64,000 bases of DNA, taken from Chloroflexota bacterium (GTDB taxonomy: Bacteria; Chloroflexota; Dormibacteria; Dormibacterales; Dormibacteraceae). The translations under genes were made by a program, and so were the position numbers. How positions within the stretch are numbered: position 1 is the stretch's first letter; each line of letters starts with the position of its first letter. The stretch lies in NCBI GenBank assembly GCA_005882115.1, contig VBEG01000039.1:40580-104579 (forward strand), read 5' to 3'. The notes below the pieces were generated by a model. It was not told the origin of the DNA and ran no database searches. It saw only the letters and a program-made list of their open reading frames with translations. Positions 1-64,000 of the stretch are shown here, one piece after another.

Positions 1-16
1 TGAGCTCCTGGCTCAT
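1..16 (-). CDS. xseB: Exodeoxyribonuclease VII small subunit, first codons only
   Basis: An ATG at 16-14 on the minus strand overlaps the TGA stop of xseA (ATGA) and reads Met-Ser-Gln-Glu-Leu before the window ends. A gene translationally coupled after xseA is normally xseB, the small subunit that binds the large subunit in exonuclease VII. Only five codons are visible, so the identity rests on position. Confidence 0.45.
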
Positions 17-1362
17 GTCTCGACCTCCTCGACCCTTGCCCCGATACGTCCCGACGCGAGCCGTATGCGGACGCGGCGGTTGACCTTCGTCGCGGCCGCG
101 GAGCGGATGACGGTGCCCGACTCGGCATCCAGCGTGATGCTGTAACCGCGCGCGAGGACACCGTCCGGGCTGAGCGCGGCCAGGCGCTGCTCCCGATGGC
201 CGAGAGCTCGTATCGCGCCGGCGAAACGTTCTGACAGGGCCCGCTCCAGCCTGTCGACCGCCCGCCGTGACGCAAATGCGTTGGTGCTCCGGGCGAGCCT
301 CGAAGCTGCCGCGCTGTCGATCCGTCGGGCACGTTCGCGAAGCGCGTCCTCGCGGCGCGCGACCTGCGCGATCGGGCTCAGCCTGCCCAGCTCGCCGGCC
401 GCGCGGGCAAGCCGGTCCGCCCGCTGGCGGACTAGCGACGGCAGGAGCTGGACCATCCGCTCCCGCTTGTGGGCCAGCCGTTCGGCCTCGCGTGCAATGC
501 GCTGACTAATCTCGCGGTCGAGTCTTCGCCCTCGTTCGCCAAGCCGGGCGATCAGGTCCGACTTCTTCGGCACGACATGCGCGCCTGCCTCGGTCGGCGT
601 GCGGCACTCGGCGTCGCCGACAAGATCGGAGACAGTGCGGTCGGACGTGTGTCCGAGCGCCGTGACCACCGGCAGTCGTGATTCAAGGATCGCGCGGGCG
701 ACCAGCTCGGTGTTGAACGCGTACATCTCCTCGAAACTGCCGCCGCCACGGGCGAGCACGATCACGTCAGCGAGCTGCTCCTGGTTGCAGCGCCGCAGCG
801 CGCGGGCGATGCTCATCGGCGCGCCCGCGCCCTGCACCTGCACCGGGTAGACGACGACTCCCATGTTCGGAAACCGCTCCCAGATCGTTTCCTGAAGGTC
901 ATGGATCACAGCGCCGGTCGGTGAGGTGAGGATCGCCACGGCTCGCGGCAGGAATGGAATCCGGCGCTTACGCTCCGCCGCGAAAGCGCCTTCGGCCTCG
1001 AGCCTTCGCTTCAGCTCGTCGAGCCGCGCTCGGAGCTTGCCGACGTCGTCGAACTCGACCTGGTCGACGATGAAGCGGATCGTTCCGTACTGGATCCAGT
1101 AATCGACTCGCCCTCGGAAGATGAAGACCTGGCCGTCTTCAGGCAGCGTCGTGACGCGCCGCGCGTCGTCGGCGTAGATGAAGGCGTTGATCAGGCTCTG
1201 GCCATCGCGAATGACGAAGCTGTAGTGGCCTTTCGAGCCCTGCTTCATGCCGCTGACCTCTCCTTTGAGCAGCAGGGCGGTCAGCGGACGGAGCTCGCGC
1301 CGGATCTCATTTGCGAGCTCGGTGACGGTGTAGGGGCGCTGGGCCTCCTCGGGCCGAATCAC
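13..1362 (-). CDS. xseA: Exodeoxyribonuclease VII large subunit
   Basis: 449 aa, usual length. Exonuclease VII degrades single-stranded DNA to oligonucleotides in repair. The N-terminal ~110 residues form the OB-fold (YTVTELANEIRREL, then GEVSG and GHYSFVIRD). The catalytic part carries VVIVLARGGGS-type and ALGHTSDRTVSDLVGD segments, which match the conserved GHxxDxTxxDxV motif. The C-terminal third is Arg- and Glu-rich and helical, as expected for the coiled-coil arm that binds XseB. The start is GTG at 1362, with a TAAGCT -10-like box seven bases upstream. It overlaps the next gene by four bases. Confidence 0.95.
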   Translation of the reverse strand: MIRPEEAQRPYTVTELANEIRRELRPLTALLLKGEVSGMKQGSKGHYSFVIRDGQSLINAFIYADDARRVTTLPEDGQVFIFRGRVDYWIQYGTIRFIVDQVEFDDVGKLRARLDELKRRLEAEGAFAAERKRRIPFLPRAVAILTSPTGAVIHDLQETIWERFPNMGVVVYPVQVQGAGAPMSIARALRRCNQEQLADVIVLARGGGSFEEMYAFNTELVARAILESRLPVVTALGHTSDRTVSDLVGDAECRTPTEAGAHVVPKKSDLIARLGERGRRLDREISQRIAREAERLAHKRERMVQLLPSLVRQRADRLARAAGELGRLSPIAQVARREDALRERARRIDSAAASRLARSTNAFASRRAVDRLERALSERFAGAIRALGHREQRLAALSPDGVLARGYSITLDAESGTVIRSAAATKVNRRVRIRLASGRIGARVEEVET

Positions 1363-1369
1363 GCGATCT

Positions 1370-1375
1370 AGCTTA
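1370..1375 (-). promoter_or_regulatory. -10-like box of xseA (TAAGCT)
   Basis: TAAGCT on the minus strand lies seven bases before the GTG start, so a transcript would begin at or next to the start codon. No clear Shine-Dalgarno is present. Part of the leaderless pattern described in the findings. Confidence 0.4.
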
Positions 1376-1396
1376 GGCCGGAGCCAAATGCCCGTT

Positions 1397-1455
1397 AGTC
1401 CGGACTATGCGGCTGATCGCGTTGTCACAACCTCGGTTGGTCCGGACTATCCGGG
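1397..1455. repeat. CCGGACTATCCGG palindromic repeat, two copies
   Basis: The xseA-moaA spacer holds AGTCCGGACT at 1397-1406 (a perfect 10-bp palindrome) and CCGGACTATCCGG at 1442-1454 (5-bp arms around CTA). The same unit recurs at 15446-15509 after aroC. In both places a copy lies just past, or across, a gene's stop codon. A terminator or a small dispersed palindrome are both possible. Confidence 0.6.
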
Positions 1456-1459
1456 TTGA

Positions 1460-2458
1460 TCAGCCCCCGATCTGGGACATGCTCTTGGCCGGCTTGATGA
1501 ATCCCGGCTTGTTGATGAGGTGGCCCTCCTCTTTGCGCCAGATCGCGGCCTCGATCACCGATCCGAGGTGATCGTCCGAGACGCCCGAGCGCATCAGGTC
1601 GCGCAGCGGGGTCTCGTGCAGCGAGAAGAGGCACGTGCGCAGGCCGCCCTCGGCCGTCAGCCGGACTCGGTTGCAGGTGGTGCAGAAGGCCTGGCTGACC
1701 GAGGAGATGAAGCCGACGCCACCCACCGCGCCGTCGGCGAACCGGTAGCGGGTCGCCGGCCCGGGTCGCGTGTCGACCACCGGCTCGAGCGGGAACTGGT
1801 CCTCGATCTGCTCCTGGATGCGGCGGCTCGGCACGACCTGCTCGTTGGTCCAGATGTTGTCTCCATCGAGAGGCATGAACTCGATGAAGCGGACCTCGTA
1901 GCCCTCGCTGTGCGCGAGTCGAGCGAAGTCCACGACCTCGCCGTCGTTGTGCCCCTTCATCACGACCATGTTCAGCTTGATCGGCCAGAGGCCTGCCTCG
2001 CGCGCCGCGGTGATGCCGTCCATCACGCGGTCGAAAGCATCGCTGCGGGCCATGTCCTTGAAGGTGTCCATATGCAGCGTGTCCAGCGAGATATTGATGC
2101 GCTTCAGACCCGCGTCGCGCAGCGCCAGCGCCTTCTGCCGGAGCAGCACGCCATTGGTGGTCATCGTGATGTCGAGCGTCGGGTCGATCGCATTGATCAT
2201 CCCGATGAGCTCTTCCAGCTTGACGCGCACCAGCGGCTCGCCGCCCGTGATGCGGATCGTGCGCACGCCGTAGCGCTCGACGAAGATGCGGGCCAGGCGG
2301 ACGATCTCCTCGTACCTCAGGATGTCCTCGCGCGCCAGCCACTTGAGACCTTCCGCCGGCATGCAGTAGATGCAGCGGAAGTTGCAGCGGTCGGTCACCG
2401 AGATCCGCAGGTCGTCGGCCACCCTGCCGTAGGAGTCCACGAGTCTGTGGCTGGCCAT
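1460..2458 (-). CDS. moaA: GTP 3',8-cyclase (molybdenum cofactor biosynthesis)
   Basis: 332 aa. MoaA is a radical SAM enzyme that, with MoaC, converts GTP to cyclic pyranopterin monophosphate. The N-terminal cluster motif has Cys25, Cys29 and Cys32 (TDRCNFRCIYCMP). The C-terminal cluster that binds GTP has Cys259, Cys262 and Cys276 (CTTCNRVRLT...RTC). The protein ends in the conserved Gly-Gly needed for activity. Its product feeds the molybdenum enzymes in this window (hydroxylase at 9.5-13.5 kb, formate dehydrogenase at 61 kb) together with moeA at 29.7 kb. It is transcribed away from echA with only 20 bases between the two start codons. Confidence 0.97.
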   Translation of the reverse strand: MASHRLVDSYGRVADDLRISVTDRCNFRCIYCMPAEGLKWLAREDILRYEEIVRLARIFVERYGVRTIRITGGEPLVRVKLEELIGMINAIDPTLDITMTTNGVLLRQKALALRDAGLKRINISLDTLHMDTFKDMARSDAFDRVMDGITAAREAGLWPIKLNMVVMKGHNDGEVVDFARLAHSEGYEVRFIEFMPLDGDNIWTNEQVVPSRRIQEQIEDQFPLEPVVDTRPGPATRYRFADGAVGGVGFISSVSQAFCTTCNRVRLTAEGGLRTCLFSLHETPLRDLMRSGVSDDHLGSVIEAAIWRKEEGHLINKPGFIKPAKSMSQIGG

Positions 2459-2464
2459 TTAGCC

Positions 2465-2471
2465 GATGATA
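2465..2471. promoter_or_regulatory. Overlapping -10 boxes of moaA and echA
   Basis: The 20-bp gap holds GATGATAG. Read on plus it gives GATGAT (2465-2470), eight bases before the echA ATG. Read on minus it gives TATCAT (2471-2466), seven bases before the moaA ATG. Both predicted transcripts would start at or beside their start codons. Confidence 0.5.
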
Positions 2472-2478
2472 GGGCGCG

Positions 2479-3252
2479 ATGGGGTACGAGAACGTCCTTG
2501 TCGAAATCGACGCGCCAATTGCGACCGTCACGCTCAACCGCCCGAAGGTTCTGAACGCGCTCAGCCCTGACCTGATCCGCGAGCTGACCGCAGCCCTCGC
2601 GGACCTGGATGCCGATGAGACCGTCCGCGCGGTGGTGCTTACCGGCGGTCCCAAGGTATTCGCCGCCGGTGCCGACATCGGCGACATGGCGGACAGAAGC
2701 GCCGTCGAGCAGCTGAGCCGCGACCAGACCGGGCGCTGGATATCGCTCGCCGGATTCAGCAAGCCCCTCATCGCCGCGGTCAACGGCTACGCCCTGGGCG
2801 GCGGCTGCGAGGTGATGCTGATGTGCGACCTGGTCGTCGCGGGGGAGACCGCCCGCCTGGGCCAGCCGGAGATCAACCTCGGCATCATCCCCGGCGCGGG
2901 CGGCACGCAACGCTGGCCGCGGACCGCGGGGAAGTACGCGGCGATGGAGGTCATGCTCTCCGGCGCGCCGGTGACCGCCGAGCGGGCCTACGAGTTGGGC
3001 ATCGTCAACAAGGTCGTGCCCGCGGAGATGACGATCGAGGTCGCGAAGCGGCTCGCGCGCCAGCTTGCCGAGAAGCCGCCGCTGGCGGTGCGGATGGCGA
3101 AGGAGGCGGTGCTCAAGGCCTTCGAGTCGCCGCTCTCTGAAGGGCTGGCTTCCGAGCGCAAGAGCTTCTACTTCCTGTTTGCGAGCGAGGATCAGAAGGA
3201 AGGCATGCACGCGTTCCTCGAAAAGCGGAAGGGCGTTTTCAAAGGACGATGA
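2479..3252 (+). CDS. Enoyl-CoA hydratase (crotonase family)
   Basis: 257 aa, typical crotonase length. Hydrates 2-enoyl-CoA to 3-hydroxyacyl-CoA in beta-oxidation or a related CoA pathway. Both catalytic glutamates are in place: GGGCEVMLMCD and QPEINLGIIPGAGGTQR. The oxyanion-hole segment FAAGADIGDM is also present. The C-terminus ends EKRKGVFKGR, as in short-chain enoyl-CoA hydratases. It heads a run with a second crotonase (3 bases downstream) and a thiolase, so the cluster probably processes fatty-acid or phenylacetyl-type CoA esters. The exact substrate cannot be read from the sequence. Confidence 0.92.
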   Translation: MGYENVLVEIDAPIATVTLNRPKVLNALSPDLIRELTAALADLDADETVRAVVLTGGPKVFAAGADIGDMADRSAVEQLSRDQTGRWISLAGFSKPLIAAVNGYALGGGCEVMLMCDLVVAGETARLGQPEINLGIIPGAGGTQRWPRTAGKYAAMEVMLSGAPVTAERAYELGIVNKVVPAEMTIEVAKRLARQLAEKPPLAVRMAKEAVLKAFESPLSEGLASERKSFYFLFASEDQKEGMHAFLEKRKGVFKGR

Positions 3253-3255
3253 AAT

Positions 3256-4050
3256 ATGGCGACTGAAGTCGAGCAGCACGTAAGCGTCGAAAACGAAAGC
3301 GGCATCGGCTGGATCCGATTCAACCGGCCCGAGAAGATGAACGCGATCGGAGCGCTCACCCGGAAGCAGCTCGCCGAGTCGATCAAGCAGGCGGAGCGCG
3401 ACGACGCGGTTCGGGTCGTCGTCCTGACAGGATCCGGTCGCGCCTTCTCGTCTGGAGCCGATGTGACCGAGATGGTGCAAGGAGCCGGGATGCGCACCCC
3501 TGAGGACGTCGGCAACGTCCTGCGCAACGAGTACATGCCGATGCTGATGCGCCTTCGCACGATGCCCAAGCCCGTGATCGCGGCGATGAACGGGCCAGCC
3601 GTTGGAATCGGCGCGAGCTTCGCGCTCGCGTGCGATATCCGGATCGGAACGCCCGAGTCCTACATCCTCGAGGCCTTCGTCAACATCGGCCTGGCTCCCG
3701 ATGGCGGCGTGAGCTGGCTGCTGCCGCGCCTCGCCGGAACCGGCGTCGCGTACGAGATGTTCTTCACGGGCAAGCCGCTCTCGGCGGCGGACGCCCACCG
3801 GCTGGGTGTGATCAACCGGATCGTGCCGGCGGAGCGGCTGGAAGAAGAGGTCCGTGACCTCGCCAATCAACTCGTGGCGCAGCCGAGGCAGGCGCTCGCC
3901 GGGGCCAAGCGCTCGGTCAACCACGCGCTGGTCTCGAGCTACGAGGATGCGATGGAGTTTGAGTCCTACCTGCAGGAGGCGCAGGCCGCGAGCTCCGAGT
4001 TCGCAGAAGGCGTGCAGGCATTTCTGGCTCGGCGGTTAGCGAAGAAATGA
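3256..4050 (+). CDS. Crotonase family protein, PaaG-like isomerase type
   Basis: 264 aa. The fold is clearly crotonase (SSGADVTEM, GIGASFALACD, IGLAPDGGVSWLLP). Both hydratase glutamates are missing: the first position is Ser in GIGASFALACD, and the PE segment is replaced by LEAFVNIGLAPDGG. The Asp of the APDGG segment matches the catalytic Asp of PaaG-type enoyl-CoA isomerases. I therefore infer isomerisation of 2,3- and 3,4-enoyl-CoA rather than hydration. It directly follows the hydratase and precedes the thiolase, an order like paaF-paaG-paaJ. Confidence 0.85.
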   Translation: MATEVEQHVSVENESGIGWIRFNRPEKMNAIGALTRKQLAESIKQAERDDAVRVVVLTGSGRAFSSGADVTEMVQGAGMRTPEDVGNVLRNEYMPMLMRLRTMPKPVIAAMNGPAVGIGASFALACDIRIGTPESYILEAFVNIGLAPDGGVSWLLPRLAGTGVAYEMFFTGKPLSAADAHRLGVINRIVPAERLEEEVRDLANQLVAQPRQALAGAKRSVNHALVSSYEDAMEFESYLQEAQAASSEFAEGVQAFLARRLAKK

Positions 4051-4057
4051 ACCGCCA

Positions 4058-4109
4058 GCCCCATCCCCGCCCTACGGGCGGTACTTCCCCATAAATGGGG
4101 AAGAGTTGC
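4058..4109 (+). repeat. Palindromic element, copy A1 (intergenic)
   Basis: Starts GCCCCATCCCCG. It contains two hairpins: CCGCCC-TAC-GGGCGG (4067-4081) and TTCCCC-ATAAAT-GGGGAA (4085-4102), followed by GAGTTGC. Copy A8 at 30998 has the same layout with a different but still complementary first stem. It fills the gap between the isomerase gene and the thiolase gene. Confidence 0.8.
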
Positions 4110-4116
4110 GACTGAC

Positions 4117-5316
4117 TTGCCGGAAGCGGTAATCGTCGCCACGGCGCGCACGCCGATGGGGCGCTATGGCGGCCAGCTGAAGGACGTGCGCCCGGACGAC
4201 CTCGCCGCGATCGTTCTCAAGGAGGCGTGCCAGCGCGCGCACGTCATGCCCGAGGAGGTCGAGGACGTCATCCTCGGTTGCGCCAACCAGGCGGGCGAGG
4301 ACAACCGCAACGTCGCTCGTATGGCCCTGCTCCTCGCCGGGTTTCCGGTGGAGGTTCCGGGCCAGACCGTGAACCGTCTGTGCGGGTCGGGGATGCAGGC
4401 GACCATCGCCGCCGCTCGCGAGATCCAGTCCGGCGCGGCGGACATCATGGTCGCCGGCGGCGTCGAAAGCATGACCCGTGCGCCGTGGGTGATGCCCAAG
4501 CCGGACGGGGGATTTCCCCGTGGGTCGCAGACCGCCTATGACACCGCGCTGGGATGGCGACTTGTCAATCCGAAGATGGCCACGATGTACGGCACGCTGC
4601 AGATGGGGGAGACCGCGGAACGGGTCGCCCAGAAGTACGAGGTCTCACGGGAGGAACAGGACGCGTTTGCGCTGCGCAGCCACCAACGCGCCGTTGCCGC
4701 GCGGCGATCGGGCCGGCTGGCGGAGGAGATTGTGCCCGTCTCGATCGCGCAACGAAAAGGCGAGCCGCTGGTGGTCTCGGACGACGAAGGCCCCCGGCCC
4801 GATTCGACCCTGGAATCGCTTGCCAAGCTGAAGCCTGCATTCGCGGAAAACGGCTCCGTCACCGCGGGCAATGCTTCGCCGTTGAACGACGGCGCGACCG
4901 CGTTGGTGCTGATGTCCAATACGAAGGCCAGGGAACGCGGATTGCAGCCGCTCGCACGACTTGTGGCCGCCGCGCCGGCGGGCGTGCATCCCGACTACAT
5001 GGGCATCGGGCCAGTCCCTTCTTCGCTGAAGGCACTCGAGAAGGCTGGGTTGCACCCGGGCGATATGGCCGTCGTCGAGCTGAACGAGGCGTTCGCATCG
5101 CAGTCGCTGGCGTGCATCCGGCTCCTGGGTTTGGACGAGGAGAGGGTCAACGTCAACGGGGGCGCGATCGCACTGGGGCATCCCCTCGGCAGCAGCGGCG
5201 CTCGGCTTGTCGGAACGCTGGTTCGCGAGATGGAGCACCGAGACGCGGAGTACGGCCTCGCCACGATGTGCATCGGCGTCGGGCAGGGCATCGCTTCGAT
5301 CTGGCAGAAAATCTGA
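4117..5316 (+). CDS. Acetyl-CoA acyltransferase (thiolase)
   Basis: 399 aa, full thiolase length. Cleaves 3-ketoacyl-CoA with CoA (or runs in reverse). The acyl-carrying Cys is Cys89 in [10 protein letters not shown]. The C-terminal His and Cys are in [19 protein letters not shown] and [20 protein letters not shown] and the N-terminus [17 protein letters not shown] resemble PcaF/PaaJ-type 3-oxoadipyl-CoA thiolases. The start is TTG at 4117. Together with the two crotonases upstream it completes a beta-oxidation module, except that no 3-hydroxyacyl-CoA dehydrogenase is nearby. The stop overlaps the presumed menG start. Confidence 0.94.
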
Positions 5317-5987
5317 GCGAACGAGATCCTGACGCAGTGCGGTCGATGTTCGACCGCATCGCCGGCCGCTACGACACCGTCAACACGGTGCTGTCCGCGG
5401 GCACCGACGCGGGCTGGCGCCGGCAAGCCGCGCGCGAGACGGGATTGCGACCTGGCGGATCGGCCCTGGACGTGGCATGCGGCTCGGGCAAGCTGGCGGC
5501 GGAGCTCGCGAAGCTCGCCGGAGGTGGCCGGGTGGTGGGCATCGACTTCAGCCCGCAGATGCTCGCGATCGCGCGCCGCGAGCATCCTCAGATCGAGTTC
5601 ATCGAAGGGGACGCTCTGAACCTTCCGTTCGATGATGCAAGCTTCGATGCGTCGACCATCGCATTCGGCCTCCGCAACCTGGCCGACCCCCTCCGCGGTC
5701 TGCGTGAGATGCGCCGCGTCACCAGGGGACACGTCGTCGTCCTGGAGTTCGTCCGCCCGCCGAAGGGCGTCGTCGGGGCGGCGTATCGGACCTACCTCAG
5801 AGCGCTGCTGCCGGTCATCGGCGGCCTGGTCTCGGGACAGCCATCCGCGTACCGATACCTGAGTGACACCGTCGACACCTACCGCACGCCTGAGGAGCTC
5901 ACCGCGATGGCACGGGCCGCCGGATGGTCAGACGCGCGCTTTCACAGCCTGGCCATGGGAACCGTCGGAATCGTGACGGGTACCTGA
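5313..5987 (+). CDS. menG: Demethylmenaquinone methyltransferase
   Basis: About 224 aa. Methylates demethylmenaquinone to menaquinone, the membrane quinone, using S-adenosylmethionine. The SAM fold shows [18 protein letters not shown] and [11 protein letters not shown]. The family signature is [19 protein letters not shown] at the N-terminus. Homology to that N-terminus favours a CTG start at 5313, within CTGA and overlapping the thiolase stop. GTG at 5337 would remove the conserved ERDPDA, and ATG at 5346 removes more. A UbiE (ubiquinone) role is less likely in this type of organism. Confidence 0.88.
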
Positions 5988-6033
5988 GGCGCCGAGGTGG
6001 GCGACGGTGCAGGCAGCGTCAGGGTTTGGGGTC

Positions 6034-7413
6034 CTAGGACTGACGGTCGACCGCCGAGAGCGCCAATCCGACGAGCGCCGGCCGGAGCCCATCCAGCTCC
6101 ACTGCCTCCAGCTCGCGTACGGCATCCTCGACCAGTGCCTGCGCCTCTTTGCGCACCCGTGTCAGGGCTTCGCACGAAGTCACGAGCTCGGTGACACGCC
6201 CGACCTCGGCGTCGCCCAGGGAGCCGGCCAGGAGGCGGCGTATCTCCGGGCCGACGACGCGATCTTCCGCCGCATAGATAAGAGGAAGGGAAAGCACGCG
6301 CTGGCGCACGTCGAGACCGACCGGCTTACCCGAGCTCGGGCTGAAGTCGACCATATCGTCGGCCATCTGGAAAGCGATCCCAAGCAGGTCGCCGTACCGG
6401 CGCAGAGCGGCCACCACCTCGGGCTCGGCTCCGGATAGCAGCGCGCCCGATGCGCACGCAGCCGCAAAGAGCGACGCCGTCTTGCCGCGGACCACTCGCA
6501 GGTACGATTCGCGGTCGCCCGGAAATGCCCCGCGTAGCGCGACGTCGTCGATCTGCGATGCGCAGATCGCCTCGAGCGCTTCGGCCAGCGCCGAGGTGAC
6601 GCCCGCGTTGCCCATCTCAGCGATCAGGCGCGTCGCCTTCGCGAAATAGAAATCGCCGACCGCGATCGCGCGCTCCGGCCCTTCTTCGGCGGCGACTGTT
6701 GGACGGCCGCGCCGGTGAGTGCTCTCGTCGACGTAGTCGTCGTGGATCAAGGTCGCGTTGTGCAGCAGCTCGACCGCCGCCGCCAGCTCGGCGGCGCGCA
6801 GCGGGTCATTGCGAGGGCCGATCGCAGCGGTGAGCTGGACGAGCTTTGGCCGGAGGCGCTTTCCGCCCGCCTCGACGAGCCGGCGCATCGGCGATGCGAC
6901 TGCGTCGGGGTCGACCATCAGCTGCCGGGCAAGCTCGATCTCCACCAGCGACTCCGGCAGGTCGCTGCGGCGACGGCCGAAGTCCCCATCGAGCTGCACC
7001 GCGAGCTGCCGGTGCCGTGGGCCGTCCAGCTCCACCGCGAATACGGATTGCCACCGGCCGAGGACCAGCTGCCCGTCCTCCACCAGCAAGGTGGCGAAAG
7101 CGGTCAGCAGGAGCTGGCGACAGTGCGCGTGGCCGTTGACCGGTTCGCCGAGCGGGACGTCGAAGCGCCGCGAGAAGTCGTCGTGCTCGTAGCCCGCCCC
7201 TGTCGGAGCCAGTCGCTCCAGCAGGTTTTCGAAATCGCGGTGCAGCAGAGGCTCGTTTTCGTTGACGGCGATGCCGAGTGTCGTGTGCAGCGACTGAAGG
7301 TGGACGCAGCCGTCGCGCAATCCGGATCGTCGCACCGACTCGCGGATGCGATCGGTGATGTCGACGAATTCGGTGGAGCGTGTGGTGTCGAACTCGATGC
7401 GGTTGGCGGTCAC
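6034..7413 (-). CDS. YjbQ-like domain fused to polyprenyl diphosphate synthase
   Basis: 459 aa in one continuous frame. Residues ~1-138 are a YjbQ/UPF0047 domain (SLHTTLGIAVNENEP, NGHAHCRQLL, LGRWQSVFAVELDGPR), a family with reported thiamin-phosphate synthase side activity. Residues ~150-459 are a trans-prenyltransferase with GGKRLRP, the first Asp-rich motif DDYVDE and the second DDMVDF, plus GDFYFAKATRLI. This half should chain-extend isoprenoid diphosphates, plausibly for the menaquinone tail, since menG faces it across 46 bp. The fusion is unusual. The gene is coupled by ATGA to the gene upstream. Confidence 0.9.
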   Translation of the reverse strand: MTANRIEFDTTRSTEFVDITDRIRESVRRSGLRDGCVHLQSLHTTLGIAVNENEPLLHRDFENLLERLAPTGAGYEHDDFSRRFDVPLGEPVNGHAHCRQLLLTAFATLLVEDGQLVLGRWQSVFAVELDGPRHRQLAVQLDGDFGRRRSDLPESLVEIELARQLMVDPDAVASPMRRLVEAGGKRLRPKLVQLTAAIGPRNDPLRAAELAAAVELLHNATLIHDDYVDESTHRRGRPTVAAEEGPERAIAVGDFYFAKATRLIAEMGNAGVTSALAEALEAICASQIDDVALRGAFPGDRESYLRVVRGKTASLFAAACASGALLSGAEPEVVAALRRYGDLLGIAFQMADDMVDFSPSSGKPVGLDVRQRVLSLPLIYAAEDRVVGPEIRRLLAGSLGDAEVGRVTELVTSCEALTRVRKEAQALVEDAVRELEAVELDGLRPALVGLALSAVDRQS

Positions 7414-7820
7414 CTGACTTGTACCCCAGGCGGGGTCCCGGCTCCGAGCGCGGTCGCAAGTAGCTGCCTGGTCGTCGGGGTCGGCTGCTCGGACGCGGCC
7501 GCCGAGGACATCGACTCGATCGCGCGAGCGAAGGCCACCTGGACGGCCAGCGGCGCGTTGTCAGCCAGCAGCCTCGAGCCGCGGGCCAGGCAAAGGTCGC
7601 CCATCAGGAGCGTGGTCGGCGGCGCCGCCCGGCCGCCCAGGCCCTGCAGCCGGAGGCCGACCTCGATCAGGGCCGCCGCCAGGGCCAGCTTGGGCTGTGT
7701 CTCGGCGGCGAATTGACCGACGCTGTCGAGGTACGCGCGATACGTCTCGGACAGCCCGTCTGACCACAGGCCCTCCAGGCGGTCGAGCTCGCGGTCCAGC
7801 GCCTGAAGCTGGACGGTCAT
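7410..7820 (-). CDS. Unknown helical protein with a prenyltransferase-like segment
   Basis: 136 aa, not recognised as a named family. It is mostly helical. The segment LLMGDLCLARGSRLLAD resembles the GD-F-x2-A-R-x-x-LL helix of polyprenyl synthases (GDFYFAKATRLIAE in the next gene). There is no DDxxD motif, so it cannot be a catalytic prenyltransferase alone. It sits between the TetR gene and the synthase with ATGA-type overlaps at both ends, so the three are translated together. A non-catalytic partner subunit of the synthase is a reasonable inference only. Confidence 0.6.
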   Translation of the reverse strand: MTVQLQALDRELDRLEGLWSDGLSETYRAYLDSVGQFAAETQPKLALAAALIEVGLRLQGLGGRAAPPTTLLMGDLCLARGSRLLADNAPLAVQVAFARAIESMSSAAASEQPTPTTRQLLATALGAGTPPGVQVR

Positions 7821-8419
7821 TCAACGGCCTCGATCACGCTGCCCGCGAGCTGCCGGAATGCGGAAAGTGCGCGCAGGCAGGACTCGTCGTCGCGTGTGAC
7901 CACGTAGTAGAGGCCAAAGCCAAGCACCGTGTTCAGGACGAGGGGGACGAGCACGTCGCGAGGCACGGTGAGACGGATCCGGCCGTCTTCCTCGAGCCGA
8001 TCGAGCTGCTCCTGGATGACCTCGCGGTAGCGCGTGAAGAGCTCCGGCAGGTAGGCCCGCAAGCGCTCGGTGCGCGGCGCCTGCACCAGCAGGTCGAACG
8101 CCGCGAGCTGGACGTCGCCCAGGCGGCGCAGTGAGTCCCACAGCGACTCCACGCCCACCTCCAGGACCTCGAGCGGATCGGTCAGCTGGTTCAGGGTCCG
8201 GCGCAGCTCCTCGACGGACTTCGCGGTCAGGTACCGCCACGCCTCGACCAGCAGCTCGGACTTGGTCGGGAACCAGTACTGCAGGTTGCCGATAGCGACT
8301 CCTGCCTTCGACGCGATGGACCGGACGCTGGTGCCCGAATACCCGTTCTCGAGGAGGGAATCGGCCGCCGCGTGGATGATCTGATCACGGGTGCTCTCGG
8401 TGGCTGTGGCACCTGTCAT
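7817..8419 (-). CDS. TetR family transcriptional regulator
   Basis: 200 aa. The N-terminal helix-turn-helix (residues ~10-55: RDQIIHAAADSLLENGYSGT, then VRSIASKAGVAIGNLQYWF) is standard TetR. The C-terminal ligand domain is not assignable. It is the first gene of the operon with the small helical protein and the prenyl synthase. A palindrome over its own -10 box (8422-8437) suggests autorepression. It is divergent from the KDPG aldolase gene, which it may also control. Confidence 0.92.
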   Translation of the reverse strand: MTGATATESTRDQIIHAAADSLLENGYSGTSVRSIASKAGVAIGNLQYWFPTKSELLVEAWRYLTAKSVEELRRTLNQLTDPLEVLEVGVESLWDSLRRLGDVQLAAFDLLVQAPRTERLRAYLPELFTRYREVIQEQLDRLEEDGRIRLTVPRDVLVPLVLNTVLGFGLYYVVTRDDESCLRALSAFRQLAGSVIEAVE

Positions 8420-8421
8420 AC

Positions 8422-8437
8422 GTATGTACCAGCATAC
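8422..8437. promoter_or_regulatory. Probable TetR operator over the tetR -10 box
   Basis: GTATGTACCAGCATAC has 5-bp inverted arms (GTATG/CATAC) around six bases. It contains, on minus, the box TATGCT (8436-8431), eleven bases before the TetR ATG. A second perfect palindrome, CATACGTATG (8417-8426), overlaps the start codon. TetR proteins usually repress by covering their own promoter. That this one binds here is inference. Confidence 0.5.
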
Positions 8438-8460
8438 CGAGGGCCGGCAAGCGGCTGGGG

Positions 8461-8466
8461 GATAAT
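8461..8466 (+). promoter_or_regulatory. -10-like box of eda (GATAAT)
   Basis: GATAAT lies ten bases before the GTG at 8477, which supports that start and predicts an almost leaderless mRNA. Confidence 0.45.
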
Positions 8467-8476
8467 TCCCTGCGGC

Positions 8477-9109
8477 GTGCGGTCCATCGCCGAAGCTTTC
8501 CCCAACCGTATTTGCGGCGTGCTGCGCACCGAGAACGCCGACGCCGGATTTCAGGCCTGCCTGACGGCGCTCGAAGCGGGCGTGTTCACGATCGAGATCA
8601 CGAAGACGGTCCCGTCGTGCTTCGAGCTGATCAAAGGGCTCATCGCCACGACGGGAGGCAGGTATTCGGTCGGTGTGGGGACGGTGTGGGATCCGGGCGC
8701 GGTGACTGAGGCCAAGCAGGCCGGTGCCTCGTTCGTCGTGACGCCGGTTCTGCTGCCCGAGGTCGCCGACGCTTGCCGCAAGGAGGACATCCTGTGTGTC
8801 CTTGGCGCGCTGACCCCTACCGAGATCTACCAGGCGAGGCTTTCAGGCGCGGCGCTGGTGAAGGTGTTCCCAATCACACCGGTGGGTGGACCTCGCTACA
8901 TCGAATCACTGAACGGCCCGCTCGCCGGCGTTCCGTTCTGGGTTTCGGGCGGAGTGCCAATCGAGGACATAGGCGCCTACCTGCGGCTTGGCGTCAAGGC
9001 GGTGGGGCTCACGGGATCGCTGTTTCCTGCCGAAGCGCTCGCGACCAAGGACATGGAAACGATCCGGCGAAACGCCGAGCGGGCCGCTCGGGCGGCGGCG
9101 GCCGGCTAA
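8477..9109 (+). CDS. eda: 2-dehydro-3-deoxyphosphogluconate (KDPG) aldolase
   Basis: 210 aa from GTG 8477, the family's usual length. Splits KDPG into pyruvate and glyceraldehyde 3-phosphate in the Entner-Doudoroff or sugar-acid pathways. The Schiff-base Lys is in AALVKVFPI, the catalytic Glu in FTIEITKT, and the phosphate-binding GGV in WVSGGVPIEDI. The frame is open further upstream, but those residues (GGCGTCHTY...) match nothing in the family and cross the TetR promoter. No partner edd gene is nearby. A 4-hydroxy-2-oxoglutarate aldolase activity is also possible. Confidence 0.88.
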   Translation: MRSIAEAFPNRICGVLRTENADAGFQACLTALEAGVFTIEITKTVPSCFELIKGLIATTGGRYSVGVGTVWDPGAVTEAKQAGASFVVTPVLLPEVADACRKEDILCVLGALTPTEIYQARLSGAALVKVFPITPVGGPRYIESLNGPLAGVPFWVSGGVPIEDIGAYLRLGVKAVGLTGSLFPAEALATKDMETIRRNAERAARAAAAG

Positions 9110-9132
9110 CTCCAACCCGGCCCTCCGGCGCC

Positions 9133-9209
9133 GCCCCATCCCCCGCCTCCGGCGGGTACTTGCCCATAAATGGGGAAGAGTTCCACATCTCCCGACAAGT
9201 GGGGAGGCG
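9133..9209 (+). repeat. Palindromic element, copy A2 (intergenic)
   Basis: GCCCCATC, then the hairpin CCCGCC-TCC-GGCGGG (9142-9156), then ACTTGCCCATAAATGGGGAA and a degenerate third hairpin ending GTGGGGAGG. Same layout as A1 and A8. It lies between the convergent eda and pilin genes. Confidence 0.75.
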
Positions 9210-9220
9210 TTGGGTCCGAG

Positions 9221-9394
9221 CTAGCAGCCCACCTTGTAGTTGCACATGGTCGCGGTGATATTCGAGTACAAGTTCATCACCTGGCCGCCGGTCGTGATCA
9301 GCGCGATGATCACGATGAGCACCACGAGCGCCAGGATCAAGGCGAACTCGACCATGCCCTGGGCGCGCTGACGGGAACGAGCCCGGTTCAGCAC
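9221..9394 (-). CDS. Flp-type pilin, second of a tandem pair
   Basis: 57 aa from GTG 9394, which overlaps the stop of the pilin gene upstream. An ATG at 9412 is also in frame. Short basic leader, then QGMVEFALILALVVLIVIIA, the Flp/Fap pattern with Glu at +5 if cleavage follows the Ala of RAQG. One membrane helix follows, then a C-terminus with two Cys (TMCNYKVGC). It is nearly a duplicate of its neighbour. Flp pilins are processed by TadV and built by the Tad machine, none of which is in this window. Confidence 0.85.
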   Translation of the reverse strand: MLNRARSRQRAQGMVEFALILALVVLIVIIALITTGGQVMNLYSNITATMCNYKVGC

Positions 9395-9555
9395 CCCACG
9401 TGGTAGCTGCACATGGTGGCCGTGATGTTCGAGTAGACGTTCAACAACTGGCCGCCAGTCGTGATCAGAGCAACGATCACGATCAGGGCGATAAGCGCAA
9501 GAATCAGCGCGTACTCGACCATTCCCTGTGCGGATTGCAAGTTCAATTGGCGCAT
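9388..9555 (-). CDS. Flp-type pilin, first of a tandem pair
   Basis: 55 aa. Leader MRQLNLQSA, then QGMVEYALILALIALIVIVA and a C-terminal TMCSYHVGC. The ATG overlaps the stop of the hydroxylase FAD subunit (TGATG at 9557-9553), so translation is probably coupled to that gene. A TAAGCT box at 9573-9568, twelve bases before the ATG, could give it a promoter of its own. The two conserved Cys in both copies could form a disulfide. Confidence 0.85.
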   Translation of the reverse strand: MRQLNLQSAQGMVEYALILALIALIVIVALITTGGQLLNVYSNITATMCSYHVGC

Positions 9556-10562
9556 CACCGGCCTGAAAGCTTAACCACTGAGGCCCCCCCGTTGGTCGTT
9601 GCTCGCGCCAAAGCTTGCTCGACGACGACGCGAACCATTCGCTTCCGCCAGAAGTGGCTGAGGTCGGCGTTGTCGAGAGGTTTTGCCGGCTTGGCCGCCA
9701 GCTCGGCCGCTTCCCGTACGACGTCCGCTTCCAGCCGTTTTCCCTTCAGGAAAACTTCAGCCGCGGTCGCTTCCAACGGGTACGAGGCAACCGCCGACAA
9801 GACGATCCGGCAGCCGCTGACGACTTCGCCATCGAGCTGGAGCGCGACCGCCGCGCCCGCGACCGGGAAGTCGATCGAGCCACGCCGCCGGAGCTTTACG
9901 TAGGCGCTGCGCGTGTTCGGGCTCCCTTTGAGTCGAAGCGCGGTGACAACCTCTGACGGCTGCTTCGCCATGTACTCGATGCCGTCGTCGCGGTAGAGCG
10001 AGGCGACGGGAACCTCGCGCTCGCCATCCACGCCGACCAGCGTCACGACTCCTTCGAGGGCCATCGCCATGGGCGCAGTGTCCGACGAAGAGACGGCCCA
10101 GCACCGGGGACTGCTCGGTGCGACGAGACAGATGTCCCCATCTTTCTTCAAACAGAACCCGGCAGCCTTGCGCCACTCGTAGGTCATGTCGTAGTAGTTG
10201 CATCGCGTGTCGACGCAGAGGTTTCCTCCGATGGTGCCGGCGTTGCGCAAGGGGGGAGACGAGACGAGACCGGCGGCTTGTGCGTAGCCAGTGAAGTGTT
10301 CGTTCAGATGCGCGTTGTGTGCGGCGGCGCTCAAGGTTACGCCTGCGTCGATGCTGTGCTCGGCGGACCCGTTGCGGATCTCGCGCGGCAGGAAATCGAG
10401 CCCGATCAATGTGTCGATCTCGAACTGGCGGCGTTTCAGTTTTGGAAATAGGTCGGTGCCTCCGGCCACGAACATCGCGCTCGGGCCCAGACCCGCCGCC
10501 ATCTTCGCGGCCTCGCGCGCCGTCTTCGGCTGCAGGTAATTAAATCGCGGCAGTCGCAGCAT
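9555..10562 (-). CDS. Molybdenum hydroxylase FAD/[4Fe-4S] subunit, 4-hydroxybenzoyl-CoA reductase beta type
   Basis: 335 aa. The N-terminal FAD fold shows FVAGGTDLFPKLK and NAGTIGGNLC. A ~40-residue insert carries C-x15-C-x7-C-x8-C (CNYYDMTYEWRKAAGFC, then ICLVAPSSPRC). This spacing matches the [4Fe-4S] loop of the 4-hydroxybenzoyl-CoA reductase beta subunit and is absent from CO dehydrogenase or xanthine dehydrogenase FAD subunits. The enzyme probably dehydroxylates, or oxidises, an aromatic acyl-CoA. It is the last of three subunit genes, ordered 2Fe-2S, Mo, FAD. Confidence 0.88.
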   Translation of the reverse strand: MLRLPRFNYLQPKTAREAAKMAAGLGPSAMFVAGGTDLFPKLKRRQFEIDTLIGLDFLPREIRNGSAEHSIDAGVTLSAAAHNAHLNEHFTGYAQAAGLVSSPPLRNAGTIGGNLCVDTRCNYYDMTYEWRKAAGFCLKKDGDICLVAPSSPRCWAVSSSDTAPMAMALEGVVTLVGVDGEREVPVASLYRDDGIEYMAKQPSEVVTALRLKGSPNTRSAYVKLRRRGSIDFPVAGAAVALQLDGEVVSGCRIVLSAVASYPLEATAAEVFLKGKRLEADVVREAAELAAKPAKPLDNADLSHFWRKRMVRVVVEQALARATTNGGASVVKLSGR

Positions 10563-12952
10563 CGAGGTCCTTGGGCGGTGGCTCTACTTTGATCACCGGC
10601 GGATACGGAATCGACGGAAAGCGCGGCGGTCCGTAGCGCGCGGGCTCTCCTTTCTCTTTGCGGCGCAACGCCTCGACCACTTTCTCGGGCGTCACTGGGA
10701 TCTCGTCGATCCACACCCCAAGGGCGTCGAACACCGCGGCGCACAGCGCCGGCGGGACTGGGAGCAGCGGGCCCTGTCCTGCCTCCTTCGCGCCGTAGGG
10801 CCCTTCCGGGTCAACCGTCTCGACGATGAACGTCTCGATCTCCGGCGTATCCAGAAACGTGGGTGACTTGTACTCCAGCATCGACGGCCACTTGTGCAGG
10901 CCTTTGCGAAATGCCTGCTCTTCCATCAGAGCTTCCCCTAGGCCCATGTACACGCTTCCCTCGACCTGTCCCTCGACAAGCAGCGGGTTAATGGCGCGGC
11001 CCACGTCGTGGGCGATCCACACTTTGTTCACGCGCACCAGCCCCGTGCGCGCGTCCGCGTCGAGGTCGACTACGCAAGCGGAGTAGCTGTACGCGGGACT
11101 TGGTCCGACACCAGAGCCCTTGAACGGCCCGGCGATCTTGGGCGGCGTGTAGCTTCCCGCGCTGGTCAGGGTGCCGAACCGCGCCTCGGCCAGGATGCTT
11201 GCTTCCTCGAAGCTGAGGTCGCCGATGCGGCCGTCGGTCACCTCGACGTCGGCAGGGTCGCGGCTCATCTTCGCCGCCGCGGCCTCCACAAGCTTCGCGC
11301 GCATCTTTCGCGCGGCTTCGAGCGCCGCGTTGCCCGCCATGAACGTCACACGTGAGGAATAGGAACCCAGGTCGATGGGAGTCGTGTCGGTGTCGGCGGT
11401 TACCAGGCGGATGTCGGGAGGCTGGAGTCCAAGCTCCTCGGCCACGATCGAGGCCAGCACCGAATCTGATCCCTGCCCTATGTCCATGGCACCGCAGAAG
11501 ACGGTGATGCCTCCCCGGTCGACCTTGATCTGCACCTCGGAATGGGGCATATCGTTCCAGTAGATGGCCGTACCCGCGCCGGACATGTAGCTGGAAATGG
11601 CGAAGCCCATACCGTGACCCGCGCGCCTGGTCCGATCTTGATAACCGGACGCGTTCATCACGCGCTCGGTGCACTCTTCGAGTCCGCACGAGGTGACGCG
11701 TAGCCAGTTCACGGTCCTGCTGTAGGGCTTGACGAAGTTGCGCCGTTTGAGGTCGACCGGATCCAGGCCGAGGTCGCGCGCGATCTTCTCCAGGTGGAGC
11801 TCCAACGCGAAGCGCGGCTGCGGAGTGCCATGCCCACGCTTGGGTCCGCAAGGCGGTTTGTTGGTGAACACACGACAGCCTTCGAAACGGTAGGCGGGAA
11901 TATCGTAAGTGACGGTCTGGAGCGCACCCGTGTAGAAGGTGGAGGCGACTCCGTATGAGCCGTAGGCGCCTCCATCGAGGGCGCTGCGGAAATGCATCGC
12001 GGTGATGCGGCCCTCGCGCGTCACGCCGGTCCTGACCCACATCAGCACGGGATGCCGGCCGCGGTGCGCGTAGAAAACCTCTTCGCGGCTGAGGGTGCAC
12101 TTGACGGGCCGACCGGTGAGCATCGCGAGCTTGGCGACGATGATCTCGTGCGCGAAGGGATCGGTCTTTCCACCGAAGCCTCCGCCGTGTGCCGCTCCGA
12201 TCACGCGGATCCGGTTCATCGGCAGCTCGAGCACCTTCGACAGGGCGCGGTGCACGTAATGGACGACCTGGGTCGATGACCAGAGCGTCACCTTGCCGTC
12301 GACAAACGTCGCGATGGCGCTGTGCTGCTCCATCGGCAGGTGCGTGTTGCCCTGAAAGAAGAAGACGTCCTCGCGGACATGCTCGGCGCGGCTGAATCCG
12401 TCGTCCACATCTCCGAACTCCAGCGCCACGAACTTGTGGACATTGTTGGGGCCGCCGTAGTCCTGGACCCGCTCGTCTTTCGGGGGCTGTAGCGCGGCGT
12501 CGATCGACATCACCGGCTCGAGGACCTCGTATTCGACGTTGATCGCGTCGCAGGCCGCGGCCGCGATCTCTTCCTCGGTCGCCGCGACCGCAGCGATTGG
12601 GTCGCCGACGTAGCGGACCTTTTCGTGCTCGAGGGCGCGCTCGTCCTGCGTGACGGGGAGGATGCCGAACTTGATCGGAAGGTCCGCGCCGGTGATCACA
12701 GCGATGACGCCCGGGATGCGACGGGCGGCGGAGGTGTCGATCGAGAGGATGCGCGCGTGCGGGTGCGGGCTGCGCAGGATCTTGCAGTGCAGGGTGCGCG
12801 CCGGCAGCATGTCGTCCGCGTACACCGCGCGCCCGGTGACCTTCGTCGCGGCGTCGACCTTCGGCAGCGGCTTGCCCACCACCTTGAGGTCAGCGCTTTC
12901 ACCTCCCCGCCTTGCCGGGGAGGTCGACGGCCTAGCCGGCGGGAGGGGGTTT

Positions 12953-12960
<8 letters not shown>
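10540..12960 (-). CDS. Molybdenum hydroxylase large (molybdopterin) subunit
   Basis: 806 aa from ATG 12960. Xanthine dehydrogenase family Mo subunit: GKPLPKVDAATKVTGRAVYA near the N-terminus, the cofactor loops AAHGGGFGGKTDPFAHE and FCGAMDIGQGSD, and the catalytic Glu in GAKEAGQGPLL near the C-terminus. With its neighbours it forms an enzyme like 4-hydroxybenzoyl-CoA reductase. The first ~20 residues (PPARPSTSPARRGG) are encoded by a palindromic repeat (copy A3). The native start may therefore have been changed by its insertion. It overlaps both neighbouring genes. Confidence 0.92.
12900..12952 (-). repeat. Palindromic element, copy A3 (coding, N-terminus of Mo subunit)
   Basis: The hairpin CCTCCCCG-6 nt-CGGGGAGG (12902-12923) is followed by CGGCCTAGCCGGCGGGAGGG. 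On the coding strand it supplies residues ~3-20 of the large subunit, just before the conserved domain begins. It is in frame and does not break the gene. Confidence 0.7.
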
Positions 12961-13449
<489 letters not shown>

Positions 13450-13450
<1 letters not shown>

Positions 13451-14229
13451 CAAGATCCGAGCATATTCCTGACCGCTTTCGCGCACTCCCAGAGATCCGG
13501 CACCACCGCCTCAGCACGGCTCATCGCGGGTGCGGGGTCGTCGGGATGGACGAGGATCGCCCGCATGCCCAGCTCGAGCGCCGGCTCGATGTCGTTCTCC
13601 TCGCGGTTGCCGATGACAACGCATTTCTCGGCGCCGACGCCCGCCCATCGCATCGCCATCTCAAACACCGCGGGATGTGGCTTCAGGCGTCCCGCGTCGA
13701 CCGAGGTGATGACGCCGTCTATGTGCTCGGCCATGCCCAGCAGGCGAAAGTCCTCCCAGTAGCTGTCGGCGTCGCGCCAGTACGTGTTGCTGGCGATGAC
13801 GTTGCGCATGCCAAGGCGGCGGATCTCGGCGAGGAGCTCGACGGCCCCGGGCAGCGGCTTCATCCGGTCGGAGACGGGGATCGACATGGCGCGACGGATG
13901 CGCCGGATCGTGTCTGCGTCCGCCGGCAGACCGCAACGGCTGAGGCTCGCGCTAATGAGCAACTCGGCCGGCGAGTTGATCGAGACCTTGTTCTCGGTCG
14001 AGATGGTGCGCGCCTCGTCGCCCGGCCGGCTGCTCTCGATCAGGTCATCCGCCAGCGCCTCGACCGTCGCCGCCTCGATCCCGGGCATCGCGGCTCGAAT
14101 CCGGACCCGACGGCCAACGGCATCTTCCTTGCGGATCGGCCAGGAATTCGGCCACAACGTGCCGCCCACGTCGATCAGTGCGACTTGCAGCCTCCCCACT
14201 CGCTGGGGATTCTGGCCGGGCGCGTTCAC
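13450..14229 (-). CDS. HAD superfamily hydrolase
   Basis: 259 aa. Motif I reads LIDVGGTLWPNS, so the nucleophile Asp is present but the second Asp of DxD is Gly. VIASNTYW (motif II), GRLKPHPAVFEMAM (motif III Lys) and VVIGNREENDIEPALELGM (motif IV) follow. The DxGGT variant is found in several HAD branches, so activity on a phosphate ester is likely but the substrate is unknown. It is the first gene of the hydroxylase operon and is coupled to the 2Fe-2S subunit by ATGA. Confidence 0.85.
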
Positions 14230-14279
14230 GCGCCCGGCCTGGTGGTGGTGAGTGGTCGGGCCACTGCCGCGGTGTCTCC

Positions 14280-14285
14280 TATGAT
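14280..14285 (+). promoter_or_regulatory. -10-like box of aroC (TATGAT)
   Basis: TATGAT, seven bases before the ATG at 14293. An in-frame ATG at 14281 lies inside this box and so is unlikely to be the start. Confidence 0.5.
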
Positions 14286-14292
14286 CGCCTCC

Positions 14293-15453
14293 ATGCTCCG
14301 GTTCTTGACCTCAGGCGAGTCACACGGGCCCCAGCTCACGGTCGTCATCGAAGGATTGCCGGCCGGACTCGAGATCAGCGAGGAAGATCTTCGCCGGGAT
14401 CTCGCGCGGAGGCAAGGCGGACATGGCCGCGGAGGGCGCCAGAAGATCGAGACCGACTTGGCGCGGATCGTCAGTGGTGTGCGGGGCGGCTTCACGATCG
14501 GCAGCCCGGTGACTCTTGTTCTCGAGAACAAGGACCACGTCAACTGGACCGGCCAGATGACCGCATCCAAGGAAGGCTTCGAGCCGAAGGTGGTGACGCG
14601 CCTCCGACCTGGTCACGCCGACTTGGCCGGGGCGCTCAAGTACGGGCACACCGACATCCGCAACGTGCTGGAGCGGTCCTCGGCGCGCGAGACGGCGACC
14701 AGGGTGGCAGCGGGTGGGATCGCTCGCAAGCTGCTAGGCCATTTCGGCATCGACGTCGTCAGCTTCACGCAGTCGATCGGCACCGTCGACATCGGATTCG
14801 ACGGCTGCGACCCGGACATCCTGACCGAAGACGACGTTGAGAAGTCGCCGGTCCGCTGCCCCGACCCCGAAGCTTCCCAGCGCATGGTCGCCGCGATCGA
14901 TGAGGCTGCCGAGCAGGGAGACACGCTGGGCGGGACTTTTCGCGTCATCGCGCGCGGTGTGCCCGCCGGGCTGGGCAGCTACGTGCACTGGGACCGCAAG
15001 CTGGACGGCCGGCTCGCGCAGGCGGTGCTGTCGATCAACGCGGTGAAGGGAGTGGAGTTCGGAGCGGGATTCGAGGGCGCGGCGCGGCGCGGTTCCGAAT
15101 TCCACGACGAGATCGACTACCAGGAAGGTCGCTTCCGCCACCTGACCAATCGCGCGGGAGGCCTGACCGGCGGCGTGACGAACGGCGAGCCGATCGACCT
15201 GCGGGTGGCGATCAAGCCGATCTCGACGATGAAGAAGCCGATGGCATCGATCGACCTGAAGACGAAGGCAAAAACCGAGGCGCACTACGAGCGCAGCGAC
15301 GTTTGTGTAGTGCCGGCGGCCGGCGTCATCGGCGAGGCCGTGGTCGCGCTTGTGATCGCGGACGCGTTGCTCGAGAAGTTCGGCGGCGACTCGATGAATG
15401 AGCTCGAGCGCAACTACCGGTCCTACGTAGAGTCGATCGCGCATCCCGGATAG
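14293..15453 (+). CDS. aroC: Chorismate synthase
   Basis: 386 aa. Last step of the shikimate pathway: 5-enolpyruvylshikimate 3-phosphate to chorismate, with reduced FMN. The start MLRFLTSGESHGPQ matches the family N-terminus exactly. RPGHADLAGALKYGHTDIRN, ERSSARETATRVAAG and the C-terminal VVPAAGVIGEA are all conserved. The frame is open much further upstream, but that part is antisense to the HAD gene. The TAG stop lies inside a CCGGATAGTCCGG repeat. Confidence 0.97.
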   Translation: MLRFLTSGESHGPQLTVVIEGLPAGLEISEEDLRRDLARRQGGHGRGGRQKIETDLARIVSGVRGGFTIGSPVTLVLENKDHVNWTGQMTASKEGFEPKVVTRLRPGHADLAGALKYGHTDIRNVLERSSARETATRVAAGGIARKLLGHFGIDVVSFTQSIGTVDIGFDGCDPDILTEDDVEKSPVRCPDPEASQRMVAAIDEAAEQGDTLGGTFRVIARGVPAGLGSYVHWDRKLDGRLAQAVLSINAVKGVEFGAGFEGAARRGSEFHDEIDYQEGRFRHLTNRAGGLTGGVTNGEPIDLRVAIKPISTMKKPMASIDLKTKAKTEAHYERSDVCVVPAAGVIGEAVVALVIADALLEKFGGDSMNELERNYRSYVESIAHPG

Positions 15454-15509
15454 TCCGGACAAAGCGAGCGGAACCCCACCAAGAATCCCGGACAGTCCGG
15501 ACTATCCGG
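15446..15509. repeat. CCGGACTATCCGG palindromic repeat, further copies
   Basis: CCGGATAGTCCGG at 15446-15458 spans the aroC stop. A compound copy at 15488-15509 joins CCGGACAGTCCGG and CCGGACTATCCGG. The location is between convergent aroC and a crotonase gene, where a bidirectional terminator would be expected. The sequence matches the unit at 1442-1454, 14 kb away. Confidence 0.6.
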
Positions 15510-15525
15510 AAGGGGAGGGCTCTGA

Positions 15526-16302
15526 TTACTCCCCTTTGAAGTCGGGCTTCCGCTTTTCCCCGAAGGCCTTGATCCCTTCGTTGGCGTCCTTGGAGACGAA
15601 GACGCGGCTGATCGCTTCGCGCTCGAGGGCGAGGCCCAGGTCAAGCGGCGCGCTGTAGCCCTGCGTGATCGCGAGCTTCGCGTGGCCGAGTGCCACGCTG
15701 GGTCCGGCCGCGATCTTGGTCGCGTAGTCGATCGCCTCCTGCCGGCACGAGGCGGCGTCGGGAAACAGGCGGTCCACCAGCCCCGCTTCCTTCGCCTTCG
15801 CCGGCGGCACCGTCGTTGCGTTGAGGATCATGTCCAGGCCTTTCGCAAGGCCGACCAGCCGCGGCAGCCGCTGGGTGCCGCCACTGCCCGGAAAGAGACC
15901 GAGGTTGAGCTCCGGCAGCCCGATCTGGTAGGAGCCCTCCGCCGCAAAACGCATATCGCACGCGAGCGCGAGCTCGAATCCGCCGCCGAGGCAATGCCCG
16001 CAGATGGCCGCGATGAAAACGATCGGCGTGTTCTCCATCTTTCGAAACGCCTCATGCGCCAGCGTCGCGGTCATCACGCGTGAGCGAGTTGTGCCGGACG
16101 CGAAGGCGCTGACATCGGCCCCCGCGGAAAAGAACTTCTCCGACGCGCTTGTGACGACCACAGCATGGATGTCCTCGTCGGCTCGCACATCGTCCACCGC
16201 ACCGGCGAACGAGCGGAGGAACGCGTAGTCGTAGCTGTTCGCGGGCGGGCGATCGAGGACAATGACTCCGACCCCGCCCTGCTTCTCCAATCTGACCGAC
16301 AT
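15526..16302 (-). CDS. Enoyl-CoA hydratase (crotonase family)
   Basis: 258 aa from ATG 16302. Hydratase glutamates are present in [11 protein letters not shown] and [28 protein letters not shown] is the oxyanion segment, and the C-terminus is [11 protein letters not shown]. Third crotonase of the window, alone and divergent from an aldehyde dehydrogenase gene. The minus frame stays open to 17172, but that is antisense to the dehydrogenase. Substrate unknown. Confidence 0.9.
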
Positions 16303-16354
16303 AGCGAACCCGATAACCTTATCGAAGAACCAAAACCAGGCACGGGGGTGGCGT

Positions 16355-17785
16355 ATGGCGACGATGATCATCGAAGGCGACCGGGCAAAGGCCGCCTCTG
16401 GCAAGACGTACGAGGTCCGCAATCCGGCGACCGGAGAAGTCGTCGACGAAGTTCCGGCGGGCGGTGCCGCCGACGTGGACAAGGCCGCCCAGGCTGCGTC
16501 TAAGGCTTTCGCCACCTGGTCGAAGCTGCCGGCGAACAAGCGCGCTGAGGTCCTGCACAGGGCGTCGCAGCACATGCTGGGCAAGGTGGAGGAGATCGCG
16601 CCCATCCTGACCAAGGAGCAGGGCAAGACGCTGCTTGAGTCGCGCATTGAAGCGCAGCGTTTCGGGGAGAACATCGCATGGTTCGCCGACCTCGCGGACA
16701 AGATCCACGGCGAGCACGTGCGCCTGCCCGACCTGACGACATACGGGCTCGTCATCCGCAAGCCGATCGGCGTGTGCGGCGCCATCGTGCCGTGGAACTT
16801 TCCGCTGACGCTCGCCGCGAACAAGGTCGCACCCGCGATCGCGGCCGGCAACACGGTCGTCCTGAAACCGGCGAGCACGACGCCGCTGTCAACACTTGCG
16901 TGCATCGAAGCGCTGATCGAGGGCGGGTTGCCAGAGGGCGTGGTCAACGTTGTGCTAGGCCAGGCGACTGGCGAGGCGATCGTGTCCCATCCCTTGATCA
17001 GGAAGATCGCGCTCACCGGCTCGACGCCGACCGGCAAGAAGGTGATGGCACGCGCGGCGGAAGGCTTGAAGAAGGTCACGCTCGAGCTCGGTGGCAGCGA
17101 CCCGTGCATCGTGCTCGACGACGCGGACATCGAGGGCGCCGCGAGGGCGATCTCGATCGGCCGGTTCTTCAACTGCGGTCAGGCATGCCTGGCGGTCAAG
17201 CGACTCTACGTGCAGGATGGCGTCTACGACGCGCTGCTCGAGAAGCTCATCGCGCGAGCTTCCAAGTTGAAGCCGGGCAACGGGTTGGAGAAGGACAGCC
17301 GCATGGGACCGATGCACACCGAGACGCAGCGCGCAGAGGTTGAGGCGCAGGTGAAGGATGCCATCGACCGTGGCGCCAAGGCTGCCCACGGCGGCGGCAG
17401 GCCCAAGGGCGCCGAGTATGAGAAGGGTTGGTTCATCGAGCCGACGATCCTGGAGAACGTGCCGGACGGCGCTCGCATGTGGACCGAGGAGGTCTTCGGG
17501 CCCGCGCTGCCGATCCGCCGCATCAAAGACCTCGACGAAGGTCTTCGACTCGCCAACGACTCGCAGTTCGGCCTCGGGTCGTCGATCTGGACCACCAACA
17601 TGGCCGCCGCGAATCGGGCGGTCCAGGAGCTCGAGGCGGGATACACGTGGGTCAATGCGCTCCAGATCGCGCACGACGAGCTTCCCTTTGGAGGCACCAA
17701 ACAGTCGGGCTTCGGCAAGGAGCATGGGGTGGAGGCTTTCCTCCAGTACACCGAGGAAAAGTCGGTTGTCTACGGCGGAATGTGA
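16355..17785 (+). CDS. NAD(P)-dependent aldehyde dehydrogenase
   Basis: 476 aa, ALDH superfamily. Oxidises an aldehyde to its acid. The cofactor-binding segment is IVPWNFPLTLAANKVAPAI, the catalytic Glu is in VTLELGGSDP and the catalytic Cys in FFNCGQACLA. The length and the C-terminal PFGGTKQSGFGKEHG resemble succinate-semialdehyde dehydrogenases. I started at ATG 16355 (MATMIIEGDRAKAASGK), because the upstream open frame is antisense to the crotonase gene and unlike the family. Confidence 0.93.
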   Translation: MATMIIEGDRAKAASGKTYEVRNPATGEVVDEVPAGGAADVDKAAQAASKAFATWSKLPANKRAEVLHRASQHMLGKVEEIAPILTKEQGKTLLESRIEAQRFGENIAWFADLADKIHGEHVRLPDLTTYGLVIRKPIGVCGAIVPWNFPLTLAANKVAPAIAAGNTVVLKPASTTPLSTLACIEALIEGGLPEGVVNVVLGQATGEAIVSHPLIRKIALTGSTPTGKKVMARAAEGLKKVTLELGGSDPCIVLDDADIEGAARAISIGRFFNCGQACLAVKRLYVQDGVYDALLEKLIARASKLKPGNGLEKDSRMGPMHTETQRAEVEAQVKDAIDRGAKAAHGGGRPKGAEYEKGWFIEPTILENVPDGARMWTEEVFGPALPIRRIKDLDEGLRLANDSQFGLGSSIWTTNMAAANRAVQELEAGYTWVNALQIAHDELPFGGTKQSGFGKEHGVEAFLQYTEEKSVVYGGM

Positions 17786-17812
17786 GGTGACCGCGCCGAG
17801 TAGTTAGCTGGG

Positions 17813-18007
17813 GTGAGGACCGGGCTCGCGATCGTCGGCGCGCTGATGCTGCTCGCGGGGGCGGTGTTCGCAGGTCAGGGCCTGGGCTACATACCCGGCA
17901 GCTACATGACCGGGGACGTCAAGTGGTTCTGGATCGGGTCGGCGATGGTCGTGGTCGGGCTGGTCATGGGCGTGGTCGCCCTAGTCCGGCCCGCTAAGAG
18001 GGTATAG
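17813..18007 (+). CDS. Small membrane protein, two helices
   Basis: 64 aa, GTG start. Two hydrophobic segments (residues ~3-22 and ~40-58) are joined by a loop GYIPGSYMTGDVKW, with a basic end RPAKRV. It is not recognised beyond resembling short two-helix proteins common in high-GC bacteria. It follows the aldehyde dehydrogenase by 27 bases and may be cotranscribed. Confidence 0.6.
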   Translation: MRTGLAIVGALMLLAGAVFAGQGLGYIPGSYMTGDVKWFWIGSAMVVVGLVMGVVALVRPAKRV

Positions 18008-18017
18008 CTCAGCTCCA

Positions 18018-18114
18018 GGGCCCCACCACCCTTGCCCTCCCCACTTCGTGGGGAGGGGTCTGGAGAACTTCACAGAGACCGCTCCCCTGGTGCTCTCCCG
18101 ATCGGGAGAGCGAT
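18018..18114. repeat. Palindromic element A4, probable bidirectional terminator
   Basis: CCCTCCCCAC-TTC-GTGGGGAGGG (18035-18057) is a perfect 10-bp stem. CTCTCCCGATCGGGAGAG (18093-18110) is a perfect 18-bp palindrome. They sit between two convergent genes, so they could end transcription from both sides, although no T-run follows. The first hairpin belongs to the CTCCCC/GGGGAG element family. Confidence 0.6.
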
Positions 18115-18119
18115 AAGAG

Positions 18120-18515
18120 TTAGGCGGTTCTTCCGTTGATTCGGTCCCAGTGGCCCTGGCACTCGACGCAGCGTGTGGCGGCCGGCTGGTACCGCAGGCG
18201 CGCTTCGGGAATCCGGCGGCCGCAGCCTTCGCAGATCCCGTACGCACCTTCCCGCAGGCGCTCGAGCGCGCGCTCGACCTGTTCGCGGTTCTGGTCCAGC
18301 AGGTGCACCAGCAAGTCGCTGGTCTCCCGGTCGGACAGTGCCTGGGCGAGGTCCGTCTCCTCCGGAATCCCCGTGATCACTCCGCCAACAACGTCGTTGA
18401 GCGGGCGGTGCAGGCCGGCCTCCTCGCCGCACTGCGCTGCCAGGAGCTCCAACCGTCTCCTGTCAGCTTCGAGCCTCTCCTCTGGAGCGTTTCCGGTCTT
18501 TTTCCGAATCGCCAT
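18120..18515 (-). CDS. DksA/TraR family zinc-finger protein
   Basis: 131 aa. An N-terminal helical hairpin (residues ~10-85) is followed by a C4 zinc finger: CEGCGRRIPEARLRYQPAAT, then RCVECQ. DksA-like proteins enter the RNA polymerase secondary channel and tune transcription. The acidic DxxDxA tip of true DksA is not clear here (EETDLAQALSD is the nearest). A TraR/YocK-type role is therefore safer. A purine-rich Shine-Dalgarno (GGAAGGGGGG) precedes the ATG, unlike the many leaderless-looking genes. Confidence 0.88.
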   Translation of the reverse strand: MAIRKKTGNAPEERLEADRRRLELLAAQCGEEAGLHRPLNDVVGGVITGIPEETDLAQALSDRETSDLLVHLLDQNREQVERALERLREGAYGICEGCGRRIPEARLRYQPAATRCVECQGHWDRINGRTA

Positions 18516-18607
18516 TGCTAAACCCCCCTTCCAAACTCATTACCGCATCCGGCGTCGTTTGGATTCCGAGAGCAGAACGCGTGCACCGGCAGGCGTACCT
18601 ACTCCCG

Positions 18608-18613
18608 CACAAT
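18608..18613 (+). promoter_or_regulatory. -10-like box of the lipoprotein gene (CACAAT)
   Basis: CACAAT ends ten bases before the ATG at 18624. It is a weak match to TANNNT but has the same spacing as the other leaderless-type promoters. Confidence 0.3.
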
Positions 18614-18623
18614 TAGTCGCCGA

Positions 18624-19223
18624 ATGCCAACCCCGCTGCCAATCCCCCGGAAGATTCTGACCGCAGTCGCGTTGGTCGCGTTGGTCGGTTGCCAGCCGAA
18701 CTCCCCGCGTCCGGTGCCGAGCGTACCTCAGATCGGAAGCAATCTCAAGTGCTCGCAGGGTGACCACGGGTACGAGGACCCGCAGGCGGGGTGGGGCTTC
18801 TGCTACCCGGGGACATGGAGGTACACAGAGCGCTCGCAGGGTAGCCAGAGCCCGCCGGGCCTGGACCTGACCTTTGACATCACGTTCGTCCCACCGACGC
18901 CGACGCCGTGCCGGAGTCCGAGTCCCCTCGCTTCGCCGCCGGCAGCCAGCCCTTGCCCAGGCGACTTCGCGTTCATGATCATCTCGACCTACCAGCGCGG
19001 CGACTCCGGTGATCTGGCCGGTTGGGCGGCCGCGAACCTGAAGCCCCTACCTCAGCTCGACGCGATCTCGTGGGGCAACGCCGTGGAAGCGGCGCGCTTG
19101 TCAGACGGCAGGCGGATTGCTTTGACCCCGCACCACGTCGTGATCATGGACCTGCACTCCGGCCTGCTCAACCTGGAGGCAGAGATGTCCACCAGGTTGG
19201 GGACCTGGAAGTTCAGCTTCTAG
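18624..19223 (+). CDS. Putative lipoprotein of unknown function
   Basis: 199 aa. Signal peptide with a lipobox at VALVGC, Cys23 being the lipidated residue. The mature part has GYEDPQAGWGFCYPGTW, a beta-rich stretch and a Pro/Ser-rich linker (residues ~92-115). Three or four further Cys could form disulfides. A surface-exposed, membrane-anchored protein is likely. I do not recognise a family. Confidence 0.7.
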   Translation: MPTPLPIPRKILTAVALVALVGCQPNSPRPVPSVPQIGSNLKCSQGDHGYEDPQAGWGFCYPGTWRYTERSQGSQSPPGLDLTFDITFVPPTPTPCRSPSPLASPPAASPCPGDFAFMIISTYQRGDSGDLAGWAAANLKPLPQLDAISWGNAVEAARLSDGRRIALTPHHVVIMDLHSGLLNLEAEMSTRLGTWKFSF

Positions 19224-19233
19224 CGAGTCCGCT

Positions 19234-19575
19234 CTAGTCCGGGCGCCGGAACAGCGACTGGAGCTTGATCGCCAGGCCCATATCGCCCTTGATCTTCAGC
19301 TTGCCCTGCATGAAGGCGGCGGTCCCGTCCAGCTGCCCGGTCATGATCTTGACCCAGTCGTGAGCGTCGGCCAGGAGCGTGAGGTTGGCCGGCTCGCCTG
19401 GGTCGCCCTTGCCAGACACCGCCTTGCCGTCGTGGATCCGGACCCACCACTTGCCGCCTGCATCGCCGCTAAGGTCGAACTGGATCGTGGCCTTGGTCTG
19501 GCCGGCCTTTTCCGGAATCAGGAAGTTGGGCATCGCGTCGACGATCTGATCGGGTGTCATCTGGACTTCGGACAT
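19234..19575 (-). CDS. SCP2 sterol-binding domain protein
   Basis: 113 aa, a single SCP2 domain. It shows IQFDLSGDAGGKWWVRI, ANLTLLADAHDWVKIMTG, then AFMQGKLKIKGDMGLAIKL, the canonical order. Such proteins bind lipids or acyl-CoA in a hydrophobic tunnel. Preceded by a strong Shine-Dalgarno (GGGAGGAG). Placed among lipid and CoA genes, but with no direct operon partner. Confidence 0.92.
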   Translation of the reverse strand: MSEVQMTPDQIVDAMPNFLIPEKAGQTKATIQFDLSGDAGGKWWVRIHDGKAVSGKGDPGEPANLTLLADAHDWVKIMTGQLDGTAAFMQGKLKIKGDMGLAIKLQSLFRRPD

Positions 19576-19652
19576 CGGCTCCTCCCATGAAGCAATCGGT
19601 TCGTTTTTAGTACGTTCGAGTACGGTCCGCTACTCATCTTAGACGGCTCAGC

Positions 19653-19658
19653 GAGAAT
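19653..19658 (+). promoter_or_regulatory. -10-like box (GAGAAT) of the MBL-fold gene
   Basis: GAGAAT, six bases before the GTG at 19665, places the predicted transcription start on the start codon. Confidence 0.35.
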
Positions 19659-19664
19659 TCCGGG

Positions 19665-20645
19665 GTGGCGACTGAGCTCGCTTTGACCGAGGTGGCGGCG
19701 GGCGTGTTCGAGCTGCGGCTGCCGATCCCTTTCGAAGACGGCCTCGTCAACGTCTTCCTCTTCACCGACGGCAAGCACACCGACCTGCTGGACTGCGGGA
19801 TGAACGCCGATGAATCCCTCGCCGCGATCAAGCGAGCGCTGGAGCACCTCGGATCGCGACGGCTGCGCCGTCTTGTGGTCACCCACATCCACCCGGACCA
19901 CTACGGAGCGGCGGGCATCTTCGCCGGCCCCGGACTGGCGGATCTGTACATCCATCGCCTCGAGGTCCCGCTCGTCCATCCCCGCTACGTGGAGCTGGAG
20001 CACCTGGTGGAAGAGGTTCGCAACTACCTGCTCGTCAACGGTGTGCCCGCGGAGGAGGCCGACGTGCTCAGCAACTCGCAGCGCGCCTTGAGCGAGGTCG
20101 TCAAAACCGCGGAGCCGTCGGTCCAGCTTGACGGCGCCGAGCACATCGAGATGGGTCGACACTCGTTGCGGGTGGAGTGGACGCCGGGCCACTCGCCCGG
20201 CCACATCTGCCTCTATTCGGCAACCGAAGGACTGCTCTTCGCCGGCGATCACATCCTCCCCGAGCTCTCGCCCAACATCGGATTGCACCCGCAGAGCACG
20301 CCTGATCCGCTCCATGACTATCTCGACGGGCTGATGCGCATGGCCGCCCATCAACCCAAGGTCGTGCTTCCCGCACACGGACGTCCGTTCTCCGATGCGC
20401 CAAGCCGTGTCGATGCGCTTGTTTCACATCACCAGCGCCGGCTAGATCAAATCGTGGAGATCCTCGTTCGAAATGAAGAAAAGACCGGGTGGCAGGTGGC
20501 GCTCGACCTCTGGGGGCCGCGCGACAACCTCTACGAGAAGCGGCTTGCCTTACAGGAAGGGCTGGCGCACCTGCAGGCGCTTGCGGTCGAAGGGCGCGTG
20601 ATCAAATCGGTCACGCCCGCGTCCGTGCGCTGGCAGCCGGCTTGA
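19665..20645 (+). CDS. MBL-fold metallo-hydrolase
   Basis: 326 aa. Metallo-beta-lactamase fold with the metal motif THIHPDHYG, a later His in TPGHSPGHICLY, Asp in LLFAGDHILP and a C-terminal His in LPAHGRPF. A C-terminal extension of ~80 residues with a helical, winged-helix-like pattern resembles the LACTB2-type group. The substrate is unknown; thioester or phosphodiester hydrolysis is typical. Its 3' end overlaps the convergent degV gene by 35 bp. Confidence 0.9.
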   Translation: MATELALTEVAAGVFELRLPIPFEDGLVNVFLFTDGKHTDLLDCGMNADESLAAIKRALEHLGSRRLRRLVVTHIHPDHYGAAGIFAGPGLADLYIHRLEVPLVHPRYVELEHLVEEVRNYLLVNGVPAEEADVLSNSQRALSEVVKTAEPSVQLDGAEHIEMGRHSLRVEWTPGHSPGHICLYSATEGLLFAGDHILPELSPNIGLHPQSTPDPLHDYLDGLMRMAAHQPKVVLPAHGRPFSDAPSRVDALVSHHQRRLDQIVEILVRNEEKTGWQVALDLWGPRDNLYEKRLALQEGLAHLQALAVEGRVIKSVTPASVRWQPA

Positions 20646-21504
20646 TCTTCAGAGGAAGGATGTCCGCTGGGTAGCATCCGACCCCGACCACGCCCGGTCC
20701 CGCGTGCGCGCCGACAACTGGGCCTAGCGGTTGGATCATCAGCGTCTCCGCGATGGGCTCGAGCTCTCGCGCGACGCGCTCAGCGTCGGCCTCCGCGTCT
20801 GCGTGGCCGACGATCACGCAGACGCCGTGGCCGCGATCCACCTCGCGTGTCAGCTCGACGATTCGGTTCAAAGCCCGGTCGAAAGTCCGCACGCGCTCGA
20901 GCGGCGTGACGAGTCCGTCGCGAATGCAAAGAACGGGCTTCACCTGGAGGACCGAGCCAAGCAAAGCGGAGGCGCGCCCGATGCGCCCCCCGCGGCGCAG
21001 GAATTCGAGGGTCGCCACGGAGAAATATGTCTGCACCTGCTCGCGCATCGCGGTGATTCGCTGCGCGACGGACTCCGCGTCCGAACCCTGCGCAGCCATC
21101 TCCGTCGCAGCGAGGGTCAGCAGCCCAAGCGACATCGAGGCGAGCTGGGAGTCGATCACGCGCACGCGCTTGGCGTCCGTCATCTCCGCGCCCTGCAGAG
21201 CAGACGCATACGTGCCGCTCAACTTTTCCGAGATGTGGATGGAAACGACCTCTTCGTGATCGGTCAAAAGCTGCCCGTAGGCTTCCGCAAATTCGCCCGG
21301 CGCCGGCTGCGAGGTGGTCGGGTGAGTGGTGACGTTGGGGAGCTTGCGGTAGAACTCGGACGGCCTGATGTCGACGCCATCGAGCAGCGAACGGCCCTCG
21401 AAATGCAACGTCAGCGGCACGACGGTGATCGCTCGGGCCTTGACGAGCTGCGGCGGTAGGTCCGCGGTCGAGTCGGTGACGATCGCGATCTTGCGACCGC
21501 TCAT
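20611..21504 (-). CDS. DegV family fatty-acid-binding protein
   Basis: 297 aa. DegV/FakB fold with IAIVTDSTADLPPQL, the phosphate-side motif TTSQPAPGEF and SGTYASALQGA, then RRGGRIGRASALLG. FakB proteins present fatty acids to the kinase FakA. No FakA gene is in the window. The ATG overlaps the mgtC-like stop (ATGA), so the two are coupled. The frame is open further upstream but runs through the mgtC-like gene. Confidence 0.92.
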   Translation of the reverse strand: MSGRKIAIVTDSTADLPPQLVKARAITVVPLTLHFEGRSLLDGVDIRPSEFYRKLPNVTTHPTTSQPAPGEFAEAYGQLLTDHEEVVSIHISEKLSGTYASALQGAEMTDAKRVRVIDSQLASMSLGLLTLAATEMAAQGSDAESVAQRITAMREQVQTYFSVATLEFLRRGGRIGRASALLGSVLQVKPVLCIRDGLVTPLERVRTFDRALNRIVELTREVDRGHGVCVIVGHADAEADAERVARELEPIAETLMIQPLGPVVGAHAGPGVVGVGCYPADILPLKIKPAASARTRA

Positions 21505-21989
21505 TCCGAGACGTCGGTCGGATGCGGGTCGGTGATCCGCCTGTTTCTGCGGTTGCGGATGAAGCGCTCTTCGACGGGCTTGATGGAGATGAGTGTCAGG
21601 ATGACCAGGACACCGGAGAAGATCGCGACCGCGTAGAAGCCGAAGCCGACCGCCATGCCCAGCGAGGCGACGACCCAGATCATCGCTGCTGTGGTCAGGC
21701 CCCTGACGTCCTCGCCGAGGCGGAGGATGCTGCCCGCACCGAGAAAGCCGACGCCTGTCACGATCTGCGCGGCGATTCGCGTCGGGTCGACCGTCTTGCC
21801 GAAGAACGGGATCAAGCCGAGGCCTGTGAACATGCACGAGCCCGCCGCGATCAGGGCCATCGTCCTCATCCCTGCCGCGTGGCCGCGAAGCTCGCGCTCG
21901 GTCCCGATCGCGAGGCCGATCAGGAGGGCGACGAAAACACGGAAAGCGAGGTCGAGCTCGCCGTTTACCCCGCCGGAGAGGGGCGTGCT
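21501..21989 (-). CDS. MgtC/SapB family membrane protein, start uncertain
   Basis: Up to 162 aa. It has the MgtC signature IGTERELRGHAAGMRTMALI and VTGVGFLGAGSIL, with four or five membrane helices. The conserved first helix (LAFRVFVALLIGLAIG) lies upstream of the first ATG at 21869, so that ATG cannot be the start. Between it and the TAG stop of the upstream gene (21990-21992, same frame) there is no ATG, GTG or TTG. GTA at 21968 would give the expected length. A non-standard start, readthrough of the TAG, or a sequence error could explain this. Confidence 0.8.
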   Translation of the reverse strand, partial: STPLSGGVNGELDLAFRVFVALLIGLAIGTERELRGHAAGMRTMALIAAGSCMFTGLGLIPFFGKTVDPTRIAAQIVTGVGFLGAGSILRLGEDVRGLTTAAMIWVVASLGMAVGFGFYAVAIFSGVLVILTLISIKPVEERFIRNRRNRRITDPHPTDVSE

Positions 21990-22577
21990 CTAGCCCCGGC
22001 CGGGTCTTCCCCCGGGTCTGTCCTGAGCGCCGGGTTCGTCCTTGGCACCGGGCTCATCGGGAAGCTCCGGGAGGTCCAGACTGTTCACGAAGTCGCGGAA
22101 GACTGCGAGACGCTCTTCGTCGACGACGGTGGTCTCGCCCTTTTCCTTGTCGCCGTCGATCTCGTCTGCCTCGGGGATGATGCCAGCCGTGTCCATGACC
22201 TCGGTCGCGACGAAAATCGGACACTCGACGCGGACCGCGAGCGCGATGGCGTCTGACGGCCGCGCGTCGAAGTCGAGATCACGCCCGTTCTGCTTCACGT
22301 AAAGCCGCGCGTAGAAGACCTGGTCGGCAAGCCGTGTGACCACGATGCGCTTGATGCTGATCCCGAGGTCGCCGAACGCGGTGGCCATCAGGTCGTGCGT
22401 CAGCGGACGGCCAAGCGTGTTGCCCGAGATCTTGGTCGCGATGGCCTGCGCCTCGAAGGAGCCGATCCAGATCGGCAGGTAGCGGTCTGCTTCCTTCTCT
22501 TTGAGGATCACGAGGTGCTGAGCGGTCGGCATGTGGATGCGAATGCTGTCCACGGACACCTCGATGAGGTTTTTCAT
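21990..22577 (-). CDS. Bifunctional nuclease (DUF151) family protein
   Basis: 195 aa. The DUF151 core has LPIWIGSFEAQAIATKI and the signature FDARPSDAIALAVR. The last ~45 residues are an acidic and Pro/Gly-rich tail not found in short homologues. I started at ATG 22577 (MKNLIEVSVDSI), because a TAGAAT box lies exactly ten bases before it. An ATG four codons earlier would touch that box. Members have reported DNase/RNase activity, but the physiological role is unclear. It is in frame with the mgtC-like gene beyond a single TAG. Confidence 0.87.
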   Translation of the reverse strand: MKNLIEVSVDSIRIHMPTAQHLVILKEKEADRYLPIWIGSFEAQAIATKISGNTLGRPLTHDLMATAFGDLGISIKRIVVTRLADQVFYARLYVKQNGRDLDFDARPSDAIALAVRVECPIFVATEVMDTAGIIPEADEIDGDKEKGETTVVDEERLAVFRDFVNSLDLPELPDEPGAKDEPGAQDRPGGRPGRG

Positions 22578-22587
22578 CCTCGCATCC

Positions 22588-22593
22588 ATTCTA
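22588..22593 (-). promoter_or_regulatory. -10 box (TAGAAT) of the DUF151 gene
   Basis: TAGAAT on minus, ten bases before the ATG at 22577. It decides that start over the ATG at 22589. Confidence 0.5.
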
Positions 22594-22661
22594 GTCTGCG
22601 GTCCTCCACATCCCTCCTATTGAACGCGCACGGCCCCTCTGGGGTGTCACCCGCGGCTACG

Positions 22662-22667
22662 TAAGAT
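22662..22667 (+). promoter_or_regulatory. -10 box (TAAGAT) of polA
   Basis: TAAGAT, six bases before the GTG start, predicts a transcript starting on the GTG itself. Confidence 0.5.
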
Positions 22668-22673
22668 TCGAAC

Positions 22674-25361
22674 GTGGCGAAGGGGAGACGCGGCCGGCTG
22701 ATTCTGATCGATGCCCACAGCCTCATCTACCGTGCGTTTTTCGCGCTGCCCCCGATGAGCACGTCGGACGGCCGGGTGACCAACGCCGTCTACGGCTTCA
22801 CTTCGATGCTGGCCATCGTCCTCGCCTCGCGGCCGGAGTACGCGATCGCCGCCTTCGACCTTGGGAAACCCACATTCCGGTCCCTGGAATACGAGGAGTA
22901 CAAGGCGGGGCGGCGCGCCATGCCGGACGACCTGCGGCCGCAGATGGACATGGTCCGCGAGGTGCTGGAAGCGTTTTCCATCCCGATCTACGGAGTCGAG
23001 GGCTTCGAGGCGGACGACGTCATCGGCACCCTGGCGCGCATCGCTGAGGAGCGCGGCCACGCCGTCACCATCGTCTCGGGCGACCTCGACTGCCTCCAGC
23101 TCGTCTCCGAGTCGGTGGAAGCGCTCGTGCCACGGCGCGGCATCACGGACACCTTCGTCTACGGCCCCGAGCAGGTCCGGCAGCGCTACGGCTTCGAGCC
23201 CCCGCAACTGGTTGACTTCAAGGCCCTGCGCGGGGATACGTCGGACAACATCCCCGGCGTGCCGGGCGTGGGGGACAAGACGGCGGCCAAGCTGGTCCAG
23301 GACTTCGTCAGCGTCGAGGCCCTCCTCGAGCGAGTCGACGAGCTGCCCGAGGGCCGGCTCAAAACCGCGCTCCAAGCCCATGCCGACAAGATCCGGCTCG
23401 GCAAGCGGATGGTCACGATCGTCCGCGACGTGCCGATCGAGCTGGAGCTCGAGAGGGCGCGCTGGACCCGCTACGACTACGACAAGGCGCGCCGCGTCTT
23501 CGACCATCTCGAGTTTCGCCAGCTGCTTACCCGCTTCCCGCCGCCCGATCAGGTGCCGGTCCAGCCCAGCCTCACCTTCGAGCCTGCCCCTCAAGCCGCG
23601 GGCCTCAGGATCGTGGAAGACCCGACCGAGGCCGCCAGCCTGCTCGACGGAGCCGGGGACGTAGCCGTCTTCACGTTCACCGAAGGGACCGGCCGTGCGA
23701 CCCGGATCTGCGGCCTGGGTGTGTCGACCGGCGCCAATACCTTTTATGTGGCGCGACCCGAAGCGATGGACGCGGTCGCCGCCACGCTGTCCGGACGCCC
23801 GATCTCCGGCCACGACGCCAAAGAGACGGAGCTGGCCTTGCGTTCACTCGGCGGTGGCAAGCGTGACTGGGCATTCAGCACGTTTCTCGCCGCCTATTTG
23901 CTCGGCGCCGGTTCGCGGGATCCGCGGCTCGAAGACCTGGCGCGCGAGTTCCTCAGCGTGGAGCTGGTGAGCACCGAGCAGCTCCTGGGCACCGGTCGCG
24001 CGGCGCGCAAGCCATCGGCGATCGCGGAGAACGAGGCCGCTGAATTTGCGGCGCGGCGCGCGGAATCGATTCTCAACCTGCGTCCGCGACTCGAGGCTGA
24101 GATGCGCAATCTTGGAGTCGACTATCTCTTCCACGAGATCGAGCTGCCGCTCGCCGGCGTGCTCGCCGATATGGAGAGTGAGGGCGTCGCCATCGACGTG
24201 CCCTACCTCAAGCAGATGCAGGACGAGCTTGGTGCGCAGCTCGCTGCGATCGAGAAGGAAGTCGAAGATGTCGCGGGGCAGAAGTTCAACCTGAACGCGC
24301 CGCAGCAGCTCGCGAAGGTTCTCTTCGAGGACCTGCGGCTGCCGGTCGGCAAGCGCACGAAGACCGGTTACTCGACTGACGCGGACACGCTGGAAACTCT
24401 GCGTGAGAAGCATCCCATCGTCGGACTGATCCTCGAGCATCGCCAGCTGTCCAAGCTCAAGTCGACGTACGTCGACGCGCTGCCCCAGCTCGTCGATCCG
24501 ATGAGCGGACGCGTCCATACGTCGTTCGGCCAGGCGAGCACCGCTACCGGCCGGCTGTCCTCGTCGAACCCGAACCTCATGAACATCCCGATCCGCACCG
24601 AGCTCGGACAGCGGATCCGGCGCGCGTTCAAGGCGGGACGGCCGGACCACGTGATGGTCTCGGCCGACTACTCGCAGATCGAGCTGCGGATCGCTGCGCA
24701 CCTGAGCGGCGACCCGAAGCTCCTGGGCGCTTTCGCGGCAGGTCAGGACATCCACACCGCGACGGCGGCGGCGGTGTTCAAGATCTCGCTCGAGGAGGTG
24801 ACTCCGGACCAGCGCCGCCTCGCCAAGGTTGCGAACTTCGGCTCCATCTACGGCCAGGGCGAGTACGGCCTGTCACAGCAGCTGGGGATCACGGGCGACG
24901 TGGCGCGCGAGTTTCTCGGCCAGTACTGGTCGACCTACGCCCGGCTTCGCGAGTACCTCGACGACATCAGGCGCAAGGCTCGCGAGGAAGGGCTGGTGGT
25001 CAGCGCCACCGGTCGCCGCCGCGCCATCCCCGACTTGCGCTCGCCGAACTTTCAGCTGCGCGGCGCAGCCGAGCGCATGGCGATCAACTTTCCGATGCAG
25101 TCGCTCGCGGCCGACATCATCAAGATCGCGATGGTGCGGCTGCACCGGGAGATCGACGCCGACGAGATCGAGGGACGCATGCTGCTGCAGGTCCACGACG
25201 AGCTTCTATTCGAGGTGCCGCGCTCGGAGCTCGACCAGTTCGCCGAGAAGGTGCCACGCATCATGACGGGCGCGTACGAGCTCGAGACGGGCATCGAGGT
25301 CGAGACGAAGGTCGGCCCCAACTGGGCCGATATGAAGAAGCTCGCGGTCGTCCGTGCCTGA
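22674..25361 (+). CDS. polA: DNA polymerase I
   Basis: 895 aa. The 5'-nuclease domain (residues ~5-300) has LILIDAHSLIYRAFF, EADDVIG and GVGDKTAAKL. The middle domain (~320-480) has the 3'-5' exonuclease fold, but the DxE of motif I is missing (VAVFTFTEGTGR), so proofreading is probably lost, as in Taq-type enzymes. Polymerase motifs are intact: A (DYSQIELRIAAHLS), B (RRLAKVANFGSIYG) and C (QVHDELLFE). It fills gaps in excision repair, fitting the uvr and mutM genes nearby. It overlaps mutM by eight bases. Confidence 0.97.
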   Translation: MAKGRRGRLILIDAHSLIYRAFFALPPMSTSDGRVTNAVYGFTSMLAIVLASRPEYAIAAFDLGKPTFRSLEYEEYKAGRRAMPDDLRPQMDMVREVLEAFSIPIYGVEGFEADDVIGTLARIAEERGHAVTIVSGDLDCLQLVSESVEALVPRRGITDTFVYGPEQVRQRYGFEPPQLVDFKALRGDTSDNIPGVPGVGDKTAAKLVQDFVSVEALLERVDELPEGRLKTALQAHADKIRLGKRMVTIVRDVPIELELERARWTRYDYDKARRVFDHLEFRQLLTRFPPPDQVPVQPSLTFEPAPQAAGLRIVEDPTEAASLLDGAGDVAVFTFTEGTGRATRICGLGVSTGANTFYVARPEAMDAVAATLSGRPISGHDAKETELALRSLGGGKRDWAFSTFLAAYLLGAGSRDPRLEDLAREFLSVELVSTEQLLGTGRAARKPSAIAENEAAEFAARRAESILNLRPRLEAEMRNLGVDYLFHEIELPLAGVLADMESEGVAIDVPYLKQMQDELGAQLAAIEKEVEDVAGQKFNLNAPQQLAKVLFEDLRLPVGKRTKTGYSTDADTLETLREKHPIVGLILEHRQLSKLKSTYVDALPQLVDPMSGRVHTSFGQASTATGRLSSSNPNLMNIPIRTELGQRIRRAFKAGRPDHVMVSADYSQIELRIAAHLSGDPKLLGAFAAGQDIHTATAAAVFKISLEEVTPDQRRLAKVANFGSIYGQGEYGLSQQLGITGDVAREFLGQYWSTYARLREYLDDIRRKAREEGLVVSATGRRRAIPDLRSPNFQLRGAAERMAINFPMQSLAADIIKIAMVRLHREIDADEIEGRMLLQVHDELLFEVPRSELDQFAEKVPRIMTGAYELETGIEVETKVGPNWADMKKLAVVRA

Positions 25362-26271
25362 GCTGCCAGAGGTCGAGACCATCGTCGCCGACCTCAGGCC
25401 GCACCTCGTCGGCCGCACGATCGAACGCTGCGAGCTGAGCTTTCCGACCATCGTTCGCCATCCGGAGCCGGAGCAGTTCGTGGACGCGGTCGCGGGCGCA
25501 GGCATCGAGTCGGTGCGCCGGCGCGGGAAATTCATCCTCCTAGGACTGGCCCCGCCGTCTGCCCCATCGGCCCGCTCCGGGCGCCCCCCAGGGGGCCCCA
25601 AAAGGAGTGGGGAAGAGTTGCCACCTCACCATGAATGGGGAGGAGCTCACCCATTCCTCGTCGTGCATCTCGGCATGACGGGCCAGCTCCGACTCATCGA
25701 TGCACTGACGCCGCTCGAGAAACACACACATGCGGTGTTCTTCCTCGACGACGGGCGCCAGCTTCGTTATCGCGACCCGCGCCGCTTCGGCCGCCTGCTG
25801 CTGGGCACCGAAGAAGCATTGCTCTCCTCGAAGAAGATGCCGGTGCTCGGTCCAGAGCCGATCGATCCGGACTTCGCTGCCGACGAGCTGTACCGCCGCC
25901 TGCGCAAGCGCAGAAGCGCGCTCAAAGCAGTGCTCCTCGACCAGGGCGCGATCGCCGGTGTGGGCAACATCTACGCGGACGAGTCGCTCTACCGCGCGCG
26001 ACTGCGCCCAAGTCGGATCGCCAACACGGTCAGCAAGCGATCCGCCCGCAGGCTTCACGAATCCCTGCGCGAGTCGCTCGAGCTCGCGATCGCCAATCGC
26101 GGCAGCTCGGTGGACACATTTCGCGACGCGTGGGGCGAGGCCGGCGCGCAACAGGAGAAGCTGCTCGTCTATGGTCGCGCGGGCGAACCGTGCTTCACGT
26201 GCGGGCGGCCGCTGAGCGTGATCCGGATCGCCGGCCGGACGACAGTTTTCTGCCGGCGTTGCCAGCGCTAG
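25354..26271 (+). CDS. mutM: Formamidopyrimidine-DNA glycosylase with an in-frame repeat insertion
   Basis: 305 aa against ~270 usual. Removes 8-oxoguanine and formamidopyrimidines. Pro1-Glu2 follow the GTG start (PELPEVETI), the catalytic Lys is in RRRGKFIL, and the zinc finger CFTCGRPLS...FCRRCQ closes the protein. Residues ~70-100, between FILLGLAP and FLVVHLGMTGQL, are a Pro/Gly/Ser-rich stretch encoded by a palindromic element (copy A5). Homologues have a tight beta turn there. The frame is kept, so a working enzyme with a surface loop is plausible. Confidence 0.95.
   Translation: MPELPEVETIVADLRPHLVGRTIERCELSFPTIVRHPEPEQFVDAVAGAGIESVRRRGKFILLGLAPPSAPSARSGRPPGGPKRSGEELPPHHEWGGAHPFLVVHLGMTGQLRLIDALTPLEKHTHAVFFLDDGRQLRYRDPRRFGRLLLGTEEALLSSKKMPVLGPEPIDPDFAADELYRRLRKRRSALKAVLLDQGAIAGVGNIYADESLYRARLRPSRIANTVSKRSARRLHESLRESLELAIANRGSSVDTFRDAWGEAGAQQEKLLVYGRAGEPCFTCGRPLSVIRIAGRTTVFCRRCQR
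25561..25652 (+). repeat. Palindromic element, copy A5 (inside mutM)
   Basis: Begins GCCCCATC like A1 and A8. It holds GGCGCCCCCCAGGGGGCCCC, then GGGGAAGAGTTGCCACCTC and CATGAATGGGGAGGAGCTCAC, matching the right half of A8 almost base for base. About 90 bp, a multiple of three, and open in the mutM frame. Confidence 0.85.
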
Positions 26272-26918
26272 TCCCACGCCTCGTCGCCATCGCGATCCTC
26301 GGCGCCGGCTTCATCGCGCTGACCATCGCGATCGCCGCGGGTGCGTTCACGAGCCTCGACATGCAGGTCGCGCAGGGGATGCACGACGCGTGGCAGCCGT
26401 CCTTGCATCTTCTCTTCCAGGCGATCGCCGAGCTGGGCAGCATCGAGGTGACCACGGTATTGATGCTCGGGTTGACGATCTATCTCTGGCGCAGCGGCTT
26501 CGGGTCTGACGCCCTCGTCTTCATTGTCTTCGTCGCCGCCCAGGCGTTCGAGCTGTATTACAAGTGGAATCTTTATCACCCGCAACCACCGCGATCGCTG
26601 GCGGAGTCTGATGGTCCGAGCATCTCGATGCTCTTTTCGGGCACAGGTGCCGGCAACAGCTTTCCCAGCGGCCACGTGCTCCGGGCGGTGATCGTCTATG
26701 GACTGCTCGCCTTCGTGATCCGTCGCCTCGCGGTGTCGCAGCGCACCCGCGCGCTCGCTGCTGCGCTAGCAGTCGCGGTGATCGCGCTCGTCTCGACCGA
26801 TCGCCTCTACCTGGACGTGCATTGGGAATCCGACGTCGTCGGCGGTTTGATCCTGGGTGCGATCGCGTTGGTGGCGGGCACAGTCTGGCTTGACCGGCCG
26901 CGGAAAGCTGACAATTGA
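26259..26918 (+). CDS. PAP2 family phosphatase, membrane protein
   Basis: 219 aa from TTG 26259, overlapping the mutM end. Five or six membrane helices. The lipid-phosphatase motifs are KWNLYHPQPPR, NSFPSGHVLRA and STDRLYLDVHWESDVVGG. Such enzymes dephosphorylate undecaprenyl diphosphate, phosphatidic acid or similar lipids at the membrane surface. The start is uncertain, because no ATG precedes the first helix after mutM's stop. An undecaprenyl-diphosphatase role would be consistent but is not proven. Confidence 0.88.
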   Translation: MPALVPRLVAIAILGAGFIALTIAIAAGAFTSLDMQVAQGMHDAWQPSLHLLFQAIAELGSIEVTTVLMLGLTIYLWRSGFGSDALVFIVFVAAQAFELYYKWNLYHPQPPRSLAESDGPSISMLFSGTGAGNSFPSGHVLRAVIVYGLLAFVIRRLAVSQRTRALAAALAVAVIALVSTDRLYLDVHWESDVVGGLILGAIALVAGTVWLDRPRKADN

Positions 26919-26922
26919 CGGG

Positions 26923-27255
26923 ATGGGGGAGAAAGCCGTCCTGATCATGGTCACCACCGGCGCACGCGACGATGCGGAGCGGCTGGGCGAGGCGCTCGTC
27001 GTCGAGCATCTCGCAGCCTGCTGCTCGGTCGTGCCGACGGTCCGCTCCTTCTATTACGAGGACGATCAGCTGCAGCGGGAGCACGAAGCGCTCCTGCTGG
27101 TCAAGACCCTGGAGTCGAGTGCGGCCGCCGTGCAGGAATACGTCAGAACCCACCACGAGTACGTGCTCCCGGAGATCCTGCAGATCCCGATCGAGGGAGG
27201 GTCGTCGGCTTACCTGAACTGGCTCGAGAGGCAAGTAGCCAAACCCGGCCACTGA
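26923..27255 (+). CDS. cutA: Divalent-cation tolerance protein CutA
   Basis: 110 aa. CutA1 trimer-forming fold: VLIMVTTGARDDAERLGEAL, then VEHLAACCSVVPTVRSFYYE and ILQIPIEGGSSAYLNWL near the end. The start is ATG 26923. Although linked to metal tolerance by name, its biochemical role is unsettled. It lies four bases after the PAP2 gene. Confidence 0.94.
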   Translation: MGEKAVLIMVTTGARDDAERLGEALVVEHLAACCSVVPTVRSFYYEDDQLQREHEALLLVKTLESSAAAVQEYVRTHHEYVLPEILQIPIEGGSSAYLNWLERQVAKPGH

Positions 27256-27310
27256 CCGTTAAGTAAGCCGGGCGTCAACACTTAGACTGCGGGGAAAAAG
27301 GAGGGCCGGG

Positions 27311-29578
27311 GTGGCCACTGTCGTTACCGGTCCCGGTGAGTCGGGCGGCTCCAGGCGCCGCCGCCGCCGCGCGCGGGAGCGCCTGTATGCTGCCGCCCAG
27401 ACCCACAGCGGCAACAACGGCAACTCTGAAGAGGAGAACGGCGCTCCGCACCAGGCCGCAACCGCCCTTGTAACCGTCGCCGAGCCCCCCGCGCCCGCCG
27501 TCGAGACTGAGCCGCCGCCGCCCCAGCAGGGTCCGGCTGCGCCCCCGCAGCCCGACGAGTTCCGCGATCTTCTCGGCCAGGCTGTCGGTCTTCGCCTGGA
27601 CGCGGTCTCGCGTGAGTTCGGCGGGCGCGACGAGATGCATGTGACGGCGCTGCGCAACGTCACGATCGACGTCGGTCCGGGCGAGTTCGTCGCGATCGTG
27701 GGCCCGTCCGGCTGTGGGAAGAGCACCCTACTCTCGCTCATGGGAGGTCTCGACCGACCGACCTCCGGCCATGTATACGGCGCCGGTCTGCCCCTCGGCG
27801 AGCTTTCCGATCGCGACATCTCGGACTACCGCCTGCAGCGCGTGAGCACGATCTTCCAGACCTTCAACCTCATCCCCTCAATGACGGTCGAGGACAACGT
27901 CGCATTGCCCCTGACCCTCGCCGGGGTCGAGATCGAGGAGCGCCGCAAGCGCGCCCGCCACCTGCTGGCGCTCGTCGGCCTTGAAGAACGCCGCCGGACG
28001 CGAGCCGGTCGGCTCTCTGGCGGCGAGCAGCAAAAGGTCGCGGTCGCGCGTGCGCTGGCGAATCGCCCCGGCCTGCTCCTTGCCGACGAGCCGACGGGGA
28101 GCCTGGACTCGACGGCGGGCGAGAGTGTGCTCAGCCTGCTCCAGGATCTGAACCGCCGCGGCGCCACCGTCGTGCTCGTCACTCATGACCCGGAGGTCGC
28201 CCGCCACGCACGGCGCGTGGTCCGCATGATCGACGGTCGGGCGATCGAGCTGGAGGCGGGAAAACCGACCGTGCGCAGCCAGGAGCCGGTCGATCCACCG
28301 GCCCGCATGCAGTGGCGGGACACCCTCAAGGTCGGCCTCGGCAGCGCCGGCAGGCGCCCTCTCCGGACGGCGCTCACCACCACCGGCGTCGCCATCGGCA
28401 TCGCCGCGCTGAGCCTGATCGTTGCGCTCGCCGGGGGCCTGCAGGACGCGCTTGCCGCTCCCGCCCTGGTCACGAGCCAGGTGCACCAGGTCGCGGTCTA
28501 CCCGGTCGCCGACGCGGCGACGCCGGCCTTTGACGCCGAGACCCTGGCCACGCTCTCGCGCGTACCACACGTCCGCGCGGCGTGGGGTCAGATCGGCATG
28601 TCCGGGACGTTTGCGTCGGGACCGGGCCCTGGCGGCTCAACGCCGGCGGCCACGCCTCCGGGCGAGCTGGTCTCCCTGCCGCCGCTCGCGAGCTCCAGCG
28701 TGCGTCCGTCGCTGTCTGCCGGCAGGATGCCCGGCTCAGACGCATCCTCGGAGATCCTGCTCACCGACAGCGAGGCCGCGGCCCTGGGCTACAAGTCGCC
28801 CGCCGCGGCCGTCGGCAAGCGGGTGAAATTCAGCGCAGCCTACGGCAGCATCGTGCCGACCCTGGTGCGCAACCAGGTCTCCAAGCCGATCGTCATCAAC
28901 GCCCTCGTCGTCGGCGTCGTGTCGGGCAACTACATGCCGGCCGGGGCACCCGGTGCGCTCGCCCCATACGGGCTGATGCGCACTTACTGGAGCACGCTCG
29001 CCGGGCTGAACAACTGGAAGGGCGCCGAGTTCACGAGCATTACATTGCTGGCGGACTCGGGCCTGTCTGTCGAGGGTCTCCGGCAGCGCGTCGAGGCGCT
29101 GGGCTTCCAGTCGCAGACGTTTGGCGACCAGTTCCGCAACTTTGAGGATCTGCTCGGCAAGCTGCGCGTCGCCCTGCTCGGCCTCGCGCTGGTCGCGCTG
29201 TTGCTCGCATGTCTGGGGATCGCGAACACGATGTACACGGCGGTGCTCGAGCGCACCAAAGAGATCGGCGTGCTCAAGGCGTTGGGGGCGCGATCACGTG
29301 ATGTGCTTTTGCTTTTCATTGCGGAGGCTGTGGTTCTTGGATTGGCGGGCGGCATCGTCGGCGCGCTGGTCGCCGTCGGTCTGGGTCGCCTCGGCAACGA
29401 GGCCGTGGATCGCTTGACCCAGTCGGTCACGGGCACCGGGTTTGACGTCTTTCGCACCGACGTACCGGTCGTCCTCGTCGCGATCCTCCTCGCCGCCTTG
29501 CTGAGCGCCGTCAGCGGCCTGCTGCCCGCTCTGCGCGCCGCGCTACAGGACCCCTCGCGTGCCTTGCGATACGAGTAA
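27311..29578 (+). CDS. MacB-like ABC transporter, ATPase fused to permease
   Basis: 755 aa. Residues 1-~95 are Pro/Gln-rich and probably disordered. The ATPase (~95-320) has Walker A GPSGCGKSTLLSL, signature RLSGGEQQKVAVARAL and Walker B LLLADEPTG. The permease half has one helix near residue 360, a ~220-residue extracellular MacB-type domain, and three C-terminal helices with RTKEIGVLKALGAR, the FtsX coupling motif. Such mechanotransmission transporters export lipoproteins or peptides. GTG start with a nearby AAGGAGGG. The N-terminal extension is unusual. Confidence 0.9.
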   Translation: MATVVTGPGESGGSRRRRRRARERLYAAAQTHSGNNGNSEEENGAPHQAATALVTVAEPPAPAVETEPPPPQQGPAAPPQPDEFRDLLGQAVGLRLDAVSREFGGRDEMHVTALRNVTIDVGPGEFVAIVGPSGCGKSTLLSLMGGLDRPTSGHVYGAGLPLGELSDRDISDYRLQRVSTIFQTFNLIPSMTVEDNVALPLTLAGVEIEERRKRARHLLALVGLEERRRTRAGRLSGGEQQKVAVARALANRPGLLLADEPTGSLDSTAGESVLSLLQDLNRRGATVVLVTHDPEVARHARRVVRMIDGRAIELEAGKPTVRSQEPVDPPARMQWRDTLKVGLGSAGRRPLRTALTTTGVAIGIAALSLIVALAGGLQDALAAPALVTSQVHQVAVYPVADAATPAFDAETLATLSRVPHVRAAWGQIGMSGTFASGPGPGGSTPAATPPGELVSLPPLASSSVRPSLSAGRMPGSDASSEILLTDSEAAALGYKSPAAAVGKRVKFSAAYGSIVPTLVRNQVSKPIVINALVVGVVSGNYMPAGAPGALAPYGLMRTYWSTLAGLNNWKGAEFTSITLLADSGLSVEGLRQRVEALGFQSQTFGDQFRNFEDLLGKLRVALLGLALVALLLACLGIANTMYTAVLERTKEIGVLKALGARSRDVLLLFIAEAVVLGLAGGIVGALVAVGLGRLGNEAVDRLTQSVTGTGFDVFRTDVPVVLVAILLAALLSAVSGLLPALRAALQDPSRALRYE

Positions 29579-29590
29579 GCCAGCTCCTTG

Positions 29591-29680
29591 CCCCCATCCG
29601 GCCCGGCGCTGCGCGCAGGGCCACCTTCCCCGGCGAGCGGTGAAGGGAAGCGGGGCCACCTTCCCCAGCGGGTGGGGAAG
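29591..29680 (+). repeat. Palindromic element, copy A6 (before moeA)
   Basis: CCCCATCCGGCCCGGCGC, then GGCCACCTTCCCC twice (29629 and 29655 regions) and GGTGGGGAAG directly before the moeA ATG. A diverged double copy of the family. It has replaced any normal leader of moeA. Confidence 0.65.
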
Positions 29681-30985
29681 ATGAGGGTTTCGGCCTATCC
29701 GCTGATCGACGCCGACGAGGCCGCGTTGCTCGTCCTTGAGCACACGCCCGTGCTTGGCCCAGAGCGCGTCCAGCTCGCCGACGCGATCGGTCGGGTGCTC
29801 GCCGAGGACCTGGTGGCCTCCGGCCCACTGCCGGCCTTTCCCTCGAGCGCGGTCGACGGCTACGCGGTGCGCGCCGCCGACGCCGGCAAAACGCTTCGCG
29901 TGCTGGGAGAATCGTCTGCGGGCCGTCCGTTCGACGGAACGGTGACCGCGGGCACCGCGGCTCGAATCCTGACCGGCGGCGTGGTGCCCGATGGCGCCGA
30001 CTGCGTCGTGATGGTGGAGCACGTCCGTGTGAGCGGGGAGGAGGTGACGGTTCCGCCGTCCCTGGTCGCCGGGAACAACTTTCACAAGGTCGGCGACGAC
30101 GTGCAGGCGGGCGATCGGATACTGTCCGCCGGCTCGCAGCTAGGCGCCGCAGAGATCGGCATCGCGGCGGCGACCGGTCATGCCCAGGTGCCGGTTCGCA
30201 AGCGCCCGCGTGTCGCCCTCATGTCGACCGGCGACGAGCTCGTCGAGGTCGGCAAGACACCGCGACACGGCCAGATCCCCGACTCCAATCGTTGGGCGCT
30301 GCTCGCGTCGCTTCGCGAGGCGGGCGCGGACGTCACGCTGCTTGGCATCGCGCCCGACGAGGCGGAGCCCCTGCGCCGCGTCGTCGTCGAGGCGCTCGAG
30401 CGAGCTGACGCTCTGGTCACGTCCGGCGGCGTCTCCGTCGGCACTCACGATCTTGTCAAACCGCTGCTGGAATCATTGGGAACGGTGCATGTCGGGCGGG
30501 TCAAGCTCAAGCCGGGCAAACCATTCACGTTCGCGACTTTGCCGTCCCCGCTCGCCGGGGAAGGTGGCCCAACTCCTCCAGATTCATGGGGAGGTGGCCC
30601 GCAGGGCCTGAGGGGCGGTGGCCGGCCGGATGGGGACACGAAGGTTGCCTTCGGCCTTCCCGGGTTTCCTGTCTCGTCCTTGGTGACGTTCGAGGTCTTC
30701 GTGCGGCCCGCGCTCCGCAAGATGCAGGGGTTCGCGCAGCTGCACCGTCCGACGCTCCCCGTCCGCCTGGGGTACGACGCGAGGTCGACACCCGACCGCA
30801 CCGAGTATCAGCGGGTCACATTGCGCCGCGAAGGCCGAGAGCTGATCGCCGAGACGACTGGCTCTCAGGCATCTTCGCGGTTGTTGTCGCTGGCCGGCGC
30901 CCACGCGCTGATCAGGGTCCCCGCCGGCGATCAGGGCCTCAAGTCGGGGTCGATCGTCGAGGCGATGATCCTCGGGCTTCCTTAG
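29681..30985 (+). CDS. moeA: Molybdopterin molybdenumtransferase with an in-frame repeat insertion
   Basis: 434 aa. Inserts molybdate into adenylylated molybdopterin. Conserved PSSAVDGYAVRAADA, ILTGGVVPDGADCVVMVE, ALMSTGDELVEVG and TSGGVSVGTHDL are present. Residues ~287-318, between KPGKPFTFA and KVAFGLPGFPVSSL, are a Gly/Pro-rich block encoded by a palindromic element (A7), where homologues have a short turn. The reading frame survives. The start ATG 29681 abuts another element, and the open frame upstream of it is only repeat sequence. It supplies cofactor for the Mo enzymes here. Confidence 0.95.
   Translation: MRVSAYPLIDADEAALLVLEHTPVLGPERVQLADAIGRVLAEDLVASGPLPAFPSSAVDGYAVRAADAGKTLRVLGESSAGRPFDGTVTAGTAARILTGGVVPDGADCVVMVEHVRVSGEEVTVPPSLVAGNNFHKVGDDVQAGDRILSAGSQLGAAEIGIAAATGHAQVPVRKRPRVALMSTGDELVEVGKTPRHGQIPDSNRWALLASLREAGADVTLLGIAPDEAEPLRRVVVEALERADALVTSGGVSVGTHDLVKPLLESLGTVHVGRVKLKPGKPFTFATLPSPLAGEGGPTPPDSWGGGPQGLRGGGRPDGDTKVAFGLPGFPVSSLVTFEVFVRPALRKMQGFAQLHRPTLPVRLGYDARSTPDRTEYQRVTLRREGRELIAETTGSQASSRLLSLAGAHALIRVPAGDQGLKSGSIVEAMILGLP
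30541..30635 (-). repeat. Palindromic element, copy A7 (inside moeA, inverted)
   Basis: Holds CCCCGCTCGCCGGGG and AACTCCTCC...CATGGGGAGGTGG, the reverse complement of the right half of A8. About 95 bp, in frame within moeA. The opposite orientation to A5 shows that either strand can be tolerated as coding sequence. Confidence 0.8.
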
Positions 30986-30997
30986 GCCCGTCCGGCG

Positions 30998-31080
30998 GCC
31001 CCATCCCCGCGCTTCGCGCGGTACTTCCCCATGACTGGGGAAGAGTTGCCACCTCCCCATGACTAGGGGGAGGAGTTCAC
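30998..31080 (+). repeat. Palindromic element, copy A8 (intergenic, most complete)
   Basis: GCCCCATCCCCGC opening. Hairpin 1 is CCGCGC-TTC-GCGCGG (31007-31021), hairpin 2 TTCCCC-ATGACT-GGGGAA (31025-31042), and hairpin 3 CTCCCC-8 nt-GGGGAG. It ends GAGTTCAC. Used here as the reference copy. Hairpin 1 differs from A1 at both arms with pairing kept. Confidence 0.85.
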
Positions 31081-31114
31081 GTACCGCGACGGGTTCCCGA
31101 ACGTTTGTGCGCTT

Positions 31115-31120
31115 TAGAAT
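31115..31120 (+). promoter_or_regulatory. -10 box (TAGAAT) of uvrB
   Basis: TAGAAT, twelve bases before the ATG, predicts a leader of about five bases. Confidence 0.45.
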
Positions 31121-31132
31121 TAGACGGCACAG

Positions 31133-33223
31133 ATGTCCAACCGATTTCGTGTCGACGCACCCTTCAAACCCGCCGGCGACCAGCCCCAGGCGATCGCGCA
31201 GCTCGTCGAGGGGGTGCAGTCAGGCCTGACTCAACAGGTCCTCCTGGGCGTCACCGGGAGCGGCAAGACCAACGTCATGGCGTGGGCCGTGGAGGAGCTC
31301 CAGCGGCCCGTGCTTGTGCTGAGCCCGAACAAGACGCTGGCGGCGCAGCTGTGCGCGGAGTTTCGGCGGCTCCTTCCGAGTAACGCCGTCGAGTACTTCG
31401 TCAGCTACTACGACTACTACCAACCTGAGGCCTACATCGCGCGCACCGACACATACATCGAGAAGGACTCCAGCCGCAACGACGACATCGATCGCATGCG
31501 GCACTCCACAACCCAGAACCTGCTCACCCGGCGCGATGTGCTTGTGGTGGCGAGCGTCAGCTGCATCTACGGCGTCGGCTCGGTCGAGGACTACCTGGGC
31601 GAGTCGCTGCACATCGAGAAGGGCCAGTCGATCCGGCGCGAAGTCTTCCTACGCAAGCTCACGGAGATGCTGTACGAGCGCAACGACTACGACCTCTCGC
31701 GTCTGCGTTTCCGCGTCCGCGGTGATGTCGTCGACCTCGTGCCCGCAAACGAGGAGAAGGTCTATCGCGTCGAGTTCTTCGGCGATGAGGTAGAGCGGAT
31801 CCAGGAGCTCGACGCGATCACCGGCGAGATCCTCGGCGCCAAGGACGAGTTCACGGTGTTTCCCGCCTCCCACTACGTCACGCCGGCCGACAAGCTGCGC
31901 CTGGCGATGACCGACATCGAGGCCGAGCTCGAAGAGCGGTGCAAGTGGTTCGAAGACCACGGGCGGTTGCTCGAGGCGCAGCGCCTGCGGCAGCGCACGA
32001 ACTTCGACCTCGAGATGCTGCGCGAGACCGGAACGTGTGCGGGGATCGAGAACTACTCGCGCCACCTCACCCGCCGGCAACCCGGAGAGGCGCCGTACAC
32101 ACTGATGGACTTCCTACCGCAAGACACGCTCATCTTCGTCGACGAATCGCACGTGGCCGTGCCGCAGATCGGCGGGATGCTGGGCGGCGACCGTTCGCGC
32201 AAGGCCGCGCTCGTCGAGTACGGTTTCCGGCTGCCGAGCGCATTCGACAACCGACCGCTGAGCTTCGAGGAGTGGGAGGAGCGCGCCGGCAACATCATCT
32301 ATGTCTCGGCGACCCCGGGGCCCTACGAGATGCGGCGCTCGCAGCGGACGGCGGAGATGGTCGTGCGGCCCACCGGCCTCGTCGACCCGACGGTCGAGGT
32401 CCGGCGCACCGAGGGCCAGATCGACGACCTGCTCGCAGAGGTCAAGAAGCGGACGGAAATGGGTCACAGGTCGCTGGTCACCACGCTGACCAAGCGCTTC
32501 GCCGAAGACCTGGCCGACTACCTTCGTGAGTACGGAGTCAAGGTTCGCTACCTGCACTCGGAGCTCGACGCGATGCAGCGCATCGAGGTGCTGACGGCGT
32601 TGCGCACCGGCGAGGTGGACGTGGTGGTCGGCATCAACCTCCTGCGGGAAGGCCTCGACCTTCCGGAGGTGGCGTTCATCGGAATCCTGGATGCGGACAA
32701 GGAAGGCTACCTGCGCGCGTTCCGGTCCTTCATCCAGATCATCGGCCGGGCGGCGCGCAACGTCGAGGGACACGTTGTGATGTACGCCGACTCGATCACC
32801 GACTCGATGCGCCAGGCGCTCGACGAGACCGAACGCCGGCGCAACAAGCAGATCGCGTACAACGCGGAACACGGAATCACGCCGGAGACCGTCAAGAAGG
32901 CGATCTACGCGCTCGAGATCAACGAGAACGACATCCAGGCCGACGCCATCGAGATCATGGCCGGCGCGGGCGTGCCACGCGAAGACCTGCTGGCGATCGT
33001 GCGTGACCTCGAGAAGGAGATGCGCCGGCTCTCCAAGGAGCTGCAGTTTGAGGACGCGGCGCGGGTTCGCGACCGCATCATCGCGCTGCGGCGGCGCCTG
33101 TCGGGTGAAGACCTCGCGAAAGAGGACGATAGTGATGTGGCGCTGGCCATCGCCGCCGCACCGAAAGCGAAGACCATGGCCGGCTCCCATCGCTTTCAGC
33201 GACGCGGACCCCGAAAGGTTTGA
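31133..33223 (+). CDS. uvrB: Excinuclease ABC subunit B
   Basis: 696 aa. DNA damage recognition helicase of nucleotide excision repair. Walker A is GVTGSGKTNVMAW and the beta-hairpin region is YYDYYQPEAYI. Helicase motifs are FVDESHVAVPQIGGM, YVSATPG and GINLLREGLDLPEV. The C-terminal UVR motif that binds UvrC is LQFEDAARVRDRI. uvrA and uvrC follow within 10 kb. Confidence 0.98.
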   Translation: MSNRFRVDAPFKPAGDQPQAIAQLVEGVQSGLTQQVLLGVTGSGKTNVMAWAVEELQRPVLVLSPNKTLAAQLCAEFRRLLPSNAVEYFVSYYDYYQPEAYIARTDTYIEKDSSRNDDIDRMRHSTTQNLLTRRDVLVVASVSCIYGVGSVEDYLGESLHIEKGQSIRREVFLRKLTEMLYERNDYDLSRLRFRVRGDVVDLVPANEEKVYRVEFFGDEVERIQELDAITGEILGAKDEFTVFPASHYVTPADKLRLAMTDIEAELEERCKWFEDHGRLLEAQRLRQRTNFDLEMLRETGTCAGIENYSRHLTRRQPGEAPYTLMDFLPQDTLIFVDESHVAVPQIGGMLGGDRSRKAALVEYGFRLPSAFDNRPLSFEEWEERAGNIIYVSATPGPYEMRRSQRTAEMVVRPTGLVDPTVEVRRTEGQIDDLLAEVKKRTEMGHRSLVTTLTKRFAEDLADYLREYGVKVRYLHSELDAMQRIEVLTALRTGEVDVVVGINLLREGLDLPEVAFIGILDADKEGYLRAFRSFIQIIGRAARNVEGHVVMYADSITDSMRQALDETERRRNKQIAYNAEHGITPETVKKAIYALEINENDIQADAIEIMAGAGVPREDLLAIVRDLEKEMRRLSKELQFEDAARVRDRIIALRRRLSGEDLAKEDDSDVALAIAAAPKAKTMAGSHRFQRRGPRKV

Positions 33224-33234
33224 CGCCGCGGTCC

Positions 33235-33912
33235 TTAGCCTTCGACGATGCCCCTCATGAGGGAGAGGATGCGGCGGCGCGAGCCGCGGAGGACTGGAAG
33301 ATTAGCCAGGCTGATCAGCCGCACGATCAGGTCGGTCGTCTCGTCGATCACCTCGAGAGTGCGGAGCCGTCCTGGCGATTTATCGAAGATCCAGAAGTAC
33401 AGGATGCCCATCTGGTAGAGCCAGAGCGTGAGCGGCAGCATCTCCGCGATGTCGGCCGGAATCCGCGCGTCCGAACCGCCGACCACCTCGGAGTAGAGCT
33501 CGACCACCTCGTCGCGCAGCGGCCTCGCGGCGCCGCCGAACGGGTTGAGCGGGCTGGCAGGATTCGCGACGGTGCTGAAGATCGAGCCGGCCACCGCGTG
33601 AAAGGGCTCGCATGTGACAACGACAGCACGGATGGTTCCGCGCAGGCGCGTCGCGAGGTCCTTCTCCCTGCTCAGCAAAGGCGCGATCGCCGCGGCATGG
33701 AGCTCGTGGGTGTGGCGGTAGAACTCGAGGACCAGGTGCTCCTTGGAGGGGAAGTAGTGATAGGAGCTGCCGAGCGACACGCCCGCGCGGTCAGCGATCG
33801 CTCGCATCGTCGTGGCATCGTAGCCACGCTCCTGGAAGAGGTCGAGGGCGGCGCTCAGGATGACCGCCCTCGAGGTCTCCCCACGACGGGTTTTGGGGGG
33901 GGCGATGGCCAA
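33235..33912 (-). CDS. TetR family transcriptional regulator
   Basis: 225 aa. The helix-turn-helix lies in residues ~18-62 (ILSAALDLFQERGYDATTMR, then AIADRAGVSLGSSYHYF). The C-terminal domain is typical of acyl-CoA or lipid-linked TetR proteins only in general shape. It lies nine bases downstream of a small membrane protein gene. It is probably responsible for the TTGAACATGTTCAA operator upstream of that gene and of the two divergent thioesterases. The start may be a few codons later than 33912. Confidence 0.9.
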   Translation of the reverse strand: MAIAPPKTRRGETSRAVILSAALDLFQERGYDATTMRAIADRAGVSLGSSYHYFPSKEHLVLEFYRHTHELHAAAIAPLLSREKDLATRLRGTIRAVVVTCEPFHAVAGSIFSTVANPASPLNPFGGAARPLRDEVVELYSEVVGGSDARIPADIAEMLPLTLWLYQMGILYFWIFDKSPGRLRTLEVIDETTDLIVRLISLANLPVLRGSRRRILSLMRGIVEG

Positions 33913-33921
33913 TCGGACGAC

Positions 33922-34326
33922 CTAGGCTCCGGGCGCCGGCTGGTAGGGGTTGTAGTTGATCGGCGGAAGGGGCTTCTGGCGAAGCGGCCTTCGGATGATG
34001 TGCAGGACGAGCAGGTTGTTGAAGTGCATGAAGCCAAGCACGAGAAGGACGACGCCGACTCGCGTCACCGTCTGCTTCAGCATATCGGCGACCGTCGCGG
34101 GGGCGCCCCCCGTGTTGATCAGGATCGCGGCCGCACCGAAGTTGACGAGGTAGAAGCCGATGACCAGGAGGCGGTTCACGGAATCGGCCAGTCCATCCTC
34201 CTTGAAAACAGAGACGAGGAAGGGCCGTCCGTTGCGATGCAGCGTGTCGCCGACCCAGATGGTCAGAAGCACGCTGGCGCAGATGTAGATGAAGTAGTCG
34301 ATCAGCTGCAGGTTCATGTTTATCAC
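33922..34326 (-). CDS. Membrane protein of unknown function
   Basis: 134 aa from GTG 34326, or 131 from ATG 34317, which has a GGGGTG seven bases before it. Three or four hydrophobic helices: LIDYFIYICASVLLTIWVG, LLVIGFYLVNFGAAAIL and VGVVLLVLGFMHFNNLLVLH. The tail is Pro/Asn-rich. Not recognised. It is cotranscribed with the TetR gene and shares its upstream operator with the thioesterase pair, so it is likely part of the same lipid or CoA response. Confidence 0.7.
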   Translation of the reverse strand: MINMNLQLIDYFIYICASVLLTIWVGDTLHRNGRPFLVSVFKEDGLADSVNRLLVIGFYLVNFGAAAILINTGGAPATVADMLKQTVTRVGVVLLVLGFMHFNNLLVLHIIRRPLRQKPLPPINYNPYQPAPGA

Positions 34327-34344
34327 CCCAGTTCACATATGGAT

Positions 34345-34358
34345 TTGAACATGTTCAA
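34345..34358. promoter_or_regulatory. Probable TetR operator, perfect 14-bp palindrome
   Basis: TTGAACATGTTCAA lies between the divergent membrane-protein/tetR operon and the thioesterase operon. A second copy with 11 of 14 bases matching (ACGAACGTGTTCAA) is at 34399-34412, inside the first thioesterase codons, 54 bp away. Confidence 0.6.
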
Positions 34359-34370
34359 CTCTGAGCCTAG

Positions 34371-34832
34371 ATGAATCTTGCGCCCAAGTCAAGACAAAAC
34401 GAACGTGTTCAAAATGTCCGGCGGGCGCAGCAGCTCCTGGCCGCGGAGCCGGCCGGCTGGATGGAGACCCTGGGCGCCCGGATCACCGAGGCCGAGCCGG
34501 GCCGCGTGGTCCTGGAGCTCGTCGCCGGCCCGCAGCATCGCCACGGTGGCGGCGTCGTCCAGGGCGGGGTGATCACCCAGATCGCGGACGCCGCCATGGG
34601 CATGTCCCTGGCCACGCTGCAGGAAGACGGCATGTGGAACACGACCATCGAGCTCAAGATCAACTTCCTGCGGCCGGCCATCGAGGGGCGGCTGCGCGCC
34701 GTCGGCAGGGTGATCGACATGCGGCAGACCCTCCTCTTCAGCCAGGCCGACGTGCTCGACGCGCAAGGGCGCCTCGTCGCGAGGGCCTCCTCGACGTGCA
34801 TGCCGGTGCCGGAGGGCCAGGGCCGTGAGTAG
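34371..34832 (+). CDS. PaaI-type hotdog thioesterase
   Basis: 153 aa. Hotdog fold with HGGGVVQGGVITQIADAAMG, matching the PaaI HGG...D/E pattern, and ELKINFLRPA. Hydrolyses acyl- or aryl-CoA thioesters. The stop region overlaps the next gene, which is a second thioesterase, so the two may form a heteromer or handle different chain lengths. It lies under the TTGAACATGTTCAA operator. Confidence 0.88.
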   Translation: MNLAPKSRQNERVQNVRRAQQLLAAEPAGWMETLGARITEAEPGRVVLELVAGPQHRHGGGVVQGGVITQIADAAMGMSLATLQEDGMWNTTIELKINFLRPAIEGRLRAVGRVIDMRQTLLFSQADVLDAQGRLVARASSTCMPVPEGQGRE

Positions 34833-35226
34833 CAGCAGCACCCATTTCGTTTCGGCTGCCTGGACATGGTTGGGAATCCGGCAGATCGAGCTGGAGGAGG
34901 GCGCGGCGACCCTTGAGATGACAGCCTCGGAAGACATGGCCAACAGCGCCGGTTTCGTCCACGGTGGCATGATCAGTGCGCTGGCCGACTCCGCGATGGG
35001 CCGCGCGCTGCACACGATCAAGCCTGGCGTGGTGCGTGCGATGAGCTTCGACCTGAAGCTCAGCTTCATCACAGTGGCGAAGGTGGGCGAGACCCTGCGG
35101 GCGACCGGCCGGGTCGTCCACGCCGGACGCCGGACCGCGGTCACCGAGTGCCGGGTCGAAGGTTTGGGCGGCCGTCTGGTCGCCACCGCCAGCGGAACGT
35201 TTGCGATGACGAGAGAAAAGGAATAA
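34825..35226 (+). CDS. PaaI-type hotdog thioesterase
   Basis: 133 aa, GTG start overlapping the previous gene by eight bases. NSAGFVHGGMISALADSAMG is the active-site segment, followed by MSFDLKLSFITVAK. Family members release CoA from hydroxyphenylacetyl-type or acyl substrates. It precedes uvrA by 15 bases and may be cotranscribed with it. Confidence 0.9.
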   Translation: MSSSSTHFVSAAWTWLGIRQIELEEGAATLEMTASEDMANSAGFVHGGMISALADSAMGRALHTIKPGVVRAMSFDLKLSFITVAKVGETLRATGRVVHAGRRTAVTECRVEGLGGRLVATASGTFAMTREKE

Positions 35227-35241
35227 CCGAAGGTCCTCTAA

Positions 35242-38139
35242 ATGCCGACTGACCAGATCACCATCCGCGGCGCGCGCGAGCACAACCTGAAGAACGTCAC
35301 GCTGTCCATCCCGCGGGACAAGCTCGTCGTCTTCACCGGCCTGTCCGGGTCTGGCAAGTCGTCGCTCGCATTCGACACGATCTACGCGGAGGGTCAGCGC
35401 CGCTACGTCGAGTCGTTGTCCGCGTACGCCCGCCAGTTCCTCGGCCAGATCGAAAAGCCGGATGTCGACATCATCGAGGGCCTTTCGCCCGCGATCTCGA
35501 TCGACCAGAAGGGAACCTCGAAGAACCCGCGGTCGACCGTGGGCACCGTGACCGAGGTCTACGACTACCTCCGCCTGCTGTACGCGCGCGTGGGACACCC
35601 CCACTGTCCCGTCTGCGGCCGCGAGGTGCGCCGCCAGACCGTGGAGCAGATGGCGGACCACGTCGAGAAGCTGCCGAAGGGGATGCGCGTGATGGTGCTG
35701 GGTCCTGTGGTCAAAGGCCGCAAGGGCGAGTACCGGTCGTTGATCGACGACGTTCGCAAATCGGGCTTCGTCCGCGTCCGGGTCGACGGCAGCCTCTACG
35801 AGATCGGCGAGCAGATACCGATGGACAAGAACAAGAAGCACGACATCCAGGTCGTGGTCGACCGCATCGTTGTCGGGCCCGAGCAGCGGACGCGGTTGGT
35901 CGACTCGATCGAGACCGCGGCGAGGCTGGGCGGCGGCGCGGTGATCATCGTCCCCAACCAAGGTGACGAGATTCAGATGTCACAGGATTACGCGTGTCCG
36001 TACGACGGGACGAACGTGTCGGAGCCGGAACCGCGCAACTTCTCCTTCAACAACCCACATGGGGCGTGCCCGGTGTGCACCGGACTCGGCTCGCAATTAG
36101 TGGTCGATGGAGACCTGGTCGTACCGGATCAATCGTTGTCGCTCCGCGAGGGTGCGATCGCGGCGTGGAGCAAGTCCCAGTTCTTCTATCCCGAGCTGCT
36201 CGAGTCGGTCAGCAAATACTTCGGCATCGATATGGACAAGGCGTGGTCGAAGCTGCCGAAGCAGCAGCGTGACATGCTCCTGAACGGAACCGGCGAAAAG
36301 AAGATCCGGTTCGGATACAAGAACCAGTACGGCCACTCGCGCTGGTACGAGGCGCCGTTCGAGGGCGTGGTCGCCAACTTGCAGCGGCGCTACGAGGAGA
36401 CCCAGTCCGAGTACCTGAAGGCCGAGCTCGAGCGCTACATGGCGGACAAGCCCTGCCCGGCTTGCAAGGGGCAGAGGCTCAAGCCGGAATCGCTCGCGGT
36501 GACCGTGGCAGGCCGCAACATCGCGGATGTCTCAGCTTTGTCGATCAGCACGTCGATCGCGTTCTTCGACAACCTCGAGCTGACCGAGCGAGAGCAGCTG
36601 ATCGCGCGTCAGATCATGAAGGAGATCCGCGAGCGGCTCCAGTTCATGATCGACGTCGGCCTCGACTACCTGACCATCGAGCGCGCGTCGAACACGTTGA
36701 GCGGAGGCGAGTCGCAGCGCATCCGCCTGGCGACGCAGATCGGCTCGAAGCTGATGGGTGTGCTCTACATCCTGGACGAGCCGTCGATCGGCCTTCACCA
36801 GAGGGACAACAGGCGCCTGATCAACACGCTGCTCGGCCTGCGTGACCTGGGCAACACCCTGATCGTCGTCGAGCACGACGAGGAGACGATTCGCTCGGCG
36901 GACTACATGGTCGACATCGGGCCGGCGGCGGGCGAGCATGGGGGAGAGATCGTGGCGGCCGGTCCCGTGGAGAAGGTACTGCGCGACCCGCACTCGATCA
37001 CGGCCGCATACCTACGCGGCGACCGCATGATCCCGGTCCCCCGGCAGCGGCGCAAGGGCAACGGCAAGAACCTCGTCATCCGCGGTGCCCAGGCCAACAA
37101 TCTCAAGGACATCGACGTCGCCATCCCGCTCGGCACCTTTGTCGCGGTGTCGGGCGTGAGCGGTTCGGGCAAGTCGTCGCTCGTGACCGACATCCTCAGC
37201 CGGAAGGTCGCCCAGCACTTCTACCGCGCCAAGGAGCGGCCCGGACCCCATCGAGCCGTCGAGGGCCTCGACCACCTGGACAAGGCGATCGACATCGACC
37301 AGTCACCCATCGGGCGCACGCCGCGCAGCAACCCCGCGACCTACACCGGGATGTTCACGCACATCCGCGACCTGTTCGCGAGCATGCCGGAGGCGAAGAT
37401 GCGTGGCTACAAGCCGGGGCGGTTCAGCTTCAACGTCAAGGGCGGCCGCTGCGAGGCGTGCCAGGGCGACGGGATCATCCAGATCGAGATGCAGTTCCTG
37501 CCCGACGTGTACGTGCCCTGCGAGGTATGCCACGGCACGCGCTACTCGCGCGAGGTGCAGGAGGTCAAGTTCCGGAGCCATTCGATCTCCGACGTATTGG
37601 AGATGACGGTCGATGAGGCGCTCGACGTCTTCGAGAACGTGCCCACGATCAAGACCAAGTTGAGGACGCTGCACGACGTCGGGCTTGGCTACATTCGCCT
37701 GGGGCAACCGGCCACGCAGCTCTCGGGTGGTGAGGCGCAGCGGGTGAAGCTCTCGGCGGAGCTTTCGCGCCGCGACACGGGCCGCACGCTGTACCTCCTC
37801 GACGAGCCGACGACCGGCCTTCACTACGTGGACGTCGAGCGGCTGCTGGCGGTGCTGCACCGGCTGGTGGAGCACGGCAACACCGTCGTCGTGATCGAGC
37901 ACAACCTCGACGTGCTGAAGACTGCGGACTGGGTGATCGACCTCGGGCCCGAGGGCGGCGAGAAGGGTGGCTACGTGATCGCCGAGGGCACGCCCGAACA
38001 GCTGACGGGGAACCGCGATTCGGCGACCGGCCAGTACCTGCGCGAACCGCTGGCGAAAGCAGCGAAGGCCAGAAAGTCCGGGGTCTCGGCGAACGGCGCC
38101 CCGCGCTCGCGGCGCGCGCGCGTCGCCGTCGGCGGATAA
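35242..38139 (+). CDS. uvrA: Excinuclease ABC subunit A
   Basis: 965 aa, slightly longer than usual because of a basic C-terminal tail. Two ABC ATPase modules: Walker [16 protein letters not shown] and [15 protein letters not shown], signatures [16 protein letters not shown] and [15 protein letters not shown]. Zinc-binding Cys pairs are at [15 protein letters not shown], and CEACQGDG with CEVCHG. It scans DNA for lesions with UvrB. A hairpin follows the stop. Confidence 0.98.
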
Positions 38140-38140
38140 A

Positions 38141-38178
38141 CCCCACGAAGTCAGAGTCTTCGACTGGACTTCGCGGGG
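38141..38178 (+). terminator. Hairpin after uvrA
   Basis: CCCCACGAAGTC (38141-38152) pairs with GACTTCGCGGGG (38167-38178), a 12-bp stem with one A-C mismatch. The inner part AGTC-TTC-GACT can extend it. It starts two bases after the stop codon. There is no T-run, so it would be an atypical terminator or an mRNA end stabiliser. Confidence 0.5.
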
Positions 38179-38231
38179 ACCCCAAGCAAGAGCAACCCGA
38201 CTCGCCGGCCACGCACGGTTACGGCGCGCTT

Positions 38232-39431
38232 ATGCGCGTCGAGGGCTTCCCGCGTCTTGTAGTAAGCCTCTTCCTCGGCCGCATCGCGAGCCAGATGTTG
38301 ACCGTCGCTTTTGTCCTGTTCGTCCTGGCGCGATACCAGTCTCCGCAGCTGGCCGGCGCCGCAACCTTCCTGCTGATCTTCCCCGGACTGCTTCTCTCGC
38401 CCATCGCGGGCGCCTTGCTCGACCGCTACGGAAAGGCTCGTCTGATCACTGTGGACTACATCGTCGTCGCGACAACCTTCTTCTTGATCGCGGGCCTTTC
38501 AGCCGGCCACCGCTTGCCGCCGGCGCTTCTTCTCGCGATCTGCGTGGCGGCGTCGTTGACCGGACCGTTGAGCGCGGCCGGCGCGCGCTCGATTTTCCCT
38601 ACCCTCGTCCCGGGTCATCTCTGGGAAAGAGCGAACGCCCTCGACAGCAGCAGCCACGTGCTCGCGTCGGTGATCGGCGCGCCGCTCGCGGGAGTGCTGG
38701 TCGCGTTCACCGGGCCGGAATGGGCGCTCGCCGCAACCGCCTCGCTGTTTGCACTCGCGGGTGTCGCCGTGGTCGGGGTGCGCGACCCCGGACCGAGGGA
38801 ACGTGGTGCCGGCGTACTCGAGGAGGCGTGGTCGGGTCTCCTCTATGTGCTGCGCAATCGGACGCTGGCCGGTCTCGCCCTGACGTTCTTTGCGTTTGGC
38901 GTCGGTTGGGGATGCCTCGTCATCGCGGTGCCGGTCCTGCTTCTCGGACGCCTTCATCAGGGTCCCGCAACGGTCGGTTATGTCTGGGGGGCCGTCGGAG
39001 CCGCGGGTTTTGTGTCGACTTTGATCGTGGGCCGTCTACGAACGCGCGGGCGCGAAAGGCAGCTGATGGTGGGATCGATCCTGGCGATAGCGGTGGGCAT
39101 GGCGGCTCTACCCCTTGCGAACTCGGTCGCGGTCGTCGCCGCGGCCCTGATCGTCGTGGCCCTCGTCGAAACGCCATTCGACATCGCCTTCTTGACGCTC
39201 CGACAGCGAAGGACCGACCCAGGGAGATTCGGACGGGCGTTTGCCGTTTCGGTGTCATTGAACATCGTGGGCGGTCCAGTCGGGTCGGCGATTGCCGGGC
39301 CCTTGATCGGCTGGTCGCTGAACGGGGCCCTCTGGGTGGCGATCGCGTGCACCGCGGCCGCGGCGATCTTCCCCATACTCGTCATCCCGGCAGGAGACGA
39401 GCTGCCGGCGTCAGCCGTACAGCAACACTAG
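38232..39431 (+). CDS. MFS transporter
   Basis: 399 aa, ten to twelve membrane helices. The loop GALLDRYGKARLI is the MFS motif A between helices 2 and 3. It resembles MFS_3/enterobactin-exporter-like proteins of unknown substrate. The 3' end overlaps a convergent gene by 21 bp. Confidence 0.85.
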   Translation: MRVEGFPRLVVSLFLGRIASQMLTVAFVLFVLARYQSPQLAGAATFLLIFPGLLLSPIAGALLDRYGKARLITVDYIVVATTFFLIAGLSAGHRLPPALLLAICVAASLTGPLSAAGARSIFPTLVPGHLWERANALDSSSHVLASVIGAPLAGVLVAFTGPEWALAATASLFALAGVAVVGVRDPGPRERGAGVLEEAWSGLLYVLRNRTLAGLALTFFAFGVGWGCLVIAVPVLLLGRLHQGPATVGYVWGAVGAAGFVSTLIVGRLRTRGRERQLMVGSILAIAVGMAALPLANSVAVVAAALIVVALVETPFDIAFLTLRQRRTDPGRFGRAFAVSVSLNIVGGPVGSAIAGPLIGWSLNGALWVAIACTAAAAIFPILVIPAGDELPASAVQQH

Positions 39432-39812
39432 GAGGGTAATCAGCCCGCCGATCGCGTTCAGCACCAGACCGACGATCCCGCCGATGAGCTGGCCGCGCCG
39501 GATCGCCTGGATGCCGGCGATGAAGCCGATGATCGGCAGGAAGAAGAAGATCCGGTTGAAGATCAACGGGACGGCGATGGTGACGATCCCGAGCAGCACG
39601 GCCCAGCCGGCCGCTCCGGTGAACTGTCTGATGAGTCCGGCCGTGCCGCCCATCGCCAGCGCGCTTGGGGTGACCGGCGGCGGCATGCTGCCTGGATAGC
39701 CGACGGGGGGCGGCGCCGGGTACCCCGTTGCCGGTGGCGACGGGGGAGCGTATGGAGCCGGGGTCGGAGCAGGTCCGGGTGGCGGCGGAGTCGGTCCGGA
39801 GGGATCAGACAT
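39411..39812 (-). CDS. Pro-rich membrane protein (DUF4190-like)
   Basis: 133 aa from ATG 39812. Residues 1-~55 are Pro/Ala/Tyr-rich repeats (PPPPGPAPTPAPYAPP). Two helices follow (WAVLLGIVTIAVPLIFNRIF and GGIVGLVLNAIGGLITLLVL) around the loop AGIQAIRRGQLIG. The N-terminal tail with C-terminal helix pair is common in Gram-positive small membrane proteins. Function unknown. Confidence 0.65.
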   Translation of the reverse strand: MSDPSGPTPPPPGPAPTPAPYAPPSPPATGYPAPPPVGYPGSMPPPVTPSALAMGGTAGLIRQFTGAAGWAVLLGIVTIAVPLIFNRIFFFLPIIGFIAGIQAIRRGQLIGGIVGLVLNAIGGLITLLVLLYG

Positions 39813-39954
39813 GGCGCAAATCCTAGCCGCGGGTTCGCCAAAACGATCCTGAGTATCGACGGCGCGTAAGGACGGTCCGCTTGGAAAAGCCGCCGGACGA
39901 AGAGATCTCGGTCGAAGCCGCCACCATGGCATGCCTCACGCGCGAGATTCACTT

Positions 39955-40290
39955 CTAGTGATGGAGTAGGGCGAGGCTCCCCAAGAAGAACACCGCGGCG
40001 ACCAGCACGATGACGATCAAGGCGATGAGCGCGACGTGAATGGCGCCCAACACGATGCCGACCGTGGCCATCCACATACCTTGCTCGCCGGACCGCTTGA
40101 TCTCGCCGCGGGCGATCAGGCCCGTCGCGATGGCGACGATCGCGAGCGCGCCGCCGCCCAGACCGGGAATGGCGAGGTGGCCGAAAACGGAAACCGCCCC
40201 GGCGATGAGGCTGATGATCGCCATGGTGTTGGTGCGGCCAGTCGACGTCGCGCGGCCGGCAAGCTCAGGGGTGTTCGGAATCGTGGTCAT
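39955..40290 (-). CDS. DUF4190-type membrane protein
   Basis: 111 aa from ATG 40290. MAIISLIAGAVSVFGHLAIP, then IATGLIARGEIKRSGEQGMWMATVGIVLGAI is the DUF4190 pattern (helix, GHxA-like loop, helix). Function unknown. It is divergent from uvrC with a structured 216-bp spacer. Confidence 0.7.
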   Translation of the reverse strand: MTTIPNTPELAGRATSTGRTNTMAIISLIAGAVSVFGHLAIPGLGGGALAIVAIATGLIARGEIKRSGEQGMWMATVGIVLGAIHVALIALIVIVLVAAVFFLGSLALLHH

Positions 40291-40399
40291 GGGCGCGGAC
40301 TCCTGCCCTGCAATTCGGGTTTGAGGCTGGCCCGGCGGTGGTGTCTGGCTCACTGCTGCGAGTGTACTTAATGAGGGGGAACCCAGGTTCCCTTTCATC

Positions 40400-40445
40400 G
40401 CGGCGTCGGCAAAGCCGACCCGGCCTGCGGCCGGGCAAGCGCCGC
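40400..40445. repeat. Compound palindrome that can form a three-way junction
   Basis: Two adjacent hairpins, GTCGGC-AAA-GCCGAC (40405-40419) and CCCGGCC-TGC-GGCCGGG (40419-40435), are enclosed by GCGGC (40400-40404) and GCCGC (40441-40445). The enclosing arms would close a three-way junction. It lies between divergent genes, about 45 bp before the uvrC -10 box. Confidence 0.6.
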
Positions 40446-40490
40446 TGCTCTCCTTCCTAAAGAAGGTTGGGTCTAGCGAAGAGGGCTTCC

Positions 40491-40496
40491 TAGAAT
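40491..40496 (+). promoter_or_regulatory. -10 box (TAGAAT) of uvrC
   Basis: TAGAAT, ten bases before the ATG. A possible -35 (TTGGGT at 40467-40472) lies 18 bases upstream. The predicted leader is about three bases. Confidence 0.5.
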
Positions 40497-40506
40497 CGCT
40501 ACAGGC

Positions 40507-42357
40507 ATGGCGGTAACCCTCGAAGACACGATCAAGCGACGGCTGCAAGCCGTTCCCGACAGCCCTGGCGTCTACATGTTCCGGGACAGCAAGAGCCAGG
40601 TGATCTACGTCGGCAAAGCTCTGCGCCTCCGCGACCGCCTGCGCTCCTACTTCACGCCCGGATACGCAGAGACAGCGCGGGTGTCCGAGCTGATCCGGCG
40701 CGCGACCGACTTCGAGTTCGTCACGACGGCCAACGAGGTCGAGGCCTTGGTCCTCGAGAACAACCTCATCAAGAACTACCGGCCGCGATTCAACATCCGG
40801 CTCAAGGACGACAAGAACTACCTCTATCTGAAGCTGCCGGTCACGGAGGCCTTTCCTCGCGTCCACTACTCGCGTCGGGTCCAGAATGACGGCGCGCTGT
40901 ACTTCGGTCCGTACACGTCGGCGCTGTCGCTGCGGTCGACGGTGAAATCCATCCGCCAGCTGCTGCCGTTTCGCACGTGCTCCGACGAGATTTTCAAGCA
41001 GGGCAAGGTTTGCCTCGACTTTCACATCAAGCGCTGCCCAGGACCGTGCGAGCGGCGGATCAGCTCTGACGACTACAAGGCGCGCATCAATGAGGTCGCG
41101 CTGTTCATGGAGGGCCGCTCCGACCTTCTCGTCCGCGAGCTCGAGGACAGGATGGGGTCAGCGGCAGACCGTCTGGATTTCGAGAACGCCGCGCGGTATC
41201 GCGACCAGCTGCAGTCGATCGAGCGCATCGCCGACCGCCAGAAGGTGCTGACCCGTGGGCGGGACGACCAGGACATCGTCGCCTACGCACGCAGTGGAAA
41301 CGATGTCTATGTCGAGGTCGCGTACATACGCCAGGGCAAGATGGTCGGCCACGACGGCCATGCGCTGGACGGTGCCGGCGACGCCACCGAGCCCGAGCTC
41401 CTGCGCGGCTTCATGCTGCAGTACTACTCGAGCGCGACGCACGTGCCGCGGTCGGTGATCCTGCCCGGACCGGTCGAAGAACCGGAGCTCATCAAGGGTT
41501 GGTTGAGCGAAAAGCGAGGCAGGCCCGTGGAGGTCGACGTGCCGCAGCGCGGCCGGCTGCGCGCGCTCGTCACACAGCTCGGCGAGACGGCGAAACAGGA
41601 GCTGGAGCAGATCCGGATCCAGGCCGACTACGACCGCAGCCGCACCGAGCCGATGCTTGCCGCTCTCGCAGAGGCGCTCGACCTGGAGAGCCCGCCCAAG
41701 CGCATCGAGTGCTATGACATCTCGAACATCCAGGGCGACTCCGCAGTCGGTTCGATGGTCGTGTTCGAGGACGGCCGGCCGCGCAACGACCACTACCGGC
41801 ATTTCCGGATCAAGTTCGCGGCGGGCCCGAACGACTTCGCGATGCTGCAGGAGGTGCTCCGCCGCAGGCTCGAGCGCCTCGAGTCCGCGCAGCGGCGCGA
41901 GGAGGTGGAGAGCATCGGCGATCGGTCGTTCACCAGTCGCCCGGACCTGATCCTCATCGACGGTGGGAAGGGCCAGCTCAGCGCCGCGCTGGAGGTCACG
42001 GAGGCGGCCGGCTACGCGGACATTCCGACCTTCGCGCTGGCCAAGGAACGCGAGGAGATCTTCGCGCCAGGGCGCGCGGAGCCGATCGTCCAGGAGCGCA
42101 ACTCTCCTGGCATGTTTTTGGTTCAGCGCATCCGCGATGAGGCGCACCGCTTCGCGATCACGCATCACCGCAAGGTCCGCGCCCGCAAAGCCCTCACGTC
42201 CCCGCTCGATTCGGTGGAGGGGATCGGCCCCGCTCGTAAGCGGGCGCTCCTGCGACACTTCGGCTCGGTGCAGGCGATCCGAGAGGCGCCGGTCGGCGAG
42301 ATCGTCAAGCTCGGCATCCCGGAACGCCTGGCAGCACGCTTGAAGGAAACCCTTTGA
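40507..42357 (+). CDS. uvrC: Excinuclease ABC subunit C
   Basis: 616 aa. Makes both incisions in nucleotide excision repair. The N-terminal GIY-YIG domain is GVYMFRDSKSQVIYVGKALR. A UVR motif that binds UvrB is RLDFENAARYRDQL. The C-terminal RNase H-like nuclease has ECYDISNIQGDSAVGSMVVF. Paired helix-hairpin-helix motifs close the protein (SVEGIGPARKRALLRHFGS). The stop overlaps the TTG start of a rapZ-like gene, the order seen in many Gram-positives. Confidence 0.98.
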   Translation: MAVTLEDTIKRRLQAVPDSPGVYMFRDSKSQVIYVGKALRLRDRLRSYFTPGYAETARVSELIRRATDFEFVTTANEVEALVLENNLIKNYRPRFNIRLKDDKNYLYLKLPVTEAFPRVHYSRRVQNDGALYFGPYTSALSLRSTVKSIRQLLPFRTCSDEIFKQGKVCLDFHIKRCPGPCERRISSDDYKARINEVALFMEGRSDLLVRELEDRMGSAADRLDFENAARYRDQLQSIERIADRQKVLTRGRDDQDIVAYARSGNDVYVEVAYIRQGKMVGHDGHALDGAGDATEPELLRGFMLQYYSSATHVPRSVILPGPVEEPELIKGWLSEKRGRPVEVDVPQRGRLRALVTQLGETAKQELEQIRIQADYDRSRTEPMLAALAEALDLESPPKRIECYDISNIQGDSAVGSMVVFEDGRPRNDHYRHFRIKFAAGPNDFAMLQEVLRRRLERLESAQRREEVESIGDRSFTSRPDLILIDGGKGQLSAALEVTEAAGYADIPTFALAKEREEIFAPGRAEPIVQERNSPGMFLVQRIRDEAHRFAITHHRKVRARKALTSPLDSVEGIGPARKRALLRHFGSVQAIREAPVGEIVKLGIPERLAARLKETL

Positions 42358-43031
42358 GCCTGGTCATTGTCGGAGCAGCTAGCGCGGGCCGCATGGAGGA
42401 AGCCGTGGCCGCGTTCGAGGCCGCGGGTTTCCGGCGGATTCAAGAGCTCGATGGCGCCGGCGACGCCGACCTCGTGCTCGGTGTCTGCGGCGGCGGCGCC
42501 GAGCTGCTTCGCGAGGCCGACCGACGCGGGATCAACTACTGGCTCGTTCACGACGGCGAGGACGATCGCCACGAGGGCGGCACGTTCCAGCGGGCGCATC
42601 ACCGAATCGACGCCGCGCGGCGGCGCTCGGAGCTCGCGCAGCACCTGCGAAGTCGCGAGCGGCCGCTCGTCACGTGCCTGGCGTTTGGCTACAAGAACGG
42701 CGCGCCCGCGGACGCGGCGCTGGTGTTCGACGCCAGGTTTCTGGACAACCCGTACTGGGAGCTAGAGCTGCGCGACCTCTCGGGGCGCGATCCGGCGGTG
42801 GCGGAGTTTGTCCTGAAGCAGCCTGCCGCCGCGCACTTTCTCGATGACGTGCAGAGGATGGTCAGCGACCTCGTCCCGCTCTACGAAGAGAAAGGGATGA
42901 AGCACGTCGTCGTTGCCTTCGGGTGCAGCGGCGGCCGTCACCGATCCGTCGCGCTGGCGGCCGAGCTGGCGCGCCGGCTTCGCGAGCAGGAAGGCATCGA
43001 CGTCGACTTCGTGACCCGCGACATAGATTGA
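42354..43031 (+). CDS. RapZ/YvcJ-like protein with a degenerate P-loop
   Basis: 225 aa, ~60 shorter than RapZ. The C-terminal half is clearly RapZ: FGYKNGAPADAALVFDARFL, NPYWELELRDLSG and FGCSGGRHRSVALAAEL, the part that binds RNA or metabolites in E. coli. The N-terminal half aligns in outline, but the nucleotide motif GxSGAGKS reads GAASAGRM, so the Lys and Ser needed for ATP/GTP binding are gone. I infer a non-hydrolysing regulator. The usual neighbour yvcK is absent, and whiA lies 8.7 kb away. Confidence 0.85.
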   Translation: MSLVIVGAASAGRMEEAVAAFEAAGFRRIQELDGAGDADLVLGVCGGGAELLREADRRGINYWLVHDGEDDRHEGGTFQRAHHRIDAARRRSELAQHLRSRERPLVTCLAFGYKNGAPADAALVFDARFLDNPYWELELRDLSGRDPAVAEFVLKQPAAAHFLDDVQRMVSDLVPLYEEKGMKHVVVAFGCSGGRHRSVALAAELARRLREQEGIDVDFVTRDID

Positions 43032-43044
43032 GACATAGATTGAA

Positions 43045-43986
43045 TTGACGCGAGCGTTGGTCATCGGTGGGGCCGGGTTCGTCGGTGTCGCGGCGTGCAA
43101 GGAGCTGATGCGGCGAGGGGTGGAGACGATCGCCGCTGGGCGCAAAGAACGGCCGTACGGCACCTTCACGAGCTACATCGCTTTTGACCGAGGAGACGAA
43201 CAGCAGCTTGCCGCCGCGCTCACCAGGACCGAGCCCGACGTGGTGCTCGACCTCGCGTGCTTTCAACCCAGCGACATCGCCGCCGTCGCTCGCCGCTTCG
43301 GTGGCCGGCGCTACGTCTTTGTCTCGACCGGTGTGTATCCATCACTACACGGCAAGCAGGCGCGCGAAGAAGACTTCGTGCCTCTGGACGGCGATCCGCC
43401 GGAGGCGTTGGACTACCTGGACGGCAAGCGATGGTGCGAGACGGTTCTCTCGCGCCAGACCGATCTGCCCTGGACGATCATCCGCCCGCCGGCCGTGTTC
43501 GGACCGGCCGACCACACGTTGCGAATCGCCGCCTACATCCAGCGCGTCGCCGACGGGGGGCCTCTGCTCGTGCCGGCGGAGACATACGAACGCCGCGCCA
43601 ACGTGGCGTGGGTCAAGGACATCGGGTTCGCGTGCGCACTCGCCTGCGACCTGCGGAAGGACACGGTGGGCAAGGCGTACAACGTGGCGTTCGAGGACGT
43701 CAGCCTGCGCGCCCTCATCGAAGGCATCGCGCGCGCCCTCGGTATGCCGGCGCGGCTGCATTCCATGCCGTTTGACGACCTGCCCGAGGGCGCAAGTCCG
43801 TACGGCCCGGATCCGCGCCGGCACTCCGGCTACGTCATCGAGCGCGCACGCAGGGAGCTTGGCTTCGAGCCGTCGGCCCTCGAGGACGCTTTGGCCGAGA
43901 CGTTGGCCTGGTACCGGGTAGCCAAACCATCGCATCCGGGATACGCGAACCGTCCGCAGGAGCTCGCGATTGCCGGAAGCCACTGA
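43045..43986 (+). CDS. NAD-dependent epimerase/dehydratase family protein
   Basis: 313 aa, TTG start. Extended SDR fold: ALVIGGAGFVGVAACKEL at the N-terminus (GxxGxxG), VFVSTGVYPS, a YLDGK segment as YxxxK, and WTIIRPPAVFGPADH. Substrate not predictable; nucleotide-sugar or isoflavone-reductase-like members share the pattern. It overlaps the next gene by 17 bases. Confidence 0.85.
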   Translation: MTRALVIGGAGFVGVAACKELMRRGVETIAAGRKERPYGTFTSYIAFDRGDEQQLAAALTRTEPDVVLDLACFQPSDIAAVARRFGGRRYVFVSTGVYPSLHGKQAREEDFVPLDGDPPEALDYLDGKRWCETVLSRQTDLPWTIIRPPAVFGPADHTLRIAAYIQRVADGGPLLVPAETYERRANVAWVKDIGFACALACDLRKDTVGKAYNVAFEDVSLRALIEGIARALGMPARLHSMPFDDLPEGASPYGPDPRRHSGYVIERARRELGFEPSALEDALAETLAWYRVAKPSHPGYANRPQELAIAGSH

Positions 43987-45019
43987 AACGCTCGCCAAAC
44001 GGCTGAGGCGGCAGGCGGTGTGGTGCGCGGAGCTCGACTCGCCGCTGTACGCGTCGCTTCTCGAATCCGCGGCCGACGACCTCGGGCTCGAAGGACCGGT
44101 ATGGGCCGTGTTGGAGGGATTCCAGGAGGAGCCTGGGAGCGCCGCGCTCGCCCTGCGGCTCATGGGCGCGGTTCACCGCCTGGTCCTCGACGACACTCTC
44201 TCGGACCTTGCGGCCCATTACCCGTCGACGGGCGGTGACGGCGATCCGTCGACCGCATGGCCTGTCTTCAGGCAGGCGCTGATCGATCACCGGTCCGAAA
44301 TCCGCGCTCTCCTCGGCACCGGCTGTCAGACGAACGAGGTCGGACGGAGCGCCGCGCTCGTCGGCGGATTCCTGGAGGTCGCGCACCGCACGGGCCTACC
44401 TCTATGCATCCTCGAGATCGGAGCCAGCGCCGGGCTGAACCTCCTTTGGGACCGCTACCGCTACGAGTCGGCGGAGGGCGCCTGGGGCGATGAGGCTTCG
44501 CCCGTGCGGTTCACACATTCCTACGTCATCCCGCCGCCGTTGAACCGCCAGGCAACCGTGATCAAGCGCATGGGTTGCGACCTGCACCCAATCGACCCGG
44601 CCTCGGACGCCGGGTCGCTCGCACTGCGCTCGTTCATCTGGGCGGACCAGCTGGGCCGCCTCGCGTTGCTCGACGGGGCGATCGAGATCGCGCGTGAGAT
44701 GCCCGCTGTCGTGGAGCAGGCGGACGCCGCCGATTTCTTGCAGCGTGAGCTGGCGAGGCAGGTTCCTGACGTGGCGACCGTGGTCTTCCATTCCGTGTTT
44801 ATGCAGTACGTGGACGAGGCCGGGCGGCGGCGCATCGAGGCTGTCATCTCAGAGGCGCGACGGAGCGCCAGCCGCGATTCGCCGATCTTTCACCTCCGTC
44901 TGGAACCGGGCATGACCGGCGAAGCCAGGTTCGAGATCCGGCTGGACGAGGAGCTTCTCGGCACAAGCCTCGCGCACGGGACCGGCGTGCGCTGGGTCGT
45001 AGACTCCAGTGCACTGTGA
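43970..45019 (+). CDS. DUF2332 family protein
   Basis: 349 aa, TTG start inside the previous gene. The family signature runs CILEIGASAGLNLLWDRY in the middle, which resembles a SAM-dependent methyltransferase glycine loop, with VVFHSVFMQYVDEAGRRRI later. Methyltransferase-like activity is suggested by the family fold but has not been established to my knowledge. It overlaps the next gene by four bases. Confidence 0.85.
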   Translation: MPEATETLAKRLRRQAVWCAELDSPLYASLLESAADDLGLEGPVWAVLEGFQEEPGSAALALRLMGAVHRLVLDDTLSDLAAHYPSTGGDGDPSTAWPVFRQALIDHRSEIRALLGTGCQTNEVGRSAALVGGFLEVAHRTGLPLCILEIGASAGLNLLWDRYRYESAEGAWGDEASPVRFTHSYVIPPPLNRQATVIKRMGCDLHPIDPASDAGSLALRSFIWADQLGRLALLDGAIEIAREMPAVVEQADAADFLQRELARQVPDVATVVFHSVFMQYVDEAGRRRIEAVISEARRSASRDSPIFHLRLEPGMTGEARFEIRLDEELLGTSLAHGTGVRWVVDSSAL

Positions 45020-45567
45020 CGCGCCGAACGGCGCCGTACTTGGTAGCGATCGGAGGCGCGATCGCGACCACCGCGGTGATCGGGGGCGTCTCGGCGGTCG
45101 CCTCCGTCGGCTCGGTCGCCTCGCTATCAGCGTTTTATCTGCTTCTCGTGCTGTGGCTCGCCGCCCGCTGGGGACGCGGTCCCGCCCTCGCGGGAAGCCT
45201 CTCCGCCTTCCTTCTCTATGACTATTACTTCGTCCCTCCGGTCGGCACGTTTGCCGTGCGCGGCCCGGCCGAGCTGCTCGAGCTGGTCGTCCTCCTTGCT
45301 GTCGCCCTCGTCACAAGCCAGCTCGCGGCGTCCTTGCGCCGGGCGCAGGCGACCGCGGACGCGATCGCCAAGGATTCGCGCGCTCTGTACGAGCTCTCGA
45401 CCTCGATGCTGCGCACGCAAGACGTAGGTGCCGGCCTGGAAATGGTCGGCCAGAGCGCGCAATCCCTGCAAGGCGTCGGGCGCTTCGCCGTCGTCGCGGT
45501 CGCGGGGGATCAAACCACGCAACTCGCCGGCGCCGAGCTGACCGCCGATGGCCTGCTGGCGCCGTAG
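45016..45567 (+). CDS. DUF4118 membrane sensor domain protein without a kinase
   Basis: 183 aa. Four hydrophobic segments in residues ~8-105, including SLSAFLLYDYYFVPPVGTFA, the DUF4118 signature seen in KdpD-type histidine kinases. A short helical linker follows (ATADAIAKDSRALYELSTSM), then the start of a GAF-like fold that stops after ~60 residues. No histidine kinase domain follows; the next gene is on the other strand. It is a stand-alone sensor or a truncated remnant. Confidence 0.8.
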   Translation: MTRRTAPYLVAIGGAIATTAVIGGVSAVASVGSVASLSAFYLLLVLWLAARWGRGPALAGSLSAFLLYDYYFVPPVGTFAVRGPAELLELVVLLAVALVTSQLAASLRRAQATADAIAKDSRALYELSTSMLRTQDVGAGLEMVGQSAQSLQGVGRFAVVAVAGDQTTQLAGAELTADGLLAP

Positions 45568-47421
45568 CTATTCCTCGGCGTGGCTCCGGTTGAGGACGTA
45601 CGCCGCGAGGAAGGCGACGATGACGAGGCCCGGTGACCATCCCAGGCCCGGCCCGAACGGGTCGTAAGGCGACAGGTCGACAAAGACAGCCAGCCCGCTG
45701 ATCGCCGCGAAGACAAGCACGATCAGGATCCCGCGGACCGCTCCGTGGCGGGCGAAGAACAGCTCGATCTCGAGCTGCCATCTCGGGCGGTGTCTTTCGT
45801 GAATGTGCCGGGCCCTCGCCGCATGTGCCGAGATCCGTTCGCGGCGTCCCATCCGGAAGCGTTCGCTCCTCGGCAGGCTCTCAAACGGGACATGCTCGTG
45901 CTCGCGTTCCCGCACCGGCGGGGTCTCCAGGGGCTCCCACAGCGGCTCCTTCCGGTACCGCCTGTAGCCGAGGTAGGTGAGTACGCCCAACCCGAGCCAC
46001 GCCATGAAGATGAAGGTGGTGTTCGAGATGTTCTCGAAAAGCAATTGCGTGAACACGGTGCCGATGAACAGCGCACCCACAAGGGAAAGGACCGGGATGC
46101 TGTCGCGACCAAACTTGATGTTCCACGGCATCCGGTATGGACGGTGCAGGGCCGGCTCGATGAAACGTAACCGCATCACGGACAGGTGGGCCGAGCAAAA
46201 CGCGAATGTTGCGGCCAGCGAGTAAACGGCGCTCATCAGATCGATCTCTTTACCGCCTGCGACGATGCCCGGAAGGACGAGAAGCGCCGCGAGGATGCCG
46301 AAAACGATGATCGAGACGTATGGCGTCTTGAACTTTGGATGCAGCCGCGCAAGGCGGTGGGGAAGGAGGTCGACGCCGGCCATCGAGTAGCTGAGCCGTG
46401 AGATGCCGATCAAGCCGGCGTTGGTCGCGATGACCAGGATCGTGAACGCGAGGATTCCGACCCACACCTGCGCCCAGAATCGCAGCGTTTCTTGCTGAAA
46501 CCCGGTCACGATGCCGGCCACGGGGTCGGCCTTCCAGGTCGTAGCCAGGTCTGTCACATATCCATGAACCGCGTCGTAGTGCACGGGGAAGACGCTGACG
46601 CCGATGGTCGGCAGAAACGCCGAGACGAACAGGACGGCGATGATGACCCACCACGTCGCCTTCGGCACATTTCGGCCGGGGTCCTTTGCCTCCTCGGAAA
46701 GATTGGAGATCGTTTCGATGCCCGTGTAGGTGACCATCGCAATGGAGATGCCCGCGAGGAAGTTGCCCCATGTCGGCGCGACCCCGAGGTGGATGCCGTT
46801 GATGATGTTCTGGATGTTGAGCAACAGGATCAGGCCGAGGATCACGAGCACGAACTGGGTGATCAGGTCCGCAAACGCGAGCACGAGGTTGATGGCACTC
46901 GATTCCTGGATGCCGATCACGTTTACAACGACCAGCAGAAAGATCAGCACGATGGTCCCGAGCACGTGGGACGTCTGGTCCCTGGTCAGCGGCTCGAGGA
47001 TGCTCACATAGCGGCCGAGGAAGCCCAGGTAGCTGATCGCGAAGTACGACGAGATGGATACGGTCGCCGTGTAGTTGAGCAGCTGCACCCAGCCGACGAT
47101 GAAGCCGATCGGCGCGTTAAAGGCACGGCGCGCGAAGCTCGAGCTGCCGCCCGCATGGGGCAAGGCCGCCGTGCCCTCGGCGTAGTTGAGGGCCGTGGTG
47201 ACGAAGATGAACCCGGCGAGGATCAGCGCAACCGGAGTCAGGCCTAACGCGAAGGCCGCCGTGACGCCGAGGGCGTAGTAGATGCTCGATCCGACGTTGC
47301 CGTAACACGCCGCGAACAGGGCCCCAGGGCCGAGGGTCCGCGGCAGCTTGGCGGGTCGGCGAACGACGACGCGAAGGTCTCCCGGCCTGCGGCCACGCCG
47401 GGCCACCGATTCACCGCTCAT
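45568..47421 (-). CDS. APC family amino acid permease
   Basis: 617 aa from ATG 47421. About twelve membrane helices. The first helix GPGALFAACYGNVGSSIYYAL carries the GxG substrate motif. A cytoplasmic C-terminal domain of ~100 residues is rich in Arg and Glu. The substrate is probably an amino acid or polyamine. A TACGCT box ten bases before the ATG at 47421 supports that start over one at 47484. It is divergent from a related permease. Confidence 0.9.
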   Translation of the reverse strand: MSGESVARRGRRPGDLRVVVRRPAKLPRTLGPGALFAACYGNVGSSIYYALGVTAAFALGLTPVALILAGFIFVTTALNYAEGTAALPHAGGSSSFARRAFNAPIGFIVGWVQLLNYTATVSISSYFAISYLGFLGRYVSILEPLTRDQTSHVLGTIVLIFLLVVVNVIGIQESSAINLVLAFADLITQFVLVILGLILLLNIQNIINGIHLGVAPTWGNFLAGISIAMVTYTGIETISNLSEEAKDPGRNVPKATWWVIIAVLFVSAFLPTIGVSVFPVHYDAVHGYVTDLATTWKADPVAGIVTGFQQETLRFWAQVWVGILAFTILVIATNAGLIGISRLSYSMAGVDLLPHRLARLHPKFKTPYVSIIVFGILAALLVLPGIVAGGKEIDLMSAVYSLAATFAFCSAHLSVMRLRFIEPALHRPYRMPWNIKFGRDSIPVLSLVGALFIGTVFTQLLFENISNTTFIFMAWLGLGVLTYLGYRRYRKEPLWEPLETPPVREREHEHVPFESLPRSERFRMGRRERISAHAARARHIHERHRPRWQLEIELFFARHGAVRGILIVLVFAAISGLAVFVDLSPYDPFGPGLGWSPGLVIVAFLAAYVLNRSHAEE

Positions 47422-47431
47422 CGACCGTCCG

Positions 47432-47437
47432 AGCGTA
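47432..47437 (-). promoter_or_regulatory. -10-like box (TACGCT) of the minus-strand permease
   Basis: TACGCT on minus, ten bases before the ATG at 47421. Confidence 0.35.
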
Positions 47438-47454
47438 ATTGATCGCCGCCAAAC

Positions 47455-47474
47455 CCATACGAGGTCCATACGAG
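47455..47474 (+). repeat. Direct repeat CCATACGAG, 11-bp period
   Basis: Two copies (47455-47463 and 47466-47474), one helical turn apart, lie between the two divergent permease promoters. This is the usual geometry of a site for a protein that binds two adjacent half-sites. Confidence 0.4.
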
Positions 47475-47514
47475 CTCGGCTCATCTGCGAACGGAGACCT
47501 CACAGGCGGGCTCC

Positions 47515-47520
47515 TAGGTT
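47515..47520 (+). promoter_or_regulatory. -10-like box (TAGGTT) of the plus-strand permease
   Basis: TAGGTT, six bases before the ATG at 47527; the transcript would start on the start codon. Confidence 0.4.
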
Positions 47521-47526
47521 GGGCTC

Positions 47527-49410
47527 ATGCATACGCCGGCGGCACAACGGCGCCGGGTCAAAGTCCACGGCGCGAGCCTTGGGCCGCTGCTGTGCTGGTC
47601 GATCGTGTTCGCCGACATCGGCACGTCGATCTATTACGTGCCAGGCATCCTGTCCGCGAGCGGTTACAACAAGCGGGCCGCGATCTTCGTGCTCATGACG
47701 CTCGTCGTGTTCGTGCTGTTGGCCCTGAAGTACGCCGAGGTCACGTGGCGCAATCCAGAAGGCGGCGGGGTCGTGTCCATAGCCTCCCGGGCGCACCACC
47801 CGTTCGCGGGGTTGGTGGGAGGGCTTTTCATCATCGTCGACTACTACCTGACCGCTGCGATCAGCGCTTTTTCCGGCATCGCGTACCTCGCGGTGGTCGT
47901 GCCTTCCGTGGGTTGGGGAAACGCTGTTCCTGGAACGCTCATCGCGCTCGCGGCCCTTGCCGCTTTGAACATCTACGGCATCCACGAGAGTGCGATCGTG
48001 AGCCTCGCAGCCGCGACGGCGGCCGCCGCCGCCCAGCTCGCCGTCGTGGCCGTCGTGGCGATGCACCTGGGCCCCGAAGGGATTCTTGCGTCGATCAAGT
48101 CCGTCGGCAGTGGGCCGCCGCCTCTCACCCCGCTGGTGCTCCTCACTGGATTTGGAGCGGCGTTCCTCGCGTTTTCAGGGCTAGAGAGCGTCGCCCAGAT
48201 CGCACCGGCCATGCGCTCGCCGCGACGGACGACGGCCTACCGGACGATGGCGCTGGTCATCCTGACGATGACACTGACGAGCCCGCTGCTGACGCTTTGG
48301 CAGACAACGCTCGTGCCCGACCCGAACAGTCCGGCCAACGTGAACCAGCTTCTCTCACTGCTCGCCGGCCTGTACTCCGGACAGACGCTCGCTTACGTCG
48401 TCGCCGTCACAGGGTCGATCCTTCTGATCTTCGCGAGCAACACCGCGATCATCGGCGGCTATCACGTGTTCCTTGCGCTCACGCGGATGGGATTCCTGCC
48501 TCGCGTCATCGAGGTGAGGAACGTCGCGCGGCGCACGCCTCACATCGCGATCATGGTCGCTGTAGGCCCGCCGGTCGTGCTGGTATACATCGCGGGGCGG
48601 AGTCCCGTCGCCGCCGTCTTCCTGGGCGACCTGTACGCGTTCGGCCTGCTCGGGTCGTTCATCCTGACGAACGTTTCGCTGGACGTCATCCGCTGGCGTG
48701 AGCTCCGGACGGACGGTGCCCTGCGCCGGCGTTTGGTTTTCGCCGTGGGTGTGCTGACCACCGGGCTGACCCTCATCGGCTGGAGCGTGAACCTGGTCGC
48801 CAAGCCGTACGCGACATTGTTCGGCGGCGTGCTGACCCTGATCGGTTTGGTGGTCGGTCTCAGCACGTACAACCGCGGGCGTCAGCGACGACCGGCGGTC
48901 TTCCCGGTGCCCTACCGCCCGACCCTGGCGGTGGAGTCGATCGCTTCGCAGTTTCGGGGCCGCCCGGCCGACGTGCTCGTCATCCTGCCGCGCGACCAGA
49001 ACGCGGCCGACGCGGTGATCGAAGAGAGCATCCAGGCTGCGCGTGGGAGACCCATCGTCTTTCTATATCGCGGTCAATCGCCTCCTGGACCGACGGAGCT
49101 CTGGGAGGTTAGTGACCCCTACCTCAAGGACTACGTCGCCCAGGACGCATTCACGCGGGCCGAGATGCGGGCGCGCGAACATGTGGCCGACCGTCGCTAC
49201 GTGTACGTGCCCGGAAGCCTGCCGCGCGACGCGATCGGCAGGGTGTGGACCGACCTGAGGCCGCACGAAACGGTCGTCGCGCAGGGAGAGCAGGACGCGC
49301 TGCCACCCGTCTCGCTCGAGCGCGTCCGCCACCGCGTGCAGGCGGGCGTGCCCGTGCTGCACCTGGTGAGCAGCCGCGTCCGCCACAACGGCACTGCCGC
49401 CGTGGGCTAG
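47527..49410 (+). CDS. APC family permease with a C-terminal UspA-like domain
   Basis: 627 aa. Helix 1 reads GPLLCWSIVFADIGTSIYYV, close to the divergent paralogue. About twelve helices end near residue 455. Residues ~475-600 are soluble, with PADVLVILPRDQNAADAVIEES and RPIVFLYRGQ, a pattern like universal stress protein domains attached to some APC and cation transporters. The 3' end overlaps the convergent peptidase gene by four bases. Confidence 0.88.
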   Translation: MHTPAAQRRRVKVHGASLGPLLCWSIVFADIGTSIYYVPGILSASGYNKRAAIFVLMTLVVFVLLALKYAEVTWRNPEGGGVVSIASRAHHPFAGLVGGLFIIVDYYLTAAISAFSGIAYLAVVVPSVGWGNAVPGTLIALAALAALNIYGIHESAIVSLAAATAAAAAQLAVVAVVAMHLGPEGILASIKSVGSGPPPLTPLVLLTGFGAAFLAFSGLESVAQIAPAMRSPRRTTAYRTMALVILTMTLTSPLLTLWQTTLVPDPNSPANVNQLLSLLAGLYSGQTLAYVVAVTGSILLIFASNTAIIGGYHVFLALTRMGFLPRVIEVRNVARRTPHIAIMVAVGPPVVLVYIAGRSPVAAVFLGDLYAFGLLGSFILTNVSLDVIRWRELRTDGALRRRLVFAVGVLTTGLTLIGWSVNLVAKPYATLFGGVLTLIGLVVGLSTYNRGRQRRPAVFPVPYRPTLAVESIASQFRGRPADVLVILPRDQNAADAVIEESIQAARGRPIVFLYRGQSPPGPTELWEVSDPYLKDYVAQDAFTRAEMRAREHVADRRYVYVPGSLPRDAIGRVWTDLRPHETVVAQGEQDALPPVSLERVRHRVQAGVPVLHLVSSRVRHNGTAAVG

Positions 49411-50630
49411 ACGATCAGGTCTTTCAGCTCGCGCGGATAATCGGTCATCACGCGGCGGCCATCTGGAGTGATGACGACGGTGTCTGAGTGCCGGAAGCCG
49501 CCCAGCTCCTTGATGTAGACGCCGGGCTCGACCGTGAAGACCATCCCCGGCTCCAGCACGGCGTCGTCGCCGCGGTCGAGAAACGGCGCTTCGTGGCCCT
49601 CGAGCCCGATCGAATGTCCGGCGTGATGGCGGAGGTTGTCCGCGAAGCCGAGCTCCTCGGCGAGCCGCACCGTTGCGAGCTCGATCTCCGCCGCCGGCAC
49701 GCCCGGCGCCATGACCTCGATCGCGCGCGTCTGCAGGGCGAGCATCGCGGCGAAGGCGCGCTCCTGCTCCGGCGTGGGCTCGCCGACGATCATCGTTCGC
49801 TCGAGCTCGCTGCGATACCCGTCGATATTCGCGCCGGCTCCGCTGACCAGCACGTCGCCCGCCTGGATGCCGTGGCCCTTGACGAAGCCGTGCGGCATCG
49901 CGGTCGAGCGGCCCGCTACGAACATCGCGATCAACCCGGTGTCGTCGGCGCCGCGGGGCCGCCAGCCGGGCATCTCCCGCACCATCTCGAAGAGCGTCTC
50001 GTTCGCGGGAGGCGTGTAGCACTCCATCTCGGTCTTGCCAACCTGGATCGCGCCCTGCATGCGGCGGTGCCCGCGCACCGCCCAGTCGCAGCTGAGCTGG
50101 ATGCAGGCGAGCTCGGCCTCCGACTTCACGCGTCGCAGCGATTCGATGAGCATCTCGGCGTCGATCGGGTCCACGCCGGTCAGGTCGCTGAGGCGGGGCC
50201 CGCGGTACCCCCAGAACGGGACGTAACCGTCGTGGTCGGACCCGGTGCGTTGGGGGCGCGCGTTCATCTCGCTCAGGACCTCGGCGACGGTCTCCATCGG
50301 ATGCTCCGCGCCCGGGTATTCGAAATAGATGCGAACCTGGTCGACCGTGGTCGCGGACTCGGCGTGCTCCTTCTCGACCGCGGGCACGACGAGCGACGCT
50401 TGGGCGCTGGAGCCGATGATCAGCGCGATCGGCCGCTCAGTCGGGATGTGGTGGAAACCGGTCAGATACGCGACGCGAGCCGGATAGAAGACGCATAGAG
50501 CGTCGAGCCCAGCCGCCTGCATGCCGGCGGCCACGCTTTCCCGGCGGAGGCTGTACTCAGCCTGCTCGACGTGGGGAAGGACCTTAGATGTACTTGGCCC
50601 CCGCGACGTGCGCCGTTTAGTAGGAGACAA
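49407..50630 (-). CDS. M24 (Xaa-Pro peptidase/creatinase-like) family protein
   Basis: 407 aa. An N-terminal creatinase-like domain, then the pita-bread fold. HAGHSIGLEGHEAPFL and VFTVEPGVYIKELGG are conserved. The usual DxG...GD/SD metal site reads GAGANIDGYRSELERT, and the last metal Glu is Ser (FRHSDTVV). Three of five dinuclear metal ligands thus differ, and a classical aminopeptidase P is unlikely. A creatinase- or ectoine-hydrolase-type amidinohydrolase or lyase is more plausible. It overlaps the E1 beta gene by 14 bases. Confidence 0.85.
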   Translation of the reverse strand: MSPTKRRTSRGPSTSKVLPHVEQAEYSLRRESVAAGMQAAGLDALCVFYPARVAYLTGFHHIPTERPIALIIGSSAQASLVVPAVEKEHAESATTVDQVRIYFEYPGAEHPMETVAEVLSEMNARPQRTGSDHDGYVPFWGYRGPRLSDLTGVDPIDAEMLIESLRRVKSEAELACIQLSCDWAVRGHRRMQGAIQVGKTEMECYTPPANETLFEMVREMPGWRPRGADDTGLIAMFVAGRSTAMPHGFVKGHGIQAGDVLVSGAGANIDGYRSELERTMIVGEPTPEQERAFAAMLALQTRAIEVMAPGVPAAEIELATVRLAEELGFADNLRHHAGHSIGLEGHEAPFLDRGDDAVLEPGMVFTVEPGVYIKELGGFRHSDTVVITPDGRRVMTDYPRELKDLIV

Positions 50631-51600
50631 GCTTTCGCATCGCCTCCGCGATCTTGGCCGGGCTCGGCATGAAGAAGTCCTCCTGGGGCGTGTTGAACGG
50701 CATCGCCGGGATGTCCGGTGCGGCGACGCGGACCACCGGTCCGTCCAGGCTGTCGAACGCGTGCTCCGAGATGATGGCCGCTACCTCCGCGCCAAACCCG
50801 CCAGTGAGATTGTCTTCGTGGACGACCATCGCTTTGCCTGTCTTGCGGACCGATTCGAGAATCGTGTCGCGGTCGAGCGGGGCCAGGGTGCGGAGATCGA
50901 CGACCTCGACGCTGACACCGTCCGCCTCGAGCTGCTGGGCCGCCTCGAGGCAGTAGTGCGTCATGAGTCCCCACGCGAAGCAGCTCAGGTTGGTGCCTTC
51001 TCGTCTGACTACAGCCGGGCCGATGGGGACCAGATGGTCGCCGTCCGGCACCTCTTCGGTGACCAAGCGATACGCCTTTTTATGCTCGAGGAAAAGCACA
51101 GGGTCGGGGTCGCGAACGGCTGATTTGAGGAGCCCGTGCGCGTCCGCCGGCATGCTGGGAACGACCACCTTCACACCCGGCACGTGGGCATAGAAGGCTT
51201 CGATCGACTGCGAGTGGTAGAGGCCGCCATGCACCCCGCCACCGAACGGCGCCCTGATGACGATCGGCACCGACCAATCTCCGTTCGAGCGGTAGCGCGT
51301 CCTCGCGGCTTCGCTGACGATCTGGTCGAAGGCCGGGTGGATGAAGTCGGCGAACTGGATCTCGGCGATCGGGATCATTCCGTTGAGCGCCGCCCCGATC
51401 GCGACGCCGACGATCGCCGACTCGGCGAGCGGCGTGTCGAGCACCCTAGCTTCGCCGAAACGAGCATAGAGCCCGTCGGTGGCCCCGAAGACGCCGCCCT
51501 TGCGCCCGACGTCCTCACCAAGCACGAGCACCCGGTCGTCGCGCTCCATCTCTTCGGTCATGGCCGCGCGCACCGCTTCGATCATCCGCATGGCGGGCAT
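50617..51600 (-). CDS. 2-oxoacid dehydrogenase E1 component, beta subunit
   Basis: 327 aa. Transketolase-type E1 beta: VLVLGEDVGRKGGVFGATDG, IAEIQFADFIHPAFDQIVSEA and APFGGGVHGGLYHSQSIEAF. It pairs with an alpha subunit to decarboxylate pyruvate, acetoin or branched-chain 2-oxoacids with thiamin diphosphate. No alpha, E2 or E3 gene is adjacent: whiA is divergent upstream and an M24 protein gene follows. A GACAAT box lies six bases before the ATG. Confidence 0.93.
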   Translation of the reverse strand: MPAMRMIEAVRAAMTEEMERDDRVLVLGEDVGRKGGVFGATDGLYARFGEARVLDTPLAESAIVGVAIGAALNGMIPIAEIQFADFIHPAFDQIVSEAARTRYRSNGDWSVPIVIRAPFGGGVHGGLYHSQSIEAFYAHVPGVKVVVPSMPADAHGLLKSAVRDPDPVLFLEHKKAYRLVTEEVPDGDHLVPIGPAVVRREGTNLSCFAWGLMTHYCLEAAQQLEADGVSVEVVDLRTLAPLDRDTILESVRKTGKAMVVHEDNLTGGFGAEVAAIISEHAFDSLDGPVVRVAAPDIPAMPFNTPQEDFFMPSPAKIAEAMRKLVSY

Positions 51601-51606
51601 CAGTAG

Positions 51607-51612
51607 ATTGTC
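51607..51612 (-). promoter_or_regulatory. -10-like box (GACAAT) of the E1 beta gene
   Basis: GACAAT on minus, six bases before the ATG at 51600. Confidence 0.35.
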
Positions 51613-51688
51613 GCGCGGTTCAACAAATATGCACTGGTAGCCAACAGTCGCACGTTAGACTCGGGGGGGAAGGTCAAATCACCTTCCT

Positions 51689-51694
51689 GGAGGT
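51689..51694 (+). promoter_or_regulatory. Strong ribosome binding site of whiA (GGAGGT)
   Basis: GGAGGT, seven bases before ATT 51702 and 37 before the first ATG. It decides the unusual start. Confidence 0.6.
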
Positions 51695-51701
51695 ACGCGC
51701 G

Positions 51702-52619
51702 ATTTCGTTCGCGGCTGAGGTCAAAAACGAGATGGCGGGGCTTCTCCCGGCGCGGCCCTGCTGCCAGCTGAGCGAGCTGCTCGGCGTCTACTACGGCTCC
51801 CGCGGCCGCTTGCTGGGCAATCCGCCCGGACGGTCCGCCTATTTCTCGCTGCTTCGCAACGTGGTGGCGCGCAAGGTGGTGAGGCTCGGCCGTGCGGTCG
51901 CGCACATGGAAGCCAAGTACCAGGCGGTCAAGACCAGCAAGCGAATGTCGTTCTTCCTCGAGCTCGCCCTGCCCGCCGAGCTTGTACCGGCGTTTTCACA
52001 TCCGCCGGCCCGCGGCCTACCCGACGCCGCATGCGATCGCAAGGCGATGCTCCGCGGGCTCTTTCTCGGCTGCGGCTCGGTGAACTCGCCAAACACGCGG
52101 TATCACCTCGAGTTCGTCGCGCCGACACCGTCATGGGCGTCGGCGATTGCGCGCATGGTCGACGAATCGGGCGTCAAGGCCGGGATCACCAAGCGCGGAG
52201 GCCAGTCGGTGGTCTACGTCAAGGACGGTGATGGCATCGTGCGCCTGCTGTCGATCATGGGCGCGAGCCGCGCCGTCATGGAGTTCGAGAACGTGCGCGT
52301 GGTCCGCGAGGTGAGCGGCGAGGTCAACCGGCGCCTGAACTTCGAGACCGCAAACATCGGCAAGACGATCGGCTCGGGACTTCGCCAGGCCGCCGCCATC
52401 GGACAGCTCGAGGCGGAGGGCAGGCTCGACCGGCTGCCGCCCGCGCTCCGCGAGATGGCGCGATGGCGAAGCCAGAACCCAGAGCTCAACCTTGGCGAGC
52501 TGGCGGGGCGGATGAAGCTCTCGAAGTCTGCGGTCAACCACCGGCTGCGCCGGCTGCAGGAACTGGCGCAAACCAACGGCAATGGCGCCGCGCCCAAGCA
52601 CGAACGCCGCTCCGCCTAA
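51702..52619 (+). CDS. whiA: WhiA family DNA-binding protein, ATT start
   Basis: 305 aa. An N-terminal degenerate LAGLIDADG endonuclease-like part (LLPARPCCQLSELLG, RGLFLGCGSVNSP, YHLEFVAP) and a C-terminal helix-turn-helix (NLGELAGRMKLSKSAVNHRL). The conserved N-terminus SFAAEVKNEMAGLLP begins before the first ATG (51732). ATT at 51702 is the only codon fitting the homology. It follows GGAGGT (51689-51694) at a spacing of seven, which is ideal. WhiA controls division or sporulation in Gram-positives. It precedes gap, as in many of them. Confidence 0.93.
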   Translation: MSFAAEVKNEMAGLLPARPCCQLSELLGVYYGSRGRLLGNPPGRSAYFSLLRNVVARKVVRLGRAVAHMEAKYQAVKTSKRMSFFLELALPAELVPAFSHPPARGLPDAACDRKAMLRGLFLGCGSVNSPNTRYHLEFVAPTPSWASAIARMVDESGVKAGITKRGGQSVVYVKDGDGIVRLLSIMGASRAVMEFENVRVVREVSGEVNRRLNFETANIGKTIGSGLRQAAAIGQLEAEGRLDRLPPALREMARWRSQNPELNLGELAGRMKLSKSAVNHRLRRLQELAQTNGNGAAPKHERRSA

Positions 52620-52674
52620 CATTTAGCTCCGACCCCCACTCTTCAACTTTTTCCACACCTAGGAGCGCGCCCTC

Positions 52675-53685
52675 ATGGGACTCAAAGTCGGCATCAACGG
52701 CTTCGGACGCATTGGCCGCAACATCTACCGCGCGGCCTGGGACCTGAAGCCGGACTTCGAGATCGTCGCCGTCAATGACATCGGCGACGCCAAGACGTTC
52801 GGCCACCTCCTGAAGCACGACACCGCGCTAGGCACATTTGCCCCGGCGGTCAAGGTCGAAGGCGACTCCATCCACGTCGACGGCCACGCGATCAAGTTCC
52901 TCACTCAAAAAGACCCTGGCGAGCTTCCATGGCAAGACCTCGGGGTGGACATCGTGGTCGAGTCGACCGGCCTGTTCACCGACGCGAACAAGGCCCGCGT
53001 CCACATCGACAAAGGGGGCGCCAAGAAGGTTGTCATCTCCGCCCCCGCGACCAACCAGGACTACACCGTCGTCATGGGCGTGAACCACAAAGGCTATGAC
53101 GCCGCCAAGCACAACGTCCTCTCCAACGCGAGCTGCACGACCAACTGCTTCGTGCCACTGGCCAAAGTCCTGCACGACTCGTTCGGGATCGAGCGGGGCA
53201 TGATGACCACGATTCACGCGTACACCGCGGACCAGAAGCTGCAGGACCTCCCGCACAAGGACCTGCGCCGCGCGCGCGCCGCGGCCGACAACATCATCCC
53301 GACGTCGACAGGCGCCAACCGAGCGGTGGCCGAGGTGCTGCCCGAGCTCGCCGGCAAGTTCGCCGGAATCTCGTTCCGGGTCCCGATCCTCGATGTCTCT
53401 GTCGTCGACCTGACGGTGCAGCTGGGGAAGTCAACCACCGCCGAGGACATCAACGCGGCTTTTGAGGAGGCCGAGAGCGGCGAGCTCCGGGGCATCCTGG
53501 CGGTAAGCCACGAAGAGCTGGTGTCCTCGGACTTCAAGAACGACCCGCACTCGTCGATCGTCGATGCCCCGTCGACCGCGGTGCTAGGCGGCGACTGGGC
53601 GAAGGTTGTGAGCTGGTACGACAACGAGTGGGGGTTCAGCTGCCGCATGGTCGACCTGATCTCGTACATGGCGGAGCGGCTCTGA
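52675..53685 (+). CDS. gap: Glyceraldehyde-3-phosphate dehydrogenase
   Basis: 336 aa. NAD-binding INGFGRIGRNIYRAA, Asp/Asn selectivity segment VNDIGD, catalytic Cys in SNASCTTNCFVPL and His in TIHAYT. The VNDIGD and downstream pattern suggest NAD rather than NADP. A Shine-Dalgarno AGGAG precedes the ATG. First gene of a tight glycolytic operon (gap, pgk, tpiA, gpmA). Confidence 0.98.
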   Translation: MGLKVGINGFGRIGRNIYRAAWDLKPDFEIVAVNDIGDAKTFGHLLKHDTALGTFAPAVKVEGDSIHVDGHAIKFLTQKDPGELPWQDLGVDIVVESTGLFTDANKARVHIDKGGAKKVVISAPATNQDYTVVMGVNHKGYDAAKHNVLSNASCTTNCFVPLAKVLHDSFGIERGMMTTIHAYTADQKLQDLPHKDLRRARAAADNIIPTSTGANRAVAEVLPELAGKFAGISFRVPILDVSVVDLTVQLGKSTTAEDINAAFEEAESGELRGILAVSHEELVSSDFKNDPHSSIVDAPSTAVLGGDWAKVVSWYDNEWGFSCRMVDLISYMAERL

Positions 53686-54848
53686 AAGCTTCGATCAACT
53701 CCGTGGACGTCGCCGGCAAGCGCGTCCTTGTCCGCGAGGACCTGAACGTCCCCATGTCGAACGGCGCCATCGCCGACGACGCGCGCGTGCGCGCCGCGGC
53801 GCCGACGCTGCGACACCTAATGAAGCGCAGGGCAAGGGTGATCGTCATGTCACACCTCGGACGGCCGAAGGACCGTGAGCCAGACCTCTCGCTCAGGCCG
53901 ATCGCGGCCGATCTCAGCCGCAACGTCGGTCGCGAGGTTCAGTTCGCCGAAGACTGCGTGGGCGCGCCCGCGACGACGGCGGTGGAGCGGCTGCTTTCGG
54001 GGCAGCTGCTGTTGCTCGAAAACGTCCGCTATCACAAGGAGGACGAAGCCAACGACACAGCCTTCGCCAGGGACCTGGCGTCCCTGGGCGATCTTTTCGT
54101 GAACGATGCGTTTGCCGCGTCGCACCGCGCGCATGCTTCCGTCGTGGGCGTCGCCGCGTACCTGCCGGCGTTTGCGGGCGAGCTCATGGAGGCGGAGCTC
54201 GACGCTCTGCACAAGGCTCTCGACAATCCGCGCCGTCCCATGGTGGCGGTGGTGGGCGGGGCCAAGGTCTCGACCAAGGTTGGCGTTCTGCGGAGCCTGC
54301 TCCAGAAGGTCGACGCCCTGCTGATCGGAGGGGCGATGGCCAACACCTTTTTCAAAGCGCGCGGCTGGCCGACCGGCAGCGGGCTGGTCGAAGACTCCGC
54401 GCTCAAGGAGGCGCGCGACGTGGCCGAGGAAGCCGGGAACAAGCTGGTTCTCCCGGTCGACCTGGTGTGCGCCCGCAAGATGCAGGCCGGCGAGCCGCTG
54501 CGGATCCTGGAAGCCGACAAGGTCGAGCCCGAGTGGATGGCCCTCGACATCGGGCCGAGGTCCGTGGCCCTGTTCAGCGACAAGCTTCGTGGGGCAGGCA
54601 CCGTCATCTGGAACGGGCCCGTCGGCGTGGCCGAGATCGAAGACTTCAGCGACGGGACGAAGGAAGTGGGCGAGGCGATCGCGACGTCGGGGGCGTACAC
54701 GTTGGTGGGCGGCGGCGACACGGTCGCGGCGATCGATTCCCTCGGGCTTGGCGGCCGCTACTCGCACGTCTCGACGGGTGGTGGGGCCACGCTCGAGTAC
54801 CTGGAAGGCAAGGAGCTGCCGGGCATCAGGATCCTCAAAGAGGCCTGA
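53682..54848 (+). CDS. pgk: Phosphoglycerate kinase, CTG start
   Basis: 388 aa. Makes ATP from 1,3-bisphosphoglycerate. KASINSVDVAGKRVLVREDL matches the family N-terminus and begins right after CTG at 53682, which overlaps the gap stop (CTGA). The next possible start, GTG 53703, would remove the conserved KxSI-VDV lead. MSHLGRPKD, ENVRYHKEDEAND, VVGGAKVSTKVGVL and the C-terminal VGGGDTVAAID loop are present. Confidence 0.95.
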   Translation: MKASINSVDVAGKRVLVREDLNVPMSNGAIADDARVRAAAPTLRHLMKRRARVIVMSHLGRPKDREPDLSLRPIAADLSRNVGREVQFAEDCVGAPATTAVERLLSGQLLLLENVRYHKEDEANDTAFARDLASLGDLFVNDAFAASHRAHASVVGVAAYLPAFAGELMEAELDALHKALDNPRRPMVAVVGGAKVSTKVGVLRSLLQKVDALLIGGAMANTFFKARGWPTGSGLVEDSALKEARDVAEEAGNKLVLPVDLVCARKMQAGEPLRILEADKVEPEWMALDIGPRSVALFSDKLRGAGTVIWNGPVGVAEIEDFSDGTKEVGEAIATSGAYTLVGGGDTVAAIDSLGLGGRYSHVSTGGGATLEYLEGKELPGIRILKEA

Positions 54849-55639
54849 TGGGCAGCCGACCGCCGGGGATGCCGCTCGTGGCGGCCAATTGGAAGATGAA
54901 TCCGACCAACATCGACGACGCGCTCGACCTGGTGCGCGGGGTGATGTCTGTGGCCCGAGGGCAGGCCGACAAGGTGGAGGTGGCGCTCTTCCCGCCATTC
55001 CTGTGGCTCACTGCGGTCTCTGAAGTGCTCTTCGAGTCCGGTGTCAAGCTCGGCGCGCAGGACACCTTCTGGGAGATGTCCGGCGCTTTCACGGGCGAGA
55101 TTTCGCCCGCGATGCTCAAGCCGCTCTGTCAGTGGGTTATCGTCGGCCATTCGGAGCGCCGGCTCTTCGTCGGAGAGACAGACGAGATGGTGGCCAAGAA
55201 GACGGCGGCGGCGTTGTCGTGCGAGCTGAGCGTGATCATGTGCGTGGGTGAGCTGGCCGACCACTACGACGCGGGCACCTCGGATCAGGTGGTGTCGGCG
55301 CAGGTCAAGGCGGGCCTCGCCAGCTGCTCGGCGGATGACTCGGCGCGCCTGGTCATCGCGTATGAGCCGGTGTGGGCGATCGGCAGCGGCAAGAACGCCG
55401 ACCCGGAGCACGCGTACAAGACGATGCGCCTAATCCGCAAGATTGTGGGCGAGATGATCGGTGCTGGGGCGGCGCGCAAGGTGCGCATCCTCTACGGCGG
55501 CAGCGTGAAGGCCGACAACGTGCAGCAGTACGTCGAGCTGCCTCTGTGCGACGGCGTGCTCGTTGGAGGCGCGAGCCTTGTCGCCGACGAGTTCGCGCAC
55601 ATCGTCAAGGTCACGGCCGAGGTCTATGGCCACCGCTAA
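54848..55639 (+). CDS. tpiA: Triosephosphate isomerase
   Basis: 263 aa. Catalytic Lys in AANWKMNP, His in IVGHSERRLF and Glu in IAYEPVWAIGSGK. The phosphate loop ILYGGSVKADN is present. The ATG shares a base with the pgk stop (TGATG). Confidence 0.98.
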   Translation: MGSRPPGMPLVAANWKMNPTNIDDALDLVRGVMSVARGQADKVEVALFPPFLWLTAVSEVLFESGVKLGAQDTFWEMSGAFTGEISPAMLKPLCQWVIVGHSERRLFVGETDEMVAKKTAAALSCELSVIMCVGELADHYDAGTSDQVVSAQVKAGLASCSADDSARLVIAYEPVWAIGSGKNADPEHAYKTMRLIRKIVGEMIGAGAARKVRILYGGSVKADNVQQYVELPLCDGVLVGGASLVADEFAHIVKVTAEVYGHR

Positions 55640-56405
55640 GAATCCAGGGACCCTTGTTCTGCTCCGACATGGCGAGAGCACCTGGAACCTGGAGAACCTG
55701 TTTACGGGTTGGCACGATGTCCCGCTGAGCGAGCGGGGTGTGCATGAGGCGAAGGAAGCCGGGCGCTTGATGCAAGAGTCCGGGCTGCGGCCGGCCATCG
55801 TCCACGAATCACTCTTGCTCCGCGCCATCCAGACGACGCAGCTCGCGCTGGCCGAGATGGAGATGTCGTGGGTCCCGGTCAAGCGCAGCTGGCGATTGAA
55901 CGAGCGTCACTACGGCGCATTGCAGGGGCTGAACAAACAGCAGACCGCGGAAAAGTACGGCGAGGACAAGGTCAAGCTATGGCGGCGCAGCTACGACGTG
56001 AGGCCGCCCGACCTCGAGCCGTCGGACAAACGGCACCCATCGCACGACCCGCGCTACGCGACCTTGCCTCCCGAGCTTCTGCCGAACGCCGAATGTTTGA
56101 AGGACGTCGTCGAGCGGATGCTTCCTTACTGGTACGACGCGATCGTGCCCGACCTTCGATTGCAACCGTGCGTGCTGATCTCGGCGCACGGCAACAGCCT
56201 GCGGGCGCTGGTCAAGCATCTGGACGGCCTCGGCGACCAGGAGGTCGTCGAGCTCAACATCCCGACCGGTGTGCCGCGCGTCTACGAGCTCGGCGCCGAC
56301 CTTCGGCCGCGGTCGTGGCGGTACCTTGGCGACCCCGCCGAGATCGCCAAGCGCGCCGCCGCGGTCAAGGCGCAGGCGTCCGGCTCGAAATCCTCTACGA
56401 ACTAG
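55626..56405 (+). CDS. gpmA: 2,3-bisphosphoglycerate-dependent phosphoglycerate mutase
   Basis: 259 aa from ATG 55626, overlapping tpiA by 14 bases. Phospho-His in LVLLRHGESTWNLENLF TGW, the family's ERHYGALQGLNK segment (here NERHYGALQGL) and the second His in ISAHGNSLRAL. Interconverts 3- and 2-phosphoglycerate. Completes the lower glycolysis operon; enolase and pyruvate kinase are not here. Confidence 0.97.
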   Translation: MATAKNPGTLVLLRHGESTWNLENLFTGWHDVPLSERGVHEAKEAGRLMQESGLRPAIVHESLLLRAIQTTQLALAEMEMSWVPVKRSWRLNERHYGALQGLNKQQTAEKYGEDKVKLWRRSYDVRPPDLEPSDKRHPSHDPRYATLPPELLPNAECLKDVVERMLPYWYDAIVPDLRLQPCVLISAHGNSLRALVKHLDGLGDQEVVELNIPTGVPRVYELGADLRPRSWRYLGDPAEIAKRAAAVKAQASGSKSSTN

Positions 56406-56453
56406 ACTGGTTCGTACTCAGATCAATTCAATAAGAAAAGGGGGATCGCAGCA

Positions 56454-57068
56454 ATGCCGTTTGAAGTTCCCAAGCTTGCCTACGCGTTCGATGCCCTCGA
56501 ACCGCACATCGACGCCAAGACAATGGAGATCCATCACGACAAGCACCACGCGACTTATGTGGCGAATGCGAACGCGGCCCTGGAAAAGCATCCCGAGCTG
56601 GCCAGCAAGACCGTGGAAGACCTGCTCTGGGGGATCAACACGGTTCCCGAGGATATCCGGACCGCGATCCGCAACAACGCGGGCGGCCACGCCAACCACT
56701 CGATCTTCTGGACGATCATGGGGCCGGGCGGCGGCGGCAATCCGAACGGACGCATCGCCGACTCGCTGAAAAGCACGTTCGGCAGCTACGACGCTGTCAA
56801 GGAGCAGCTACAGAAGGCAGCGGTGGGCCAGTTCGGCAGCGGTTGGGCGTGGCTGGTCGCCGACCGCCAGGGCAAGCTCTCGATCAAGGGCTTTGCCAAC
56901 CAGGACAGCCCGTACATGGACGAGCTCACGCCGATCCTCGGGGTCGACGTCTGGGAGCACGCCTACTACTTGAAGTACCAGAACCGGCGCGCGGACTATG
57001 TGACAGCCTGGTTCAACACCCTGAACTGGGACGCGATCAACGCGCGATTCGGCGCGATCTGGACCTAG
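56454..57068 (+). CDS. sodA: Superoxide dismutase, Mn type
   Basis: 204 aa. Metal ligands: His in [12 protein letters not shown], His in [10 protein letters not shown], and Asp and His in DVWEHAYYL. Gly before HANHSIFW and Gln in [10 protein letters not shown] are the MnSOD arrangement; FeSODs carry the Gln at the earlier site. A Shine-Dalgarno AAGGGGG precedes the ATG. Cytoplasmic, no signal peptide. Confidence 0.95.
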
Positions 57069-57089
57069 GTAGTCACCAGCACCGCTAGG

Positions 57090-57095
57090 TAGAAT
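57090..57095 (+). promoter_or_regulatory. -10 box (TAGAAT) of secG
   Basis: TAGAAT, ten bases before the ATG at 57106. Confidence 0.5.
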
Positions 57096-57105
57096 CTCCC
57101 GATCC

Positions 57106-57363
57106 ATGGATAAGATCCGAAATGCGCTCGTCGTCGCGGAGGCCGTCCTTGCGCTGCTCCTCATGCTCGGCGTGCTGACCCAGACGCCCAAGGCGTCGGG
57201 GCTCGGAGGCACAATCGGCGGTGGTGGCGACGGGCTGGGCGGCGGCTACCGGACGCGACGCGGCCTGGAGCGGCAGATCTACTGGACGACGTGGGTACTC
57301 GTGGCCGGCTTCCTGGTCTGCTCGGTCGCCAACGTCTGGGTGGCGGCGCATCCGACTCAGTAG
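57106..57363 (+). CDS. secG: Preprotein translocase subunit SecG
   Basis: 85 aa. Two membrane helices (residues ~6-24 and ~62-80) are joined by a Gly-rich loop with GLGGTIGGG and YRTRRGLE, the SecG pattern. Part of the SecYEG channel. Its end overlaps the start of a peptide-binding lipoprotein gene, so the two are probably coupled. Confidence 0.92.
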   Translation: MDKIRNALVVAEAVLALLLMLGVLTQTPKASGLGGTIGGGGDGLGGGYRTRRGLERQIYWTTWVLVAGFLVCSVANVWVAAHPTQ

Positions 57364-58960
57364 TCTCGCCGCCGCCGCATTCGCGGCGGCTCTGGCCCTC
57401 ATGGGGTGCCAGCCGGTCGCCACGGTGCCGAAGCCGGCGCGTGGCGGCACGGCCGTCGAGGCACTCGTCGGCCAGGCGACCGTGCTCAATCCGCTTTTTG
57501 AGTCGAACGAGAGCACCCGCGACGTGGACAGCCTCATCTACCAGGGGCTGACCGCCGTCGACTCACAGCAAAACGTCGTCGGTGTCCTGGCTCGCGACTG
57601 GGCAGTGTCGCCAGATCACCTCACGTACACCGTCAACGTTCGCGATGACGTCAAGTGGGGCGACGGCGAGCCGTTCGGAGCAGACGATGTGCTGTTCACG
57701 TTCCATGTGCTGCAGGACCTCGAGTACCAGCAGCCGGGCGCGGAGATCTGGCGCCAGGTCGGCGTGACAGCCGGCCGTCAGGGCCAGGTGGTGTTCGCAC
57801 TGCGCGCACCCGACGCGTCATTCCCGGTCTCGCTGCGGGTTGGCATCATCCCCAAGCACATCTTCAAGGGCATGGCGCCCGACCAGATCGCCTCGAGCCC
57901 TTACAGCGCGGTGCGCGCGTTCGGCACTGGGCCTTTCAAGGTGGGTTCGATCAGTCCTCTCGCGATCACGTTGGATCGCAACCCTTACGCCGCTCCGCAG
58001 CCGTACCTCGATCATCTGGTCCTCCGCACCTATCCCGCGAACGATCCACAGAGCGCCATCCGGGCCGTGCTGACCGGCGCCGCCGACCTCGTGGGCGGCA
58101 TCCAGCCGCAGGAGGTCGACACGCTGCAGGGCCGGACCGACCTCACAGTCCAGGAGGTGCGCATGTTCACGAGCTCGTTCGTGAGCTTCAACTCCGACGG
58201 CGTCGGAAAGCAGTTCTTCGGCGACGCCAGGGTCCGGCTCGCGCTCGTCCAGGCTATCGACCGGCAGAAGCTCGTCAACGAGGTGCTGGCGGGCCGCGCG
58301 GACGCCGACCCCAACCCGATCCCGACGGCCGACTGGGCCTACTCCGCCGCCGCGGCCAACCTCCATCCCTACGACCCAGTCGCGGCGGCCAAGGCGCTGG
58401 ACGCGACGGGCTGGGTGGCGAACGCGACCTCCAAGCTGCGCGCGAACAAGGGCACGCCCTTCAAGGTCACCCTGGTCGCGGCGAACTCGTATCCAAATCA
58501 ACAGATCGCCGAGGCCGTCTCGCGTCAGCTGGGAGACCTGGGGGTCGAGGTCGACGTCAAGCCACTGCCGGCGTCGAAGCTGCTGCAGGACTACGTCCTC
58601 ACGCACAGGTACCAGATGGCGTTGATCTCGATCGACGTTGGCCCGGATCCCGACCAGTATTCGTTGTGGCACTCCGGCGTCGACCCGGCTTCGCTCAACT
58701 TCGCGTACTCGAGAGGCTGGGGGTTGATCGACCAGGACCTCGAGGCGGGTCGCGCCGCGGTGGAGCCGCCGGCTCGACTCGCCGCTTACCTCGACTTCCA
58801 GCTGCTGATGGCCGACGCGGCGCCCGCCATCTTTCTCTATGCGAGCCGGTACGAGTACGCCGTCTCGCAGCGCGTGCACGGGGTGCACACGAACAAGGCG
58901 ATCGAGCCATACGACCGCTTCCAGTACGTGACCGACTGGTACGTCAATACGACGGGGTAG
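57350..58960 (+). CDS. Peptide/oligopeptide ABC transporter substrate-binding lipoprotein
   Basis: 536 aa if started at ATC 57350, which gives a clean signal peptide (MRLSSLAAAAFAAALALMGC) with the lipidated Cys at 20. The only standard start before the lipobox is ATG 57221, deep inside secG, which would add 43 residues without signal-peptide character. Family 5 solute-binding fold: DVDSLIYQGLTAVDSQQNVV, LTYTVNVRDDVKWGDGEPF and DARVRLALVQAIDRQKLV. No permease genes follow, so it is an orphan receptor here. Confidence 0.9.
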   Translation: MRLSSLAAAAFAAALALMGCQPVATVPKPARGGTAVEALVGQATVLNPLFESNESTRDVDSLIYQGLTAVDSQQNVVGVLARDWAVSPDHLTYTVNVRDDVKWGDGEPFGADDVLFTFHVLQDLEYQQPGAEIWRQVGVTAGRQGQVVFALRAPDASFPVSLRVGIIPKHIFKGMAPDQIASSPYSAVRAFGTGPFKVGSISPLAITLDRNPYAAPQPYLDHLVLRTYPANDPQSAIRAVLTGAADLVGGIQPQEVDTLQGRTDLTVQEVRMFTSSFVSFNSDGVGKQFFGDARVRLALVQAIDRQKLVNEVLAGRADADPNPIPTADWAYSAAAANLHPYDPVAAAKALDATGWVANATSKLRANKGTPFKVTLVAANSYPNQQIAEAVSRQLGDLGVEVDVKPLPASKLLQDYVLTHRYQMALISIDVGPDPDQYSLWHSGVDPASLNFAYSRGWGLIDQDLEAGRAAVEPPARLAAYLDFQLLMADAAPAIFLYASRYEYAVSQRVHGVHTNKAIEPYDRFQYVTDWYVNTTG

Positions 58961-58973
58961 CAGGAACCGAGCC

Positions 58974-58979
58974 CAGAAT
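58974..58979 (+). promoter_or_regulatory. -10-like box (CAGAAT) of the SDR gene
   Basis: CAGAAT, eight bases before the ATG at 58988. Confidence 0.35.
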
Positions 58980-58987
58980 TAGACCGC

Positions 58988-59713
58988 ATGGACCTGGGAC
59001 TGCGTGGTCGTCGGGCTCTAGTCACCGCGGCAAGCAAGGGGCTCGGCCGGGCGTGCGCGGAGGCGTTGATTGCAGAGGACGCACGGGTCTACATCGCGTC
59101 GCGCGACCCCAGGGCGATCGAGGCGACGGGCCGCGCGATCCACGCGGTGGGGTGGTCGGCGCATGACGTCTCTCAACCTGGCGAGCCCGCAGCCGTGGTC
59201 AAGGCGGAAGTCGACGCACTCGGTGGCCTGGACATCCTGGTCGTCAACGCCGGAGGTCCTCCGCCTGGGACGTTCCAGAGCGTGCCGCTCGAGGCCTGGG
59301 AGCAGGCGATCCAGCTGACATTGATGAGCGCCGTCCGCCTGGTCAGTGAGGCGCTGCCCCATCTCAAGCGGTCGAGTCAGGGCAGGATCGTGTTCATCAG
59401 CTCGATCTCGGTCCGCCAGCCGATCCCAAACCTGGTGCTCTCCAACGCCCTTCGCGGCGCCGTCACGGGCCTGGCCAAAACGCTTTCCCGGGAGCTCGCC
59501 CCCCATGGGATCACCGTGAACAGCCTCGCCCCCGACGGCATCCTCACCGATCGAATCCGCGAGCTGGGTGTGACGCCGGGCTCGCCGTTGGGCCGATTCG
59601 GCGACCCCGCCGAGTTCGCCGCCGCGTGCGCCTTTCTCTGCTCCCGCCAGGCGGCCTACATCACCGGGCAGACACTCGGCGTCGACGGCGGCTCCCTTGT
59701 GGGCGTCCACTAG
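58988..59713 (+). CDS. Short-chain dehydrogenase/reductase lacking the YxxxK motif
   Basis: 241 aa. Cofactor loop LVTAASKGLGRACAEAL, NAGGPPPG and SSISVRQPIP, with the catalytic Ser present. The YxxxK segment reads LVLSNALRGAVTGLAKTL, so Tyr and Lys are replaced. A subgroup annotated as 3-oxoacyl-ACP reductases has the same LSNxLR pattern; its activity is uncertain. The C-terminus YITGQTLGVDGGSLVG is typical. Twelve bases before an aminotransferase gene. Confidence 0.88.
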   Translation: MDLGLRGRRALVTAASKGLGRACAEALIAEDARVYIASRDPRAIEATGRAIHAVGWSAHDVSQPGEPAAVVKAEVDALGGLDILVVNAGGPPPGTFQSVPLEAWEQAIQLTLMSAVRLVSEALPHLKRSSQGRIVFISSISVRQPIPNLVLSNALRGAVTGLAKTLSRELAPHGITVNSLAPDGILTDRIRELGVTPGSPLGRFGDPAEFAAACAFLCSRQAAYITGQTLGVDGGSLVGVH

Positions 59714-59716
59714 GAT
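59711..59716 (+). promoter_or_regulatory. -10 box (TAGGAT) of the aminotransferase gene
   Basis: TAGGAT spans the SDR stop codon and ends nine bases before the ATG at 59726. Confidence 0.4.
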
Positions 59717-59725
59717 TCGGATGAG

Positions 59726-60913
59726 ATGAGCACGGCTGTGCGATTCGCGGAGAGGATGTCGCGCCTCGGCACGGAAGGCGCGTTCGAGGTCCTGGCGAGG
59801 GCACGCAAGCTGGAGGCCGAGGGCAAGCGCATCGTCCACCTGGAGATCGGCGAGCCGGACTTTGCGACGCCCGACAACATCGTCGAGGCCGCGATCGGCG
59901 CGATGCAAAACGGCTACACCCACTACACACCCGCAAGCGGGATCTTCGAGGCCCGCGAGGCTGTGGCGGCGTTTGTCAGCCGCATGCTGAGCACGCAGGT
60001 CGATCCCGCCGACGTCGTGCTCGTCCCAGGCTCGAAGAACGTCCTTCTTTTCACCCTTCTGGCCTGCATCGAGCCGGGCGACGAGGTGATCCTCCCCGAC
60101 CCGGGCTATCCGGCGTACGCGTCGCAGGTGAACTTCATCGGGGGTGTGCCGAAGACGGTCACGCTTCGCGAGGAGAGCGGGTTCCGGATGGACCTGGACG
60201 AGCTCGAGTCGCTAGTCACGCCGAAGACGCGGATGCTGATCATCAACACGCCACAAAATCCAACTGGCGGCGTGCTGACGGCCGAGGACGTGAAGTTCGT
60301 GTGCGATCTCGCGACCAAGCACGACCTGCTCGTCGTCTCCGACGAGATCTACAGCCAGCTCGTCTACGGCTTCCACCATGTCTCGCCCCTTTCGCACGAG
60401 GGCATGCGCGAGCGGACCGTTTTGATGGACGGTCTCTCGAAGTCGTACGCGATGACCGGCTGGCGCCTCGGCTACGCGGTGGCTCCTCGCGCGCTGGCCG
60501 CCAAGCTGGACACGTTGATGATCAACTCCTCGTCCTGCGCCGCGGCATTCACCCAGATCGCCGCGATCGAAGCTCTGGGATCGCCCGAGTCAGAGCACGC
60601 GGTGCGCCGCATGGTCAAGGTGTTCGAGCACCGCCGCGACCTGGTGGTCGACGGCATGAACGACATACCCGGTATTCGCTGCGCGCGGCCGCAGGGATCG
60701 TTTTACGTGTTCCCGAACATCGAAGGCACGGGGTTCGACGAGCACGAGCTGGCGAGCCGCCTGCTGGACGAAGCCGGCGTCGCGGTTCTGCCGGGGACCG
60801 CGTTTGGCCCGGCGGGGAAAGGGTTCATCCGCCTCGCTTACACGCAGTCGGAGGACGAGCTGACGCTCGGGCTGCGCCGGATCAAGGAGTTCGTGGCCGC
60901 CAACCGCTCGTAG
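59726..60913 (+). CDS. Class I/II pyridoxal-phosphate aminotransferase
   Basis: 395 aa. IVHLEIGEPDFATPDNI, TPQNPTGGVLTAED and the PLP Lys in DGLSKSYAMTGWRLGYA. The C-terminal Arg is in GFIRLAYTQSEDEL. Subgroup I aspartate/aromatic-type enzymes look like this; the exact amino acid is unknown. It ends 39 bases before the formate dehydrogenase gene. Confidence 0.93.
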   Translation: MSTAVRFAERMSRLGTEGAFEVLARARKLEAEGKRIVHLEIGEPDFATPDNIVEAAIGAMQNGYTHYTPASGIFEAREAVAAFVSRMLSTQVDPADVVLVPGSKNVLLFTLLACIEPGDEVILPDPGYPAYASQVNFIGGVPKTVTLREESGFRMDLDELESLVTPKTRMLIINTPQNPTGGVLTAEDVKFVCDLATKHDLLVVSDEIYSQLVYGFHHVSPLSHEGMRERTVLMDGLSKSYAMTGWRLGYAVAPRALAAKLDTLMINSSSCAAAFTQIAAIEALGSPESEHAVRRMVKVFEHRRDLVVDGMNDIPGIRCARPQGSFYVFPNIEGTGFDEHELASRLLDEAGVAVLPGTAFGPAGKGFIRLAYTQSEDELTLGLRRIKEFVAANRS

Positions 60914-60937
60914 CGCCTACCTCTGCGGGCGCTTACC

Positions 60938-60943
60938 TATAGT
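60938..60943 (+). promoter_or_regulatory. -10 box (TATAGT) of fdhA
   Basis: TATAGT, nine bases before the ATG at 60953. The best -10 match in the window, with a predicted near-leaderless start. Confidence 0.5.
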
Positions 60944-60952
60944 GTTGGGCTC

Positions 60953-62860
60953 ATGGATGGTGGCCTTCGCCGTCTGACCGAGCCGCTGGTCAGAGACGGC
61001 GGGCGCCTTCGCCCCGCGCCCTGGGAAGAGGCGCTGACCCGAGCCGCCGCCGGCTTTGAGACGGCGCGTCAGAAGGGACCTCAGTCGTTCGGCATGTTCA
61101 GCTGCTCGAAGACGACCAACGAGATGAACTTTATGGCGCAGAAGTTCACCCGCGCGGTCATGCACAGCAACAACGTCGACAGCTGCAACCGAACTTGACA
61201 CGCTCCAAGCGTCGCCGGTCTGGCGACAGTGTTCGGAGCGGGAGGAGGAACCTCGTCCTACCGCGAGGCTGAGGAGACCGAAATGATCATCCTTTGGGGC
61301 TCGAACGCGCGCGAGACCCATCCGATCTTCTTCCACCATCTTCTGCGCGGCGTGCGCAGCGGAGCGAGGCTCGTCGCCGTCGACCCGCGACGAACCAGCT
61401 CGGCCGAGTGGGCCGACGTCTGGCTCGGGATCGACGTGGGCAGCGACATCTCGCTTGCCAACGCGATGGCCCGCGAGATCATCCACAACCAACTCGCCGA
61501 CAAGGAGTTCATCGCCCGAGCCACGACCGGCTACGACGAGTTTGCGCGATGCGTTGAGGCGTACACGCTAGATCGCGCGGAGGCCGACACCGGTGTGCCG
61601 GCGGCCGCGATCAAGGAGGTCGCGCTCGCGTATGGGCGCGCCAAGACCGGGATGATCTGCTGGACGCTTGGCATCACTGAGCACCACAACGCGGTCGACA
61701 ACGTGGTCGCGCTCATCAACCTGGCGCTGCTCACGGGCAAGGTCGGCCGCTACGGCTGCGGGCTCAACCCGCTGCGCGGGCAGAACAACGTCCAGGGCGG
61801 TGGTGACATGGGCGCGATCCCGGCCCGCCTACCTGGTTTCCAGGACCTCGAAAACCCCGAGCTCCACGAAAAGTTCGCCCGCGCGTGGGGCGGCGCCGAC
61901 TTCCCATCGCAAAAGGGCTGGCACCTCAGCGAGATGTTCGAGGCGATGGATCGCGGCGAGCTGAGCGCGGTCTACATCGTGGGCGAGAATCCCGCGCGCA
62001 GCGAGGCGGACCAGACGCGCGCGGTACGCCTGCTAAGCGGCCTCGATCACCTGGTGGTCCAGGACATCTTCCTCACGCAGACCGCGGAGCTGGCGCATGT
62101 GGTTCTGCCGGCCGCCGCGGGGTGGGCGGAATCCGAAGGCACGGTGACGAACAGCGAGCGCCGCGTGCAGCGAGTCCGCCGCGCGCTGGAGCCGCCCGCG
62201 GGCGCGCGCGACGACATCGACATCATGTGCGACCTGGCGCGGCGGCTTGGCTGCGATTGGGGAAATCCGACGGCCGAGCAGGTGTGGGACGAGTGCCGTT
62301 CGCTGTCGCCCATGCATGCCGGCATGGCGTACTCGCGACTCGCCGAGCTCGGCGGCATCCAGTGGCCGTGCCCCGACGAGTCGCACCCCGGCACCCAGTT
62401 CCTGCACGCGAGGCTGTGGCAGGAGCCTGTCGAAGGGCAACGTGCTCCTTTCCACGCGGTCGATAACGATCCACCCGTCGACAAGCTGAGCGACGAGTTT
62501 CCGATCCGCCTGACGACGGGTCGCCGGTTGGACTCGTTCAACACGGGCGTCCAGACGGGCGAGTACACGTCTCCGCTGCGGAGGGGCGAGGCGCTTCTCA
62601 TCTCGCCGGAGGATGGAAAGCGATACGGCGTGGGCGACGGGGAGCGCGTCCGCGCGAGCTCGCGTCGCGGATCGGTCGAGGTCGACGTTCGGTTTGAGCC
62701 GTCGCTGCGGCCCGGGCTCGCGTTCATGACGCTCCACTTTCCCGACCAGGTCGCGACCAACGTCCTGACCATCGATGCGACCGACCCCAAGTCCGGCACG
62801 GCCGAGTTCAAGGCCAGCGCCATCCGGATCGACAAGATCCCCGTCAGCGCCACCACATAG
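60953..62860 (+). CDS. fdhA: Formate dehydrogenase catalytic subunit, selenocysteine-containing
   Basis: 635 aa when the in-frame TGA at 61196-61198 is read as selenocysteine (residue 82). It is flanked by NVDSCNRT and HAPSVAGL, the conserved U-H-x-P-S-V-A-G-L of Sec formate dehydrogenases. After it come NPLRGQNNVQGGGDMGA with the catalytic Arg, HVVLPAAAGWAESEGT and a C-terminal molybdopterin dinucleotide-binding domain (~residues 515-630). Sec is at 140 in E. coli FdhF, so ~58 residues are absent: the CxxCxxxC [4Fe-4S] region is not encoded. A TAG at 60911, in frame, excludes a longer start. The cofactor is a bis-guanine-dinucleotide Mo or W site. Confidence 0.93.
61196..61240 (+). promoter_or_regulatory. 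Selenocysteine TGA and SECIS-like hairpin
   Basis: TGA at 61196-61198 is followed, 18 bases on, by the loop GGTCT (61217-61221) on a perfect 6-bp stem GTCGCC/GGCGAC (61211-61216, 61222-61227). An outer stem CGCTCC/GGAGCG (61201-61206, 61235-61240) extends it. As I recall it, the E. coli fdhF SECIS has the same GGUCU loop, and the same 18-base distance from its UGA. SelB should bind this loop. Confidence 0.85.
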
Positions 62861-64000
62861 TGGACATCCGGACCACCGGTGGCCCCGCCACCGAAGAGGA
62901 GATCGCGGCTGTCGACGGACTGCTGGGCAGTCCCGAATCGCTATGGGAGGGTGGCGAGCGGCACCCTGCGGACGACCACGTCGCGTTCGGAGGGCGTGCG
63001 CTGCGCTCACAGCGTCACCTGCTTCTGCCAGTGCTGCATGCGATCCAGGACCGCGTGGGCTGGGTGAGCCGTGGCGCGCTCGAGTACGCGTGCCGGCGCC
63101 TGTCGATACCGCCGGCGGAGGCGTACGGGGTCGTCAGCTTTTACGCGCGCTTCGCGCTCGAGCCACGCGCCGAGGTGACGCTCCACGTCTGCGATGACAT
63201 CTCGTGCATGCTTGCCGGCGCGAAGGTCGTCGAGGGAGGGCGTCCAGTGCCATGCCTTGGCCTTTGTGATCGCGCGCCGGCGGCGCTGGTCGAGCGATCC
63301 GGCGTCGCGCACGATGAGCGCCAGATCGCACCGTTCGACCCGGCCGCGGATTGGATGCAATCGCCACCGCCAGCCCCCCGAGGGTCGCGTCTTATGGCGA
63401 CGAAGCTCCTGCGCCGGATCGCTCTGATCGACCCCGAGAGCCTCGACAGCTACCGCGAGCAAGGAGGCTTCGAGGCGCTCCGTCGGGCGCAAGAGATGGG
63501 CGCCGAGGCGGTGATCCGCGAGGTGACCGAGGCACGGCTTTTAGGCCGAGGCGGCGCGGCCTTTCCGACCGGCCGCAAATGGGAGTCGGTCGCCAAAGCC
63601 GCGACGCGTCCGCACTACCTGGTCTGCAACGCGGACGAATCGGAGCCGGGGACGTTTAAAGACCGCGTCCTGATGGAGGGCGATCCATTTGCGCTAGTCG
63701 AGGGCATGGCGATCGCGGCATTCGCGACGGGTTGTGAGAAGGGCTTCCTCTACGTGCGCGCGGAGTACCCGCTCGCCAGGAAGCGAGTGGAGGGTGCGAT
63801 CGCCCAGGCGCGTGCGGCCGGCCTGCTTGAAATCGAGATCGAGGTGCGGCGCGGAGCGGGAGCCTACATCTGCGGCGAGGAGACCGCACTCTTCAACTCC
63901 ATCGAGGGCAAGAGGGGAGAGCCGCGCAACAAGCCGCCGTTTCCGGTCGATGTGGGTCTATTCGGCAAGCCGACTCTGGTCAACAACGTCGAGACTCTCT
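62860..64000 (+). CDS. NuoE-NuoF fusion, NAD-reducing diaphorase subunit of formate dehydrogenase (partial)
   Basis: The GTG at 62860 shares its G with the fdhA stop (TAGTG). The frame is open to the window end (380 codons). Residues ~1-165 are NuoE-like, with a [2Fe-2S] site CDDISC and CLGLC. From ~175 on it is NuoF-like: LLGRGGAAFPTGRKWES (NADH/FMN), NADESEPGTFKDR and GAYICGEETALF. The fusion would take electrons from formate oxidation to NAD. The [4Fe-4S] end of NuoF lies beyond 64000. Confidence 0.9.
   Translation, partial: MDIRTTGGPATEEEIAAVDGLLGSPESLWEGGERHPADDHVAFGGRALRSQRHLLLPVLHAIQDRVGWVSRGALEYACRRLSIPPAEAYGVVSFYARFALEPRAEVTLHVCDDISCMLAGAKVVEGGRPVPCLGLCDRAPAALVERSGVAHDERQIAPFDPAADWMQSPPPAPRGSRLMATKLLRRIALIDPESLDSYREQGGFEALRRAQEMGAEAVIREVTEARLLGRGGAAFPTGRKWESVAKAATRPHYLVCNADESEPGTFKDRVLMEGDPFALVEGMAIAAFATGCEKGFLYVRAEYPLARKRVEGAIAQARAAGLLEIEIEVRRGAGAYICGEETALFNSIEGKRGEPRNKPPFPVDVGLFGKPTLVNNVETL

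Follow-up and report, generated by a model that had tools for sequence, protein, structure and literature searches.

In FdhF and FdsA, the metal is held by selenocysteine or cysteine, a histidine and an arginine act on formate, and the pterin hands the electrons on to a [4Fe-4S] cluster. The Fe4S4 domain of FdhF, the formate dehydrogenase H of E. coli, comprises the first 55-60 residues and is part of the catalytic chain; the lysine of a CxKG motif relays electrons in this enzyme. In Rhodobacter capsulatus FdsABG (6tg9) and Methylorubrum extorquens MeFDH1 (7vw6, 7e5z), the alpha subunit is likewise one chain. In MeFDH1, which uses cysteine at its active site, the partner of alpha is a single large beta subunit of 572 aa (7e5z_B).

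Among bacterial selenoprotein families, FdhA is said to have the widest distribution (PMC13188914), so that a selenocysteine site in such a gene is itself expected; in PMC5029168 the widest occurrence is attributed to FdhA and SelD. FdsA is listed with cysteine in PMC10100899, where annotation is said to truncate selenocysteine proteins nearly always. An operon of selenocysteine fdhA with nuoEF was described in 2016 from the planctomycete P1 and Plesiocystis pacifica, with 65% amino-acid identity between the two and horizontal transfer proposed; it was said to occur in no other NCBI genome at that time (PMC4807772). That operon pairs the same genes as the locus described here, and the section devoted to it mentions no split catalytic subunit. 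The Chloroflexi single-cell genomes DscP3 and An-B22 encode FdhAB, an NAD-linked formate dehydrogenase with a NuoE-like and NuoF-like beta subunit, and the An-B22 alpha subunit contains selenocysteine, as is predicted for our enzyme. FdhAB is described as a heterodimer, and the relevant section reports no separate Fe-S half (PMC5736913). For the Chloroflexi genome RBG-2, two selenocysteine formate dehydrogenases and two NuoEF operons are listed, unconnected in the text concerned (PMC3971608). The part of PMC13397495 that was available contains nothing on a split formate dehydrogenase. We found no report of such a split in the accessible portions of the open-licence literature, and no report of selenocysteine in Dormibacter in open-licence publications.

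The window, the whole 64,000-nucleotide stretch of DNA analysed here, lies on contig C30 of a 3.36-Mb draft genome (147 contigs, 96.5% complete). We read the gene at 60953-62860 as encoding the molybdopterin half of a formate dehydrogenase that is likely NAD-linked, with selenocysteine predicted at UGA 61196 by means of the stem-loop at 61201-61240; NuoEF and a separate Fe-S subunit would complete the enzyme. To this reading, which draws on sequence comparison, we assign a probability of roughly 0.85. A selenocysteine formate dehydrogenase with a SECIS element is ordinary; the part that deserves attention is the likely split and re-ordering of the catalytic subunit. The features are:

60953..62860, plus strand: fdhA, catalytic half, containing the molybdopterin domains and a single in-frame TGA but no Fe4S4 domain (Pfam, TIGR01591)
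61196..61198, plus strand: UGA predicted to encode selenocysteine 82 (TGA invariant in 81 aligned sequences, that of the window among them)
61201..61240, plus strand: predicted bacterial SECIS stem-loop (folding, covariation, covariance model 74.5 bits)
61201..61206 and 61235..61240, plus strand: SECIS outer stem, CGCTCC with GGAGCG, 6 bp
61211..61216 and 61222..61227, plus strand: SECIS inner stem, GTCGCC with GGCGAC, perfect 6 bp
61217..61221, plus strand: apical loop GGUCU (GGTCT), predicted SelB contact (18 nt past the UGA; GGT codon bias)
62860..64000, plus strand: fdhB, NuoE-NuoF fusion with a 2Fe-2S thioredoxin-like domain and an FMN/NADH domain (PF01257, PF01512)

Farther upstream, at 51732-56405 of the window, is an ordinary series of genes for WhiA, type I GAPDH, PGK, TPI and phosphoglycerate mutase. 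A superoxide dismutase-like gene (56454-57068; 247 bits to NF008177, below the cut-off of 363) lies about 4 kb before fdhA, hinting at an oxygen-exposed host.

The read-through product of fdhA (P0001, 635 aa) probably corresponds in function to the catalytic half of a formate dehydrogenase alpha subunit. Its Pfam content consists of PF00384 and PF01568 only (molybdopterin and dinucleotide-binding domains), with no PF04879 (Molybdop_Fe4S4). Against TIGR01591 it aligns from profile position 53 of 672 and scores 637.8 bits, as expected from the absent N-terminal domain; since the whole-protein cut-off is 666.25, we do not count P0001 as a complete member of the family. The selenocysteine enzyme FdhF of E. 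coli (1aa6, 1fdi) has an N-terminal Fe4S4 domain, whereas P0001 matches FdhF only from residue 61 on, and its predicted structure aligns to residues 55-693 (1fdi). The same structure prediction (mean pLDDT 74.5) aligns to residues 305-936 of FdsA (6tg9_A). Nitrate reductases reach nearly the same Z in structure alignment (38.4 vs 38.7; arsenite oxidases, 33.9), thus the fold alone does not indicate formate.

Although the gene had been described as a selenocysteine formate dehydrogenase, it is the molybdopterin half only, and the Fe4S4 domain is on a separate gene in relatives. In locus L062, taken from a 339-kb contig titled Candidatus Dormiibacterota, fdhA (8001-9908) is followed by a gene for a complete NuoEF fusion of 596 aa (9908-11698) and then, with an overlap of 8 nt, by a gene (11691-12560) for a 289-aa Fe-S protein. 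This protein combines a 2Fe-2S domain with a pair of 4Fe-4S motifs and a Molybdop_Fe4S4 domain. The Fe-S protein of a relative, P0003, carries PF04879 (its structure model is poor, pLDDT 53.9). The P0001 family aligns full length with formate dehydrogenases. On FdsA (6tg9_A), residues 25-304 are covered by the P0003 family and residues 308-931 by the P0001 family; thus, the catalytic subunit is cut between the proximal-cluster and Mo domains. The L062 Fe-S protein ends CVKGRFGFEFVQRRRG and P0001 of the window begins MDGGLRRLTEPLVR. It is likely, from these alignments, that the catalytic subunit is in two pieces, encoded in the altered order Mo half, NuoEF and Fe-S half.

In the window, fdhB begins with a GTG at 62860, overlapping the fdhA stop by one base, and is interrupted by the end of contig C30, which is also the window end, 1.1 kb past fdhA. 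No Fe-S orthologue was found in the draft genome itself, where the matches are a NuoG-like frame (30%) and another formate dehydrogenase (35%); this absence fits the contig end, without proving that the gene exists there.

The predicted system has the same domains in the same functional order as FdsABG and MeFDH1, and a NuoE-like and NuoF-like module stands beside the catalytic gene as in that type. The two differ in that alpha is one chain in FdsABG and MeFDH1, whereas the Fe-S and Mo domains are on separate genes in the relatives of our locus, forming two chains with the Mo half encoded first. By homology, formate would be oxidised at Mo or W bound by Sec82, with participation of His83 and Arg275; we take these three to be the active-site residues of formate dehydrogenases. 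The pterin would then pass the electrons on to a [4Fe-4S] cluster of a second polypeptide, in L062 presumably the one bearing C239, C242, C246 and C274 and the CxKG lysine. With this first cluster placed on a separate chain, electrons leaving the active site would have to cross a subunit interface in their first step. The onward path, modelled on FdsABG and MeFDH1, may involve two more [4Fe-4S] clusters and one [2Fe-2S] cluster of the Fe-S subunit, then FMN on NuoF, and finally NAD+. Of the 61 Fe-S frames obtained from the 80 loci most similar to P0001 among 184, 59 to 61 keep the ligand cysteines of the clusters, and 59 have the CxKG motif. NuoG-type His/Cys [4Fe-4S] ligands (C111 and H116 in L062) are not conserved among the Fe-S frames. 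The Fe-S frames of L073 and L087 go out of frame before the last cysteine motif, possibly owing to sequencing errors.

We consider it unlikely that the selenocysteine enzyme, while real, works mainly in CO2 reduction, uses ferredoxin or bifurcates electrons. Among solved structures, the Mo half is closest to the FdhF of a hydrogen-dependent CO2 reductase (7qv7, 475.9 bits), but the Fe-S subunit finds its best match in MeFDH1 (7vw6_A). The top match of NuoEF (P0002) is 9bov_B (407 bits), with 8oh5_B also high, both of which are presumably bifurcating transhydrogenases; among chains named formate dehydrogenase, however, MeFDH1 is again best (7e5z_B). HydB-type bifurcating subunits carry a C-terminal ferredoxin domain, which NuoEF lacks, as Pfam finds no ferredoxin domain past NADH_4Fe-4S. 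Bifurcation has also been proposed, in the section on the Chloroflexi FdhAB, for that enzyme with its similar beta subunit (PMC5736913). Our preferred reading is an enzyme that probably oxidises formate and is probably NAD-linked.

The original prediction held that two open segments in one frame are joined by the TGA at 61196 and that the residues around it are those of a selenocysteine site. Both statements agree with the sequence: an ORF at 60953-61198 is continued by the frame 61199-62860, with SCNRT-U-HAPSVAGL around codon 82. The frame is open for 94 codons upstream of the TGA, and the preceding in-frame stop is at 60911. For comparison, we used 80 named loci. Of 199 pattern matches, 184 were confirmed, and these loci are the best 80 of them, so that they are selected by similarity to P0001. 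Together with the window they make 81 aligned sequences, the rows of which are kin rather than independent. At identities down to about 66%, all 81 have the TGA, so that the formate dehydrogenase selenocysteine site is occupied by an in-frame UGA in each of the best 80 of 184 loci and the window; the following His83 and Arg275 are equally invariant (81/81 each). Two matches (G019 and G038) contain one additional stop.

It had also been anticipated that automatic annotation would shorten this gene, and the databases bear this out. A search yielded 7998 relatives from 8000 scored candidates, and the 120 that are listed are all 521-545 aa long, against 635 aa for P0001, appearing as shortened proteins of about 543 aa. 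Gene databases end proteins of this type at the internal stop, and the system is hidden as a result. Relatives in a plasmid collection are all below 60% identity (41.9% for the first listed).

The stem-loop after the TGA has the properties expected of a bacterial SECIS element. The E. coli fdhF SECIS has the loop GGUCU at the same 18-nt spacing. A perfect 6-bp stem with a GGTCT loop had been proposed to start 18 bases after the TGA; the stem and loop are there, as is the additional outer 6-bp stem, but 18 bases is the distance to the start of the loop, and the stem begins at 12. A 3-pair middle stem sits between the outer and inner stems. GGTCT occurs 127 times on both strands of the window, and the SECIS loop is the sole occurrence within a perfect 6-bp stem. 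The folding z-score is -2.45, with 5 of 200 shuffles equally good.

Codon usage points to constraint on the RNA. Synonymous codon choice is more skewed at the loop glycine (Sec+7) than at any other of the 298 well-conserved codon columns of the 81 sequences: the codon is GGT in 79 and GGG in 2 (best 80 of 184 loci plus window), whereas GGT makes up 12.6% of the glycine codons in these genes. Val+5 (GTC in 80/81), Leu+8 (CTG in 79/81) and Ala+9 rank sixth to eighth in synonymous bias. The Rokubacteria orthologues L083 and L099 have a GGGCT loop in place of GGTCT, with the stem retained.

We built a covariance model from an alignment (A1) of 40 of the 56 loci L076-L131, none of which is titled Dormibacterota or Chloroflexi. 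L078, L079, L107 and L115 were excluded by hand as Dormibacterota, Chloroflexi or grouping with them; L087, L090, L092, L094, L103, L110, L112, L113, L116, L117, L122 and L123 were left out by no fixed rule, several of these 12 being near-duplicates. Across the 40 sequences, the inner stem is 99.2% paired, with two pairs changing on both sides. The outer stem is weaker (79.7% paired), and there are misfits at pair 6-45 (broken in 19/40) and pair 15-36 (28/40). A scan of this site with a bacterial SECIS model had been suggested: the 40-locus model recovers it at 74.5 bits (E 9e-23; next site in the window, 17 bits), but Rfam SECIS_3 gives 15.7 bits against a threshold of 63, and nothing in the entire 64-kb window reaches an Rfam gathering score.

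We regard it as very improbable that the TGA is a true stop in a decaying gene or between two separate short proteins. There is indeed a stop codon, and a mechanical search for ORFs yields two, but the TGA is retained in 81/81 sequences (best 80 of 184 loci plus window) at identities as low as about 66%, and the synonymous constraint in the SECIS, the full-length family alignment with formate dehydrogenases and the complete sel gene set of the genome all speak against termination. Conservation and synonymous constraint lead us to reject a genuine stop or pseudogene. Decoding of the TGA as something else was also set aside, because a tRNA-Sec with anticodon TCA and the SECIS account for it. The prediction that TGA 61196 is read as selenocysteine is thus supported by comparative data, and is an ordinary one.

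The genome was predicted to have SelA, SelB, SelC and SelD, and all four were found. Genes for selA (518 bits, cut-off 267.9) and selB (346.8 bits, cut-off 242.25) are adjoining on contig C33. The tRNA-Sec (selC; 72.5 bits, gathering 47; anticodon TCA by ARAGORN) is on contig C109. A selD (344.2 bits), in the Cys form as read off at the Sec/Cys site, is on contig C39, and fdhD is present on contig C123. A lack of selB and tRNA-Sec, named in advance as grounds for refutation, does not apply because both are encoded in the draft genome.

Across 101 genomes (own included), selA was identified in 77 (E 1e-60), selB in 71 (E 1e-70) and the selenocysteine enzyme in 39 (E 1e-100). The enzyme is carried by 14 of the 16 genomes placed in the window's genus. 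Among the 39 enzyme-bearing genomes, 35 have selA and 30 have selB (strict E 1e-70), leaving four with no selA match, one of them 95% complete, and nine with no selB match at this strict threshold. As selA is also present in 42 of the 62 genomes that lack the enzyme, the selenocysteine trait is tied to more than the fdhA enzyme alone.

A second predicted selenoprotein is encoded in the same genome, on the minus strand of contig C100 (L133/L135). The fragment represents a formate dehydrogenase-N alpha subunit; it has a twin-arginine start, and a TGA lies between QQARV and HGPTV. The 420 aa present score 531 bits against TIGR01553, below the whole-protein cut-off, and a SECIS-like site at C100:626-673 scores 24.4 bits with the SECIS model. 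This gene offers a partial explanation for the selenocysteine trait of the genome. The SECIS scan of the genome with R1 covered 150 of 5271 first-look candidates, so other SECIS elements may be missed.

Gene order around fdhA was compared in the same 80 loci (best 80 of 184), which belong to a set of 111 that also includes our genome twice and 29 others, many of them duplicate records. NuoEF is downstream on the same strand in 79/80, the exception (L117) ending with its contig. The NuoEF start, extrapolated for 79 loci, falls between 68 nt inside and 157 nt after the end of fdhA (median 1). A single alignment covers the NuoE and NuoF parts in 77/79, and the fdhA stop touches or overlaps a start-codon pattern in 28/79. 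Wherever 2.9 kb or more is available downstream (59 loci), a gene for the Fe-S protein follows within 3 kb; overall it is downstream in 70/80 loci, and the contigs of the other ten end too early. Upstream of fdhA, no Fe-S match was found in any of the 80 loci, 73 of which have more than 1 kb there.

The sequences come from metagenome assembly, and contig C30 stops 1.1 kb after fdhA, but the idea that the absent Fe4S4 domain is an assembly artefact or an upstream frameshift is contradicted by independent contigs, with upstream Fe-S matches in 0/80 loci and a separate downstream gene in 59/59 with room (best 80 of 184), and we find it scarcely credible. An Fe4S4 domain hidden in-frame upstream was likewise rejected, given the 94 open codons here and the same 0/80 count.

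Record titles place the loci in 11 phylum-level groups, and the split is seen in ten, because the Bacillota row (L118) has no downstream room; four of the groups are represented by one row each, and some titles are doubtful. In a tree, the window is surrounded by orthologues whose records are titled Candidatus Dormibacterota or, with soil-depth names, 'Chloroflexi bacterium'; 'Chloroflexi' titles mostly nest with Dormibacterota. Together with the occurrence of the enzyme in 14 of the 16 genomes placed in its genus, this makes the source organism a likely member of Dormibacterota, a little-known phylum of soil bacteria. The tree requires 18 label changes, against a minimum of 10, which is compatible with some horizontal transfer; bins may also hold foreign contigs.

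It seems to us fairly probable that these genes represent a widespread, unrecognised class of selenoenzyme. In this class, the chain would be cut exactly between the proximal [4Fe-4S] and metal-Sec domains, the Mo-Sec half would be detachable, and both electron transfer and the relay lysine would cross a subunit boundary. The split is unexpected, as the same two stretches form one chain in FdsA and MeFDH1. A natural two-piece enzyme in ten phylum-level groups would allow a test of how much of the chain must be covalent, and the split Mo-Sec half might serve as a small catalytic module for CO2/formate chemistry. Many environmental genomes, those of Dormibacterota included, carry the selenocysteine trait together with a system that is likely for NAD-linked formate oxidation.
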